A stretch of 47,962 bases of DNA from an uncultured Ruminiclostridium sp. (GTDB taxonomy: Bacteria; Bacillota; Clostridia; Oscillospirales; Ruminococcaceae). Position 1 is the stretch's first letter, and every line of letters begins with the position of its first letter. Position numbers and translations under genes: made by a program. The stretch is taken from positions 1-47,962 of the forward strand of contig CANQKE010000016.1 in the NCBI GenBank assembly GCA_947624435.1. Reading direction: 5' to 3'. A model generated the notes under the pieces. The model had not been told where the DNA came from, ran no database searches, and saw only the letters and a list, made by a program, of their open reading frames with translations. Positions 1-47,962 of this stretch are shown piece by piece.

Positions 1-52
1 AGGTAAAATGTTTGGCGAATGGAATGACTATGGCAGACTGTTAGATTATTAA
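1..52 (+). CDS. C-terminal fragment of a gene cut by the window edge
   Basis: A reading frame is open from base 2 and ends at TAA 50-52; the visible tail reads GKMFGEWNDYGRLLDY. The window edge removes the rest, so no family can be assigned. The hairpin at 83-115 lies 30 bases downstream. It may be the end of a real gene because the codons look ordinary, but 16 residues are weak support. Confidence 0.3.
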   Translation, partial: GKMFGEWNDYGRLLDY

Positions 53-82
53 ATTCCCGTTTATCGAAAAGAACAAATAAAA

Positions 83-115
83 AGCTCCTCACCTCCGATG
101 CGGAAGTGAGGAGCT
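83..115. terminator. Strong hairpin, probable terminator
   Basis: A ten-base perfect arm (83-92 with 106-115) continues after one mismatch into a TCCG/CGGA inner stem around an ATG loop. The run of A just before it gives a T-tract on the minus strand, so it reads best as a leftward terminator. It could also end the plus-strand fragment. Confidence 0.55.
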
Positions 116-213
116 GTATGTCTGTATTTGCGGTGCGTTAGACAAAGAAATACGACATGCGCGGTGTGGGCTTTTTTCGTCAAAGAAATGAGACACTACC
201 TTTTGCAAGCAAC

Positions 214-250
214 TTCGGCTATTTTTGAAATTTTATAAAAATCTGCCGAA
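214..250 (+). promoter_or_regulatory. Operator-like palindrome, copy 1
   Basis: TTCGGC at 214-219 is mirrored by GCCGAA at 245-250 around an A/T-rich centre. The same 37-base block recurs exactly 60 bases downstream (274-310) with 28 of 37 positions identical. Copy 1 lies just upstream of the -35 box of the ATPase gene promoter. Confidence 0.55.
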
Positions 251-256
251 TTTATA

Positions 257-310
257 TTGACTATTCGTTAAAATTCGGCTATAATAGAAATATAGTAAAA
301 ATTAGCCGCA
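257..310 (+). promoter_or_regulatory. Sigma-A promoter overlapped by operator copy 2
   Basis: TTGACT (257-262) and TATAAT (280-285) are separated by 17 bases, predicting a start near 292. The second copy of the palindromic block (274-310) covers the -10 box and the start point, so a bound protein would block initiation. Confidence 0.7.
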
Positions 311-334
311 AACTACTTGTATAGGTGCTACATT

Positions 335-1564
335 ATGAATTATATCTATCGACATATGGAAGACCGCATTTTAGAGTTGAGCAAAACTTACTCCGCGATC
401 CTTTTGACTGGTCCTCGACAGGCGGGGAAAACGACCATGCTGCAGAAACTGGCAGAGAAGGAGAATATAGGTCGTGAATATGTGACGCTGGACGATTTGA
501 CGCAGCGTGACATGGCAAAGAATGATCCCGCGCTTTTCCTCCAGATCCATAAGCCTCCGTTGTTTATCGATGAGGTGCAATATGCGCCGGAGCTGTTTAC
601 TTATATAAAGATCCATGTTGATAAGCACCATAATCCAGGTGATTTTTGGCTGACCGGTTCTCAAATTTTCCGACTTATGAAAGGCGTGCAGGAATCGCTT
701 GCGGGTCGTGTGGCGCTTCTTCATATGTCACCCATGTCACAGCGGGAAATCATAGGCGCTCCTTGTGTGCCGTTTACAACGGATATAGAACGCTTTCTTG
801 CAGAGCGAAATCAGATACATCCTGTCACCACCCCTGAGTTATTTGAACGCATATGGCGGGGCTCTATGCCCGGTCTTGTCAGCGGACAGTATTCAGACCG
901 AAATATCTTTTACTCTTCTTATCTTTCTACCTATATGGAGCGGGATGTTCGGGAGCTTTCGGGCAATGTGGACGCATTGAAATTCAATCGCTTTGTGACC
1001 GCAGTCGCCGCCCGTTGCTCGCAGCTGCTGAATTATAAGGCGCTGGCGGATGATGTCGATATAGACATTCAAATTTCAAAGGCGTGGATAAATATTCTTG
1101 AAACGTTAGGGATAATATTCCTTCTGCACCCGTATTCCAATAACGTCCTCAAGCGCACCATTAAGACGCCGAAGGTGTATTTCTATGACACCGGATTGGT
1201 CTGCTACCTGACCCGTTGGTCATCCCCGGAGGTGACCGAGAGTGGGGCAATGAGCGGCGCTTTGCTTGAGAATTTAGCCGTGTCGGAGATCATGAAAAGC
1301 TATCAGAATGCAGGACTGGAGCCGTACCTTTACTTTTACCGTGACCGTGATTCCAAAGAGATCGACGTAATTCTTGAGGGCGACGGCAAGCTCTGCCCGC
1401 TGGAAATTAAAAAGACCGCCACGCCGGATAAACGCCTTACCCGCGTCTTCGGCGTCATAGACAAATCTCCACTCCGGCTCGGCACAGGCGCCGTCCTCTG
1501 CGTGGCGGAGCAATTCAGTGCATTTGACAAGGACAATCTGATCGTACCGATTTGGATGATATGA
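335..1564 (+). CDS. AAA family ATPase with DUF4143 domain
   Basis: This 409-residue protein has the AAA_14 plus DUF4143 layout. The Walker A motif is GPRQAGKT at about residues 26-33 and the Walker B is PLFIDEVQ at about 75-82; a sensor-like LTGSQ follows. The C-terminal third (FYRDRDSKEIDVILE and CPLEIKKT) resembles the PD-(D/E)XK-like end typical of DUF4143 proteins. ATG 335 is preferred over the upstream TTG at 317 because AGGTG at 322-326 sits at good spacing. These proteins are widespread, often in accessory regions, and their cellular role is unsettled. It is monocistronic, and a duplicated palindrome overlaps its promoter, which suggests autoregulation or repression. Family assignment is confident; function is not. 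Confidence 0.9.
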   Translation: MNYIYRHMEDRILELSKTYSAILLTGPRQAGKTTMLQKLAEKENIGREYVTLDDLTQRDMAKNDPALFLQIHKPPLFIDEVQYAPELFTYIKIHVDKHHNPGDFWLTGSQIFRLMKGVQESLAGRVALLHMSPMSQREIIGAPCVPFTTDIERFLAERNQIHPVTTPELFERIWRGSMPGLVSGQYSDRNIFYSSYLSTYMERDVRELSGNVDALKFNRFVTAVAARCSQLLNYKALADDVDIDIQISKAWINILETLGIIFLLHPYSNNVLKRTIKTPKVYFYDTGLVCYLTRWSSPEVTESGAMSGALLENLAVSEIMKSYQNAGLEPYLYFYRDRDSKEIDVILEGDGKLCPLEIKKTATPDKRLTRVFGVIDKSPLRLGTGAVLCVAEQFSAFDKDNLIVPIWMI

Positions 1565-1583
1565 AAATAATAATTTATGAGAA

Positions 1584-1611
1584 GGCATGACATTCAATAG
1601 AATGGCATGTC
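1584..1611 (+). terminator. Hairpin after the ATPase gene
   Basis: Twelve-base arms (1584-1595 and 1600-1611) pair with one wobble and one mismatch around an AATA loop, 20 bases after the stop codon. No T-run follows, so termination activity is uncertain. Confidence 0.35.
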
Positions 1612-1705
1612 TGTTATCGGCAAATAGTCATATAAGGACATAGGGATAAATGTTGATTTTTTTCGATAATTGGATACGCTATAAAAGTAGAAAAGGAAGT
1701 GCGGT

Positions 1706-1901
1706 TTGGACTATTTACCCGTCAAAGAAATCACTGTGCTTTGGAAGATCTCCGAGCGCAGCGTATAGAATTACTGCACGGCAGGTCATGATCCCTTATG
1801 ACGCCTCAAAAGGGATGACATCAAAGGCTATCGTGGAGAAATACCACGTTACTAAACAATCGGCAGATTACAGGGTGAAACAGGATAGACAGAAAAAATA
1901 A
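1706..1901 (+). pseudogene. Decayed helix-turn-helix gene fused to the tail of another gene
   Basis: A TTG at 1706 with AAAGGAAG at 1692-1699 opens a frame reading DYLPVKEITVLWKISERSV. This is the start of a MerR/excisionase-type helix-turn-helix protein, but it is cut by TAG at 1766-1768. Beyond the stop, residues NYCTAG still fit the family. From about 1788 a different frame carries MIPYDASKGMTSK and KYHVTKQSADYRVK, which resemble the C-terminal part of an ImmA/IrrE-type protein, ending at TAA 1899-1901. The two pieces are in different frames, so this looks like a deletion that joined two neighbouring genes, followed by decay. The identity of the second piece is tentative. Confidence 0.55.
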
Positions 1902-1951
1902 GACAAGCATTATTGAAAGGGGTGATGCCTTTGATTGCTTTAGTGTCTGAC

Positions 1952-2029
1952 AAAGAAAACGCATTGTCAAGTTGCCGCTAACAACAAAACAATGCGCTTT
2001 AGGGAGTTATGATGTAATCATAACAGCTT
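1952..2029 (-). ncRNA. Candidate small RNA of about 75 bases
   Basis: The leftward promoter at 2036-2065 predicts a start near 2029. The transcript would begin with a perfect inverted repeat (2006-2013 with 2017-2024). It would end at a stem of CGCATTGT/ACAATGCG (1960-1967 with 1989-1996) followed on the minus strand by TTTTCTTT. No open frame of useful length lies on this strand. It could instead be a leftover promoter and leader of a deleted gene. Confidence 0.4.
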
Positions 2030-2035
2030 TAATTT

Positions 2036-2065
2036 ATTATATCATAGCTTCCTTTACTTTGTCAA
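2036..2065 (-). promoter_or_regulatory. Leftward promoter, no gene behind it
   Basis: On the minus strand TTGACA (2060-2065) and TATAAT (2036-2041) match consensus with an 18-base spacer. It points away from the DUF4417 gene into a gene-poor stretch. Confidence 0.6.
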
Positions 2066-2120
2066 TTCAAAATTAGTAAAAATTTTTTGACGCCGTTTTA
2101 ATCGGCAGAAAGGAGAAGCT

Positions 2121-2744
2121 ATGACTTCTTTAGAGATGAGAAATGATCCTCTGTTTACGAGGAATGAGTTCAAAACTTATGGCAAGTGGGATATTCCTGT
2201 AATAAACAAACAGGATATTCCTCTTGACGATGTTCGACTTATTGCATATTCTGACACAAGACGGAATGACAGAGCAGAGAATACTGCTTGCGGAGTACAC
2301 TTTTTTATTGATGATTACCGCTTTATGGGTATTTACAAAAATCCTGAGAGAAGCATCGAGAAGCTCTCACAATATGCGTTTCTGCTTACTCCCGATTACT
2401 CAACTTATTCTGATATGAACTATTGGAGGCAGCTTGAAAGTGTTGCTCATAGTCGTTGGGTAGGAGCATATTGGCAGAGTATGGGACTGAAAGTAGTGCC
2501 CACTATGACATGGAGTGACAGCAGAAGCTACACTTTTTGTAACGACGGTGTTGAAAATGGCAGTGTTGTGGCAATTGGTATGATCGGCTGCAAGCGTTCA
2601 AAAATTGAATTTCTGCGTGGATATAACAATATGCTTAAAACTGTTGAGCCAAGTGCTGTTATATGCTTTGGCGAACCTTTCAAAGAAATGGATGGTAATC
2701 TCATTGTTGTGGGCTATCGTAAATCAAGAAAGGTGGTGCGCTGA
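2121..2744 (+). CDS. DUF4417 domain protein
   Basis: This 207-residue protein matches the DUF4417 family: an early DPLFTRNEF segment, a long central region with paired YWR and YWQSMGLKVVPT segments, and a C-terminal VICFGEPF. The family is common in phages and mobile elements of Firmicutes and has no settled function. ATG 2121 is preceded by AAAGGAGA at about 2110-2117. The next gene starts two bases after the stop, so the three genes from here to 3415 look like one transcript. No clear rightward promoter is visible; the strong promoter in the upstream gap points left. Confidence 0.85.
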   Translation: MTSLEMRNDPLFTRNEFKTYGKWDIPVINKQDIPLDDVRLIAYSDTRRNDRAENTACGVHFFIDDYRFMGIYKNPERSIEKLSQYAFLLTPDYSTYSDMNYWRQLESVAHSRWVGAYWQSMGLKVVPTMTWSDSRSYTFCNDGVENGSVVAIGMIGCKRSKIEFLRGYNNMLKTVEPSAVICFGEPFKEMDGNLIVVGYRKSRKVVR

Positions 2745-2745
2745 T

Positions 2746-3132
2746 ATGGGTGGAAGAGGAACTTATGCAGCAGGGAATAATGTTTCGTATACCTATGAAA
2801 CCGTTGGATATGTTAGTGATGCAAAAGTTTTGTTCGGAAAGCCCGAAACAGGCTTACACGACTTACCCGCTGAAGCGCATTCAAGCAATGTATATATTAA
2901 GTTACATAGTGACGGAACATTAAACATGATGAGGGTTTATGATAGTGATCACTACCTAACTGCTGAGATAGCGTATCACCCTGAGCCTGATTTAACAGGA
3001 AATCATAAACCTGTATTGCATATTCACTACTATGACCGAAATTTAAAGCGGACTAATGCAGCTTACTTAGACTATGAAACATTTAAAAAGTATGAAAAGT
3101 ATCTTGTAGGAAGGAAATGGTATAATGATTGA
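2746..3132 (+). CDS. Phage-like small protein starting MGGRG
   Basis: A 128-residue protein. The glycine-rich start MGGRGTYAAGN is typical of proteins next to DUF4417 and head-morphogenesis genes in phages of Firmicutes. The rest is rich in Tyr, His and Asp (VYIKLHSDGTLNMMRVYD, HIHYYDRNL) and has no membrane segment or signal peptide. ATG 2746 follows AAAGGTGG, and the DUF4417 gene stops at 2744. The frame is open further upstream, but that part overlaps the neighbour and is not likely to be used. Its 3' end overlaps the next gene by eight bases. Function is unknown; a cargo or toxin-like role is only a guess. Confidence 0.75.
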   Translation: MGGRGTYAAGNNVSYTYETVGYVSDAKVLFGKPETGLHDLPAEAHSSNVYIKLHSDGTLNMMRVYDSDHYLTAEIAYHPEPDLTGNHKPVLHIHYYDRNLKRTNAAYLDYETFKKYEKYLVGRKWYND

Positions 3133-3415
3133 CGGAAATGCAAAGGATTTCATAGAAAAGCTTCACTATGAAGACCATTATGTGATTTATAATGGGGATA
3201 AGTTTTTCTTTAATGGTTGTCGGACTAAAACATTACCTAAGGGGAGTGTAGAATATGTCAGCCTTGAAGTATATAATCTTACAACAGATGAAACGATTTT
3301 TGCAACCAAAAAAGTTTCTGCTTCTGACTGCATAATAGCATTTGAAGAAGCGCCAATTTGGGGTGGAAAAGCATTTTGGGAAATTGAAAGCGATATGCAA
3401 TGGGTCGATGAATAA
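3125..3415 (+). CDS. Small acidic protein, function unknown
   Basis: A 96-residue cytosolic protein, starting at ATG 3125 with AGGAAGGA upstream and overlapping the previous gene by eight bases. It is acidic, with aromatic clusters (HYVIYNGDKFFFNG; GGKAFWEIESDMQWVDE) and predicted beta-rich character. I do not recognise the family. The tight overlap with the Tyr/His-rich protein before it is the arrangement often seen for effector and partner genes, but nothing in the sequence proves that. Confidence 0.7.
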   Translation: MIDGNAKDFIEKLHYEDHYVIYNGDKFFFNGCRTKTLPKGSVEYVSLEVYNLTTDETIFATKKVSASDCIIAFEEAPIWGGKAFWEIESDMQWVDE

Positions 3416-3442
3416 GATAAACGGAAAAGAAGTACAGCTAAA

Positions 3443-3511
3443 ATGACATGTCAGGAGTTTACGGATTGGCAGCTTTGGGGAAAGTTACCGAGAGAACACA
3501 AAACCGTCTAA
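3443..3511 (+). pseudogene. Possible phage gene remnant
   Basis: A 22-codon frame (MTCQEFTDWQLWGKL and a short tail) follows the cassette. The EFTDWQLW stretch looks like a small phage structural or assembly protein, but no ribosome-binding site is convincing and the frame stops quickly. Low confidence. Confidence 0.2.
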
Positions 3512-3537
3512 ATCTACGTTTCAGTAAACAAAGAAAA

Positions 3538-3564
3538 GCTGACGTTACAATTTACAACGTCAGC
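3538..3564. terminator. Bidirectional terminator
   Basis: GCTGACGTT (3538-3546) pairs perfectly with AACGTCAGC (3556-3564), with AAAA before and TTTT after. It can end both the plus-strand cassette and the minus-strand tRNA-Pro. Confidence 0.85.
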
Positions 3565-3571
3565 CTTTTGG

Positions 3572-3644
3572 TCGGGGTGACCGGATTCGAACCGACGACA
3601 TCCAGTTCCCAAAACTGGCGCGCTACCAACTGCGCTACACCCCG
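3572..3644 (-). tRNA. tRNA-Pro (anticodon UGG)
   Basis: The minus strand folds as a full cloverleaf with a CGGGGTG/CACCCCG acceptor, discriminator A, TTCGAAT T-loop and the anticodon loop TTTGGGA between CCAGT and ACTGG. The anticodon is TGG. CCA is not encoded. Confidence 0.95.
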
Positions 3645-3671
3645 GTGTTATTTCTGTAATCTTGCTATAAT

Positions 3672-3700
3672 ATTTTATCACAACGGCGCTGAGTTGTCAA
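3672..3700 (-). promoter_or_regulatory. Promoter of tRNA-Pro
   Basis: On the minus strand TTGACA (3695-3700) and TAAAAT (3672-3677) have a 17-base spacer and point into the tRNA. Confidence 0.75.
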
Positions 3701-3730
3701 GAGCAAGCCGCTTAGCGTAAGATATCAAAA

Positions 3731-3760
3731 AGCCCGTTCAGACTTTTGCCTGAACGGGCT
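3731..3760 (-). terminator. Terminator of the flavodiiron gene
   Basis: AGCCCGTTCAG (3731-3741) pairs with CTGAACGGGCT (3750-3760), followed on the minus strand by TTTT, 17 bases past the stop. Confidence 0.9.
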
Positions 3761-3776
3761 TTTGGTTTAGTTTGTT

Positions 3777-5573
3777 TTATTTGATCGGCTCAAAATCCGC
3801 AGCGCCGTGCTTGCACAGTGGGCAGATAAAGTCGTCGGGCAGCTCGTCGCCCTCGTAGATATATCCGCAGATCTTGCAGACAAAGCCCTTTTTGCCCTCT
3901 GTTTGCGGCTTGGGTTTAACGTTCTGCTGGTAGTAGGTATACGTCATGGTGTCCTTGTCGGAGATAACTCTCGCTTCGGTCACGCTGCATATAAACATAC
4001 CGTGTGTGCCAAGGTCGACATACTGCTCCACCTTTAGCGACAAGAACGCGTTTATATATCTCGGCAGGAATACCAGTCCGTTGTCGGAACGCAAGAGCTC
4101 GATTCCGCTGAACTTGTCAGATGTTCTTCCACTCTGGAATCCGAAGGTTTCAAACACCTTGAACGGCGCTTCAGTTGAAAGGCAGCAGACGTTCATCTTG
4201 CCGGTCTGTTTGATAACATGATAAGAATAATTTTCCTTATTGATATTTACTGCCACGCGGTAAGGATTATCGGTAAGCTGCGTAACGGTATTTACGATAA
4301 GTCCGTTATCCTTTGCGCCGTCGTTTGAGGTAACTACATACAATCCGTAGCCTATCTTGAACAGCGCGGACATATCCTGCTTGTTAGCGGTTTCGGTATG
4401 CTGGGCGATATAATCCTTGCAAAGCTCGTCCGCAAGCTCTTCTATCTGCTGACGGCTCTCGTCGCTAAGCGCGGAAAGCAGTTTGACGGTAGTGTTTGCG
4501 TAGGTTATGTTCTTGCAGGGCTCCAGCATTTTAAGCATAGTCTTAGCGGCAAGCGGCGCCCACGAGCCGTTTTCCATAAGCGCGACCGTGCGGTTCTGAT
4601 AACCGCGCTCGGTAAGATGGTCGATAAAGGTCCTCATGAACGGGAAAATATCGGCGTTGTAGGTGGTGGTGGCAAGCACAAGCTTGTTGTATCTAAACGC
4701 GTCCTCCACCGCCTCTGCCATATCCTCGCGCGCAAGGTCGGTAACTACCACCTTAGGACAGCCCTTTGCGGCTAACTTTCCAGCGAGAAGCTGTACTGCC
4801 TCTTTGGTATGACCGTATACCGAGGTATAGGCTATCATGATGCCCTCGCTCTCCGGACGGTAGGACGACCATATATCATAAAGGTTGATATAATGGGAAA
4901 GATCCTCTTTCAGCACCGGACCGTGAGTAGGGCAGATAGTCTGTATATCCAGCTCCGCCGCTTTTTTAAGCAGCCGCTGTACCTGCGCGCCGTATTTTCC
5001 GACTATGCCGATGTAGTACCTGCGCGCCTCGCAGTCCCATTCCTCGTCGACGTCTAAAGCACCGAATTTTCCGAATCCGTCGGCGGAGAAAAGTACCTTG
5101 TCACAGCTGTCATAGGTAACTATTACCTCCGGCCAGTGTACCATCGGCGCGGTAATGAAGGTGAGCGTGTGCTTTCCTAAGCAAAGCGTGTTGCCCTCTC
5201 CTACCACTATGCGGCGGTCGGAATAATCCTTGCCGAAGAATTGTCCCATCATGGTAAATGCCTTTGCCGACGCGACTATCGTAGTATCGGGGTAGAGCTT
5301 CATAAAATTAGCGATGTTGCCGGCGTGGTCGGGCTCCATATGCTGTACGATAAGATAGTCCGGCTTGCGTTGTCCGAGAGCCGCCGTTATATTGTCCAGC
5401 CACTCGTGAGCAAAACGCGCGTCTACGGTGTCCATTATAGCCGTCTTATCGTCAAGTATAGCGTAGGAATTGTACGCCATGCCGTTCGGTACGATATACT
5501 GACCCTCAAAAAGGTCGATATCGTGGTCGTTTACTCCGATGTATTTAATGTCATCGGTTACTTTTATTTCCAT
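3777..5573 (-). CDS. Flavodiiron protein fused to flavin reductase and rubredoxin
   Basis: A 598-residue cytosolic oxygen or nitric-oxide reductase. Residues 1-240 form the metallo-beta-lactamase-like diiron domain with H78-x-E80-x-D82-H83, H146, D165 and H217. Residues about 245-400 are a flavodoxin domain (IAYTSVYGHTKEAV). About 420-555 is a flavin-reductase-like domain, and 562-598 is a rubredoxin with C566/C569 and C584/C587. The usual flavodiiron core is about 400 residues, so this form carries its own electron-transfer modules. The start is M at 5573, after AAGGAGG; the 20-residue upstream extension lies over the promoter leader. It has its own promoter and terminator. It likely removes oxygen in an anaerobe. 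Confidence 0.93.
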   Translation of the reverse strand: MEIKVTDDIKYIGVNDHDIDLFEGQYIVPNGMAYNSYAILDDKTAIMDTVDARFAHEWLDNITAALGQRKPDYLIVQHMEPDHAGNIANFMKLYPDTTIVASAKAFTMMGQFFGKDYSDRRIVVGEGNTLCLGKHTLTFITAPMVHWPEVIVTYDSCDKVLFSADGFGKFGALDVDEEWDCEARRYYIGIVGKYGAQVQRLLKKAAELDIQTICPTHGPVLKEDLSHYINLYDIWSSYRPESEGIMIAYTSVYGHTKEAVQLLAGKLAAKGCPKVVVTDLAREDMAEAVEDAFRYNKLVLATTTYNADIFPFMRTFIDHLTERGYQNRTVALMENGSWAPLAAKTMLKMLEPCKNITYANTTVKLLSALSDESRQQIEELADELCKDYIAQHTETANKQDMSALFKIGYGLYVVTSNDGAKDNGLIVNTVTQLTDNPYRVAVNINKENYSYHVIKQTGKMNVCCLSTEAPFKVFETFGFQSGRTSDKFSGIELLRSDNGLVFLPRYINAFLSLKVEQYVDLGTHGMFICSVTEARVISDKDTMTYTYYQQNVKPKPQTEGKKGFVCKICGYIYEGDELPDDFICPLCKHGAADFEPIK

Positions 5574-5604
5574 GTTGATCCTCCTTAATTTTTTGTCTTT
5601 ATTA

Positions 5605-5633
5605 ATTATACAATGTTTTCCTTGATTTTTCAA
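5605..5633 (-). promoter_or_regulatory. Promoter of the flavodiiron gene
   Basis: On the minus strand TTGAAA (5628-5633) and TATAAT (5605-5610) are 17 bases apart, about 32 bases before the start codon. Confidence 0.8.
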
Positions 5634-5719
5634 TAGTATTCGGAAAAATCAAATAAAATCTATGGATTTTTCATGCTTAAACGATGATTCTCCAAAATCG
5701 GGAATCGCCGCTTTAGGGG

Positions 5720-5748
5720 TTGAAAATAAATAGTATCTATGGTATAAT
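5720..5748 (+). promoter_or_regulatory. Promoter of the SPFH/zinc-ribbon operon
   Basis: TTGAAA (5720-5725) and TATAAT (5743-5748) have a 17-base spacer, predicting a start near 5755, right at the first cloverleaf repeat. The 11-base stretch TATGGTATAAT that ends this promoter (5738-5748) is repeated at 5897-5907. Confidence 0.7.
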
Positions 5749-5756
5749 AACCTCAG

Positions 5757-5820
5757 TCAGTCGATTTGACAAGTCAAATCTCCGCCGCTTGTGCGGCAGC
5801 CTGCTTACGCAGGCGACTGA
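5757..5820 (+). repeat. Cloverleaf-like palindromic element 1
   Basis: An outer stem TCAGTCG/CGACTGA (5757-5763 with 5814-5820) encloses three hairpins: ATTTGAC/GTCAAAT (5764-5770 with 5773-5779), GCCGC/GCGGC (5784-5788 with 5793-5797, loop TTGT) and GCCTGC/GCAGGC (5799-5804 with 5809-5814, loop TTAC). It would lie at the 5' end of the operon's leader RNA. Confidence 0.75.
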
Positions 5821-5831
5821 GAACATTGTAT

Positions 5832-5900
5832 CATAAATTTGGGCGTTTCGCGCCCGACGGCTTACGCCGTCCGCGTCTGACTAGTCAGACGCAATTTATG
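5832..5900 (+). repeat. Cloverleaf-like palindromic element 2
   Basis: An outer stem CATAAATT/AATTTATG (5832-5839 with 5893-5900) encloses three hairpins: GGGCG/CGCCC (5841-5845 with 5851-5855), GACGGC/GCCGTC (5856-5861 with 5866-5871, loop TTAC) and GCGTCTGAC/GTCAGACGC (5873-5881 with 5884-5892). Same plan as element 1 but different stem sequences. Confidence 0.75.
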
Positions 5901-5952
5901 GTATAATTGTTACATAGAATTCTTAAGCCCTGTTAGCGAAAGGAAATCCGAG

Positions 5953-6681
5953 ATGGATATCAACAGTGAATTCAGGATAAACGACATACCTTACCCCGAC
6001 GCCTCCAAAGGGTATGAGCTTTTGCTTGACGGTGCGGGAAAATTCCGTATCGGGGTACTCGAAAACGGTATAACCGACGGAGCGGAGCAGGCGGTAATAA
6101 ATGCGATACCGCGCGCGTTTAAGTTTTGCGGGGAAAGAGGGATACCTTACAACACGATGGCCCACGATCCGGAATCCTTTACCATGATAATGAACGGTAT
6201 GCTTGCCGAGGAGTGGGATCAAAAAGGCATAGCGGTGATGGAATTTTATTTCACCGAGCTGTACCCGGACGAAGCAAGCGTAAAGGCGATAATAAACGAA
6301 AAGAAGAATCCCTCCGACAAGCTTATCTGTCACGTCTGCGGAGCTGACATGAGCCATTTACAGGGCGGAGACCTATGTACGCAGTGCGGGACAAAGCTTG
6401 TCGGCAGGAGAAAGCAGCGTATCTGCGGCGTTTGCGGCGCGGATATGAGCGAGAATAACGGTGATTTCTGCACTAAATGCGGCGCAAGACTGGACGGCGG
6501 CGCAAGACTTATCTGTCCGGTATGCGGTACGGATATGAGCGGGCATAGCGGAGATTTCTGCACCAGATGCGGGGCAAGGCTGAACGGCGGCAAAAAGCTT
6601 ATCTGTCAATCGTGCGGCGCTGACATGAGCGGGAAAACCGGAGATTTTTGCACCAAATGCGGGGCAAAGCTGGTAAGATAA
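5953..6681 (+). CDS. SPFH-tail protein with four zinc ribbons
   Basis: A 242-residue protein. Residues about 35-115 match the C-terminal half of the SPFH domain seen in the last gene of this operon: compare GIPYNTMAHDPESF with GLHYDQLPQHSADI, and the following KGIAVMEFYFTEL with RGIELMTVVFTSI. Residues about 122-242 hold four near-identical zinc ribbons, each CxxCGxDMS then DxCTxCGxxL, spaced about 31 residues. ATG 5953 follows AAAGGA. It heads an operon with spacings of 9, -1 and 10 bases to the next genes. It may be a zinc-binding adaptor working with the full SPFH protein; its role is unknown. Confidence 0.8.
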   Translation: MDINSEFRINDIPYPDASKGYELLLDGAGKFRIGVLENGITDGAEQAVINAIPRAFKFCGERGIPYNTMAHDPESFTMIMNGMLAEEWDQKGIAVMEFYFTELYPDEASVKAIINEKKNPSDKLICHVCGADMSHLQGGDLCTQCGTKLVGRRKQRICGVCGADMSENNGDFCTKCGARLDGGARLICPVCGTDMSGHSGDFCTRCGARLNGGKKLICQSCGADMSGKTGDFCTKCGAKLVR

Positions 6682-6690
6682 GGAGGCAAT

Positions 6691-7578
6691 ATGGGATTTT
6701 TAGATCAACTTATGGGCGGCGGCTCAAACGGACTTTCCACCGTTATCGAAATGCAGTCCCGAGTCAAGCCGGGAATAGCCTGTTTTGTCAGCTGCTGGAT
6801 AGATGACGACCGCTGCAAGGCATGTCTTGCCGAGCAGCAGCCGATAGAACAGGGAATAAAAGAGCTCAGAGCTATCGAGAAGGTTATAGCCTCCCCCGAG
6901 CTGCTCACCGCAAATCGAATCGAGAAATGCTCATTGTGCGGAGCGCCTTACGAAAGCGGTCACACACAGTGTCCGTACTGCGACCGACCTTATCCGGAGG
7001 GCGCGCTTCCTGCGGGTATGCCGAGCTCTGTAGGAGAATTGAGGCAGCTTGCCTTAAACAAAGCGACCGAGGTCTGGAAGCTGTACGTCCCGCTTTATAA
7101 AAAGCATCTTGACCGCCTTAAAAACGAGGGCAGCCTGCTTATAAAAATGTCGTACGGCATGGCGGGCTCTCTTACCGCGCAGACTATGGCGATGTCGCCC
7201 GCGCAGCTTTTGCAGGGGGCGCAGAAATACAACGTCGAGCTTTCGGATTATATGTGCGGAGTGATGAACGGCACGATGGAGGCTGTCTCCATGACTAACT
7301 TCAACCAGACGATCAATCAGTATACCGAGCAGATGCGCGCCGCAAACGAAAAGCAGCGCCAGCGCGAGGAGGAAGCGTCAAGAAAGCAGTACGAGCTGAA
7401 CGAGCGGCGTTTCCAGCAGCAGATGAGCATGGTGAACATGCGCACTCCGCAGTACAGCGGCGGAGGCTCGCGCACCTGCTATGATTGTACATATTATTCC
7501 GCCGGCGCGGGAAGATGCGCCAGCACGGGGCAGACTACCTCGGCGGGCAATTCCTGCGGACGCTTTAAGTGGAAATAA
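6691..7578 (+). CDS. Zinc-ribbon protein with coiled-coil region
   Basis: A 295-residue protein starting at ATG 6691 after AAGGAGG. It opens with MGFLDQLMGGG, a short start typical of proteins encoded beside SPFH genes. A zinc ribbon (CSLCGAPYESGHTQCPYC) lies near residues 80-97. Residues about 205-245 are Q/E/R-rich and likely coiled coil. The C-terminus has a second Cys cluster (CYDCTYY, RCASTG, SCGRF). No membrane segment is obvious. Its stop overlaps the next start codon by one base (TAATG). I do not know a defined function. Confidence 0.75.
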   Translation: MGFLDQLMGGGSNGLSTVIEMQSRVKPGIACFVSCWIDDDRCKACLAEQQPIEQGIKELRAIEKVIASPELLTANRIEKCSLCGAPYESGHTQCPYCDRPYPEGALPAGMPSSVGELRQLALNKATEVWKLYVPLYKKHLDRLKNEGSLLIKMSYGMAGSLTAQTMAMSPAQLLQGAQKYNVELSDYMCGVMNGTMEAVSMTNFNQTINQYTEQMRAANEKQRQREEEASRKQYELNERRFQQQMSMVNMRTPQYSGGGSRTCYDCTYYSAGAGRCASTGQTTSAGNSCGRFKWK

Positions 7579-7874
7579 TGTACGATACCGAAAAATACAA
7601 ACACAAAATATTCCCGTTCGGCAAACGACGGGTGATATGGTTCTTCGATGAAAACGAGCATAACGCCGCGCGGCTGCCGTCGGACAACTTATTTGTTGTC
7701 GATGATAACGAAAATGTGTTATGGCAGCTTAAAGACGGCGTGGGAAGAGATAACGAGTGCTGCGTTCTTGCGCGCAGGGACGGTGACAAGCTGTACTTTG
7801 CCACCTTTGTGGGATTTTCGGCGCGGCTGGACGTACAAGCGCTCACAATATCGGATAAACAGTTTAACAGATAG
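7578..7874 (+). CDS. Small protein in the SPFH operon
   Basis: A 98-residue protein whose ATG (7578-7580) shares a base with the previous stop codon, so translation is probably coupled. It has no Cys cluster or membrane segment; segments such as KRRVIWFFDENE and NVLWQLKDGVGR alternate hydrophobic and polar residues, suggesting a beta-rich fold. No family recognised. It lies between the zinc-ribbon and SPFH genes, so a role in the same complex is likely but unproven. Confidence 0.7.
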   Translation: MYDTEKYKHKIFPFGKRRVIWFFDENEHNAARLPSDNLFVVDDNENVLWQLKDGVGRDNECCVLARRDGDKLYFATFVGFSARLDVQALTISDKQFNR

Positions 7875-7884
7875 AGGTGATGTT

Positions 7885-9066
7885 ATGGGTCTGGTAAAAG
7901 CGCTCACCAACAGTGTATTCTCATATATCGGAGATATGTGGGAGGATTATATATACTGCGATTCGCTGGATAACGACGTTCTGGTCAAAAAGGGCAAAAA
8001 GCGGCAGTCCGGCGGCGCGGGCAACAACGCCGACGAGAACGTTATCACCAACGGCAGTCGTATCGCGGTAAACGCGGGGCAGACGCTTATAGTGGTGGAA
8101 AACGGTCAGATAATCGACTTTACCGCCGAGCAGGGCGGCTATGAGTATGTCAAAGGCGTCGAGCCCACCATGTTCTGCGGCAGCTTCGGCGAGGATATGA
8201 GGGTCGGTATCGACAGGATAAAAACAAGGCTGAAATTCGGCGGCATACCGTCAAACGACCAGCGGGTGTACTTTGTCAACACTAAGGAGATACTGGACAA
8301 CCGTTTCGGCTTCGGGGAAGTACCCTACCGCGACAGTGAATTTGACCTTACGATACTTATACAGGGCTTCGGCGCGTTCAGCTTTCATATCACCGACCCG
8401 ATACTGTTTTATGAAAACGTCTGCGGAAACGTAGCGGAGCAGTACGATAAGTCCACCATAATCGGACAGATGAAAGCGGAATTGCAAAACGAAATGCTGC
8501 CGGTCCTCGGAAAGCTCGCCAACAGCGGACTGCATTACGACCAATTGCCGCAGCATTCCGCCGATATACTCGATATACTGAAAGAAAATCTCTCCCATAA
8601 ATGGAAGTATGAACGCGGCATAGAGCTTATGACCGTGGTATTCACCAGTATTATACCCGACGATGACAGCATGGAAAAAGTACGGCAAATGCAGGAATCA
8701 AGGGTATATTCCGACAATAAAGCCATGCTCGGCGCGAGAGTCGGCGCTGCGTCCGCAAACGCGATGGAATCCGCGGCGGAAAATCCCGCAGGCGCGGCAA
8801 ACGGCTTTATCGGAATGAACATGGCGAGAAATTCCGCGAATATCGACGTCGCACAGCTTATGCAGGACGACGGCAAGCAGCAGCCCGCCGCGGGAGGGAA
8901 CACCTGGACCTGTTCCTGCGGTATGGTAAACACTATGATGTTCTGCCCGAAATGCGGCAGCAAAAAGCCGGAGCCGAAAAAATGTCCGTCCTGCGGCTTT
9001 GAATTTCCTCCGGAGCTTTCCGCCATGAAATTCTGTCCAAGCTGCGGTAAGAATACCGAGGAGTAA
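7885..9066 (+). CDS. SPFH domain protein with C-terminal zinc ribbons
   Basis: A 393-residue protein of the virion-core-protein/YdjI-like SPFH family. After a short lead (MGLVKALTNSVFSYIGDMWED), the SPFH domain spans about 25-280, with NGSRIAVNAGQTLIVVENGQ near the start and TVVFTSIIPDDDSMEKVRQ near its end. An Ala/Asn-rich linker leads to a zinc-ribbon pair (CSCGMVNTMMFCPKCG, then CPSCGFEF and CPSCGKNTEE). ATG 7885 follows AGAGGTG; the longer frame from 7648 only overlaps the previous gene. Family members such as B. subtilis YdjI act with membrane-stress proteins; no PspA-like gene is present here. Confidence 0.88.
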   Translation: MGLVKALTNSVFSYIGDMWEDYIYCDSLDNDVLVKKGKKRQSGGAGNNADENVITNGSRIAVNAGQTLIVVENGQIIDFTAEQGGYEYVKGVEPTMFCGSFGEDMRVGIDRIKTRLKFGGIPSNDQRVYFVNTKEILDNRFGFGEVPYRDSEFDLTILIQGFGAFSFHITDPILFYENVCGNVAEQYDKSTIIGQMKAELQNEMLPVLGKLANSGLHYDQLPQHSADILDILKENLSHKWKYERGIELMTVVFTSIIPDDDSMEKVRQMQESRVYSDNKAMLGARVGAASANAMESAAENPAGAANGFIGMNMARNSANIDVAQLMQDDGKQQPAAGGNTWTCSCGMVNTMMFCPKCGSKKPEPKKCPSCGFEFPPELSAMKFCPSCGKNTEE

Positions 9067-9089
9067 AGAATATTTTATTGATATTATAT

Positions 9090-9113
9090 ACCGTCCTGCT
9101 TTGTCGGGACGGT
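9090..9113 (+). terminator. Terminator of the SPFH operon
   Basis: ACCGTCC (9090-9096) pairs with GGACGGT (9107-9113), followed by TTTTATTT, 24 bases past the stop codon. Confidence 0.85.
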
Positions 9114-9179
9114 TTTATTTATGTATATTATTATTTTTTTGAGTTACACTATCTGTAAATAAACAAACAGGAGGTCAGC

Positions 9180-9353
9180 ATGACAAGTAAAGAATTGCTT
9201 TATATCGAAGACGCGCTGGGACATGAACAGTATTTTCAGACTAAGTGTCAGCAGACGGTGTCACAGCTCCAGGACGCGGAGCTGAAGATATGCGTACAGC
9301 AGATGCAGCAAAAGCATCAGCAGATTTTTCAGAGCTTTTACGGCTTGCTTTAA
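9180..9353 (+). CDS. Short CotF-like coat protein
   Basis: A 57-residue protein starting at ATG 9180 after AGGAGG. The helical pattern (KELLYIEDALGHEQ, then QDAELKICVQQMQQKHQQIF) fits half of the CotF spore-coat fold. It is followed 17 bases later by a second CotF-type gene. Such pairs are common in spore formers and are normally made late in sporulation; no sporulation promoter could be assigned with confidence. Confidence 0.75.
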   Translation: MTSKELLYIEDALGHEQYFQTKCQQTVSQLQDAELKICVQQMQQKHQQIFQSFYGLL

Positions 9354-9370
9354 TTAAGGAGGTATCGAAA

Positions 9371-9619
9371 ATGGGTGACAAGGAACTTATGGAGGATATC
9401 CTGCTGCTGGAAAAGGGCGTATGCGATCTGTATATGCACGGAGCGATAGAGTCGTCTACCGGCAATGTGCATCAGACGTTCAGCACCGCGCTGAATAATT
9501 CCCTTTGCATGCAGGATGACGTCTACGGCAAGATGACACAAAAAGGCTGGTACAAGACAGACCAGGCGGAACAGAACAAGATAAACACGCTTAAAACAAA
9601 ATTCGCTTCACAAAACTAA
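9371..9619 (+). CDS. CotF family spore coat protein
   Basis: An 82-residue protein starting at ATG 9371 with AAGGAGG upstream. The pattern MEDILLLEKGVCDLYMHGAIES, with conserved helices ending in QKGWYKTDQAEQ, matches the small CotF-like coat proteins of clostridia; the Trp-Tyr near the C-terminus is typical. It is cytosolic, without signal peptide, as expected for proteins laid down on the forespore from the mother cell. It shares a transcript with the preceding short coat gene and ends at a strong shared terminator. Confidence 0.82.
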   Translation: MGDKELMEDILLLEKGVCDLYMHGAIESSTGNVHQTFSTALNNSLCMQDDVYGKMTQKGWYKTDQAEQNKINTLKTKFASQN

Positions 9620-9620
9620 C

Positions 9621-9654
9621 AAAAATCTCGACGGGCTTACCCGTCGAGATTTTT
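9621..9654. terminator. Bidirectional terminator between coat genes and larE
   Basis: A 15-base perfect stem (9621-9635 with 9640-9654, loop CTTA) has five A before and five T after, serving both convergent transcripts. Confidence 0.95.
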
Positions 9655-9655
9655 G

Positions 9656-10456
9656 TTATAGTGTTCTGTTCATACTACCGGTAAAATATCCTCCGAGGTC
9701 CAGCGATACATAGGAAAATCCCAGCTTGCGCAATTTGTCGTTTATTTCGGCGGCATGTTTTGTTATTACGGGAAAATCTTCGGGCGGTACTTCTATCCGC
9801 GCCGAATTTCCGTGTATGCGAACTCTCAGCTGCCGCAGCCCGAGTCCTTTGATGAAATTCTCCGCCTCCGCTACCATTTTGAGCTTTTCTTTGGTTATCG
9901 TTTCACCGTAGACAAAGCGCGAGGCGAGGCAGGCAAAGGACGGCTTGTCCCAGGTGGAAAGCCCTGATTCCTTTGAACACTGCCGTATTTCGGCCTTGCT
10001 TAAGCCGACTTCCAGCAGCGGGCTTTTTACCCCAAGCTCCTTAATAGCCGCCATGCCCGGACGGTAATCGTTGGTATCGTCGGCGTTAGAGCCCTCCAAA
10101 ACATATTTTACACCGTTTTCTTTTGCTATCTCTATTATCTCGGAAAACAGTTTTCGCTTGCACAGATAGCAGCGGTTTTTTGGGTTTTGCGCAAAGCCCT
10201 CCACCGAAAACTCGTCATGCTCTATGATTATCTGCTTTATCCCTTCGGCTTTGCAGAAATCCACCGCCTGCTCAAATTCACCGCGCGGGAACATATCGGA
10301 ATTTGCCGTTATAGCTATCGCGTTTTCTTTAAGAACGTCATGAGCGGTTTTCAAAAGAAAGGTGGAATCCACCCCCGCCGAAAACGCCACCGCGACGCTG
10401 CCGAGCTCTTTTAAGTATTTTTTAAGCCGTTCTTTTTTCAAAATAAGATCGTCCAT
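9656..10456 (-). CDS. larE: LarE, sulfur transferase for the nickel-pincer cofactor
   Basis: A 266-residue PP-loop enzyme. The ATP pyrophosphatase loop SAGVDS is at residues 26-31, and Cys176 in KPSFACLASR lies exactly where Lactiplantibacillus LarE has its sacrificial cysteine; a further CYLC pair is at 96-99. In the known pathway LarE adenylates the LarB product and donates its own cysteine sulfur to make the dithio-acid. It follows larC by one base and ends the operon at the terminator 9621-9654. No larA racemase gene lies in this window, so the client enzyme must be elsewhere. Confidence 0.95.
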   Translation of the reverse strand: MDDLILKKERLKKYLKELGSVAVAFSAGVDSTFLLKTAHDVLKENAIAITANSDMFPRGEFEQAVDFCKAEGIKQIIIEHDEFSVEGFAQNPKNRCYLCKRKLFSEIIEIAKENGVKYVLEGSNADDTNDYRPGMAAIKELGVKSPLLEVGLSKAEIRQCSKESGLSTWDKPSFACLASRFVYGETITKEKLKMVAEAENFIKGLGLRQLRVRIHGNSARIEVPPEDFPVITKHAAEINDKLRKLGFSYVSLDLGGYFTGSMNRTL

Positions 10457-10457
10457 G

Positions 10458-11711
10458 TCAGTCCTTTTCTTTTATGCAGCGTTCGGCTTTTTCCCGAACG
10501 GCGGATATTGTCGTATTGTTTTTGTCCGCTGTTTTCGCAAGGTCGTCGTATTCAAATTTGATACGGGACACGCCGTAACCCGACGATTTTTTATACCTTA
10601 CCGTCCCAAGCTCTGTTTTTACCTCTCCGCTGCTCCTGTCAAGCAGGTATCTGCGGCAGAGCTTTTCTCTTACCCCTATCGTTGAGGTGTGCTTAAATAT
10701 CAGAGAAAGCATTTTATCGCGGTCGCTTTCGGTACACAGCACAGTAAGGAGCGTTCCGGGGCGGGATTTTTTCATGCCAGTCGGTATTGTGAAAACGTCC
10801 TTTGCACCCGCTCGGGACAGCTTTTCCATCGCATAGCTTATCTCCTCGGCGGTCATATCGTCAAGGTTGCAGGAAAGCTCCAGTACGTCGTCATTGCCGC
10901 CGTTTGTTTCCCCCAGCATAACGCGCAGACAATTAGCGGCGGGGAAGTCCCTTTTACCCATGCCGTAGCCTATATCGGATACCGACATTTTCGGCATATC
11001 GCCGAAGCTGTCCGCAAAATGACGTATCAGCGCCGCTCCGGTAGGGGTGCATAATTCCCCCTTTATCTCGCCGGAATATATCGGTATGCCTTTGAGCAAA
11101 TATGCGGTCGCCGGCGCGGGAACGGGCAATATCCCGTGTGCGCATTTTATCTGACCGCTGCCGGTGCAAACAGGGGATACCGCTACATAGTCGGGAGCTA
11201 TCCTCTCCATCAGCATACACACCGCGACGATATCCGCTACCGCGTCCTTGTCGCCTACCTCGTGAAAATGTATCTGCTCCACCGGAACGTTATGCACTTT
11301 GCTTTCCGCCTCGGCTATCAGACGGTATACCGCCGCCGCGTCTTTCCTGACTTTATCCGACAAGGGAAGTGCGGATAAGGTTTTTTCTATCTCGTCCATT
11401 CCGGTATGGTGATGTCTATGCTCGTGCTCGTGATGGTGTTCATGCTCATGATGATGTTCATGCTCGTGCTCGTGTTCATGTTCATGCTCATGATGAGGCT
11501 CACCCTCTTCCTCGCCGTTTACGGTGACGGTGATATGAGTTCCGGTTATACCGCATTTTACCGATTTGCTTTTTTGATATTTCACCCCCGGAATACCAAG
11601 CGCGTTAAGCTCGCTTATAAACCCGTCCGGGTCGGGCAGCAGCTCGATAAGCGCCGCTGTAAGCATATCTCCCGCCGCTCCCATAGAGCAGTCAAGGTAA
11701 AGCGTTTTCAT
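10458..11711 (-). CDS. larC: LarC, nickel insertion protein
   Basis: A 417-residue protein that inserts nickel into the pincer cofactor. The start MKTLYLDCSMGAAGDM and the segment HFHEVGDKDAVADIV are typical. Residues 73-102 form a His/Glu-rich stretch, a likely nickel store. In Lactiplantibacillus LarC is made by a programmed frameshift joining two frames; here it is one continuous frame. Start ATG 11709-11711 follows AGGAGAAATGACAG. It sits three bases after larB and one before larE, so translation is closely coupled. Confidence 0.95.
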   Translation of the reverse strand: MKTLYLDCSMGAAGDMLTAALIELLPDPDGFISELNALGIPGVKYQKSKSVKCGITGTHITVTVNGEEEGEPHHEHEHEHEHEHEHHHEHEHHHEHEHRHHHTGMDEIEKTLSALPLSDKVRKDAAAVYRLIAEAESKVHNVPVEQIHFHEVGDKDAVADIVAVCMLMERIAPDYVAVSPVCTGSGQIKCAHGILPVPAPATAYLLKGIPIYSGEIKGELCTPTGAALIRHFADSFGDMPKMSVSDIGYGMGKRDFPAANCLRVMLGETNGGNDDVLELSCNLDDMTAEEISYAMEKLSRAGAKDVFTIPTGMKKSRPGTLLTVLCTESDRDKMLSLIFKHTSTIGVREKLCRRYLLDRSSGEVKTELGTVRYKKSSGYGVSRIKFEYDDLAKTADKNNTTISAVREKAERCIKEKD

Positions 11712-11714
11712 CTG

Positions 11715-12473
11715 TCATTTCTCCTTTACGTCGGTGTGATTTATCATATTCGCAAGATATCCCGCGCCGAAGCCGTTGTCGATATTGACTACCGAAACTC
11801 CCGCCGCGCAGGAATTAAGCATGGACAGCAGCGCAGACAGCCCGCCAAACGACGCGCCGTAGCCTACGCTGGTAGGCACGGCTATCACCGGACAGTCCGC
11901 CAGCCCGCCTATAACGCTGGCAAGCGCGCCCTCCATGCCCGCTATCGCGATTATCACCGTCGCCGACATTATCTCCTCTTTATGGGAAAGCAGCCGGTGC
12001 AGCCCCGCGACTCCGACGTCATACAGCCGTATCACCTCGCTGCCGAGCATAGCCGCGGTAACAGCCGCCTCCTCCGCTACAGGAATATCACTTGTCCCGC
12101 CGGTAGCGACTACCACCTTTCCTATCCCGTCGGGAGCGGGAATTTCTCCTATAGTTCCTATCCTTGCGTCGGCGTGGTACTTAAGCGGGAGAGAGGACTG
12201 TATCTCATCTGCCTGAACCGGGTCAAGACGGGTAACAAGTATACGCTCCTGCCCGTTTTTTTGCATGGTGCGTATTATCTCGGATATCTGTGCGGCGGTC
12301 TTTCCCACGCCGTATATCACTTCCGCCGCGCCCTGACGTATGCCGCGGTGCAGATCCACCTTTGCGCAGCCTATATCCTCGTACGGCTGAGTTTTTAACT
12401 TCAGCAGCGCGTCCTCCACCGACATAGAGCCGTCCTTTACCGCATTAAGTATCTGCTTTGCTTCGCTGTTCAT
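11715..12473 (-). CDS. larB: LarB, carboxylase/hydrolase of the nickel-pincer pathway
   Basis: A 252-residue PurE-like protein. LarB carboxylates nicotinic acid adenine dinucleotide and splits it to start the cofactor. Its C-terminal AIR-carboxylase-like half shows VVATGGTSDIPVAEEA, YDVGVAGLHRLL, AIAGMEGAL and VPTSVGYGASFGG. The start at 12473 follows ACGGAGG; the 14-residue upstream extension lies in the hairpin at 12492-12521 and is unlikely. It begins the larBCE run, downstream of two membrane-protein genes; a terminator-like hairpin in between may reduce readthrough. Confidence 0.95.
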   Translation of the reverse strand: MNSEAKQILNAVKDGSMSVEDALLKLKTQPYEDIGCAKVDLHRGIRQGAAEVIYGVGKTAAQISEIIRTMQKNGQERILVTRLDPVQADEIQSSLPLKYHADARIGTIGEIPAPDGIGKVVVATGGTSDIPVAEEAAVTAAMLGSEVIRLYDVGVAGLHRLLSHKEEIMSATVIIAIAGMEGALASVIGGLADCPVIAVPTSVGYGASFGGLSALLSMLNSCAAGVSVVNIDNGFGAGYLANMINHTDVKEK

Positions 12474-12491
12474 AAAATTCCTCCGTAAAAC

Positions 12492-12521
12492 GCGGCCTTG
12501 TACCGTGAAATACAAGACCGC
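12492..12521 (-). terminator. Hairpin between the membrane genes and larB
   Basis: GCGGCCTTGTA (12492-12502) pairs with TACAAGACCGC (12511-12521) with one wobble; on the minus strand GTTTTA follows. A partial terminator or processing site is likely. Confidence 0.6.
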
Positions 12522-12525
12522 AGGC

Positions 12526-12843
12526 TTACTTTTTCTTTTTGAAAAGCGCGGCTTTCACCGCACCTTTGGGGTCTTTTATAAGCAGGATAACTATCCATAT
12601 CACAAGCCCCAGTGCCACCGCCGATAATCCGAGAAAAGCGTCGTTAAGCATCTCGGCAGGTTTTGGAGAAAAATAATCAGCGCCCGCCTTTATATACTCC
12701 GCCACCGCGTCCACCAGCCACATCAGCGACGCGCCCCAGTAGATAAAGCACAGCACGCCGGTCATCATCTGACTTTCTCCGGCGTTTTTGTACCATACAG
12801 CCGTGCTTATGACAGCGGCAAAAACAGTTATAAGCAGCGTCAT
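12526..12843 (-). CDS. Small membrane protein
   Basis: A 105-residue protein with three likely membrane segments: residues about 1-16, 26-46 and 69-90, ending in a Lys-rich tail (ALFKKKK) that should stay in the cytosol. It begins five bases after the stop of the next upstream gene and ends just before the hairpin ahead of larB. I do not recognise the family. Its placement between a leader-controlled promoter and larBCE suggests a linked role, for example in metal handling, but no metal-binding motif is visible. Confidence 0.65.
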   Translation of the reverse strand: MTLLITVFAAVISTAVWYKNAGESQMMTGVLCFIYWGASLMWLVDAVAEYIKAGADYFSPKPAEMLNDAFLGLSAVALGLVIWIVILLIKDPKGAVKAALFKKKK

Positions 12844-12848
12844 AAAGC

Positions 12849-13226
12849 TTATTCCTCTGCCTTTTCGCTTCTTTTTTCAAAGTAATGGGAAAGCGCCGCC
12901 ATTCCGCCCCAGACAGCCGTGACCAGCGCCGCCATACCTACGCCGACCGTCGCCATCTCTCCCAGCATTTCCATAGCGGCGGCAGGATCGTTAGCCGCGG
13001 TAAGGAACGGAGCCCACGGCACTACCTCGCCGTGCCAGATATGCTCGAACATCAGCAGCGCGGAGCCTCCCCACAGCATATTTGAAAGCCAGTGCAGCTT
13101 ATCCGAAAAGCGCGGTTTTTCTTCTGTAAGAGTCTGAGTATCAAGCACCGCTTCTTTCTTCTTTGCGGCTCTTGCAACGATGGTGGTAACTATTGCCTCT
13201 GCGGCGGGTACGATAAAGCATGCCAT
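12849..13226 (-). CDS. Small membrane protein, first gene after a leader with terminator
   Basis: A 125-residue protein starting MACFIVPAAEAIVTTIV, with a hydrophobic start, a central helix around WLSNMLWGGSALLMFEHIWHG, and a C-terminal helix near MATVGVGMAALVTAVWGG. The start at 13226 follows AAAGGAGG with good spacing. An in-frame GTG further up (13334) would give a basic 36-residue extension that spans the leader hairpin; this is less likely. Function unknown. It is the first gene of the run leading to larBCE. Confidence 0.65.
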   Translation of the reverse strand: MACFIVPAAEAIVTTIVARAAKKKEAVLDTQTLTEEKPRFSDKLHWLSNMLWGGSALLMFEHIWHGEVVPWAPFLTAANDPAAAMEMLGEMATVGVGMAALVTAVWGGMAALSHYFEKRSEKAEE

Positions 13227-13244
13227 TGTAATTCCTCCTTTTAA

Positions 13245-13354
13245 CATAAAAAGGCATACGCTTCTCCTCTGAGAATCGCACGCCTTCATAGCATACCTGT
13301 AAAGTTTATTTTTACGCGTTCTGCGTTTTTTCACGACTTCCTGCCGTGTATTTC
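13245..13354 (-). promoter_or_regulatory. Leader RNA with intrinsic terminator (attenuator candidate)
   Basis: Between the promoter (13361-13389) and the Shine-Dalgarno sequence at about 13230-13240 the minus strand carries a stem made of 13253-13260 with 13277-13284 plus an inner TTCTC/GAGAA pairing, followed directly by TTTTTA. A terminator placed ahead of the first gene implies attenuation by a riboswitch, protein or leader peptide. I could not match a known riboswitch. Confidence 0.5.
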
Positions 13355-13360
13355 ATATTT

Positions 13361-13389
13361 ATTTTAGCACAGTATGTAAAATTTGTCAA
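13361..13389 (-). promoter_or_regulatory. Promoter of the membrane-protein/larBCE run
   Basis: On the minus strand TTGACA (13384-13389) and TAAAAT (13361-13366) have a 17-base spacer. The -35 box overlaps the stop codon of the DUF3842 gene. Confidence 0.8.
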
Positions 13390-13802
13390 GAGCTTTTTTG
13401 AGCCGCTTTGATTATTTCGTCCACCGCGTTTTGTATCAGCCGTCCGACGCTGCTGTCGGATATTCCCACTATAACGTTGTTACAGTGACTGAACGGTATA
13501 AGTATCCTTACAGCCGGACTTTGCGCCACGGCAAGCGCCATTTTCGGCGTGACCTCGCCCAGCATGGAATCCGCTATCGTTATCCCTATCGGTCCCGTTA
13601 TTATATCGGCGGTGCGGCAGCCGACGATTACCGCGTTTTCTCCGGTAGCGGCTCCGTCAGCTCCGGCTTTGAGCATAGCTAAAGTCGCCGTGCTGTTTGT
13701 ACCTATCGCCGTTACCTCGGCGTCGGGGATATTCTGCTTTATCGCCGTGATAAGCTGTTTGCCTATCCCGCCGCCCTGCGCGTCTATTACAACTATCTTC
13801 AT
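13386..13802 (-). CDS. DUF3842 family protein
   Basis: A 138-residue protein opening MKIVVIDAQGGGIGKQ, a dinucleotide-binding-like glycine loop, followed by ADGAATGENAVIVGCRTADIITGP and a C-terminal helix. The DUF3842 family is conserved in clostridia without an assigned reaction. ATG 13802 is preferred, although its Shine-Dalgarno sequence (AAAGGAGG, 13833-13840) is 30 bases away; a 21-base hairpin in between would bring them together. The frame stays open upstream through the repeat element, giving a 29-residue extension that is encoded by the repeat and shared with the gene at 17317, so it is probably not real. It has its own promoter at 13952-13980. Confidence 0.85.
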   Translation of the reverse strand: MKIVVIDAQGGGIGKQLITAIKQNIPDAEVTAIGTNSTATLAMLKAGADGAATGENAVIVGCRTADIITGPIGITIADSMLGEVTPKMALAVAQSPAVRILIPFSHCNNVIVGISDSSVGRLIQNAVDEIIKAAQKSS

Positions 13803-13811
13803 TTTTATAAT

Positions 13812-13929
13812 AATGCTTGCAAAGCAAGCATTCCTCCTTTCGAGTTTTGTGAGGTTTTGCGAAGCAAAATTGCTGACCGTACTCAGCAAATCACAAAACT
13901 CACAGTCTGAAAAATTTGTTTTTCAGACT
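13812..13929 (-). repeat. Structured leader repeat, copy A
   Basis: In transcript order: an 11-base hairpin (13919-13929 with 13904-13914); an outer stem (13891-13901 with 13842-13852) enclosing two hairpins (13883-13889 with 13870-13876, and 13864-13869 with 13855-13860); a Shine-Dalgarno sequence (13833-13840); and a hairpin AATGCTTGC/GCAAGCATT (13812-13820 with 13824-13832). Copies B and C share the plan and most of the sequence. Confidence 0.88.
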
Positions 13930-13951
13930 TCATCGCCCTACTTTTTTCTTT

Positions 13952-13980
13952 AGTTTAACATATTATCAAGACGGTGTCAA
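13952..13980 (-). promoter_or_regulatory. Promoter of the DUF3842 gene
   Basis: On the minus strand TTGACA (13975-13980) and TAAACT (13952-13957) have a 17-base spacer, so transcription starts about 15 bases before repeat copy A. Confidence 0.72.
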
Positions 13981-13987
13981 CATAAAA

Positions 13988-14017
13988 ACATACGCGTCCG
14001 TTTCAGAACGCGTATGT
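13988..14017 (-). terminator. Terminator of clpB
   Basis: ACATACGCGT (13988-13997) pairs with ACGCGTATGT (14008-14017), with A-rich sequence giving a T-run on the minus strand, 13 bases past the clpB stop. Confidence 0.9.
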
Positions 14018-14029
14018 TTTTATTAATCT

Positions 14030-16630
14030 TTAATCTTTAACCGTAAGCATGTTTCCATCAAAATCCACGGTAAGAGTGGTTTGGGGAGGAATATCGTCCG
14101 CGATAAGCTTGCGTGCGATCAGCGTTTCCACCTTGCTTTGCAAAAATCTTTTGAGCGGACGCGCGCCGTAATTCGGGTCAAAGCCGCCGTCGATGATATA
14201 ATTTTTCGCAGCGTCGGTCACATCAAGCTCTATCTGCTTATCCGCAAGCCTGCTTTTCAGCTCGGCAAGCATAAGATCGACGATACCGAGAATATTCTCT
14301 TTGGTAAGCGGCTTGTAGAATACTATCTCGTCCAGACGGTTGAGAAATTCCGGACGGAACTGGCTTTTCAGCAGACTGTCCACCTGCTCGCGCGCGGTAT
14401 CGGATATTTCGCCGTTTTCGTTTATTCCCTCCAGAATATAGGGAGAACCGAGGTTTGAAGTCATTATTATTATCGTGTTCTTAAAGTCCACGGTGCGACC
14501 CTGCGAATCGGTTATCCTGCCGTCGTCCAGCACCTGGAGCAGGATGTTGAACACGTCGGGGTGTGCCTTTTCCACCTCGTCAAGAAGAATAACGGAATAC
14601 GGTTTTCTCCTTACCGCCTCGGTAAGCTGTCCGCCCTGGTCGTATCCGACGTATCCGGGAGGCGCTCCGATAAGGCGGCTGACGCTGAATTTCTCCATAT
14701 ACTCGGACATATCTATTCTGACCATGTTCTTTTCGTCGTCAAACAGCGCCTCGGCAAGTGCTTTCGCAAGCTCGGTCTTGCCTACGCCGGTAGGACCTAA
14801 GAACAAAAACGAACCTATCGGACGGTCGGGGTTGGCTATTCCCGCGCGTGAGCGAAGTATCGCCTCGCTCACCTTTTCCACCGCCTCGTCCTGACCGATA
14901 ACGCGCTTGTGCAGGATATCCTCCATGCCGAGCAGCTTTTCCCGTTCGCCCTCCATCAGCTTGGCTACCGGTATTCCCGTCCAGCGGCAGATTATCCTTG
15001 CTATCTCCTCGTCGGTGACCTTGTCACGCAGCAGAGTATGAGCTTTGGAGCTTTCCGCAATGCTTTCCTCCTGCTCCAGTTGCTTTTGCAATTGAGGCAG
15101 CTTGCCGTATTTAAGCTCCGCCGCCTTGTTAAGGTCGTATCCTCTTTCCGCCTGCGATATTAAAATGTTGGTCTGCTCTATCTCCTCGCGCAGCTTTTGC
15201 ACCTTGGAAATGGCGGATTTTTCGTTTTCCCATTTGGCTTTCATCTCGTCAAATTCCGCCCGCATTTCGGAAAGCTCTTTTTGGACCTGCTCCAGATGTT
15301 CGGCGGAAATTTTGTCCGTTTCCTTTTTAAGCGCCGCCTCTTCTATCTCGTGCTGCATTATCCTGCGGCGTATGTCGTCCAGCTCCGACGGCATGGATTC
15401 CATCTCGGTCTTTATAAGCGCGCATGCCTCGTCCACAAGGTCGATGGCTTTATCCGGCAGAAAACGGTCGGAAATATACCTGTCGGAAAGCACCGCCGCC
15501 GCGATAAGCGCGTTGTCCTGTATCTTCACGCCGTGGAAGACCTCGTACCGCTCCTTAAGCCCTCTCAATACCGAAACGGTATCCTCGACGCTCGGCTCGT
15601 CTACCGTGACCGGTTGGAAACGACGCTCCAAAGCCGCGTCTTTTTCGATATACAGCCGGTATTCGTTCAAGGTGGTCGCGCCTATGCAGTGCAGTTCTCC
15701 CCGCGCAAGCAGCGGCTTTAACAGATTGCCCGCGTCCATTGCTCCGTCGGTCTTGCCCGCGCCGACTATCGTGTGCAGCTCGTCAATGAAAAGTATTATC
15801 TCGCCGTTGGATTTTTTTATCGCCTGCAATACCGCTTTCAGTCGTTCCTCAAACTCGCCGCGGTACTTTGCGCCCGCGACCAGCGCGCCCATATCCAGCG
15901 AGAATATCCTGCGCTCTTTAAGATTTTCCGGCACGTCGCCGTGGACTATTCTCTGCGCAAGCCCCTCCGCTATCGCGGTCTTGCCGACGCCCGGCTCACC
16001 TATAAGCACCGGATTGTTTTTAGTTTTGCGGGAAAGTATGCGGATAACGTTCCTTATCTCCGAGTCCCTGCCTATCACCGGATCCAGCTTGTTCTGCCGC
16101 GCAAGGTCGGTAAGCTCCTGCCCGTACTTTTTCAGCACGTCGTAGGTCTCCTCCGGATTTTGGCCTGTCACCCTCACGTCGCCGCGCACCTGCTCTAAAG
16201 CTTTGAGAAAATCGCTCTCGGTTATGCCGAGCTCCCTAAAAATCGAGCTAAGCGCGGAATTAGGCTTTTGCAGCAATCCTAAAAACAGATGCTCCACCGA
16301 GATGTACTCGTCGCCCATCTTGCCCGCCTGCTGTTCCGCTGCGGTAAGCGCTTTGTCCAGCTCCTGCGAGATGTAGACTTTATCCGGCTCGCGTCCCGAA
16401 CCGGTGACTTTCGACAATGCCGAAACGCTTTGCCCCGCGGCGCTTTTAAGTGCGTTTGCATCGACCTCCATTTTCTTCATTAATTGCGGTATAAGTCCCT
16501 CTTCATCGTCCAGCAGGGAATAAAGCAGGTGCTGTTGGTCGATGTTCATGTTCTGATATTCCACCGCCATATTCTGCGCTCTTTCCACCGCCTCGATGGA
16601 TTTTTGAGTAAGTTTGTTTGTGCTTAACAT
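14030..16630 (-). CDS. clpB: ClpB, ATP-dependent disaggregase
   Basis: An 866-residue AAA+ chaperone that pulls proteins out of aggregates together with DnaK. It has the N-terminal Clp repeat domain (1-150), the first ATPase domain with Walker A GEPGVGKT at 211-218, the long coiled-coil M domain (about 410-530) that distinguishes ClpB from ClpC, and the second ATPase domain with GPTGVGKT near 610. Length is normal. The start follows AAAGGATGATGTTGT. It lies 30 bases after the ribbon-helix-helix gene and has no promoter of its own, so the two are probably cotranscribed. No CIRCE element is visible. Confidence 0.97.
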
Positions 16631-16660
16631 ACAACATCATCCTTTCTTTATATACAGTTC

Positions 16661-17317
16661 TTAAACTAAAATATCGGCAGTTCTTATCCTGTTTCGATAA
16701 TCCGCGTCGATAAGCGCGGCGGCGTGTACCTCGTCTTCCGCGTTGTCAAAAAAAGTCTTTATCTGACGGTCGATAAACCCCACATAATCGGCTATCGCCC
16801 TTGCCGCGTCCTCCGCGTTTATCTTTCGTCCGTCGTGTGTAACGGGGGAGTGCAAAGTTCTTGTAAAGCGCCCGTCCTCCAGCGTATATTTTACGTTGAT
16901 ATTCTCCGGAAGATATTTTGCCTCGGCAGCGGCAAAAATACGCCAGAACCGCTCTGTCAGCATGGACAGCACCGCGTTTTGCGTGCGAAAGCTCACCCTG
17001 AGCCTGCCGAGCGTGTCCTCCTGCGGCAGGATATCCACCGCGTACCTTATCGTCGGTTTGTATTTATAGCTTAGCGGGCTTTTTATCAACAGCGCGCCGT
17101 CGCTCGCCGGTTGTAAGCGGAATATATCCTCGTCAAAAAATCTGCCTATCGCGTCGGTTATGCTGCGCATGACGGTCTCCGGCGTCTGCACCGACAGCCT
17201 TTCCGCTAATATCCTGTCTATAAGCCCGGAACGGCTGGTGTTCATCTTATATGCAAGCGCGTCCACCGCGCGGACTATATCGTCGCTGAGTACAAGACTG
17301 TATACGCTTTTGCTCAT
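16661..17317 (-). CDS. Ribbon-helix-helix protein upstream of clpB
   Basis: A 218-residue protein. Residues about 3-42 fit a CopG/Arc-type ribbon-helix-helix: a short strand YSLVLSDD, then IVRAVDALAYKMNTSRSGLIDRILAERL. The rest (INVKYTLEDGRFTRTLHSP, RAIADYVGFIDRQIKTFF) is an unrecognised, probably cytosolic domain. ATG 17317 is used; the longer frame is encoded by repeat copy B. It is first in an operon with clpB, and the promoter carries an inverted repeat over its -10 box. A natural idea is that this protein represses its own operon, making it a heat-stress regulator; that is inference. Confidence 0.75.
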   Translation of the reverse strand: MSKSVYSLVLSDDIVRAVDALAYKMNTSRSGLIDRILAERLSVQTPETVMRSITDAIGRFFDEDIFRLQPASDGALLIKSPLSYKYKPTIRYAVDILPQEDTLGRLRVSFRTQNAVLSMLTERFWRIFAAAEAKYLPENINVKYTLEDGRFTRTLHSPVTHDGRKINAEDAARAIADYVGFIDRQIKTFFDNAEDEVHAAALIDADYRNRIRTADILV

Positions 17318-17327
17318 TTTTAATACC

Positions 17328-17447
17328 GTGCTTGCAAAGCAAGCACCTCTCCTTTCAAGTTTTGTGCGGTTTTGCAAAGCAAAATTGCTGACCGTACTCG
17401 GCAAAGCGCAAAACGCAAAGTCTGGAAATTTTATTTTTTCGGACTTT
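17328..17447 (-). repeat. Structured leader repeat, copy B
   Basis: Same plan as copy A: a 5' hairpin (17442-17447 with 17417-17422, imperfect above), an outer stem (17406-17414 with 17359-17367, one mismatch), inner hairpins (17398-17404 with 17385-17391; 17379-17384 with 17370-17375), a Shine-Dalgarno sequence (17347-17355) and a hairpin GTGCTTGC/GCAAGCAC (17328-17335 with 17339-17346) ten bases before the start codon. Confidence 0.88.
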
Positions 17448-17484
17448 ATCCTCTTCTAATGTGGCTTATGTGGCTTACTTTTTA

Positions 17485-17525
17485 TGCTACAGCTATATTG
17501 TAGCACGTTTTTATTAACTTGTCAA
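17485..17525 (-). promoter_or_regulatory. Promoter of the RHH-clpB operon with overlapping inverted repeat
   Basis: On the minus strand TTGACA (17520-17525) and TACAAT (17497-17502) have a 17-base spacer. A perfect inverted repeat TGCTACA-N7-TGTAGCA (17485-17505) covers the -10 box and start point, as an operator would. Just downstream the 9-base unit ATGTGGCTT is repeated in tandem (17459-17476). Confidence 0.75.
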
Positions 17526-17627
17526 TAGATTTATATAAATTTCTTTACGAATTATTAAAATTTTTTCAAAGTTTTCCCTCTTTCTCATTATTATTAAAAA
17601 AATCCCGAGTTTTTTATAAAAAACCTA

Positions 17628-17656
17628 TTGATATTCCTAGCGAAAAGGTATATAAT
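17628..17656 (+). promoter_or_regulatory. Promoter of iscS-iscU
   Basis: TTGATA (17628-17633) and TATAAT (17651-17656) have a 17-base spacer, about 70 bases before the TTG start codon. Confidence 0.75.
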
Positions 17657-17728
17657 AAAAAGCGGACTAAATCAGTTCAGTTTTACACCCGCGATTTAAT
17701 ACGGGCAGGAAGAAAGGAATGACGGAAT

Positions 17729-18925
17729 TTGCCGGAAACAAAGATATATCTGGACAACGCCGCTACTACAAAGATAAGCGACAGCGTACTTAACGCCATG
17801 CTTCCGTGGCTGAAAGAGGGTTACGGCAACCCCTCCTCGATATACACGCTCGGCAGACAGGCGGCGGTGGCGCTGAATACCGCGCGCAGTCAGGTCGCAA
17901 AGGCGCTGGGCTGCGACGATAACGAGGTGTATTTTACCAGCTGCGGCAGCGAGAGCGACAACTGGGCTTTGATAAGCACCGCTAAAATGATGGCGGCTAA
18001 GGGCAAAAAGCACATAATCTCCAGCGCGTTTGAACATCATGCGATACTGCACACGCTTCAGGCGCTGGAAAAAGAGGGCTTTGAGGTAACTTACCTGCCG
18101 GTTTACGAAAACGGCATAGTAAAGGCTAAGGACGTTGCCGCCGCGATAAGAGAGGATACCGCGCTGGTAACTATCATGTACGCGAACAACGAGATAGGAA
18201 CTATCCAGCCGATACCGGAGATAGGCGAGGTCTGCAAGAGCAGGGGAGTTATCTTCCACACCGATGCGGTGCAGGCCATCGGCAATGTTCATATCAACGT
18301 AAAAGAACAGAATATAGACATGCTGTCGCTGAGCGGACATAAAATACACGCGCAAAAGGGCGTGGGCGTGCTTTACGTCAATAAGAAGTACCGCCTTGCG
18401 CCGTACTTAAACGGCGGAGCGCAGGAGCGCGGCAGACGTGCCGGCACCGAAAATATCCCCGCTATAGTGGGGCTCGGCGTGGCTATCACCGAGGCGGTCG
18501 CGGGTATCGACGCTAAAAACGCAAAGCTTAAAAAATTTCAGGACAGGATAATTTCCGAGGTCATGAAGATCGACCGCGTCCATCTTAACGGCGACCGTGA
18601 AAAGCGTCTTGCCGGAAATCTGAACTTCTCCTTTGAGGGAGTGGAGGGCGAAAGCCTGCTGTTACAGCTGGATCTTCAGGGAATAGCCGCATCCAGCGGT
18701 TCAGCCTGCACCTCCGGTTCGCTCGACCCGTCGCATGTGCTGCTTGCGATAGGACTGCCGCATGAAGTGGCGCACGGCTCTCTTAGAATATCCATGTCGG
18801 AATATACCACCGAGCAGGAGATAGACCGCCTGCTTGAGGTGCTGCCGGTCATAATAGAGCGGCTGCGCGGTATGTCGCCGCTGTGGGAGCATATTATTAA
18901 AGGTGAAACATTTGTAATAAAATAA
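17729..18925 (+). CDS. iscS: Cysteine desulfurase (IscS/NifS type)
   Basis: A 398-residue PLP enzyme that removes sulfur from cysteine for iron-sulfur cluster assembly. The Schiff-base lysine is K205 in [10 protein letters not shown], the catalytic cysteine is C327 in SSGSACTSG, and the start [10 protein letters not shown] is typical. The start codon is TTG 17729, with GAAAGGA 11 bases upstream; the nearby ATG at 17718 is in another frame. It is followed 16 bases later by iscU. No IscR-type regulator gene is adjacent. It could also serve tRNA thiolation. Confidence 0.95.
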
Positions 18926-18941
18926 GAAAGGAAGCTGCAAT

Positions 18942-19373
18942 ATGATCTACTCTGAAAAGGTAATGGACCATTTCGCCAATCCGAGGAATATCGGCGAGAT
19001 AGAGGACGCTAACGGCGTCGGCGAGGTGGGCAACGCAAAGTGCGGAGATATAATGAAGATGTATCTGAAAATCGAGGGCGGCGTTATACAGGACGTCAAG
19101 TTCAAAACTTTCGGGTGCGGCGCGGCGATAGCTACCAGCTCCATCGCCACCGAAATGATAAAGGGCAAGCCCATCGACGAGGCGCTGAAGCTGACTAACA
19201 AGGCGGTAGTCGAGGCGCTGGACGGACTTCCTCCGGCAAAGCTGCACTGTTCGGTGCTGGCAGAACAGGCGGTAAAAAGCGCGGTAGCCGATTATTACAC
19301 CAGGCAGGGAATAGACCCCACCCCCATCGTCGGCAAGCTGGAGGAACACTGCGACACCTGCTGCGAGGTTTGA
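18942..19373 (+). CDS. iscU: Iron-sulfur scaffold protein (IscU/NifU N-terminal type)
   Basis: A 143-residue scaffold on which IscS builds clusters. Ligand cysteines are C34 (NAKCGD), C59 (FGCGAA) and C103 (LHCSVL). An additional C-terminal CDTCCEV tail, common in clostridial forms, adds three cysteines and replaces the usual end. ATG 18942 follows AAAGGAAG. Cotranscribed with iscS and ended by the hairpin at 19401-19430. Confidence 0.95.
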   Translation: MIYSEKVMDHFANPRNIGEIEDANGVGEVGNAKCGDIMKMYLKIEGGVIQDVKFKTFGCGAAIATSSIATEMIKGKPIDEALKLTNKAVVEALDGLPPAKLHCSVLAEQAVKSAVADYYTRQGIDPTPIVGKLEEHCDTCCEV

Positions 19374-19400
19374 TCCTTATCGTATGATATTTTAACAAAA

Positions 19401-19430
19401 AAAGCGATCGATATCCGCGTCGATCGCTTT
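19401..19430 (+). terminator. Terminator of iscS-iscU
   Basis: AAAGCGATCGA (19401-19411) pairs with TCGATCGCTTT (19420-19430), followed by more T. Confidence 0.92.
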
Positions 19431-19472
19431 TTTAATTCATGCAAACTGTGGGCATATCGTGTTCGGTCAATG

Positions 19473-19501
19473 TTGACATAAGTGATTTTTTATGATAAAA
19501 T
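19473..19501 (+). promoter_or_regulatory. Promoter of the ECF sigma gene
   Basis: TTGACA (19473-19478) and TAAAAT (19496-19501) have a 17-base spacer, a housekeeping-type promoter. No second, ECF-type promoter could be identified by eye. Confidence 0.65.
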
Positions 19502-19539
19502 AAGATAGAAAATTTATTATATTGTAAAGGAATGTTCGC

Positions 19540-20067
19540 ATGCTTTGTGAAGTTCTGGGTATGGTCGAATCTCTTGAACAGAGAGAAGTCATTGAGGAAA
19601 TATACCGCAGATATGAGCAGATACTGTTCAGAAAGGCCGTTATCCTGCTGAGAAACGAACGCGACGCCGAGGACGTTGTACAAGACGCCTTCGCGTGGCT
19701 GATAGAGCATTATGATAAAGTAAATATCAATTCCTACCCTCAAATATACGCGCTGATGTCAGAGGTGATAGAGCATAAGTGCATAGATAAGATACGCCGC
19801 AAAAAGCACGAAACGGATTACATAGAAAACACTGCGAAGAATAACGAGTTTTCGGTGCTGGACGATCTTACCGATGTAGAGGTCCGGGAGTTTATGAACT
19901 TGCTGCCCGACAGTATTATGTATGTAGTCGCGCTTAAATACGCCGGCAATTTCAGCGCAAGGGAAATAGCCGGCTATCTCGGAATATCCGAAAGGACGGT
20001 ATTTAACCGTATAGCAAAGGCAAAAAAGATGCTTAAGAAATACTATGATGATGATAAAAATGACTGA
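19540..20067 (+). CDS. ECF-type RNA polymerase sigma factor
   Basis: A 175-residue sigma-70 family protein with only regions 2 and 4. Region 2 is around RRYEQILFRKAVILLRNE and DAEDVVQDAFAWLIEH; region 4 is LPDSIMYVVALKY followed by the helix-turn-helix SAREIAGYLGISERTVFNR. ATG 19540 follows AAAGGAA. Its end overlaps the next gene, which encodes a single-pass membrane protein, the standard arrangement for a sigma factor and its anti-sigma. The signal it answers is not visible from sequence. Confidence 0.88.
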   Translation: MLCEVLGMVESLEQREVIEEIYRRYEQILFRKAVILLRNERDAEDVVQDAFAWLIEHYDKVNINSYPQIYALMSEVIEHKCIDKIRRKKHETDYIENTAKNNEFSVLDDLTDVEVREFMNLLPDSIMYVVALKYAGNFSAREIAGYLGISERTVFNRIAKAKKMLKKYYDDDKND

Positions 20068-20890
20068 TAACGATACCGAAAACATGATAAGAAACCGCGG
20101 GATGTTTCTTGACCGCATTATCGACAGCGATATTTGGGAAGAACACCGGTTCTCGCTAAGCTACCGGCTCAGGAAAAGAAAGCTGCTGAGACGCTGGAAA
20201 AAGCTGTACGGCTCGGAATGTTCCTGCGCGTCGGCCGATTCTTTTTCCGGCGGTCATAAAATGCGTTTACATAAACGGCTGCAATTGGTTTTGATAATTA
20301 TAATATTATCCTCTGTATCGATTGTGGCGATGACCGGATTTGCCTCCCGCAGGTTTAACGCTTACGGTCTGCTGGTGGACGATACCGGCGATAAAGTGGC
20401 GGTAACATACGAAAACGCCGCATATTCCTTTCCCGAATATTATTCCGAGCCGGATAACGTTATCTATGACGACGCTCTTTACATTCCCGGTAAGACCCGT
20501 TACGACATCGTTAAGATACCCGACGCCGATAAAGCGCACTATGAAAGCGATCTGTACGTTCGTCAGGATAAATATTACGACGATATTTTCGACGCCCGCT
20601 ATAAAAGTATAGATACCGAAAATAAGTATTTCGGCTTTTTCCAAAGAAACAAGGATCACCCCGGAATGTTATATTTCGCTAATGATCACGCTGCTGTCCG
20701 CCCGCATGAGATAAAGGTCGGAGATTACGGCGGTATGTATTATCATTCCGACTTGCCGGAAGAAGATTTTAAGGTAAACGATACATATGTGCTTGTAGCA
20801 GGCGATTATGTTATGGTTTTTGAATTTTACGGATTTACCGATACAGCGGAAGAGGAGGAGATAATTCTCAACGTCCGCTTTGGAGAATGA
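20060..20890 (+). CDS. Single-pass membrane protein, candidate anti-sigma factor
   Basis: A protein of 276 residues from ATG 20060, or 281 from ATG 20045; either start overlaps the sigma gene. The N-terminal 75 residues are basic and cytosolic (RLRKRKLLRRWKKLYG), with Cys residues in SECSCAS. One membrane segment follows (LVLIIIILSSVSIVAMTGF), then a Tyr/Asp-rich outer domain of about 180 residues. There is no classic HxxxCxxC zinc anti-sigma motif, so its anti-sigma role rests on gene order and topology. The outer domain is not recognised and may sense the signal. Confidence 0.7.
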   Translation: MTDNDTENMIRNRGMFLDRIIDSDIWEEHRFSLSYRLRKRKLLRRWKKLYGSECSCASADSFSGGHKMRLHKRLQLVLIIIILSSVSIVAMTGFASRRFNAYGLLVDDTGDKVAVTYENAAYSFPEYYSEPDNVIYDDALYIPGKTRYDIVKIPDADKAHYESDLYVRQDKYYDDIFDARYKSIDTENKYFGFFQRNKDHPGMLYFANDHAAVRPHEIKVGDYGGMYYHSDLPEEDFKVNDTYVLVAGDYVMVFEFYGFTDTAEEEEIILNVRFGE

Positions 20891-20928
20891 TAAAAAGCCC
20901 GAAACTAAAAGCAATAATACGAATAAAA

Positions 20929-20959
20929 CCTCCCGTCCGGCGTATGCACAGACGGGAGG
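20929..20959 (-). terminator. Terminator of the gpx-ohrR operon
   Basis: CCTCCCGTC (20929-20937) pairs with GACGGGAGG (20951-20959); the minus strand continues TTTTATTC. It lies five bases past the ohrR stop. Confidence 0.85.
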
Positions 20960-20963
20960 CTGT

Positions 20964-21404
20964 TCATTTATCGTTGAGCTTTCCTAAAAGTTCGTACAGT
21001 ATCTCATAGAGTATCTGCGCTTTTTCCGGCTTTATGTCCACACAGGAGGCGAGGCGCTGCGGCACGGAGAGCGCCTTTTCGCGCAAGGCAGTTCCTGCGT
21101 CGGTTATGGAAACGATAAGGTCGCGCTCGTCCTTGGCCGAGCGGCGTCTTGCTATATATCCCTTTTCCTCTAACCTTTTGAGCAGCGGCGTCAGCGTGCC
21201 GGAATCGAGATACAGGTATTTGCCGACTTCTTTTACCCTCAGTTCTTTATGCTCCCACATTACCATCATGGTAATGTATTGAGTATAGGTAAGATCGAGC
21301 TCGTCAAGGTACGGCTTATACGCTTTCACTATCTCTTTCGCACAGGCATAGAGGGGAAAGCATATCTGATTTTCCAGCTTTAACGGGTCAAATTGAGCCG
21401 CCAT
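20964..21404 (-). CDS. ohrR: OhrR-type MarR family regulator
   Basis: A 146-residue redox-sensing repressor. The N-terminal LENQICFPLYACAKEI closely matches OhrR, with the peroxide-sensing cysteine at residue 15, as in B. subtilis OhrR. The winged helix spans about 45-105 (KYLYLDSGTLTPLLKRLEEKGYIARRRSAKDER). Start at 21404 after AAAGGAGAAGC; the longer frame overlaps the previous gene. It is the last gene of the operon it probably controls, one base after the flavodoxin-like gene. Confidence 0.9.
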   Translation of the reverse strand: MAAQFDPLKLENQICFPLYACAKEIVKAYKPYLDELDLTYTQYITMMVMWEHKELRVKEVGKYLYLDSGTLTPLLKRLEEKGYIARRRSAKDERDLIVSITDAGTALREKALSVPQRLASCVDIKPEKAQILYEILYELLGKLNDK

Positions 21405-21405
21405 T

Positions 21406-21822
21406 TTATGCTTCTCCTTTAGATATTTTCTTTGCAAAATCAGCGGCGGCGGCAAGGTCGCTCTCGTTCGGTCTGCCTTTGTGCAGCACTCCGAAAGCGC
21501 CGCGGCAGTAAAATTCTTCCTTTGCCACGGGGATATTCTTTTCCGTAAGCAGCTTTTCCGCGTATTTTTTGGTAGACTTTATAACGGCGGAGGTGCTGAA
21601 ATTCACGACCTTGCCCACGGAAACATTGATACCGTTTATGAACTTTTTGACCTCGTCGTCCACATCGAAACCGTAAGGCGCGCTGCCGAGGAATAAAATA
21701 TCCACATCTGAGCCAAGCGGTTCCGACACCGTTCCAGCTTCAACGCCGACGACTTTCGCAATAGCCTCGGCTATTTTTTTAGTGTTGCCGCCTCTTGAAT
21801 AATAACGTACTGCGATATTCAT
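21406..21822 (-). CDS. Flavodoxin-like protein
   Basis: A 138-residue FMN-binding-type protein opening MNIAVRYYSRGGNTKKIAEAIA; the RGGNTKK loop is the phosphate-binding site. Then follow DILFLGSAPYGFDVDD and a C-terminal CRGAFGVLHKGRPNESD. Start at 21822, since the upstream 15 residues overlap the previous gene. It is the fourth of five genes in the peroxide-response operon and probably an electron carrier or quinone reductase-like protein. Confidence 0.82.
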   Translation of the reverse strand: MNIAVRYYSRGGNTKKIAEAIAKVVGVEAGTVSEPLGSDVDILFLGSAPYGFDVDDEVKKFINGINVSVGKVVNFSTSAVIKSTKKYAEKLLTEKNIPVAKEEFYCRGAFGVLHKGRPNESDLAAAADFAKKISKGEA

Positions 21823-21833
21823 TTTACTTTCCC

Positions 21834-22316
21834 TCACAGTCCGAGCGACGCGATCCACTTTTTCCATGCGTCGCTGTTTTGTTTGCCGTGTATAACGATA
21901 CCCTCTTCCACCGTTACTTTATCGTTCAGACTGTTTTTAAGATCGGACAGCGAATGTTCAAACCCGCTGCTGCCGGACGTTGCAAAAAGGATTATCCTTT
22001 TTCCCGTGAAATCATAGCTTTCAAGGAAGGTGTTGATTATCGTCGGCGCGGTATACCACCAGATAGGAAAGCCTAGAAAGATAACGTCACTTTGTGCAAC
22101 CGGCGCGTTTTTGTCCGCTGTTTTCGGGCGGGAGGACTTGTCTTTCATCTCAACGGAGCTGCGGGAATTTTGATCCTGCCAGTTTAAGTCCGCCTGCGTG
22201 TATGGTACTTCCGGGCGAATCTCATAAAGCTTAGCGCCCGTAATTTCCGCTATCTTCTTTGCCGCGTCGGCGGTCACGCCGCTTGCACTGAAATAAGCTA
22301 CTAACGATTTACTCAT
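21834..22316 (-). CDS. Flavodoxin (Flavodoxin_4 type)
   Basis: A 160-residue flavodoxin with MSKSLVAYFSASGVTADAA at the N-terminus, VIFLGFPIWWYTAPTIINTF in the middle and RIILFATSGSSGFEHS near the end, all typical FMN-binding parts. The WKKW near the C-terminus is usual in this family. It is the third gene of the operon, 18 bases after the TSCPD gene and 11 before the next flavodoxin-like gene. Possible job: supplying electrons to peroxide or quinone reduction. Confidence 0.9.
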   Translation of the reverse strand: MSKSLVAYFSASGVTADAAKKIAEITGAKLYEIRPEVPYTQADLNWQDQNSRSSVEMKDKSSRPKTADKNAPVAQSDVIFLGFPIWWYTAPTIINTFLESYDFTGKRIILFATSGSSGFEHSLSDLKNSLNDKVTVEEGIVIHGKQNSDAWKKWIASLGL

Positions 22317-22334
22317 TTTTTCTACCTCCTAAAT

Positions 22335-22601
22335 TTAAGATGCTTGTTGTTCGGCTTCGTATGCTGCCTGTACCGCTTTTGCCAGCTGGTCGGCGCAGGA
22401 AGTCGGTCTGCGCCCGCAAAGAACGCCGGATAATTTTCCCGCTATCTGTTCCACTGTCCAGCCCTCTATAAGCAGGGGAATGGCTTTCAGGTTTCCGTTG
22501 CAGCCGCCCATGAAACTAACGTTGTGTACCACGTCCCCGTCCAGATCCAGACTGATAAGCTGGGAGCAGGTATTCTCGGTCTTATAGTCATAGTGGAACA
22601 T
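22335..22601 (-). CDS. TSCPD domain protein (TIGR03905-like)
   Basis: An 88-residue protein with the TSCPD signature PTSCADQLAKAV near the C-terminus and a central FMGGCNGNLKAIPLLIEG. It has four cysteines, probably a metal or redox site; related domains occur at the end of vitamin-B12-dependent ribonucleotide reductase. It starts at 22601, sharing one base with the stop codon of gpx, so translation is coupled. Exact function unknown. Confidence 0.85.
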   Translation of the reverse strand: MFHYDYKTENTCSQLISLDLDGDVVHNVSFMGGCNGNLKAIPLLIEGWTVEQIAGKLSGVLCGRRPTSCADQLAKAVQAAYEAEQQAS

Positions 22602-23140
22602 TACAGCACCTCCTCCACCTTTGCCTTTACCTTGTCAAGCGATTCGGTCGGTTCAAAACGTGCGGCGATCTCACCGTTCCTGTCTATAAGGAATTTCGTG
22701 AAATTCCACTTGATATTGCCGTTGTTTTTGTAGTCCTTGTCCATCTTCTTGACGATCGGCTTTAGGATAATGCCCATCGGACCGGAAAAGCCCGCAAACG
22801 TTGTGTTTTCGGTAAGGTACTTGTAGAGCGGGATAGCGTTTTCGCCGTTTACGTCTATTTTGGCAAACTGCGGAAAGGTTATTCCATACCGACCGGTGCA
22901 GAAGCTGTGTATCTCCTCATCACTGCCCGGCGCTTGCTCCCCGAATTGATTGCAAGGGAAATCCAGTATTTCCAGCCCGTCTTTTTGATGAAGCTCGTAC
23001 AGGTCTTGAAGCTCGTCATACTGCGGCGTAAATCCGCAGCCGGTCGCCGTGTTCACGATAAGGAGAACCTTACCCTTGTAATCGGAAAGTGCCACCTCGC
23101 TTCCGTCCTGCGCTTTGATCTTGAAATCATAGATACTCAT
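22601..23140 (-). CDS. gpx: Glutathione peroxidase family peroxidase, cysteine type
   Basis: A 179-residue thiol peroxidase. The catalytic residue is cysteine C35 in NTATGCGFTPQ instead of selenocysteine; DFPCNQFGEQAPGS and IKWNFTKFLID supply the conserved Gln, Trp and Asn. Bacterial enzymes of this type usually take electrons from thioredoxin rather than glutathione. Start at 23140 after ATGGAGGCG; the longer frame runs over the operator. First gene of the operon, behind a consensus promoter and an OhrR-like palindrome. Confidence 0.94.
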   Translation of the reverse strand: MSIYDFKIKAQDGSEVALSDYKGKVLLIVNTATGCGFTPQYDELQDLYELHQKDGLEILDFPCNQFGEQAPGSDEEIHSFCTGRYGITFPQFAKIDVNGENAIPLYKYLTENTTFAGFSGPMGIILKPIVKKMDKDYKNNGNIKWNFTKFLIDRNGEIAARFEPTESLDKVKAKVEEVL

Positions 23141-23162
23141 GTTATCGCCTCCATTTAATTTT

Positions 23163-23183
23163 GCAATATTTAATTGCGTGCAA
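23163..23183 (-). promoter_or_regulatory. OhrR-type operator candidate
   Basis: The palindrome GCAATATTTAATTGC (23163-23177) overlaps a second palindrome TTGCGTGCAA (23174-23183). The CAATTAAAT-like core resembles known OhrR boxes. It lies just downstream of the start point, where repressor would block transcription. Confidence 0.6.
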
Positions 23184-23194
23184 CTGATATAAAC

Positions 23195-23223
23195 ATTATA
23201 CATCGGGATCGTGGAGTTGTCAA
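23195..23223 (-). promoter_or_regulatory. Promoter of the gpx operon
   Basis: On the minus strand TTGACA (23218-23223) and TATAAT (23195-23200) are perfect consensus with a 17-base spacer. Confidence 0.88.
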
Positions 23224-23274
23224 GGGGTTTTGCAAAAATTCACAAAAAATTCACATTTACCGGATATAAAAAAC

Positions 23275-23299
23275 CACCGCAAGCTGTATGCTTACGGTG
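23275..23299 (-). terminator. Terminator of tRNA-Arg(CCT)
   Basis: CACCGCAAGC (23275-23284) pairs with GCTTACGGTG (23290-23299) with one wobble; TTTTTT follows on the minus strand. Confidence 0.88.
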
Positions 23300-23302
23300 A
23301 TT

Positions 23303-23379
23303 TGGCGTCCACGAGGGGATTCGAACCTCCGACCTACCGCTTAGGAGGCGGTCGCTCTATCCTGCTGAGCTACGTAGAC
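23303..23379 (-). tRNA. tRNA-Arg (anticodon CCU)
   Basis: Minus-strand cloverleaf with GTCTACG/CGTGGAC acceptor, discriminator G, encoded CCA, and anticodon loop CTCCTAA between ACCGC and GCGGT. The T-stem has one A/C mismatch. Reads AGG codons. Confidence 0.95.
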
Positions 23380-23391
23380 GTAACAATAATT

Positions 23392-23420
23392 ATTATACAC
23401 TATACTCAGCAAAAAAGCAA
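23392..23420 (-). promoter_or_regulatory. Promoter of tRNA-Arg(CCT)
   Basis: On the minus strand TTGCTT (23415-23420) and TATAAT (23392-23397) have a 17-base spacer. It lies between the vanY stop and the tRNA; no terminator separates vanY from it. Confidence 0.7.
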
Positions 23421-23440
23421 GAGCGAAATAAAAATTTTTC

Positions 23441-24322
23441 TTACTGTCCGAGATATTCTTCCAATGTGAGGTTATTATCGTATATCTCTTTTGCGGCGGT
23501 CTTTCCGACGTAGCGGTAATGCCACGGCTCATAGGTTATGCCGGTTATCTGCTCTTTGCCGTCGGGATAGCGCAGGATGAACCCATACTGCCAGGCGTTC
23601 TGAGCCAGCCAGTTGTAAATTTCCCACAGGTCGCCGTCCTCGGCGTTGATGTCTATCGCAAGCCCGCTCTCATGTTCCGAGCAGCCGACCTTTGCGGCTT
23701 CAAAATAGGCAAGCTGCTCCGCCTCTTTTGCGGAATAACCCTGTTCAACGTAACCCTCTATTTTATCGTCGATTATCTGCTGTTGCTCTTCGGGACTGCG
23801 GTAAGAAGAAATTATCAGTGGGAGCATGCCGTCGGCGCGCATATCGTCGAACATTTGCTGTAGATCGGGATAGATACGCTCGTCCACATATTGGAAATTA
23901 CGCAGTTCTACAAGCGAAACGCTGTAGCCATCCGGCAAAGGGGAGTCGGCGTTTACCAGTATCAGAGCCCAACTTTCGTCGGATATCGAGTCGCTTTCAT
24001 TTGAAACTGAGCCGGTAACAGATAATGATCCCGAAGAGGACGGTTGTCCCTGCGTTGATGAGGCGTTTTTGCTGCTTTGCTGTGACGATGACGAGGTGTT
24101 TTGATGATCTTGCGATGTGCTTTGCTGTGACGATGACATGGTGTTTTGATGAGATTGCGGCGTGCTTTGTTGTGACGATACGGGCTGTTGCTGCTGCGAA
24201 TTGCTGTAATTTTGTTGCTGCGATGCTGTGTCGATTGCTGATGTTCCGGCGTTTTCGCAGCCGCTCAAAGCGACGGCGGCTATCACCGAAATAAGTATAA
24301 GGCGTTTGGTAAGCGTTTTCAT
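23441..24322 (-). CDS. VanY-type D,D-carboxypeptidase lipoprotein
   Basis: A 293-residue exported enzyme that trims D-Ala from peptidoglycan stem peptides. A signal peptide with lipobox ends LSGC at Cys22, so it should be lipid-anchored. Residues about 35-110 are a Ser/Gln-rich linker with a 15-residue tandem repeat. The peptidase domain (about 120-290) shows SYRSPEEQQQIIDD, the zinc motif SEHESGLAIDI, and EPWHYRYVG. ATG 24322 follows AGGAG. It has its own consensus promoter. Substrate is inferred from the family; resistance is not implied by one gene alone. Confidence 0.92.
   Translation of the reverse strand: MKTLTKRLILISVIAAVALSGCENAGTSAIDTASQQQNYSNSQQQQPVSSQQSTPQSHQNTMSSSQQSTSQDHQNTSSSSQQSSKNASSTQGQPSSSGSLSVTGSVSNESDSISDESWALILVNADSPLPDGYSVSLVELRNFQYVDERIYPDLQQMFDDMRADGMLPLIISSYRSPEEQQQIIDDKIEGYVEQGYSAKEAEQLAYFEAAKVGCSEHESGLAIDINAEDGDLWEIYNWLAQNAWQYGFILRYPDGKEQITGITYEPWHYRYVGKTAAKEIYDNNLTLEEYLGQ
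24083..24172 (-). repeat. 45-base tandem repeat inside the VanY-type gene
   Basis: Two 45-base units encode QQSTPQSHQNTMSSS and QQSTSQDHQNTSSSS (residues 51-80), followed by a partial third. They extend the flexible linker and can change in number without shifting the frame. Confidence 0.8.
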
Positions 24323-24366
24323 TGTTTCTCCTCGTAATCATTATCTGTATTACTCAGTCTAGTACA

Positions 24367-24395
24367 ATTATACATCGTGATCTTTCATTTGTCAA
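24367..24395 (-). promoter_or_regulatory. Promoter of the VanY-type gene
   Basis: On the minus strand TTGACA (24390-24395) and TATAAT (24367-24372) are perfect consensus with a 17-base spacer. Confidence 0.88.
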
Positions 24396-24456
24396 TAGTT
24401 TTTTCAAAAATTTTTTCAAAAAAATCAAATAAATTTTTAAGCGGGATTATTTGAAG

Positions 24457-24484
24457 TTGACAAAAATCCTTAAAGTGTTATAAT
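24457..24484 (+). promoter_or_regulatory. Promoter of the HAD hydrolase gene
   Basis: TTGACA (24457-24462) and TATAAT (24479-24484) have a 16-base spacer, predicting a start near 24491. Confidence 0.8.
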
Positions 24485-24521
24485 AAAATCAAAGGTACGG
24501 CATTTGGCAAAGGGCAGTTCT

Positions 24522-25190
24522 ATGATATTTTTTGATATTGACAATACGCTGATAAATTATGACGCTTCCGAAAAAACCGCCGTGAGCAGGCTTATCCGTG
24601 AAATTTCCGGTAAAGGACCGACCGACGGGCAGCTTGATTATTGGCATGAAATATCACATGATTTTTTCCAACAGTATCTCAGAAAAGAGCTGAGCTTTGA
24701 AGAGCAGGGGAAGCGTCGTATAGAATGCCTGCTTAGTTATATAGGAATAGCCTACGACGACTGCGCCGGTCTTTTTAATAAATATCAGCGTTTGCTGTCG
24801 GACAGTTGGACGTTGTTTTCGGACGTTATCCCTTGCCTTGACAGTATCAAAGGTGAACGGCTAGGCATTATCAGCAACGGGCAAAATAAGCAGCAAAGGC
24901 AAAAGCTGATAAAGACCGGCATTATCGAAAGATTTGAAACGGTCGTGCTTTCCGGTGAATGCGGTTTTGCAAAGCCGGACACAGGAATATTTGAATACGC
25001 CATGCGTTTATCGAATATCTCCGTCGATGATATGATATATGTGGGCGATAATTACGATACGGATATCGCTCCCTGCAAACGGCTCGGAGTAAAATGTATA
25101 CTGGTAAACCGGAAGAATAAAGTCGTCCACGAGAATGTAATACATATAAATAGCTTGTGTGAGATAGCCGGGCTGCTGAACAGGATCTGA
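24522..25190 (+). CDS. HAD-family phosphatase (YjjG/YfnB-like)
   Basis: A 222-residue haloacid-dehalogenase hydrolase. Motif I is D5-x-D7-N-T in MIFFDIDNTL, motif II is ISNG, the motif III lysine is in GFAKPDTGIF, and motif IV is YVGDNYDTDI. A helical cap lies at about 15-95. Relatives dephosphorylate nucleotides or flavin precursors; the substrate here cannot be told. ATG 24522 is preferred because AAAGGG at 24508-24513 is well placed, and an upstream TTG at 24504 would leave a very short leader. Confidence 0.9.
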   Translation: MIFFDIDNTLINYDASEKTAVSRLIREISGKGPTDGQLDYWHEISHDFFQQYLRKELSFEEQGKRRIECLLSYIGIAYDDCAGLFNKYQRLLSDSWTLFSDVIPCLDSIKGERLGIISNGQNKQQRQKLIKTGIIERFETVVLSGECGFAKPDTGIFEYAMRLSNISVDDMIYVGDNYDTDIAPCKRLGVKCILVNRKNKVVHENVIHINSLCEIAGLLNRI

Positions 25191-25236
25191 TTCGGAGTAA
25201 AACCCGCGGCAAAATATTTAGTGTAGGAGGAACGAT

Positions 25237-25479
25237 ATGTACAAATATGATTATAATATTTGCACAGAGCCGGACGAAGATATTTTTAAGAAACAGTGTG
25301 CAGCGTTGGAAAAGCATATCCCCGAGCTTAAAAAAGAGCCTCTTATGACAGATGTCGACAATACTAAAATACAGATGTATTACAAAGACGGAAAAAAGAT
25401 AAAGGTAAAGAACGATTATATGGTCGGCGCCGTTTATATCAAGTCCGAAATTGAATTAACTCAGTTTTTTAAGCATTAA
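25237..25479 (+). CDS. Small hypothetical protein
   Basis: An 80-residue protein starting at ATG 25237 after GTAGGAGG. It is charged and cytosolic (PDEDIFKKQCAALEKHIPEL, then DGKKIKVKNDYMVGAVYIKSE) with a likely alpha-beta character. No family recognised. It lies 46 bases after the HAD gene without a promoter in between and is ended by the terminator at 25499-25535, so the two probably share a transcript. Confidence 0.7.
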   Translation: MYKYDYNICTEPDEDIFKKQCAALEKHIPELKKEPLMTDVDNTKIQMYYKDGKKIKVKNDYMVGAVYIKSEIELTQFFKH

Positions 25480-25498
25480 ATCTATCCATAAAGCAAAG

Positions 25499-25535
25499 AT
25501 CCTCCGTTCCGCTTTATATCGCGGATAGGGAGGAT
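25499..25535 (+). terminator. Terminator after the small gene
   Basis: ATCCTCC (25499-25505) pairs with GGAGGAT (25529-25535), with an inner TCCGC/GCGGA stem, followed by TTTTT. Confidence 0.88.
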
Positions 25536-25554
25536 TTTTTGTGATGAACGTAAA

Positions 25555-25583
25555 AATACGCTCCCTTGTGTTGGGAGCGTATT
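25555..25583 (-). terminator. Terminator of tRNA-Arg(CCG)
   Basis: AATACGCTCCC (25555-25565) pairs with GGGAGCGTATT (25573-25583); the minus strand continues with T. A second hairpin CCAGCG/CGCTGG (25588-25602) lies just before it. Confidence 0.88.
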
Positions 25584-25602
25584 GGGTCCAGCGTCACGCT
25601 GG

Positions 25603-25679
25603 TGGTACGCCCGACGGGATTCGAACCCACGGCACATAGCGTCGGAGGCTATTGCTCTATCCAGCTGAGCTACGGGCGC
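25603..25679 (-). tRNA. tRNA-Arg (anticodon CCG)
   Basis: Minus-strand cloverleaf with GCGCCCG/CGGGCGT acceptor, discriminator A, encoded CCA, and anticodon loop CTCCGAC between ATAGC and GCTAT. Reads CGG codons. Confidence 0.95.
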
Positions 25680-25711
25680 AAATTTTAACGGGGTAATTGC
25701 CCCGCTTTATT

Positions 25712-25740
25712 ATTCTACCACTTATATCGGATATTGTCAA
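25712..25740 (-). promoter_or_regulatory. Promoter of tRNA-Arg(CCG)
   Basis: On the minus strand TTGACA (25735-25740) and TAGAAT (25712-25717) have a 17-base spacer. A small hairpin CGGGG/CCCCG (25689-25704) lies in the leader. Confidence 0.8.
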
Positions 25741-25768
25741 GCGTTTCCGCTCATCTCTGAACATAAAT

Positions 25769-25794
25769 ATCCCCTCCGTTTTTGCGGAGGGGAT
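25769..25794 (-). terminator. Terminator of the ABC exporter operon
   Basis: ATCCCCTCCG (25769-25778) pairs with CGGAGGGGAT (25785-25794), followed by ATTTAT on the minus strand, seven bases past the stop. Confidence 0.85.
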
Positions 25795-25801
25795 AGTAAA
25801 A

Positions 25802-27703
25802 TCATTCTAATTCAAACGCGCCGGTATATAACTGATAATACTGACCTTTTTGAGCGATAAGCTCGTCGTGGTTGCCGCGTTCGATAATGTGCCCGTGATC
25901 CAACACGATTATCACGTCGGAATTTTTGACGGTGGAAAGTCTGTGCGCTATGACAAAGACCGTCCTGCCGTACATAAGCGCGTCCATGCCTTGCTGTACG
26001 ATAGCTTCCGTCCTGGTATCTATCGACGAGGTCGCCTCGTCGAGTATCATTACCGGCGGGTCGGCTACGGCGGCGCGTGCGATGGACAACAGCTGACGCT
26101 GTCCCTGCGAGAGATTAGCGCCGTTTCCGGTCAGCAGAGTGTTATATCCGTCCGGAAGCCTTGTAATGAAGTCATGCGCGCCCGCAAGTTGTGCGGCAGC
26201 TATACATTCTTCATCGCTCGCGTCAAGATTGCCGTACCTGATATTTTCCATTACCGTACCGGTGAAAAGGTTTGTCTCCTGCAAAACTATACCAAGCGCG
26301 CGGCGCAGGTCGCTCTTCTTTATCTTGTTTATGTTTATTCCGTCGTAACGTATCTTGCCGTCCGCAATATCGTAAAAGCGGTTGAGCAGATTCGTGATAG
26401 TGGTCTTTCCGGCTCCGGTCGCGCCGACAAACGCCACTTTCTGGCCCGGCTTTGCATATAGCGAAATGTCATGCAGAACCGGTTTATCCTGCTCGTATTC
26501 AAAATCGACTTCGCTGAGCCGAACGTCGCCCTCAAGCTTTACATAAGTAACAGTACCGTCCTGGTGCGGGTGCTTCCATGCCCATGTGCCGGTACGTTCT
26601 TCGCATTCGGTAAGCTCGCCGTTCTTTTCGGTAGCGTTTACCAGCGTTACATATCCGTTGTCGCTTTCCGGCTGCTGATCCATCAGGTCGAAGATACGCT
26701 CCGCGCCCGCAAGACCCATTACCACCGAGTTTATCTGGAAAGATACCTGGCTGATATTTCCCGCAAACTGTCTTGTCATGTTCAAAAACGGCACTGCTAT
26801 GCTTATGCTCAGCGCCATGCCGGAGAGGCTGAAATTAGGCACGCCTGCCAGCAGCAAAAATCCTCCCGCGATAGCTACTATCGCATACAGCACGTTTCCT
26901 ATGTTGTTAAGTACCGGACCGAGCATATTGGCGTATTTGTTCGCCTGACGGGATTCTTCATACAGCGTTTCGTTCAGGCGGTCGAAATCTTCGGTGCTTT
27001 CTTCTTCATGACAGAACACCTTTACGACTTTCTGCCCGTTCATTATCTCTTCTATAAAGCCTTCTTCCTTACCTAAAGCGGTCTGCTGTCTGAAGAAGTG
27101 CTTTGCCGAGCCGCCGCCTAACTTGCCGGTAAATACCAGCATGACGGCGATTCCCACCAGTACCACCAGCGTCAGCCACAGACAGTAGTAGATCATTATA
27201 CAGAACACCGTAAGCACGCTTATCGCCGAGATAAGCAGCTGAGGAAAGCTCTGGGATATCATCTGTCTGAGCGTATCTATATCGTTGGTATAGTGGCTCA
27301 TTATATCGCCGTGATTGTTTGCGTCGAAATATTTTATCGGCAGCCGCTGCATACCGTCAAACATTTTTTGACGCAGCTTTTTAAGAGTACCCTGCGTGAT
27401 TATCGCCATAAGCTGATTGAACAGCGTTCCGGCAGCCAGCGACAATACATAGAAAAATATCAGCAGTCCGATATAACCGAATATCTCGCCGCTTACCGCC
27501 GCCCAGTCGCCGTTTTGCCAGTTTTGCTCGATAACGGCAATGACGTTCTGCATAAAGACGGACGGTATCGAGCTTATCACCGCGTTAAAAACTATACAGA
27601 ATATTACAAACGGCAGCATTACCGGATAAAATTCGTGTATGGTCTTGATAACTCGGCGTATCGTACCTTTTTTAACTCTCGGTTTTTCGGCAGATCTACT
27701 CAT
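25802..27703 (-). CDS. ABC exporter half-transporter, catalytic subunit
   Basis: A 633-residue fusion of six membrane helices (about 30-340) and an ATPase domain. The ATPase has Walker A GATGAGKTT, signature LSQGQRQ, and Walker B MILDEATSSID with the catalytic Glu. A roughly 45-residue insertion (TECEERTGTWAWKHPHQDG) sits between the halves, seen in clostridial multidrug-type pairs. Start at 27703 after AGGTGA; its ATG overlaps the upstream stop by eight bases, so the two halves are translationally coupled and should form a heterodimer. Substrate unknown. Confidence 0.92.
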   Translation of the reverse strand: MSRSAEKPRVKKGTIRRVIKTIHEFYPVMLPFVIFCIVFNAVISSIPSVFMQNVIAVIEQNWQNGDWAAVSGEIFGYIGLLIFFYVLSLAAGTLFNQLMAIITQGTLKKLRQKMFDGMQRLPIKYFDANNHGDIMSHYTNDIDTLRQMISQSFPQLLISAISVLTVFCIMIYYCLWLTLVVLVGIAVMLVFTGKLGGGSAKHFFRQQTALGKEEGFIEEIMNGQKVVKVFCHEEESTEDFDRLNETLYEESRQANKYANMLGPVLNNIGNVLYAIVAIAGGFLLLAGVPNFSLSGMALSISIAVPFLNMTRQFAGNISQVSFQINSVVMGLAGAERIFDLMDQQPESDNGYVTLVNATEKNGELTECEERTGTWAWKHPHQDGTVTYVKLEGDVRLSEVDFEYEQDKPVLHDISLYAKPGQKVAFVGATGAGKTTITNLLNRFYDIADGKIRYDGININKIKKSDLRRALGIVLQETNLFTGTVMENIRYGNLDASDEECIAAAQLAGAHDFITRLPDGYNTLLTGNGANLSQGQRQLLSIARAAVADPPVMILDEATSSIDTRTEAIVQQGMDALMYGRTVFVIAHRLSTVKNSDVIIVLDHGHIIERGNHDELIAQKGQYYQLYTGAFELE

Positions 27704-29438
27704 TGTCGTCACCTGCCTTATTCTGTGATATGTATATCTCGCGGTATATCTCATTGCTTGCCATAAGCTCGTCATGCGTGCCTACGGCGTTTATCGTACC
27801 GCCGTCCATGACTATTATCCTGTCCGCGTCCTCTACCGAGGCGATACGCTGAGCTATGATTATCTTGGTGGTTTCGGGAATGTATTCCTTCATTGCCTTG
27901 CGTATCTTCGCGTCGGTCTTGGTATCTACCGCGCTGGTGGAGTCGTCAAGTATCAGTATTTTCGGCTTTTTGAGCAACGCGCGCGCTATGCACAATCTTT
28001 GCTTCTGTCCGCCGGATACATTTGCGCCGCCCTGTTCGATATAGGTGTCGTACCCGTCGGGGAAGGTCTTTATAAACTCGTCCGCACACGCCATTTCACA
28101 AGCGTGCTGCATTTCCTCGTCGGTCGCGTCCTTGCAGCCCCAGCGCAGATTATCCTTTATCGTACCGGAAAACAGTATGTTCTTCTGCAATACTACCGAT
28201 ACCTGATTTCTCAGCGTTTCGATATCATAATCCCGAACGTCGACTCCTCCGACCTTTACAGTCCCCTCGGTAGCGTCGTACAGACGGGAAATAAGCTGTA
28301 TAAGCGAGGACTTGGACGAGCCGGTGCCGCCGATTATTCCTATCGTTTCACCGGAGCGTATCTCAAGATTGATGTCCCTTAACGCCATTTTCTCCGCTGT
28401 CTGGGAATATTTGAAGTTTACGTTCTCAAAGCTTACAGAGCCGTCCTTTACCTCGTAGATAGGCTGTTCGGGATTGCTCAGCGTGCTTTCTTCCGTTAAT
28501 ATCTCGACAATTCTCTTGCAGGATTCTCCCGCCATGGTTATCATTACCATTACCATTGAGAACATCATCAAGCTGCTCAGCATCATAAAGCTGTAGGCAA
28601 GCATTGAGGAAATCTGTCCGATATCGAGCTCAAGTCCGTGAGTGGTGATTATCGTGTATGAACCGAACGTCAATACAAATATCATCACCGTATAGATGCA
28701 AAACTGCATAAGCGGGTTATTCAGCGCTAATATGCGCTCCGCCTTGGTGAAGTCACGGCAGACGTCCTCCGCCGCAGCGTCGAATTTTTTCTGCTCGTGA
28801 TCCTCACGCACGAAAGATTTTACCACGCGTATTCCTTTTACGTTCTCCTGAATGGAGGCGTTTAAGTTATCGTATTTTTTGAACACCTTGCGGAACAACG
28901 GCATAGTCTTGACTATTACCAGTATAAGTCCCGCCGCAAGTATCGGAAGCACGACAAGGAATATCCACGCCGTTTTTCCTCCCATAATGAACGCCATTAT
29001 AAACGCGAATATCAGCATAAGCGGCGCGCGGATAGCGGTACGGATTATCGTCATGTACGCCATCTGCACATTAGTGACGTCGGTGGTCATTCTCGTTACC
29101 AGCGACGAGGTGAGGAATTTATCAATGTTTTCAAATGAGTATTTTTGTATGCTGGTAAACATATCCCGACGCAGATTTTTCGCTAACCCGCAGGACGCGG
29201 TGGCACAGGTGTTGCCCGCTATCGTGCCGAAAGTAAGCGATAATACAGCCATAAGGATAAGCAGCAGTCCGTAACTCAGCAATTCCGACATCTCGCAGCC
29301 GTCCTTTACCTTGTTGACCAGTATAGCGATAATAAACGGAATGATACATTCCATCACCACTTCAAGCGCAACAAGTATAGGTGTAGCGATAGATGATTTT
29401 TTGTACTCGCGTATACTTCTTGCAAGTATCTTTAACAA
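27696..29438 (-). CDS. ABC exporter half-transporter, degenerate-site subunit
   Basis: A 580-residue six-helix plus ATPase half-transporter, partner of the gene after it. Walker A is GGTGSSKSS, with Ser in place of the usual last Gly; the signature is VSGGQKQ. Walker B reads ILILDDSTSAVD, with Asp instead of the catalytic Glu, which marks the inactive site of a heterodimer. The start codon is TTG (29436-29438) with GGAG seven bases upstream; no ATG is near. Transcribed from the promoter at 29539-29567. Confidence 0.92.
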   Translation of the reverse strand: MLKILARSIREYKKSSIATPILVALEVVMECIIPFIIAILVNKVKDGCEMSELLSYGLLLILMAVLSLTFGTIAGNTCATASCGLAKNLRRDMFTSIQKYSFENIDKFLTSSLVTRMTTDVTNVQMAYMTIIRTAIRAPLMLIFAFIMAFIMGGKTAWIFLVVLPILAAGLILVIVKTMPLFRKVFKKYDNLNASIQENVKGIRVVKSFVREDHEQKKFDAAAEDVCRDFTKAERILALNNPLMQFCIYTVMIFVLTFGSYTIITTHGLELDIGQISSMLAYSFMMLSSLMMFSMVMVMITMAGESCKRIVEILTEESTLSNPEQPIYEVKDGSVSFENVNFKYSQTAEKMALRDINLEIRSGETIGIIGGTGSSKSSLIQLISRLYDATEGTVKVGGVDVRDYDIETLRNQVSVVLQKNILFSGTIKDNLRWGCKDATDEEMQHACEMACADEFIKTFPDGYDTYIEQGGANVSGGQKQRLCIARALLKKPKILILDDSTSAVDTKTDAKIRKAMKEYIPETTKIIIAQRIASVEDADRIIVMDGGTINAVGTHDELMASNEIYREIYISQNKAGDDNE

Positions 29439-29538
29439 TGTTTTTCTCCTCTCTTTCCGCCGTTTCTCAAGCTTTGAACGGCTATTTTTTTAAGCTCGCG
29501 GCAAAGCCACGGCTATATTCTTTTATTATACACTTATA

Positions 29539-29567
29539 ACTTTAACGCAATATTAAATTTTTGTCAA
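29539..29567 (-). promoter_or_regulatory. Promoter of the ABC exporter operon
   Basis: On the minus strand TTGACA (29562-29567) and TAAAGT (29539-29544) have a 17-base spacer. An additional TATAAT lies 15 bases further downstream. Confidence 0.65.
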
Positions 29568-29607
29568 GACCTTAAAAGAAAAATTCTTTTATGAGCTTTC
29601 GCGGCTG

Positions 29608-30189
29608 TCAGACGTATTCCTCTTCCTCGGCATCTTCGGGAAATTCGTCCGGCGCTTCTTCAGGCTCGCCGCCCGATTCTCCCGGAGTCCACGCGCGGGA
29701 AAAACCGGAATCTCTGAACAAAGCGGCAAGCCCCGTTATCTGCTTTAATCTCAGTATCTCGTCGGTATCCATTCCCAGATGCTTTGATATCCAGCGGTCG
29801 CTGCGGCCGAGCTCATGCAGTTCCTTTACGATATTGCTCATCAGATCAACGTCGTGTGAGCCGCGGGCGCGGTTGTGTCGTATCGTGCTGGCCATTCGGT
29901 CGGAAAGCGGCTTATCTATCACGCTTACCGGCAGCATGCCGTTTTCACGCTCATATATATCGCTGTGCTCTAACATAACGCGATAGCGGTGAAAGCCGTC
30001 CACGATTATGTATTTATCGTCCGCTTTGGAATAATAGCAGACTATCGGCATGGTATAACCGTCCTCTTTTATGCTGTCATATAATAACTTTAACTCGGGA
30101 GGGGCTACAGTGTTCGGGTTATAAGTGTTAGGTACTATCTTTTCAAGCGGTACGGAGATGACGTTATATACCGGGCTTTTGCTTTGCAT
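29608..30189 (-). CDS. IbrB-like ParB/sulfiredoxin-fold protein
   Basis: A 193-residue protein. The ParB-like nuclease fold covers about 10-110, with NTYNPN and the conserved loop YIIVDGFHRYRVML. A helical region with a helix-turn-helix look (SDRWISKHLGMDTDEILRLKQITGL) follows, ending in a very acidic tail. It resembles IbrB, known in E. coli as half of a regulator pair controlling immunoglobulin-binding proteins. Its ATG shares a base with the stop of the ibrA-like gene (TAATG). The biochemical activity of such pairs is not settled. Confidence 0.85.
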   Translation of the reverse strand: MQSKSPVYNVISVPLEKIVPNTYNPNTVAPPELKLLYDSIKEDGYTMPIVCYYSKADDKYIIVDGFHRYRVMLEHSDIYERENGMLPVSVIDKPLSDRMASTIRHNRARGSHDVDLMSNIVKELHELGRSDRWISKHLGMDTDEILRLKQITGLAALFRDSGFSRAWTPGESGGEPEEAPDEFPEDAEEEEYV

Positions 30190-31508
30190 TACATATCCTC
30201 CAGACTTTTGTACTTTCTTTTTATCTTGTCTATCCGCTCACGCTGCTTTTTTGTTTCTCCGAAGCCCATCGTCTTGCAGGCGTGATCGTTTTTAAGTATG
30301 CAGATACACATCCTTTTCCAGCTCGGGATATCCCTGCTGCTTGAAATATCGTCGGTGTCGTCCGGTATTTTTCCGACAAACACCACCCGAGATTTCTTAT
30401 CCAGAGTGTAATTTGAAACGCCGTTCCTGCGGATATCGTACCCCTTTTCCACCAGCTCGGCGATAGTTTGCTCCGAAAGTCCGCCGCCGGTCTCATGCCA
30501 GAATTTTATCGAGGTGCGGAATTTTTCGACGTAGCTTGCTCTCAGCCGTTTAGGAAGCGTACGCAGCAGGAATTTTGTATAGCTTTTCCAGGTATGCCCC
30601 TCCGGCAGCTTTATGCCGCGGTAAGCCATTGCGCTGCTCCTGCCGTATATCGCCGTGAAATTCGCGCCTCTTACACGACCTAACAGCTTTACCCATGTTT
30701 CGGGCTCCAACACTCGGTAGAGGTGCAGGCTCTCCTTGGCGTAATCGTTGAAAGGCGACGCCACTCTCATCTGTTCCGGAGACAGTCCCGCCTTGTAGTA
30801 AAGGTCGTACAATTCGTTATATTTGTAGCCGAATTTGTAGTTTGCCGTCCATACGTCGTTTACCGTCCAGTCGTATATCGGCGACGCCGTCCACACGTCC
30901 TTGAAGCTGCGGGAGATCCAGCAGGTGCCGTTATAGCCGTACTGCTTGTTGAGTATCCCGTTGTATCTGTTAAGCGATTCGTCCGCGCGAATACCTAAAA
31001 GGCATACCGTTTTGCCGCCGCCGTGTATCTCTTTATACCATCTGCCAAACTGCTTTGCCAGATTTTCCTGGTGCATACGGTAAGAGTAGTAATAAAACTG
31101 GTTGTTGTCCAGATTGATAACATACGGCTTATTCGGCATATCGCGTATCCACAGCTCCTGTTTATGGTCGTCCCAGGGATACCAATACAGCTCGTAGCTG
31201 CTAAGCGCGGTGCGGGTCGCCATAGGCAGACATACCCAATACGGCTCTACGCGGCTAAGGTATTTTTCAAACATATCCTCAACATATTTTGTAGTAAAGG
31301 AATACTGCGCTTCAAAATCCTGATGGAACAGCCCTATTTTCTTTGTTATACCGTGCGACTGCATATAGTCCATTACCATATTGAGCAGCAGACCGCTGTC
31401 CTTTCCGCCGCTGAATGATATGTATATATTGTCAAATTCTTCAAAAATGTAATCCATGCGATGCTGAAACGCCTCGTACACATTCATGTCGAGAGGCACT
31501 TTTATCAC
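30189..31508 (-). CDS. IbrA-like PAPS-reductase-family protein
   Basis: A 439-residue protein with the PP-loop SGGKDSG at residues 33-39 (IYISFSGGKDSGLLLNMV), followed by a long region rich in Trp/Tyr and the segment GIRADESLNRY typical of this subfamily. The C-terminal part has a CICILKNDHACKTMGF segment with Cys residues. GTG 31506-31508 is the likely start because AAAGGTGG lies seven bases upstream; the frame is open to 31532. It resembles IbrA and, more distantly, DndC-type nucleic-acid sulfur enzymes. It likely activates a substrate with ATP; the substrate is unknown. Confidence 0.85.
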   Translation of the reverse strand: MIKVPLDMNVYEAFQHRMDYIFEEFDNIYISFSGGKDSGLLLNMVMDYMQSHGITKKIGLFHQDFEAQYSFTTKYVEDMFEKYLSRVEPYWVCLPMATRTALSSYELYWYPWDDHKQELWIRDMPNKPYVINLDNNQFYYYSYRMHQENLAKQFGRWYKEIHGGGKTVCLLGIRADESLNRYNGILNKQYGYNGTCWISRSFKDVWTASPIYDWTVNDVWTANYKFGYKYNELYDLYYKAGLSPEQMRVASPFNDYAKESLHLYRVLEPETWVKLLGRVRGANFTAIYGRSSAMAYRGIKLPEGHTWKSYTKFLLRTLPKRLRASYVEKFRTSIKFWHETGGGLSEQTIAELVEKGYDIRRNGVSNYTLDKKSRVVFVGKIPDDTDDISSSRDIPSWKRMCICILKNDHACKTMGFGETKKQRERIDKIKRKYKSLEDM

Positions 31509-31570
31509 ATATGCCACCACCTTTGTTGTCACATAAGCAAGTAAATACAGTTTGCAGTGGAATGCGGGAG

Positions 31571-31960
31571 CTATTCTCCCAGCGCCCTTTTAAGGTCGCT
31601 TATATATTTTCTCTGCTGCCGTCTGAGATACACACCGGCAAGCAGTTTCATTGCCGGAGAGGAAACCGTTATCTCCTCGGTTATATCCAATTTTGAGCCG
31701 CCGCCGTCGGGTGAGAATATCCCATCCCACCGGCCGGACAGGTTCTTGTTGGATATCTCCAGAGCATAGTATCTGTACGGTTCTTTTGCGATTATCTTAA
31801 ACTTTGTTTGGATATTTCCGGAATATTCGGTGAACTCTTCCTCCGACGCTTCGGTACGGGTGATGTCGCTGCGCCAGGAGGTGTTGTTTGTGTCGGTAAC
31901 TATATCCCAGATTTTTTTAAGATCGCTTTCAAAATAAGCGGTCGTGCTGATCTTCTTCAC
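31571..31960 (-). CDS. SRPBCC family protein
   Basis: A 129-residue START/polyketide-cyclase-fold protein: a starting strand KKISTTAYFESDLKKIWDIVTD, TSWRSDI, a central FKIIAKEPYRYYALEI and a final helix AMKLLAGVYLRRQQRKYI. Such proteins bind hydrophobic ligands in a pocket. The start is GTG 31960 after AAAGGAG. It follows the terminator of the oxidoreductase operon and lies 60 bases before the ibrA-like gene. No promoter of its own is clear, so readthrough or a weak promoter is possible. Confidence 0.85.
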   Translation of the reverse strand: MKKISTTAYFESDLKKIWDIVTDTNNTSWRSDITRTEASEEEFTEYSGNIQTKFKIIAKEPYRYYALEISNKNLSGRWDGIFSPDGGGSKLDITEEITVSSPAMKLLAGVYLRRQQRKYISDLKRALGE

Positions 31961-31980
31961 GCTTTCTCCTTTAACGTAAA

Positions 31981-32014
31981 TATCCGCCGACAGGCTGAGG
32001 CCCGACGGCGGATA
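31981..32014 (-). terminator. Terminator of the oxidoreductase operon
   Basis: TATCCGCCG (31981-31989) pairs with CGGCGGATA (32006-32014), with inner GGC/GCC pairing; the minus strand continues TTTA. Confidence 0.75.
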
Positions 32015-32017
32015 AAG

Positions 32018-32548
32018 TCACTGCGACATGCCAAGCTCTATAGCTTTAAGATTTGTTTCGATAAGATTTGCACGCTTAGGCGGGATAACCTTTTCCATAG
32101 CCTTTTTCACCGTTTCGGGAGAGGTAAGTCCGGTCTCCTTAAGCAGCTTTCCGAGCAGGATTATATTTGCCATTCCTTTTAAGCCGTTTTCGTTTGCAAG
32201 AGTAGTAGCAGGTACGTAAAAGCAGCTGATATCCGTTCTGTCGCACTTCGATTCGATAAGCGAGCTGTCTATTATCGCGATACCGCCCTCGGTAACGGAG
32301 TTTATAAACTTGTCATAGCTGGGGGTGTTCATTACTATGAGTATGTTCGGCTCGTCTACCAGCGGAGAACCTATCGGGTCGTCGCTTATGCAGACCGAGC
32401 AGTTGCAGGTGCCGCCGCGCATTTCCGGTCCGTAGGAGGGAAGCCAGGATACCTCTTTATCGTCGTACAGTCCGAAGTATGCCAGCAGCTTGCCCATGAA
32501 CAGTATACCCTGTCCGCCGAATCCCGCGAGTAAAATCTGATTTGTCAT
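32018..32548 (-). CDS. 2-oxoacid:ferredoxin oxidoreductase, gamma subunit
   Basis: A 176-residue gamma subunit opening MTNQILLAGFGGQGILFMGKLLA, with SYGPEMRGGTCNCSVCIS, both diagnostic. The complex oxidatively decarboxylates a 2-oxoacid to the acyl-CoA and reduces ferredoxin. Its ATG overlaps the beta-subunit stop by four bases. The subunit order ferredoxin, alpha, beta, gamma fits the VOR/KOR four-subunit type. Final gene before the terminator at 31981-32014. Confidence 0.93.
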   Translation of the reverse strand: MTNQILLAGFGGQGILFMGKLLAYFGLYDDKEVSWLPSYGPEMRGGTCNCSVCISDDPIGSPLVDEPNILIVMNTPSYDKFINSVTEGGIAIIDSSLIESKCDRTDISCFYVPATTLANENGLKGMANIILLGKLLKETGLTSPETVKKAMEKVIPPKRANLIETNLKAIELGMSQ

Positions 32549-33285
32549 CTTACAGCGCCCTCCTTATATACACCCAGAGGATAGTAGGGTATCATTTCGT
32601 CCTTTACGCGCTGTAAAGCCTCTATCGGCGTTTTTCCCCAGTTGGTGGGACAGGTGGAAAGCACCTCTATCAAAGAGAAGCCCTGCTTGTTCTTCTGGAA
32701 CTCAAAGCCTTTTCTTATGGCTTTCTTCGCGATATTGATGTTTTTCGGGTCGATGACCGTTACACGCTCGGCAAGCGCGACGCCGCTGAGCTGAGAGAGC
32801 ATTTCGCATACTCTTACCGGAAAGCCCTCAACGGAGGTGTTTCTTCCGTAAGGGGTGGTCTGAGTGATCTGACCGGGCAGGGTAGTAGGAGCCATCTGAC
32901 CGCCGGTCATGCCGTAGGTCGTATTGTTGATGAATATTACCGTGATGTTTTCGCCTCTTGTAGCGGCGTGAACTATCTCGGCGGTGCCTATTGCGGCAAG
33001 GTCGCCGTCGCCCTGATATGTAAATACGAATTTATCGGGGTTTGCGCGCTTTACTCCGGTAGCTACCGCGGGTGCGCGTCCGTGAGCGGCTTCTATCATA
33101 TCACATTCAAAATAATCGTATGCCATTACCGAGCAGCCGACAGGGCAGATACCTACCGTGTCGCCCTCTATTCCCATCTCGTCTATTACCTCGGACACCA
33201 GTCTGTGTACGATACCGTGAGTGCAGCCGGGGCAGTAGTGGGTGGTCACGTCTGCCAGAGCATGAGGTCTTTTAAATTCGGGCAT
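32545..33285 (-). CDS. 2-oxoacid:ferredoxin oxidoreductase, beta subunit
   Basis: A 246-residue thiamine diphosphate-binding subunit. The start HYCPGCTHGIVHRL, the TPP motif YQGDGDLAAIGTAE and NNTTYGMTGGQMAPTT are all present. It works with the alpha subunit, which completes the active site. ATG 33285 shares a base with the alpha stop codon. The substrate is likely a branched-chain 2-oxoacid or 2-oxoglutarate; sequence alone does not decide. Confidence 0.93.
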   Translation of the reverse strand: MPEFKRPHALADVTTHYCPGCTHGIVHRLVSEVIDEMGIEGDTVGICPVGCSVMAYDYFECDMIEAAHGRAPAVATGVKRANPDKFVFTYQGDGDLAAIGTAEIVHAATRGENITVIFINNTTYGMTGGQMAPTTLPGQITQTTPYGRNTSVEGFPVRVCEMLSQLSGVALAERVTVIDPKNINIAKKAIRKGFEFQKNKQGFSLIEVLSTCPTNWGKTPIEALQRVKDEMIPYYPLGVYKEGAVR

Positions 33286-34352
33286 TAGTCTTTACCTCCC
33301 ATTTCTTTTATCTTAGCGAGTATCTCGGCGGGCTTGGGTATTATGCCGCCGGTCCTTCCGTAAAATTCCACGGGCTTCGAGCAGTTAAGCGCGAGCTTAA
33401 CGTCGTCTATCATCTGTCCCATGGACATTTCCACAACAAGCACGTTCTTTGCATTTTCGCAAGCCTTTTGTATCTGCTTTACGGGGAACGGCCACAGCGT
33501 AACGGGACGGATTATACCCGCCTTTATCCCGCTTTTGCGCGCCGCTTCTACTGCGGACTTTGCCAGACGCGCGGTAGAACCGTAAGCTATTACCACCGTT
33601 TCGGCGTCGTCGCAGTAATCCGCAACAGCCTCGCTGTGTTCAGCCTTTACCTTTTCGTATCTCTTGAATCTTTCGACTACCTTGTCCTCAAGCTGGTCCG
33701 GCTGGAGGTAGAGAGAGTTTATTATGTTGTGCTTTCTCTTATTGCCGTGACCGTTTGCCGCCCACGGTTTATTTGACGCGTCGGAAAGCTTTATCTCCGC
33801 GTCGTCGAACTGCACCGGCTCCATCATCTGACCGAGCAGACCGTCCGCGAGTATCACCGCCGGCATTCTGAATTCATCGGACAGATCGAACGCCTTAGTC
33901 ACGGTGTCTACCATTTCCTGGACCGACGCGGGAGCAAATACCAGCGCATGGAAATCTCCGTGTCCCAGCGCGTGGGTTACCTGCCAGTAGTCCGCCTGCG
34001 ACGGCTGTATTCCGCCGAGTCCCGGACCGCCTCTTTGCACGTTTATCACCACACAGGGAAGATCAGCGCCCGCTATGTAGGAAATACCCTCTGTTTTAAG
34101 GGATATTCCGGGGGATGAGGAAGAGGTCATACATCTTATACCGGAGCTTGCGCAGCCGTATACCATGTTTATCGCCGCTACCTCGGATTCAGCCTGTAAA
34201 AACGTACCGCCTACTTTCGGCATACGCTTTGACAGATACGCCGATATCTCCGTCTGAGGGGTTATCGGGTAGCCGAAAAAGCATTTGCAGCCGGCTCTCA
34301 GTGCGGCCTCAGCCAATGCCTCGTTGCCTTTCATCAAGCTCTTTTCAGCCAT
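33285..34352 (-). CDS. vorB: 2-oxoacid:ferredoxin oxidoreductase, alpha subunit (VorB/KorA type)
   Basis: A 355-residue alpha subunit with MKGNEALAEAALRAGCKCFFGYPITPQTEI at its start region, CMTSSSSPGISLKTEGISYI and a C-terminal domain with LVVEMSMGQMIDDVKLAL. The second ATG (34352) is the start: the first (34358) would be only two bases from GGAGG. It overlaps the end of the ferredoxin gene by eight bases. Usually annotated as 3-methyl-2-oxobutanoate dehydrogenase subunit VorB; the 2-oxoglutarate alternative is not excluded. Confidence 0.9.
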   Translation of the reverse strand: MAEKSLMKGNEALAEAALRAGCKCFFGYPITPQTEISAYLSKRMPKVGGTFLQAESEVAAINMVYGCASSGIRCMTSSSSPGISLKTEGISYIAGADLPCVVINVQRGGPGLGGIQPSQADYWQVTHALGHGDFHALVFAPASVQEMVDTVTKAFDLSDEFRMPAVILADGLLGQMMEPVQFDDAEIKLSDASNKPWAANGHGNKRKHNIINSLYLQPDQLEDKVVERFKRYEKVKAEHSEAVADYCDDAETVVIAYGSTARLAKSAVEAARKSGIKAGIIRPVTLWPFPVKQIQKACENAKNVLVVEMSMGQMIDDVKLALNCSKPVEFYGRTGGIIPKPAEILAKIKEMGGKD

Positions 34353-34563
34353 TATCATCGCCTCCTATTTCTATAGCGCAATCCGGACACATCATCGCAC
34401 ACAGCGCGCAGCCTATGCAAGCGTCGTCGTCGATGCAGACCGCAGTATAATAGCCTTTTTTGTTCAGCTTTTCCGTCTGCAATTCCACTATCTTTTTCGG
34501 ACAGGTGGTGGTACAAAGTCCACAGCCCTTGCAGCGGTCAAAGTTTACCTTCATCTTTGCCAT
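34345..34563 (-). CDS. 2-oxoacid:ferredoxin oxidoreductase, ferredoxin subunit
   Basis: A 72-residue protein with two 4Fe-4S motifs, CKGCGLCTTTCP and CIGCALCAMMCP, carrying electrons from the TPP site to free ferredoxin. First gene of the four-subunit set, 75 bases after the P-loop ATPase gene without a clear promoter between, so it probably shares that transcript. Confidence 0.94.
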   Translation of the reverse strand: MAKMKVNFDRCKGCGLCTTTCPKKIVELQTEKLNKKGYYTAVCIDDDACIGCALCAMMCPDCAIEIGGDDNG

Positions 34564-34638
34564 CGTTGCTTTGCTCCTTTTACACTTTTTTATATCTGTC
34601 GGCGCGAATAAAGCCCCGACATTTTGAGCCTTGGGAAT

Positions 34639-35301
34639 TTATCGGATATCTTCTTCCCACAGCTTTTTGACATACACATTTACCGCAAACGCGTTCGGGA
34701 TATCGGCGGAATGTTCTTCCTTGCAGCAGTTTGCCGTCACCGGCAGGCCGGATATTTTTGACAGCGTATCGGCATACGGCAGGGAATTTATCACCGTCTG
34801 CCTGTCGGTCTCGCTGCCGAGATTGGAATTGTTTATTATTCCGGTGCATTTCAGCCCTGAGGCCGCCTCTATATCCCGCATAAGCTCGAGCGCCTCGTCG
34901 GGAGTGCGGGTGAGATACCGGTACTTGTTTATGACATACAGCATTACCGAATTGCCGTCTTTAAGGACCGGCAGAAAACGCCCTAACGCCTTAGCTCCCT
35001 CATCGTCGCCGCCGACGTCGATTATTATATATCCTTCCCGCTCTTTCATACTGGTTAGGTCAAAATCCAGCGCGGGAATGTCCAGGTTTGAATTAGCGTA
35101 CATCGGCGCGATAAGCTCGGCGCCCAGCGACTCAAGCAGCTCCTTGAAATCCGCCGTGCGAAAGTAGGGGTTTACCACGTCAAGATCCACCACCGTGACC
35201 TTAACGCCCTCGCTTGCTAATTTCAGCGCGATATTGACCGCGACATTAGTCTTTCCGCAGCCGTAATGCCCGGTGATTATTATAAATTTTACAGCACTCA
35301 T
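34639..35301 (-). CDS. MinD/CobQ-type P-loop ATPase
   Basis: A 220-residue nucleotide-binding protein. The P-loop GHYGCGKTN is near residues 10-18, followed by VKVTVVDLDVVNPYFRTADF, the deviant switch typical of MinD-like SIMIBI ATPases, and IIIDVGGDDEGAKALGR. The start at 35301 follows GAAAGGC; the longer frame crosses the promoter. It lies ahead of the oxidoreductase genes on the same strand. It might help mature or place the complex, or be independent. Its promoter carries a strong inverted repeat. Confidence 0.82.
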   Translation of the reverse strand: MSAVKFIIITGHYGCGKTNVAVNIALKLASEGVKVTVVDLDVVNPYFRTADFKELLESLGAELIAPMYANSNLDIPALDFDLTSMKEREGYIIIDVGGDDEGAKALGRFLPVLKDGNSVMLYVINKYRYLTRTPDEALELMRDIEAASGLKCTGIINNSNLGSETDRQTVINSLPYADTLSKISGLPVTANCCKEEHSADIPNAFAVNVYVKKLWEEDIR

Positions 35302-35323
35302 GTTTTGCCTTTCACAAAAATGC

Positions 35324-35363
35324 GCTATACAATAAGTATAGCACATTTTGTCGGTTTTGTAAA
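35324..35363 (-). promoter_or_regulatory. Promoter of the ATPase/oxidoreductase genes with overlapping operator
   Basis: On the minus strand TTTACA (35358-35363) and TATACT (35335-35340) have a 17-base spacer. A perfect inverted repeat GCTATAC-AATAA-GTATAGC (35324-35342) covers the -10 box and start point. Confidence 0.72.
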
Positions 35364-35370
35364 TAGGTTA

Positions 35371-37332
<1,962 letters not shown>

Positions 37333-37399
37333 TATGACCCCTTTCTTACTGCCTTAGCAGCCATAGGTTATTTATTTGATCATGTCGGATACCCGACGT

Positions 37400-37936
37400 T
37401 TATTTCTTCCATATCTCTTCTTTAAGAGCCCCAATATACGGCAGATTGCGGTACTTTTGCGCATAGTCAAGACCGTATCCCACCACAAAGGCGTCGTCTA
37501 CCTCAAATCCGGTATAATCGGCGCTTATCTCGCAGGTCTTTTTGACATTTTTATTAAGCAATACGCATATCTTAAGAGTTTTCGGATCGCGCTGCTTTAA
37601 TAAGTCGCACAGGCTCTTAAGCGTTTTTCCGGTGTCAAGGATATCTTCTATTATTATAACGTTCTTACCGCGAATGTCCGAGTCGATATCCTTTTTCAGC
37701 CGTAATTCTCCGGAGCTTGCGGTATTTCCGTAAGAGGAGATCGCTATAAAATCTATCTCGCAGGGAACAGTCAGCTTTTTCACGATGTCCGAAAAGAACA
37801 GTACCGAGCCTTTCAGCACCGATATCACGATAACCGGCTCATTCGCGTAATCCGCGTTTATCTGCCGCGCGATACGGTCGGTACACCGCTCTATTTCCTG
37901 CTGTGTAAAAATTATCCTGTCAATATCCGGATTCAT
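37400..37936 (-). CDS. hpt: Hypoxanthine phosphoribosyltransferase
   Basis: A 178-residue purine-salvage enzyme converting hypoxanthine or guanine and PRPP to IMP or GMP. The PRPP-binding loop VIIIEDILDTGKTL and the flexible loop SSYGNTASSGEL are clear, and YGLDYAQKYRNLPYIG is the typical C-terminal part. Own promoter at 38036-38064. It sits between tilS and ftsH, as in Bacillus. Confidence 0.96.
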   Translation of the reverse strand: MNPDIDRIIFTQQEIERCTDRIARQINADYANEPVIVISVLKGSVLFFSDIVKKLTVPCEIDFIAISSYGNTASSGELRLKKDIDSDIRGKNVIIIEDILDTGKTLKSLCDLLKQRDPKTLKICVLLNKNVKKTCEISADYTGFEVDDAFVVGYGLDYAQKYRNLPYIGALKEEIWKK

Positions 37937-38035
37937 GTTTTCTCCCTGCTGCGATCCTATTAATAATAATTCGCATTTATTAATTAAATATTAAAACATC
38001 GGCAAATATCCGCTGATTTTTAGCCGCTGTTGTTC

Positions 38036-38064
38036 AGTATATCACAATTAAACAAAAATTGCAA
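38036..38064 (-). promoter_or_regulatory. Promoter of hpt-ftsH
   Basis: On the minus strand TTGCAA (38059-38064) and TATACT (38036-38041) have a 17-base spacer; TGTGA before the -10 adds an extended element. Confidence 0.7.
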
Positions 38065-38078
38065 TTCCAAAAGTGCGC

Positions 38079-38136
38079 AAAAAGTGATTTTTTATCGCTT
38101 TTTGACAAAATTTTCGTACCGTTATCATATAACGGT
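38079..38136 (-). terminator. Hairpins after tilS
   Basis: A perfect ACCGTTAT/ATAACGGT stem (38118-38125 with 38129-38136), then an A/T-rich tract, and a weaker AAAAAGTGAT/ATCGCTTTTT stem (38079-38088 with 38094-38103). Together they probably end the rnj-to-tilS transcript. Confidence 0.55.
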
Positions 38137-38168
38137 GCGTTTTGGCGGAAAATTCTGCCATATTTGCT

Positions 38169-39134
38169 TTAAGTCCTGCGGAATTTTTCATAATTTGTTT
38201 CCACAAACAATTTTTTCCGTCTTATCTTTACGAATTTATACTGCTGCGGATTGGTACGCCCCTTGCCGTCGCGTATTATTTTCACCGCGTCCGTCAGCGC
38301 GCGGGCGTTTACTTTTATATTGTTTTCTCTGAATATCATCGCCGTGACGCGTCTTAATATGCTTTCGTCAAGCTGTGCGAGCAGTTTTACGCTGTAGCCG
38401 CCGTCGACGGCGCAGCGCGTTTTTTCCTGCTCGGCGAGTTTTTCGAGATATTTGTCGTCGTAGGAAACGCTCTCGCACATTCGGGCGAAAGCGCTCTCTA
38501 TCGAGGGGTTTATATCCTTTAACGCCGGTATTATCCTGTGGCGTATGCGGTTTCTTATATAGTCGTCGCTGTCGTTGGTGCTGTCATGTACAAAGTCGGT
38601 CAGCGTTTCTTTGCAAAAGCTCTCGGTCTGCTCCCTTGAGCAGTTTATAAGCGGTCTTACCATGCCGTCCCTTACCGCCGGTATCCCGCATATACCGGTA
38701 AGCGCCGTACCGCGCAGCATGTTTATAAGCACCGTTTCCGCGTTGTCGGAGGCGGTGTGCGCGGTGGCGGTAACTGCGCCGTACAGCGCGTTAAGCTCGC
38801 CGAAAAATTCATATCTTACCCTGCGGGCGCATTCCTCGATGCTTTCGTGTCTTTGTGCGAGACGCCGTACATCTACGCGGCGGACGTACAGCGGTATTTC
38901 CAGCCTGCGGCAGAGAAAACGCACATAGCGTTCGTCGCGGTCGCTTTCCTCGCCGCGCAGACAGTGATTTACATGGCACGCCCTTAAAGTATAGCCGAAT
39001 TCCTCTTTAAGGATATTCAGCACGGTAAGCAGCGCCGTGCTGTCCGCTCCTCCGCTTACCGCCGCTATGACGCAGTCCGCTTTTTTAAGCGCGCTGCAAA
39101 CCTCGTTATTCGCCTTAACCTCTCGGATCAGCAT
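38169..39134 (-). CDS. tilS: TilS, tRNA(Ile)-lysidine synthase
   Basis: A 321-residue PP-loop enzyme that turns the AUA-reading tRNA-Ile anticodon cytidine into lysidine, an essential change. The PP-loop is SGGADS at 27-32, followed by HVNHCLRGEESDRDE and the conserved TAHTASDNAETVLINMLRG region. It is shorter than the E. coli enzyme, as in other small forms, with a reduced C-terminal domain. Start at 39134, overlapping the end of dnaB by 20 bases. Confidence 0.94.
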   Translation of the reverse strand: MLIREVKANNEVCSALKKADCVIAAVSGGADSTALLTVLNILKEEFGYTLRACHVNHCLRGEESDRDERYVRFLCRRLEIPLYVRRVDVRRLAQRHESIEECARRVRYEFFGELNALYGAVTATAHTASDNAETVLINMLRGTALTGICGIPAVRDGMVRPLINCSREQTESFCKETLTDFVHDSTNDSDDYIRNRIRHRIIPALKDINPSIESAFARMCESVSYDDKYLEKLAEQEKTRCAVDGGYSVKLLAQLDESILRRVTAMIFRENNIKVNARALTDAVKIIRDGKGRTNPQQYKFVKIRRKKLFVETNYEKFRRT

Positions 39135-40479
39135 GAATGTACTCCACATCGGTAAAGCGCGTATATTCTCCGTCCCATACCAGCTGTATGCTGCCGGTCT
39201 CGCCGTGACGGTTCTTTGCGATTATACATTCACACGCGCGTTTATTTTCCTCCGATTTATCATAGTAATTGTCGCGGTACAGGAATAATACCACGTCCGC
39301 GTCCTGCTCTATCGTACCGGAATCTCTTAAGTCGGAAAGCAGCGGCTTCTGGCTTTTTTCCTTGCCCTTTTCCGCCGAACGGGAAAACTGCGACAAGGTT
39401 ATCACCGGCACGTTAAGCTCTTTCGCCATTATTTTTAGCGCTCTGGTCATTTCCGATACCTGATTTACACGGTTGAAATCCTTTCTTGTGGAAGAAAGCA
39501 GCTGCAAGTGATCCACTACCACCATGCCGAGATTTTTAACGCGCATAAGCTTTGCCTTTATCTCGTCTGCCGTTATCGCGGCGGTATCGTCTATATATAT
39601 GTTCATGCTGGATAACACCTGTGCGGCGTCTGCAAGACTGCGCCACTGCTCGCGTGAGAATCTTCCGGTCTGCATAAGCGTATTTGGTATCATGCCTTCG
39701 CTTGAGATCATTCTGCTGACAAGCTGCTCTTTCGGCATTTCCAGATTGAATACGCATATAGCCTTTTCCGGAGCGCTGCGCGCGGCGTTTGTCACCATGT
39801 TCATCGCAAACGAGGTCTTACCCATTCCGGGACGTCCCGCGATTACTATCCAGTTGGAATTTCCCAATCCGTTTATGCGTTTGTCCAGAGAGGGAAAGCC
39901 GCTTTTCATTCCGCGTTCTTTCAGCTTGCCGGGATTTGTGTACAGGTCCGAAAGCTCGTTGAGCACCTCCACCACGATCCCGCGTATGCCGGTAAGTCCG
40001 GTGGTGGATTTGTCGCTGCGTATATCGTAGATATTCTGCTCCGCTATTTGCAGCAGCCTTTCGGTATCCTCCTGACCGTCGCCGGCGTTTGCGAGTATAT
40101 CCCTCGCCGCTTCGATAAGTCTGCGGCGGGTGTTCTTTTCCTCGATTATTTTTATATAGCTGTCCAGACTGGAAAGGCTCGGAACGGATTCCATCAGCTT
40201 TACAAGATAACTTTTTCCCTCTTCGGAGGATTCAAACACGTTTTCTTTAAGGCAGTTTTCCAGTACGGTGACTATATCTATAGTTTCTCCGGCGGCAAAC
40301 ATTTTTGACATAACCGCAAAAATGTCCGAGTGCAGCTTTGCGTAAAAATGCCCGACGTGCAGCTTTTCACTCACCTTCGGCATATTATTTCGGCCGTCCA
40401 CCAGTATCGCTCCGAGTACAGACTGCTCCGCCTCAAGGCTGTGCGGCATATTTACGTCCGTATAGTTTATATCTGGCAT
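39115..40479 (-). CDS. dnaB: DnaB, replicative DNA helicase
   Basis: A 454-residue hexameric helicase at the replication fork. The N-terminal domain starts MPHSLEAEQSVLGAIL, the linker is around 150-175, and the RecA-like domain has Walker A GRPGMGKTS, VVVDHLQLL and the C-terminal LSDLRDSGTIEQDADVV. No intein is seen. It lies 31 bases after rplI, with the order rplI-dnaB that is common in Firmicutes. Confidence 0.96.
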   Translation of the reverse strand: MPDINYTDVNMPHSLEAEQSVLGAILVDGRNNMPKVSEKLHVGHFYAKLHSDIFAVMSKMFAAGETIDIVTVLENCLKENVFESSEEGKSYLVKLMESVPSLSSLDSYIKIIEEKNTRRRLIEAARDILANAGDGQEDTERLLQIAEQNIYDIRSDKSTTGLTGIRGIVVEVLNELSDLYTNPGKLKERGMKSGFPSLDKRINGLGNSNWIVIAGRPGMGKTSFAMNMVTNAARSAPEKAICVFNLEMPKEQLVSRMISSEGMIPNTLMQTGRFSREQWRSLADAAQVLSSMNIYIDDTAAITADEIKAKLMRVKNLGMVVVDHLQLLSSTRKDFNRVNQVSEMTRALKIMAKELNVPVITLSQFSRSAEKGKEKSQKPLLSDLRDSGTIEQDADVVLFLYRDNYYDKSEENKRACECIIAKNRHGETGSIQLVWDGEYTRFTDVEYIHADPRG

Positions 40480-40510
40480 TACGACACCTGCTTTCCTGTA
40501 ACTTTATCGC

Positions 40511-40957
40511 TCAGCTTTCCGATACCGATACGGTGAATTTTGCGGTAACGCCGGTGAACAGGCGCGCTTCTACTTCATATGTACCGTAATTTTTGATATC
40601 GGTCTTAGTGCTTATCTTCCTCTTATCCACGTCAAAGCCGAGCTGGGTCTTGATAACGGCGCTGATGTCCTTGCCGGTGACAGAACCGAACAGCTTGCCG
40701 CCCTGTCCCGCCTTAGCGGTGATATTTAACGTCTTGCCGTCAAGAGCCGCCTTTATCTTCTTTGCATTGGCTTCCTCAACGTCCAGCTTGTGCTGCGCGG
40801 ACGCCTTTTGCCCCTCAAGGTGATTGAGCGCCTCGTTGGTAGCCTCTACCGCCAGCTTTTTCTTTATAAGGCAGTTTCTTGCGTAGCTGTCCTTTACTTC
40901 CTTTATCTCGCCTTTTTTGCCTGTACCGGCAATGTCCTGCAAGAGTATGACTTTCAT
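40511..40957 (-). CDS. rplI: Ribosomal protein L9
   Basis: A 148-residue large-subunit protein. [33 protein letters not shown] is the classic start region; a long connecting helix (about 45-75) joins the two RNA-binding domains. Start at 40957 after AAAGGAC; the longer frame runs back towards gdpP. Sits between gdpP and dnaB as in Bacillus. Confidence 0.97.
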
Positions 40958-40979
40958 CTTCTTTTGTCCTTTCTTTTTA

Positions 40980-42968
40980 TCAGTTTTCCGGTTTTGCGTT
41001 ACTTGCAAAATAGCTGTCTATAGCTTGACATAACGCTTGCTTTGCCTGTTCGACGGTGCAGTTTTTAAGCTGCACTCCCGCCATGGTCTGGTGACCGCCG
41101 CCGCCGAGCGCTTCCATAATAAGCTGTACGTTTATCAGCCCCATGCTGCGCGCGCTTATCGATACCTCTTCGTTTGCCGGATATAAAACGAACGACGCGT
41201 CGACGTTTTTTATCGACAAAAGCTCGTCGGCCGCCTGCGGTGCGATTATCCTCATATCCTCCGCGAAAAAGTCACAGGGCGCTATCGCACACTGACGGTA
41301 TATTTCCGCGTCGGCTACTATTTTCGTCTTTTTCTTATAGCTCTCCATAGAGTTTGAGAACAGCTTTTTCACGGTGATGGTATCCGCGCCCATTTTACGC
41401 AGCACCGCCGCCGCTTCAAACGTTCTTACTCCGGTGCGCATGACAAAATTTTTGGTATCCAGCATTATTCCCGCAAGCAGGCATTCCGCCTGATACGCCT
41501 TAAGCTTTCCCGCCTCGCCGAAGTATTGCAGCAGCTCCGTCACCATCTCCGACGCGGAGGAGGCATACGGCTCGTGATGGAATATCGCGGCGTTTTCTAT
41601 GCAGTTGACCATTCTCCTGTGATGATCTATCACCACGACCTTTTTCGCTTGCTCGTAAAGCTGAGCGTTCTCCAGTATCTTCGGATTGTGAGTGTCGGTG
41701 ATTATCAGCAGAGTGTCGTCTGTCATGCCTTCTATCGCCGCGTCCGGTGAGATTATCATCGGATCGTCCGTTTCACCCGCGGCGGGGAACAGGTCGATAA
41801 GCTCCTTTGCCAAAGAGCTTTCCCTGTCGCAGACGGTATGCGCGTTTTTGCCGAGATTTCTCAGAGCGCAGGTAAGACCTACGCAGGAGCCCACGCTGTC
41901 CAGATCGCTGAACTTATGCCCCATTATGTATATCTTGTCAGCAGCGTCCGCCATATTCAGCAGGGAATGCGCGATTATACGCGTGCGCACCTTTGCCTGA
42001 CGCTCTATGCCTTTGGAAACGCCGCCGTAAAATTCAAAGCCGGATTCGGTCTTTATCGCCGCCTGGTCGCCGCCGCGTCCGAGCGCCATTTCCAGCGCCT
42101 GCTGCGCTATCTTTTCGCTTTCGGTAAGAGTCTTGCCGTTGCGTCCGACACCTATAGACAGCGTTACGTTCACTCTGTCGTTTACAAATATCTCACGCGC
42201 CTTGTCCAGTATGGCAAGCTTGCCCTCTATCATCTTTGCAATATGCCGCTCCTCCACCACCGCTACAAAGCGGTCGGAGGCTATCTTGCGCAGTATTCCG
42301 CTGGTCTGCCCTATAAAATCCTCCAGCAGCTTGTCTATCTGTACCGAAACATGCGCCTTTTCGCTTTCGGGAGAGCCGCTTATCAATTCCTCATAGCCGT
42401 CCACCATTATCAGCATGACTACGGGTTGGGAAAGCCTTTTTTCCGTCCTTAGCGCGGTGTATTCGGTTATATTGCGGAAAAACAGCAACGTAAGCTCGGT
42501 GTTTTCGTCCTTGTCGTCGGGTACCCGCGCGAATACGCGGAACACCTTGTCGTTGTATCTTATCACCTTGCCGTCCCGCTCAAAAAACGATTTCGGCTTA
42601 GCGTCGGTTATTTTGGAAAGCTGCGTGCCGTATTCGCACGCGTCGGGAAATTCCTGCTCGAACATGTCGTTGCACCAGACTATCCGGTCAAGACTGTCCG
42701 TCACTACCGCCGCGATAGGAAAGGTGTAGATGCTCATTCGCTGCTTGTTGTCCAGCTCCGCGTTTATCCTTGCGTTATACTGAACTGTACGGCGGGTTAT
42801 CTGTATCAGCTTACCTACGGCAAATCCCGCGATAAGCGCCACGAACGGCAGCGTTATCCAGAACAGACGGGTATTCTGACTGTATACATAAAGCTCCAGC
42901 ATGCCCGCCGCGGCGACCAATGCGGCAACGGATATGATAAGTCCGCCGTCACGGTAAAAATTCTTCAC
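40980..42968 (-). CDS. gdpP: GdpP, membrane c-di-AMP phosphodiesterase
   Basis: A 662-residue enzyme that hydrolyses c-di-AMP. Two membrane helices (about 9-28 and 35-55) are followed by a PAS-like domain (75-165), a degenerate GGDEF domain (180-310) and the DHH/DHHA1 catalytic domains. Manganese ligands include H351, D355 and D357 in [12 protein letters not shown], and VIDHHRRM. The end carries [13 protein letters not shown]. It lies 33 bases after rnj and 22 before rplI, one operon. Confidence 0.96.
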
Positions 42969-43001
42969 GCCCGAACACCTCCCTTGTCGTTTTTAACGCC
43001 G

Positions 43002-45179
43002 TTAAACTTCCATTATGACCGGAAGTATCATAGGACTTCTCTTTGTCTTCTGGTAGATATAATTGCCAAGCTCGTCCTTTACGCTCGACTTTATATTGCC
43101 CCATTCTCTTATATTGTTCTCGGAGCACTGCTTAAGCGTCTTGCTTACAAGCTGTTTTGCCTCGTCGATAAGCTCTTCGGATTCCTTTACATATACAAAG
43201 CCTCTTGACACGATATCCGGCCCCGCTATGACCTCTCCGGTCTCGCGGTTTATGGTAGTTATCACCGCGATAAGTCCGTCCTCGGCAAGATGTTTTCTGT
43301 CGCGCAATACTACCGAGCCGACGTCGCCTACTCCCAGACCGTCCACTAAAACGCGTCCCGCCTGTACCTGAGTAGTTATATTCATGTCCACGCCGTCGGT
43401 CTCTACTACCTGTCCGAGATTCAGCAGGAAGATATTCTCCTCAGGTATGCCCATTTTGATAGCCAGTCCCTGGTGCTTTTTCATGTGCTTGTATTCGCCG
43501 TGTATAGGAATAAAGAATTTCGGCTTGGTCAGCGCAAGCATCATTTTCAGCTCGTCCTGACAGGCATGGCCGGAAACATGCACCTCGTACATCGCCTCGT
43601 ATACCACTTCCGCGCCCGCTTTCATCAGCTCGTTTACCAGCTTGCCGACGAATTTTTCATTTCCGGGTATCGGAGTAGCGGAGATTATTATAAGGTCTTT
43701 TGGCGTAATGGATACCTGCTTATGGTCGCCGGAGGACATTCTTGACAATGCCGACAAAGGCTCTCCCTGACTGCCGGTAGTGATTATCACCATCTTTTCC
43801 GGCGGGTAATTGTTCACGTCCTCGATATCTACAAGCATGCCGTCCGGCACCTTGATATAATTAAGCTCTATCGCGGTGGCAAGCACATTGAGCATGCTGC
43901 GGCCGGATACCGCTACCTTTCTGTCCCATACCGCCGCACAGTTGATTATCTGCTGTACACGGTGGATATTGCTGGAAAACGTCGCGACTATTATACGCTT
44001 GCCCTCCGCTCCCGCAAACAGGCTGCGAAAGCTTTCGCCTACCTTGCGTTCGGTAGCGGTGTAGCCCGGGCGCTCCGCGTTGGTGCTTTCGGAAAGCAGC
44101 GCCAATACGCCTTTGTTGCCGAGCTCACCGAAGCGCGCTAAGTCGATTATGCCGCCCTCTATCGGGGTATAATCCACCTTGAAATCGCCGGTATGCACGA
44201 TTATCCCGGCGGGAGTATGCACCGCCAGCGCGCAGGCGTCCGGTATAGAATGGTTCACCCGTATAAATTCTACCGACATACAGCCCATTTTAACGTGCTG
44301 CTTAGGCGTAACTACATTAAGACTGCACTGGTCGAGAATACCGTGCTCTTTAAGCTTTCCCTCTACCAGTCCGAGAGTAAGCCGCGTTCCGTAGACCGGA
44401 ACGTTTATCTTTTTGAGCAGGTAGGGAAGAGCGCCTATATGATCCTCGTGACCGTGGGTGAGGATTATCCCGCGAAAATGCTCTTTGTTCTTTTCAAGAT
44501 AGGTAAAATCCGGTATCACCAGATCAACGCCGAGCATATCCTCGTCCGGAAAGGCAAGACCGCAGTCTATTATGAACATATCATTTGAACATTCGTAGAC
44601 GTACAGGTTCTTTCCTATCTCGCCGAGTCCGCCCAATGCGAATATCCTGACCGGAGTCTTTTTTGCCTGAGCCTGAACCGGCTTTTGCGCTGTATCGGGA
44701 TTTTTCACGCTGTTTTCGTGCGCCTTTTCAAGCGCTCTGCCTAGCGAATTTTCCCTCATAGGCTTGTCGTTTACGGAAGTAAGCGGCTTTGCTTTCTGCG
44801 GCGCTTTATCCTCTATAGGCACAGCGTTTCTGTCGTGCAAAACCGGCTTTTTCTGCTCTGTAGGCACAGCGTTCCTGTCGTGTAAAACCGGCCTTTTCTG
44901 CTCGGCAGGCACAGCGTTTCTGTCACGAAGAACCGGCTTTTTCTGCTCGGTAGGCACAGCGTTCCTGTCGCGCAGGACGGAATTTTTGCCGGAGGCGTCC
45001 GATCGGCTCAGTGTAAAGCTCTTTACATCTGTGCTTTTGTCCTTTCTGCTGTCGCTTAACTTAAATTCCTTTGCAAACGGACTTTTCTTCTTTCTGCCCC
45101 TCAGCGGCTTGTGCGCGGGTATGTCCTTGTTCAGCTTTTCCGCCTCGGAAAGCAGATTCTTTGAATCAACTATACTCAT
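43002..45179 (-). CDS. rnj: Ribonuclease J with long disordered N-terminal extension
   Basis: A 725-residue exo- and endoribonuclease acting in RNA turnover and processing. The metallo-beta-lactamase core starts near residue 175 (VRIFALGGLGEIGKN), with the zinc motif H242-x-H244-x-D246-H247 in LTHGHEDH, then the beta-CASP domain (ATFSSNIHRVQQI) and VSGHACQDEL. Residues 1-174 are an added Lys/Arg-rich region holding four 15-residue repeats. Typical RNase J is about 555 residues. Start at 45179 after AAAGGTG. Its leader is about 300 bases long. First gene of the operon with gdpP, rplI, dnaB and tilS. Confidence 0.93.
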   Translation of the reverse strand: MSIVDSKNLLSEAEKLNKDIPAHKPLRGRKKKSPFAKEFKLSDSRKDKSTDVKSFTLSRSDASGKNSVLRDRNAVPTEQKKPVLRDRNAVPAEQKRPVLHDRNAVPTEQKKPVLHDRNAVPIEDKAPQKAKPLTSVNDKPMRENSLGRALEKAHENSVKNPDTAQKPVQAQAKKTPVRIFALGGLGEIGKNLYVYECSNDMFIIDCGLAFPDEDMLGVDLVIPDFTYLEKNKEHFRGIILTHGHEDHIGALPYLLKKINVPVYGTRLTLGLVEGKLKEHGILDQCSLNVVTPKQHVKMGCMSVEFIRVNHSIPDACALAVHTPAGIIVHTGDFKVDYTPIEGGIIDLARFGELGNKGVLALLSESTNAERPGYTATERKVGESFRSLFAGAEGKRIIVATFSSNIHRVQQIINCAAVWDRKVAVSGRSMLNVLATAIELNYIKVPDGMLVDIEDVNNYPPEKMVIITTGSQGEPLSALSRMSSGDHKQVSITPKDLIIISATPIPGNEKFVGKLVNELMKAGAEVVYEAMYEVHVSGHACQDELKMMLALTKPKFFIPIHGEYKHMKKHQGLAIKMGIPEENIFLLNLGQVVETDGVDMNITTQVQAGRVLVDGLGVGDVGSVVLRDRKHLAEDGLIAVITTINRETGEVIAGPDIVSRGFVYVKESEELIDEAKQLVSKTLKQCSENNIREWGNIKSSVKDELGNYIYQKTKRSPMILPVIMEV
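44799..44978 (-). repeat. Four 45-base tandem repeats in the RNase J gene
   Basis: Four in-frame units encode VLRDRNAVPTEQKKP and close variants (residues about 68-127). The third and fourth have His in place of Arg, and the last ends PIEDKAP. The units match closely at DNA level, so copy number can change by slippage without breaking the frame. Confidence 0.9.
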
Positions 45180-45478
45180 CTTTTCACCTTTCATTCCTTT
45201 ACGGAAAACGCGCAGAAAAACAAAATGCAAGGCAGACCCGCCGTGACACGGCAGGACTGGGCATGCGGAGATTGCGAAAATATTCCGGCCTTTGCCGATT
45301 GGTAAATAGTAGTGAACCGAATAGCAGATATTTCCCCAAAAAATAACTTAAAATGCTGCCGCGTTGTCCGTATTAAATTTTGTTTATTAAATAAATAAAT
45401 CCCGGATCTATGTACGACGGCGGGCTGCTCCCGCGCGTCCGTTCCGCCCGATATCACGGCGGTAAATACAATAATACA
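45180..45478 (-). promoter_or_regulatory. Long leader of the RNase J gene
   Basis: About 300 bases separate the predicted start point from the rnj start codon, with no gene on either strand that looks real. It holds GC-rich hairpins, for example GCCGTG/CACGGC near 45240-45256 and GGGAGCAGCCCGCC near 45420-45435. No known riboswitch was recognised; autoregulation by RNase J is possible. Confidence 0.4.
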
Positions 45479-45484
45479 CCCTAT

Positions 45485-45513
45485 ATTGTATAACAAAACC
45501 GAAAAAAAGTCAA
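45485..45513 (-). promoter_or_regulatory. Promoter of the rnj-gdpP-rplI-dnaB-tilS operon
   Basis: On the minus strand TTGACT (45508-45513) and TACAAT (45485-45490) have a 17-base spacer. The -35 lies 12 bases from the stop of the gene before it. Confidence 0.75.
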
Positions 45514-45524
45514 GGATAAAATTT

Positions 45525-47828
45525 TCAGTCCCGCTCTTTGTGCTTTCCGATAAGGCTCTCGGTAAAGTCGCAAAGCTCTGCGGCGCTCTCGGCGTTTGCC
45601 GATTGAGCAAAAAGATACAGCCCCTTGCCGCGTCGGTCGGAGCGTATCAATACCTTGCCGTTTTCCTGCGAGAGTATTATCCCCTCGCTGTTTTCGCTGC
45701 CGTCTTCGGCAAGGCGGCGCAGCATATCCGGCGCGGCTATTCCGTTAAGCGGGACGTAACGCTTTTCCCGCTCGAATTTCGGCAGGGAATTTACCGCCTG
45801 CTCAAAGCTCATGTTCTGCTTTTTTGCGTATTTCAGCGCGTTTATCACAAGTACGCACCCGTCTGAGATGAACGGCTCTGCGGCGGCGATCTCCCTTGCA
45901 CGGCTGTCCGAGTTGTCGTTGGTGCAGGCGTTATAACGGTGGGCGGTCCTGCCGTAGCTTTCGCAGATCTGCTCCATATCGAACAGCACGTTATGAGGTA
46001 ATGCGATATCGCTGCCGGAAGAGATAAGGTCGAGGTAATTCATAAGCAGCAGCTTTTCTGCCCCTACAACGTCCGCCGAGCGGGTGTATATTTCGGCGGA
46101 CGTTCCGCTGTGGTCTATCGTTATTATCATGCGAGGGCCTTTTTCATCGCTGAGCTTTTCAAATACCGGAGCTATGCACTTTTTGAGCAGCGAGCTTTTG
46201 CAGTCGAGCTGTATAGAATATCCGCTGTTAAAATCCGCAAGACGATGCAGCATAGTGGCGTAAAACACTCCGCTGTCCTGCGCGGTAAGGTGCCTGCCAA
46301 AGCCGTCGTACCGCGCTTTCGGCGCGCCTCCTCGGTTCATTATGCCTTCGAGCTTGCGCTCCTGCGCGCGGGTTATCGGTATGCCGCCTTTCGCGTATAT
46401 TTCCACCGCAGTGTCCGCTCCTACCGCCACATACATTATCAGCCCCGCGTCAGCCAGCCTGCTTTTGTGCAGCAGAACGGATATCGCGGTCTCTCCGCAG
46501 TCAAGACAATCCCTGCCCGCCGCGTTTATGCCGGAAATAAGGCTTTGCATAAACACCTGAGAGCGTCCGTCGGCGCGGCAGCCTACGCATATTATATCGT
46601 CGGATACCGCCGCGGCGGCCGCACCGAGCATGGTCATCACCGCGGGAGTAGCGGATATACCGGTCTGGCCGGAATAACCGTTTTCGTCCAGCTCAAAGCT
46701 GCCGTGCGCATTCTTTTCCATATCGGAACGCATAGTGACGTTGTCGGATATCTGCTTATCCGACCATATTTTAACGTCCGGCATTACGATGCTGCCTTTG
46801 CCTAATGTCGCCCGCTCTCCCAGCACGGCGTTTTCGTACACCGCGCCGCCGCTTTTCACCGACGCGTCGGAGCAGATTATACAGTCGCACAGCCGCACCC
46901 CGTCCGATATGAACGCTCCGCTGCTTATCACCGCGCCGTCTATGGTGCAGCCGCTGCCTATAGTTACGTTATCGCCTATCACCGCGCCGCCGCGTATCGT
47001 CGTATCCGAACCGAGCGTGACGTTTTTCCCTATATAATAAGGAGCGCGCAGGTCGCGGTAATTTCCCGTGCCGGAGTCGTTGTAGCACCCCTCGGCTATC
47101 TTCCGCGCGTCTATGCGGCAGTTGACCCTGCCGTCCAGGATATCCCGCTGACAGCGTTTGTAGGCTTTAAGGTCGCCGATGTCACACCAGTAGCCGTTAT
47201 CCTCATAAGCGTACAGCGGCAGCTTTTGTTCCAGCATTTTCGGGAAGATATCGCAGGCAAAATCCGAAAATTCCTCCTCGGGGATAAGCTCGGTGACCTG
47301 CGGCGACAAAACATATATGCCGGTATTTGCGTTATTTCCGGTACATCCGATATAGGACGGCTTTTCGGTAAAGCCGGTAACCTTGCCGTCGTGACTGTTC
47401 ACTAACCCGAATTCCCGCGGGTCGTCGGTGCGCTTGGTTATTATCGTCGCGGCGGCGGAATGCTCGTTGTGGTATCTCATCGCCGCCGACAGATCGAAAT
47501 CGCACAGCGCGTCCCCGCTTATCACCAAAAACGGCTCGTCCCAGCCGACAGCCGCTTTTTTAACGCAGCCCGCCGTGCCTAATGGCGACTGCTCATAGGA
47601 AAAACGCAGCTTTATCCCCTCGTATTCTCCCGCCGAAAAATACTCCTCTATCTGCTCTCCCTTGTATCTTAAAGTAAACGTCGCTTCGGTGCAGCCGTGC
47701 TTTTTAAGCAGCTCCAATATATAGCAGCATACCGGTTTTCCGCACAGCTTTGCCAGCGGCTTGGGCATGCTCTCGGTAAGGGGCAGCAGCCTTGTCCCGC
47801 AGCCGCCCGCCATGATAACAGCTTTCAT
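45525..47828 (-). CDS. Sugar-nucleotide nucleotidyltransferase fused to a degenerate phosphomannomutase
   Basis: A 767-residue fusion. Residues 1-230 are a nucleotidyltransferase with MAGGCGTRLLPLTESMPKPL. About 250-365 form a left-handed beta-helix of hexapeptide repeats. About 380-760 follow the phosphomannomutase fold, but the expected TASHNP serine loop is replaced (MYVAVGADTAVEI), and the RxDGR segment survives as CRADGRS. Fusions of this type are annotated as mannose-1-phosphate guanylyltransferase/phosphomannomutase. The second half is probably not an active mutase. ATG 47828 follows AAAAGGAGA. Leader contains repeat copy C. Confidence 0.88.
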   Translation of the reverse strand: MKAVIMAGGCGTRLLPLTESMPKPLAKLCGKPVCCYILELLKKHGCTEATFTLRYKGEQIEEYFSAGEYEGIKLRFSYEQSPLGTAGCVKKAAVGWDEPFLVISGDALCDFDLSAAMRYHNEHSAAATIITKRTDDPREFGLVNSHDGKVTGFTEKPSYIGCTGNNANTGIYVLSPQVTELIPEEEFSDFACDIFPKMLEQKLPLYAYEDNGYWCDIGDLKAYKRCQRDILDGRVNCRIDARKIAEGCYNDSGTGNYRDLRAPYYIGKNVTLGSDTTIRGGAVIGDNVTIGSGCTIDGAVISSGAFISDGVRLCDCIICSDASVKSGGAVYENAVLGERATLGKGSIVMPDVKIWSDKQISDNVTMRSDMEKNAHGSFELDENGYSGQTGISATPAVMTMLGAAAAAVSDDIICVGCRADGRSQVFMQSLISGINAAGRDCLDCGETAISVLLHKSRLADAGLIMYVAVGADTAVEIYAKGGIPITRAQERKLEGIMNRGGAPKARYDGFGRHLTAQDSGVFYATMLHRLADFNSGYSIQLDCKSSLLKKCIAPVFEKLSDEKGPRMIITIDHSGTSAEIYTRSADVVGAEKLLLMNYLDLISSGSDIALPHNVLFDMEQICESYGRTAHRYNACTNDNSDSRAREIAAAEPFISDGCVLVINALKYAKKQNMSFEQAVNSLPKFEREKRYVPLNGIAAPDMLRRLAEDGSENSEGIILSQENGKVLIRSDRRGKGLYLFAQSANAESAAELCDFTESLIGKHKERD

Positions 47829-47866
47829 TTATATCTTTTCTCCTTTTCTGAGAAGCTTTTATAATC

Positions 47867-47962
47867 TGCTTGCAAAGCAAGCATCTCTTCTTTCGAGTTT
47901 TGTGCGTTTTTGCGAAGCAAAATTGCCGACCGTATTCGGCAAAGCGCAAAACTCACAGTCTG
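47867..47962 (-). repeat. Structured leader repeat, copy C (cut by window end)
   Basis: Same plan as copies A and B: inner hairpins (47936-47942 with 47923-47929, and TTTTGC/GCAAAA), an outer stem and the TGCTTGC/GCAAGCA hairpin (47867-47873 with 47877-47883). Its Shine-Dalgarno part is weakened (AAAGAAG), and the gene has its own site closer to its ATG. The 5' hairpin runs past the window end. Confidence 0.85.

Follow-up and report, generated by a model that had tools for sequence, protein, structure and literature searches.

A structured, probably selfish mobile element of about 122 bp that occupies the spacer between Shine-Dalgarno site and start codon in Clostridia

Three Element Copies in the Window

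The window, meaning the whole stretch of 47,962 nucleotides analysed here, contains three copies of a structured element, A, B and C, all on the minus strand. In transcript sense, the element opens with a 5' hairpin (AAGTCTGAAAAA..TTTTTCAGACT), which is followed by a stem enclosing two hairpins, the second with the conserved TTTTGCTTCGCAAAA. Next come a Shine-Dalgarno (SD) site, GAAAGGAG, a terminal hairpin (TGCTTGC/GCAAGCA) and the consensus ATGRTNAT-AANN-ATG, in which the last ATG is the start codon of the gene itself.

Copy A (GTCTG...TTATTAT; 13807-13928, minus strand) has the top model score in the genome, 155.2 bits. Its 5' hairpin (AAGTCTGAAAAA/TTTTTCAGACT, helix 1) lies at 13904-13930, the core with the two enclosed hairpins and the conserved TTTTGCTTCGCAAAA at 13841-13902, the element-borne SD GAAAGGAG, which is unpaired in the predicted fold, at 13834-13841, and the terminal hairpin ATGCTTGC-TTT-GCAAGCAT (helix 5) at 13813-13831, all on the minus strand. 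Four bases, AAAA (the AANN of the consensus; 13803-13806, minus strand), separate the right edge of the element from the start codon of a DUF3842 gene (138 aa; 13386-13802, minus strand; PF12953, E 8.9e-50), and the copy is placed between the degraded native SD of this gene and that start codon. Copy B (17322-17444, minus strand; 131.7 bits) carries the SD GAAAGGAG at 17349-17356 (minus strand) and precedes a gene of 218 aa (16661-17317, minus strand) in which no Pfam family was found at E 1e-5. Copy C (47861-47962, minus strand; 103.6 bits) is cut by the contig end and is an exception. It was inserted upstream of the SD of its gene, a nucleotidyltransferase gene with hexapeptide repeats (767 aa; 45525-47828, minus strand; PF00483, E 2.5e-46). 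This native SD, AAAAGGAG, was read directly at 47840-47847 (minus strand), 13 bases past the element edge, and the SD of the element itself is changed to GAAAGAAG (47887-47894, minus strand).

The common layout of the three copies, described in an initial annotation, agrees with a base-by-base check. The same annotation treated them as equivalent copies before genes, which holds for A and B but not for C, where the native SD is kept and the element SD is changed. The promoters that it placed near A and B are present as -35/-10 sequences, but these belong to the native flanks and are also found in the empty sites of relatives. What it missed is that the element lies between the native SD and the start codon, that the SD is replaced and that copy C is a different case.

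Fold and Covariation

The fold is supported by covariation. Three compensatory exchanges proposed from the window were confirmed base by base: T13874:A13885 in A is C47927:G47938 in C, with B as an intermediate mismatch, A13852:T13891 in A is C17367:G17406 in B, and A13813:T13831 in A is G17328:C17346 in B. In 16 copies from the same genome, aligned with MAFFT without use of the structure (which was itself drawn from copy A), double compensatory changes occur at 12 of 44 pairs, and 24 cells are changed on both sides; shuffles give 6.0 +/- 1.8 such cells, and slid partners no more than 2. Among 46 diverged relatives, double changes are found at 42 of the 44 pairs and 94.2% of cells are paired, against 29.9-51.4% with slid partners, in an alignment that was fitted to the structure and so leans towards it. 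Helix 1 shows double changes at 4 of its 11 pairs in the 16 own copies and at 10 of 11 in the 46 relatives; in helix 5, 100% of cells are paired in the own copies. Covariation, which had been suspected from three copies, is far above both the shuffle and the slid-partner controls. The folding energy of copy A is -48.7 kcal/mol, far below that of 200 shuffles (-25.69 +/- 3.02; z -7.62). For copy B by itself the value is unexceptional (z -1.36), being matched by 20 of 200 shuffles.

Copies Across the Genome

A covariance model built from the 16 own copies gave 71 matches (E <=0.01) in the 2.35-Mb gut Clostridia genome to which the window belongs (G000), and blastn with copy A as query gave 49; because both the model and this first query extend into the start codon, copies at start codons are favoured. 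The blastn matches are element copies or fragments alone, and an autonomous parent with diverged ends would escape such a search. The assembly breaks inside element copies at three contig ends (C8:1, C16:47962 and C36:1), so some copies are probably missing or collapsed.

Examination covered 68 of the 71 matches, the other three being a partial unit and, on contig C36, two shadows on the reverse strand. These 68 comprise 53 gene-start copies (an ORF of >=60 aa starting <=46 nt from the SD), 5 inner units of two tandem arrays and 10 others, with classes partly set by hand without a gene caller. The 10 others are L012, L028, L035, L037, L039, three units of the C36 array, L091 and copy C; near L037, L039 and one of the C36 units there is an ORF of >=60 aa, which was rejected as a gene start. 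The outcome that would have spoken against the initial annotation, with most copies away from gene starts or in random orientation, was not seen: 53 of 68 own copies precede a gene start in gene orientation, and the 5 inner units belong to arrays that end at one.

The genes that follow are unrelated and include those for threonine synthase, seryl- and tyrosyl-tRNA synthetases, dehydroquinase and an RsmD-like protein. AANN stands before the ORF start, beyond the hairpin, in 42 of the 53 gene-start copies (44 with L023 and L031, which the filter dropped), and 30 of the 53 show the exact tail RTNAT-AANN-start. GTG is the start behind two of them (L021 and L075). The terminal hairpin lies between the element SD and the native start codon, making the spacing long, about 28-35 nt. 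In 29 of 53, two start codons stand in frame at a distance of 12 bases, giving a possible M-V/I-I-x-M leader; copies A and B have no such pair.

Tandem arrays occur at L013:2991-3496, L024:3002-3383 and L044:1-332, with units of 123, 122 and about 90 bp, respectively, and the L044 units are without the terminal hairpin. A hybrid at L091:28-106 consists of the 5' hairpin of the element after AAAAGGAGAAG, fused to an unrelated terminator-like hairpin. In packed operons (L030:2997-3132, L017:3023-3157 and L009:2997-3133), the left end apparently gives the stop codon of the upstream gene, as judged by eye. Copies of the AATTCTG type were likewise linked by eye to AATTATG sites, a link that looked weaker in relatives.

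Empty Sites and Junctions

The sister genome G085 is approximately 94% identical in this region. Here the site of copy A is empty (locus L133) and the gene has CGGAGGAAAATC-ATG, while the same gene in G000 has a degraded SD, the element and AAAA-ATG. The site of copy B is empty in G009, G082 and G018 (loci L134-L136). Gene starts of 19 further sites were searched in G085, G082 and G009, and 16 of these have a counterpart in G085. Twelve of the 16 are empty, and their ATG is preceded by purine-rich, SD-like sequence; the other four (L023, L030, L031 and L042) hold decayed remains in which the SD is kept. Filled and empty sites, when compared, show the element downstream of the native SD and ahead of the start codon, oriented like the gene. 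Of 18 copies fetched from G085, 15 have a downstream gene that also follows a G000 copy; insertions in this family are therefore partly old and shared, partly recent and private.

The right junction varies little and the left junction is not constant, which means that part of this picture could be due to recombination or later deletion. By eye, native SD or spacer sequence is missing relative to the empty G085 sites at L019 (second copy), L027, L033 and L041. Candidate target-site duplications were seen between filled and empty sites, namely AA (L014), AATT (L038) and GTGATAA (L019, first copy), and they are not constant.

Judged from these sequence comparisons, the element is mobile. One of the two readings given in the initial annotation, a palindromic mobile family that lands in leaders, is borne out by a copy number of about 70, by sister genomes with empty sites and by the presence of tandem arrays and decayed copies.

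Retention of the Shine-Dalgarno Site

Of 53 gene-start copies, 52 have an intact element SD; of the 10 other copies, one does (Fisher p 4.2e-9). Collapsing one array gives 52/53 versus 1/8 (p 1.4e-7), and reclassing three doubtful copies as gene copies gives 53/56 versus 0/7 (p 2.2e-7). The exceptions are L078, a gene-start copy with a changed SD, and L039, a non-gene copy in which it is intact. Upstream structure has been lost in 17 of the 53 gene-start copies, and 16 of these 17 keep the SD, L078 being the one that does not. Copy C and L028 are both upstream of genes whose own SD is still present, and the element SD is changed in both.

The 5' hairpin and the core differ little between the classes. 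Among full-length copies, the mean identity of the 5' hairpin is 0.886 outside gene starts (7 copies) versus 0.884 at gene starts (36 copies), and that of the core is 0.920 versus 0.941 for the same sets. The terminal hairpin is less conserved outside gene starts because the C36 units lack it. From these patterns of retention, the SD is the part that selection keeps.

Relatives in the Genus, the Order and Phages

Matches were found in 27 of 71 genomes of the genus and in 17 of 394 sampled genomes of the order, the latter covering 13 of 168 genera including the own genus; strict filters make all of these counts lower bounds. An ORF plus SD is present at 46 of 66 genus loci outside G000 and at 13 of 20 order loci, these 13 coming from 10 other genera. 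Of the remaining 20 genus loci, 14 are from families that have the core only, and the other 6 have a contig end, a short ORF or a variant SD. Scanning named genomes with a sequence pattern gave 26 stretches from metagenome-assembled genomes labelled uncultured Ruminiclostridium sp., Clostridia bacterium or Oscillospiraceae bacterium, many of them from rabbit gut and rumen.

The sister families, in which the core is shared and the SD module is absent, are represented by these 14 genus loci and by two order loci (L218 and L228). A tRNA gene is present in 8 of 18 loci scanned. In five, the element starts <=5 bases from the encoded CCA: L063:329-464 (Met), L071:1501-1691 (Arg), L127:1404-1547 (Gln), L218:1501-1632 (Leu) and L228:1501-1631 (Leu). 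At L065, the first of several tandem units follows a tRNA, and at L069 the gap is longer. The flank of L131 ends in a tRNA-like CCAAG, where the scanner called no tRNA, and L060 and L128-L130 have a different common flank.

Seven viral contigs contain an exact match to the 26-base 5' hairpin that typifies the diverged relatives, and all 7 give model matches (E <=3.2e-6). Six of them have an ORF plus SD, and L260 is without a clear SD. A viral pattern based on the own core found 0 contigs, and among named phages and plasmids there was no blastn match to copy A or to two of the phage copies. The 3' module GAAAGGAATGGTYATAANNATG is present in 13 phage contigs, of which L261 and L272 alone match the model, so this module by itself is no proof of the element. 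In phage contigs L264, L266, L269, L271, L274 and L275, GAAAGGAATGGTYATAANNATG is accompanied by a different shared upstream sequence (TTTC..TTTTGTGCCTT or similar), which could pair with the SD.

How the Element May Persist at Gene Starts

Taken together, the family is very probably a selfish, structured, non-autonomous mobile element of about 122 bp that replaces ribosome-binding sites, and this reading is preferred over that of a conserved regulatory leader. Insertion would put the native SD too far from the start codon. Ribosomes would then use the element SD, initiating at the native start or, in the many copies that have it, at the in-frame ATG some 12 bases before it; efficient initiation across the long spacing from the element SD to the native start is assumed here. 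The native SD would decay and the element SD would become indispensable, after which the core would be free to decay, leaving a new ribosome-binding site as a fossil. Each insertion recreates the target of SD plus start codon, and further copies can therefore stack as tandem arrays. Movement, at the DNA or the RNA level, would depend on the conserved hairpins.

The other reading in the initial annotation was a regulatory leader RNA, in the present case a conserved cis-acting switch, riboswitch-like or SD-sequestering, that would have spread to many genes and been retained for its regulatory role. The transcript orientation, the strongly covarying fold and an SD adjoining that fold are what such a leader would show, and in the diverged L208, L122, L210, L222 and L272 the junction CCTTT can form 7-9 base pairs with the SD. 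Among the relatives of the own family that were tested, this pairing is 4 bases long and no better than in shuffles. Over all 48 elements scored (54 were given, and 6 had no SD by the pattern used), the mean longest pairing was 4.83 versus 4.27 in shuffles. A conserved leader also fits poorly with the loss of much of the upstream structure in 17 of 53 gene-start copies, with the absence of the element at 12 of 16 orthologous genes in G085 and with downstream genes that have no common function. No Rfam family matches it at gathering in the window, and tRNA alone was found at E 0.05 in 14 relative loci. A conserved leader is thus quite improbable. Young copies may regulate, although a regulatory effect of these is the less likely case.

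The position between SD and start codon and the structured ends would also suit a self-splicing or self-excising RNA, a mini-intron whose removal restores the native spacing, in the way that IStrons render their insertions harmless. This is hardly credible. At several filled sites (A, L027, L033 and L041) the native SD has degenerated or disappeared while the element SD is kept, intact ORFs still follow copies without the core, and neither group I nor group II introns were reported by the Rfam scans. If the element were an ordinary miniature transposon that recognises a short DNA motif (AANNATG) irrespective of gene starts, survivorship would produce the observed pattern, since insertions within coding sequence would be lost; three non-gene copies (L012, L035 and L039) do also end at ATG. 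In 303 kb, AANNATG occurs 112 times at possible starts, element copies included, and 89 times at other non-coding positions, by crude gene calling. With 89 such positions, survivors away from starts should far outnumber the few seen, and the GTG starts behind L021 and L075 do not fit the motif. This explanation is therefore unlikely, though a DNA target motif that includes the SD is compatible with the crude gene calling behind the count.

Comparison with Known Systems

Rfam 15 has no family matching the element in searches of the window, copy A and the relatives. The window gave tRNAs only at gathering, and the relatives gave tRNA and RNase P only; for copy A, 15 weak matches below gathering appeared at E up to 10, the best being STnc300 (E 0.093) and TD-2 (E 0.1). 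The element of about 122 bp has no protein ORF of its own, and no intron family was found in it by the Rfam scans. The ends seen in the aligned copies, AAGTCTG on the left and GRTNAT on the right, do not form the terminal inverted repeats of a MITE, as judged by inspection.

As candidate movers, Y1 transposases and reverse transcriptases (RVT_1) show no correlation with copy number. G000 has a single Y1 gene, G085 with its 27 element copies has none, and G014 with 0 copies has 7. The lone Y1 gene of G000 is not flanked by the element, its flanks being similar to it at chance level (best blastn E 0.20). RVT_1 gave no match in G000 or G085, a search that a divergent or phage-borne enzyme could escape.

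REP sequences are not known to have a fixed placement and orientation at start codons or to supply an SD. REP/BIME sequences, which are mobilised by RAYT, are alike in being short, palindromic, intergenic, non-autonomous, present in many copies and clustered in tandem (PMC2817692). The present element differs in that no RAYT link was found for it and in having a fixed place and orientation at start codons and its own SD. BOX, RUP and SPRITE of pneumococcus are small interspersed repeats that have been read as parasitic, and they share with it the alteration of operon leaders and insertion into one another; in the accessible part of that account, placement between SD and start codon is not described and the ORFs made by BOX are without good candidate SD sequences (PMC3049150). 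The nearest positional precedent is the TAACTGA heptamers of marine Beggiatoaceae, which occur in many copies directly upstream of the start codons of genes of mixed function, at the ribosome-binding site, and carry no SD (PMC4679880). These are seven-base tandem repeats with little SD character, whereas here a folded element of about 122 bp brings the SD (PMC4679880). IStrons and group I introns are comparable as mobile elements made harmless to the host by an RNA-level device; IStrons rely on self-splicing and carry IS genes, in contrast to a replacement ribosome-binding site with no protein gene (PMC4227781). A literature search, with subscription journals mostly outside its reach, returned no description of this element. 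It is placed among the small interspersed mobile repeats, with a fair chance of being a kind of its own.

Implications

A wider reading can be put forward tentatively. The element may represent a selfish class at home on the translation start, one that targets the spacer between SD and start codon, replaces the ribosome-binding site, rebuilds its own target and leaves such sites as fossils, and that is common to an order of Clostridia and to phages. Together with the sisters at tRNA CCA ends, it would form a superfamily that homes on translation signals, possibly by an RNA-based route. This would be a parasite that is harmless by carrying the part that it breaks, which differs from splicing or the avoidance of genes. 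It would offer a route for the wholesale replacement of the ribosome-binding sites of housekeeping genes, the traces of which would resemble ordinary leaders, and the way in which a DNA element could locate start codons becomes open to test. It also calls for caution, as repeated structured leaders in gut Clostridia are not automatically regulators.
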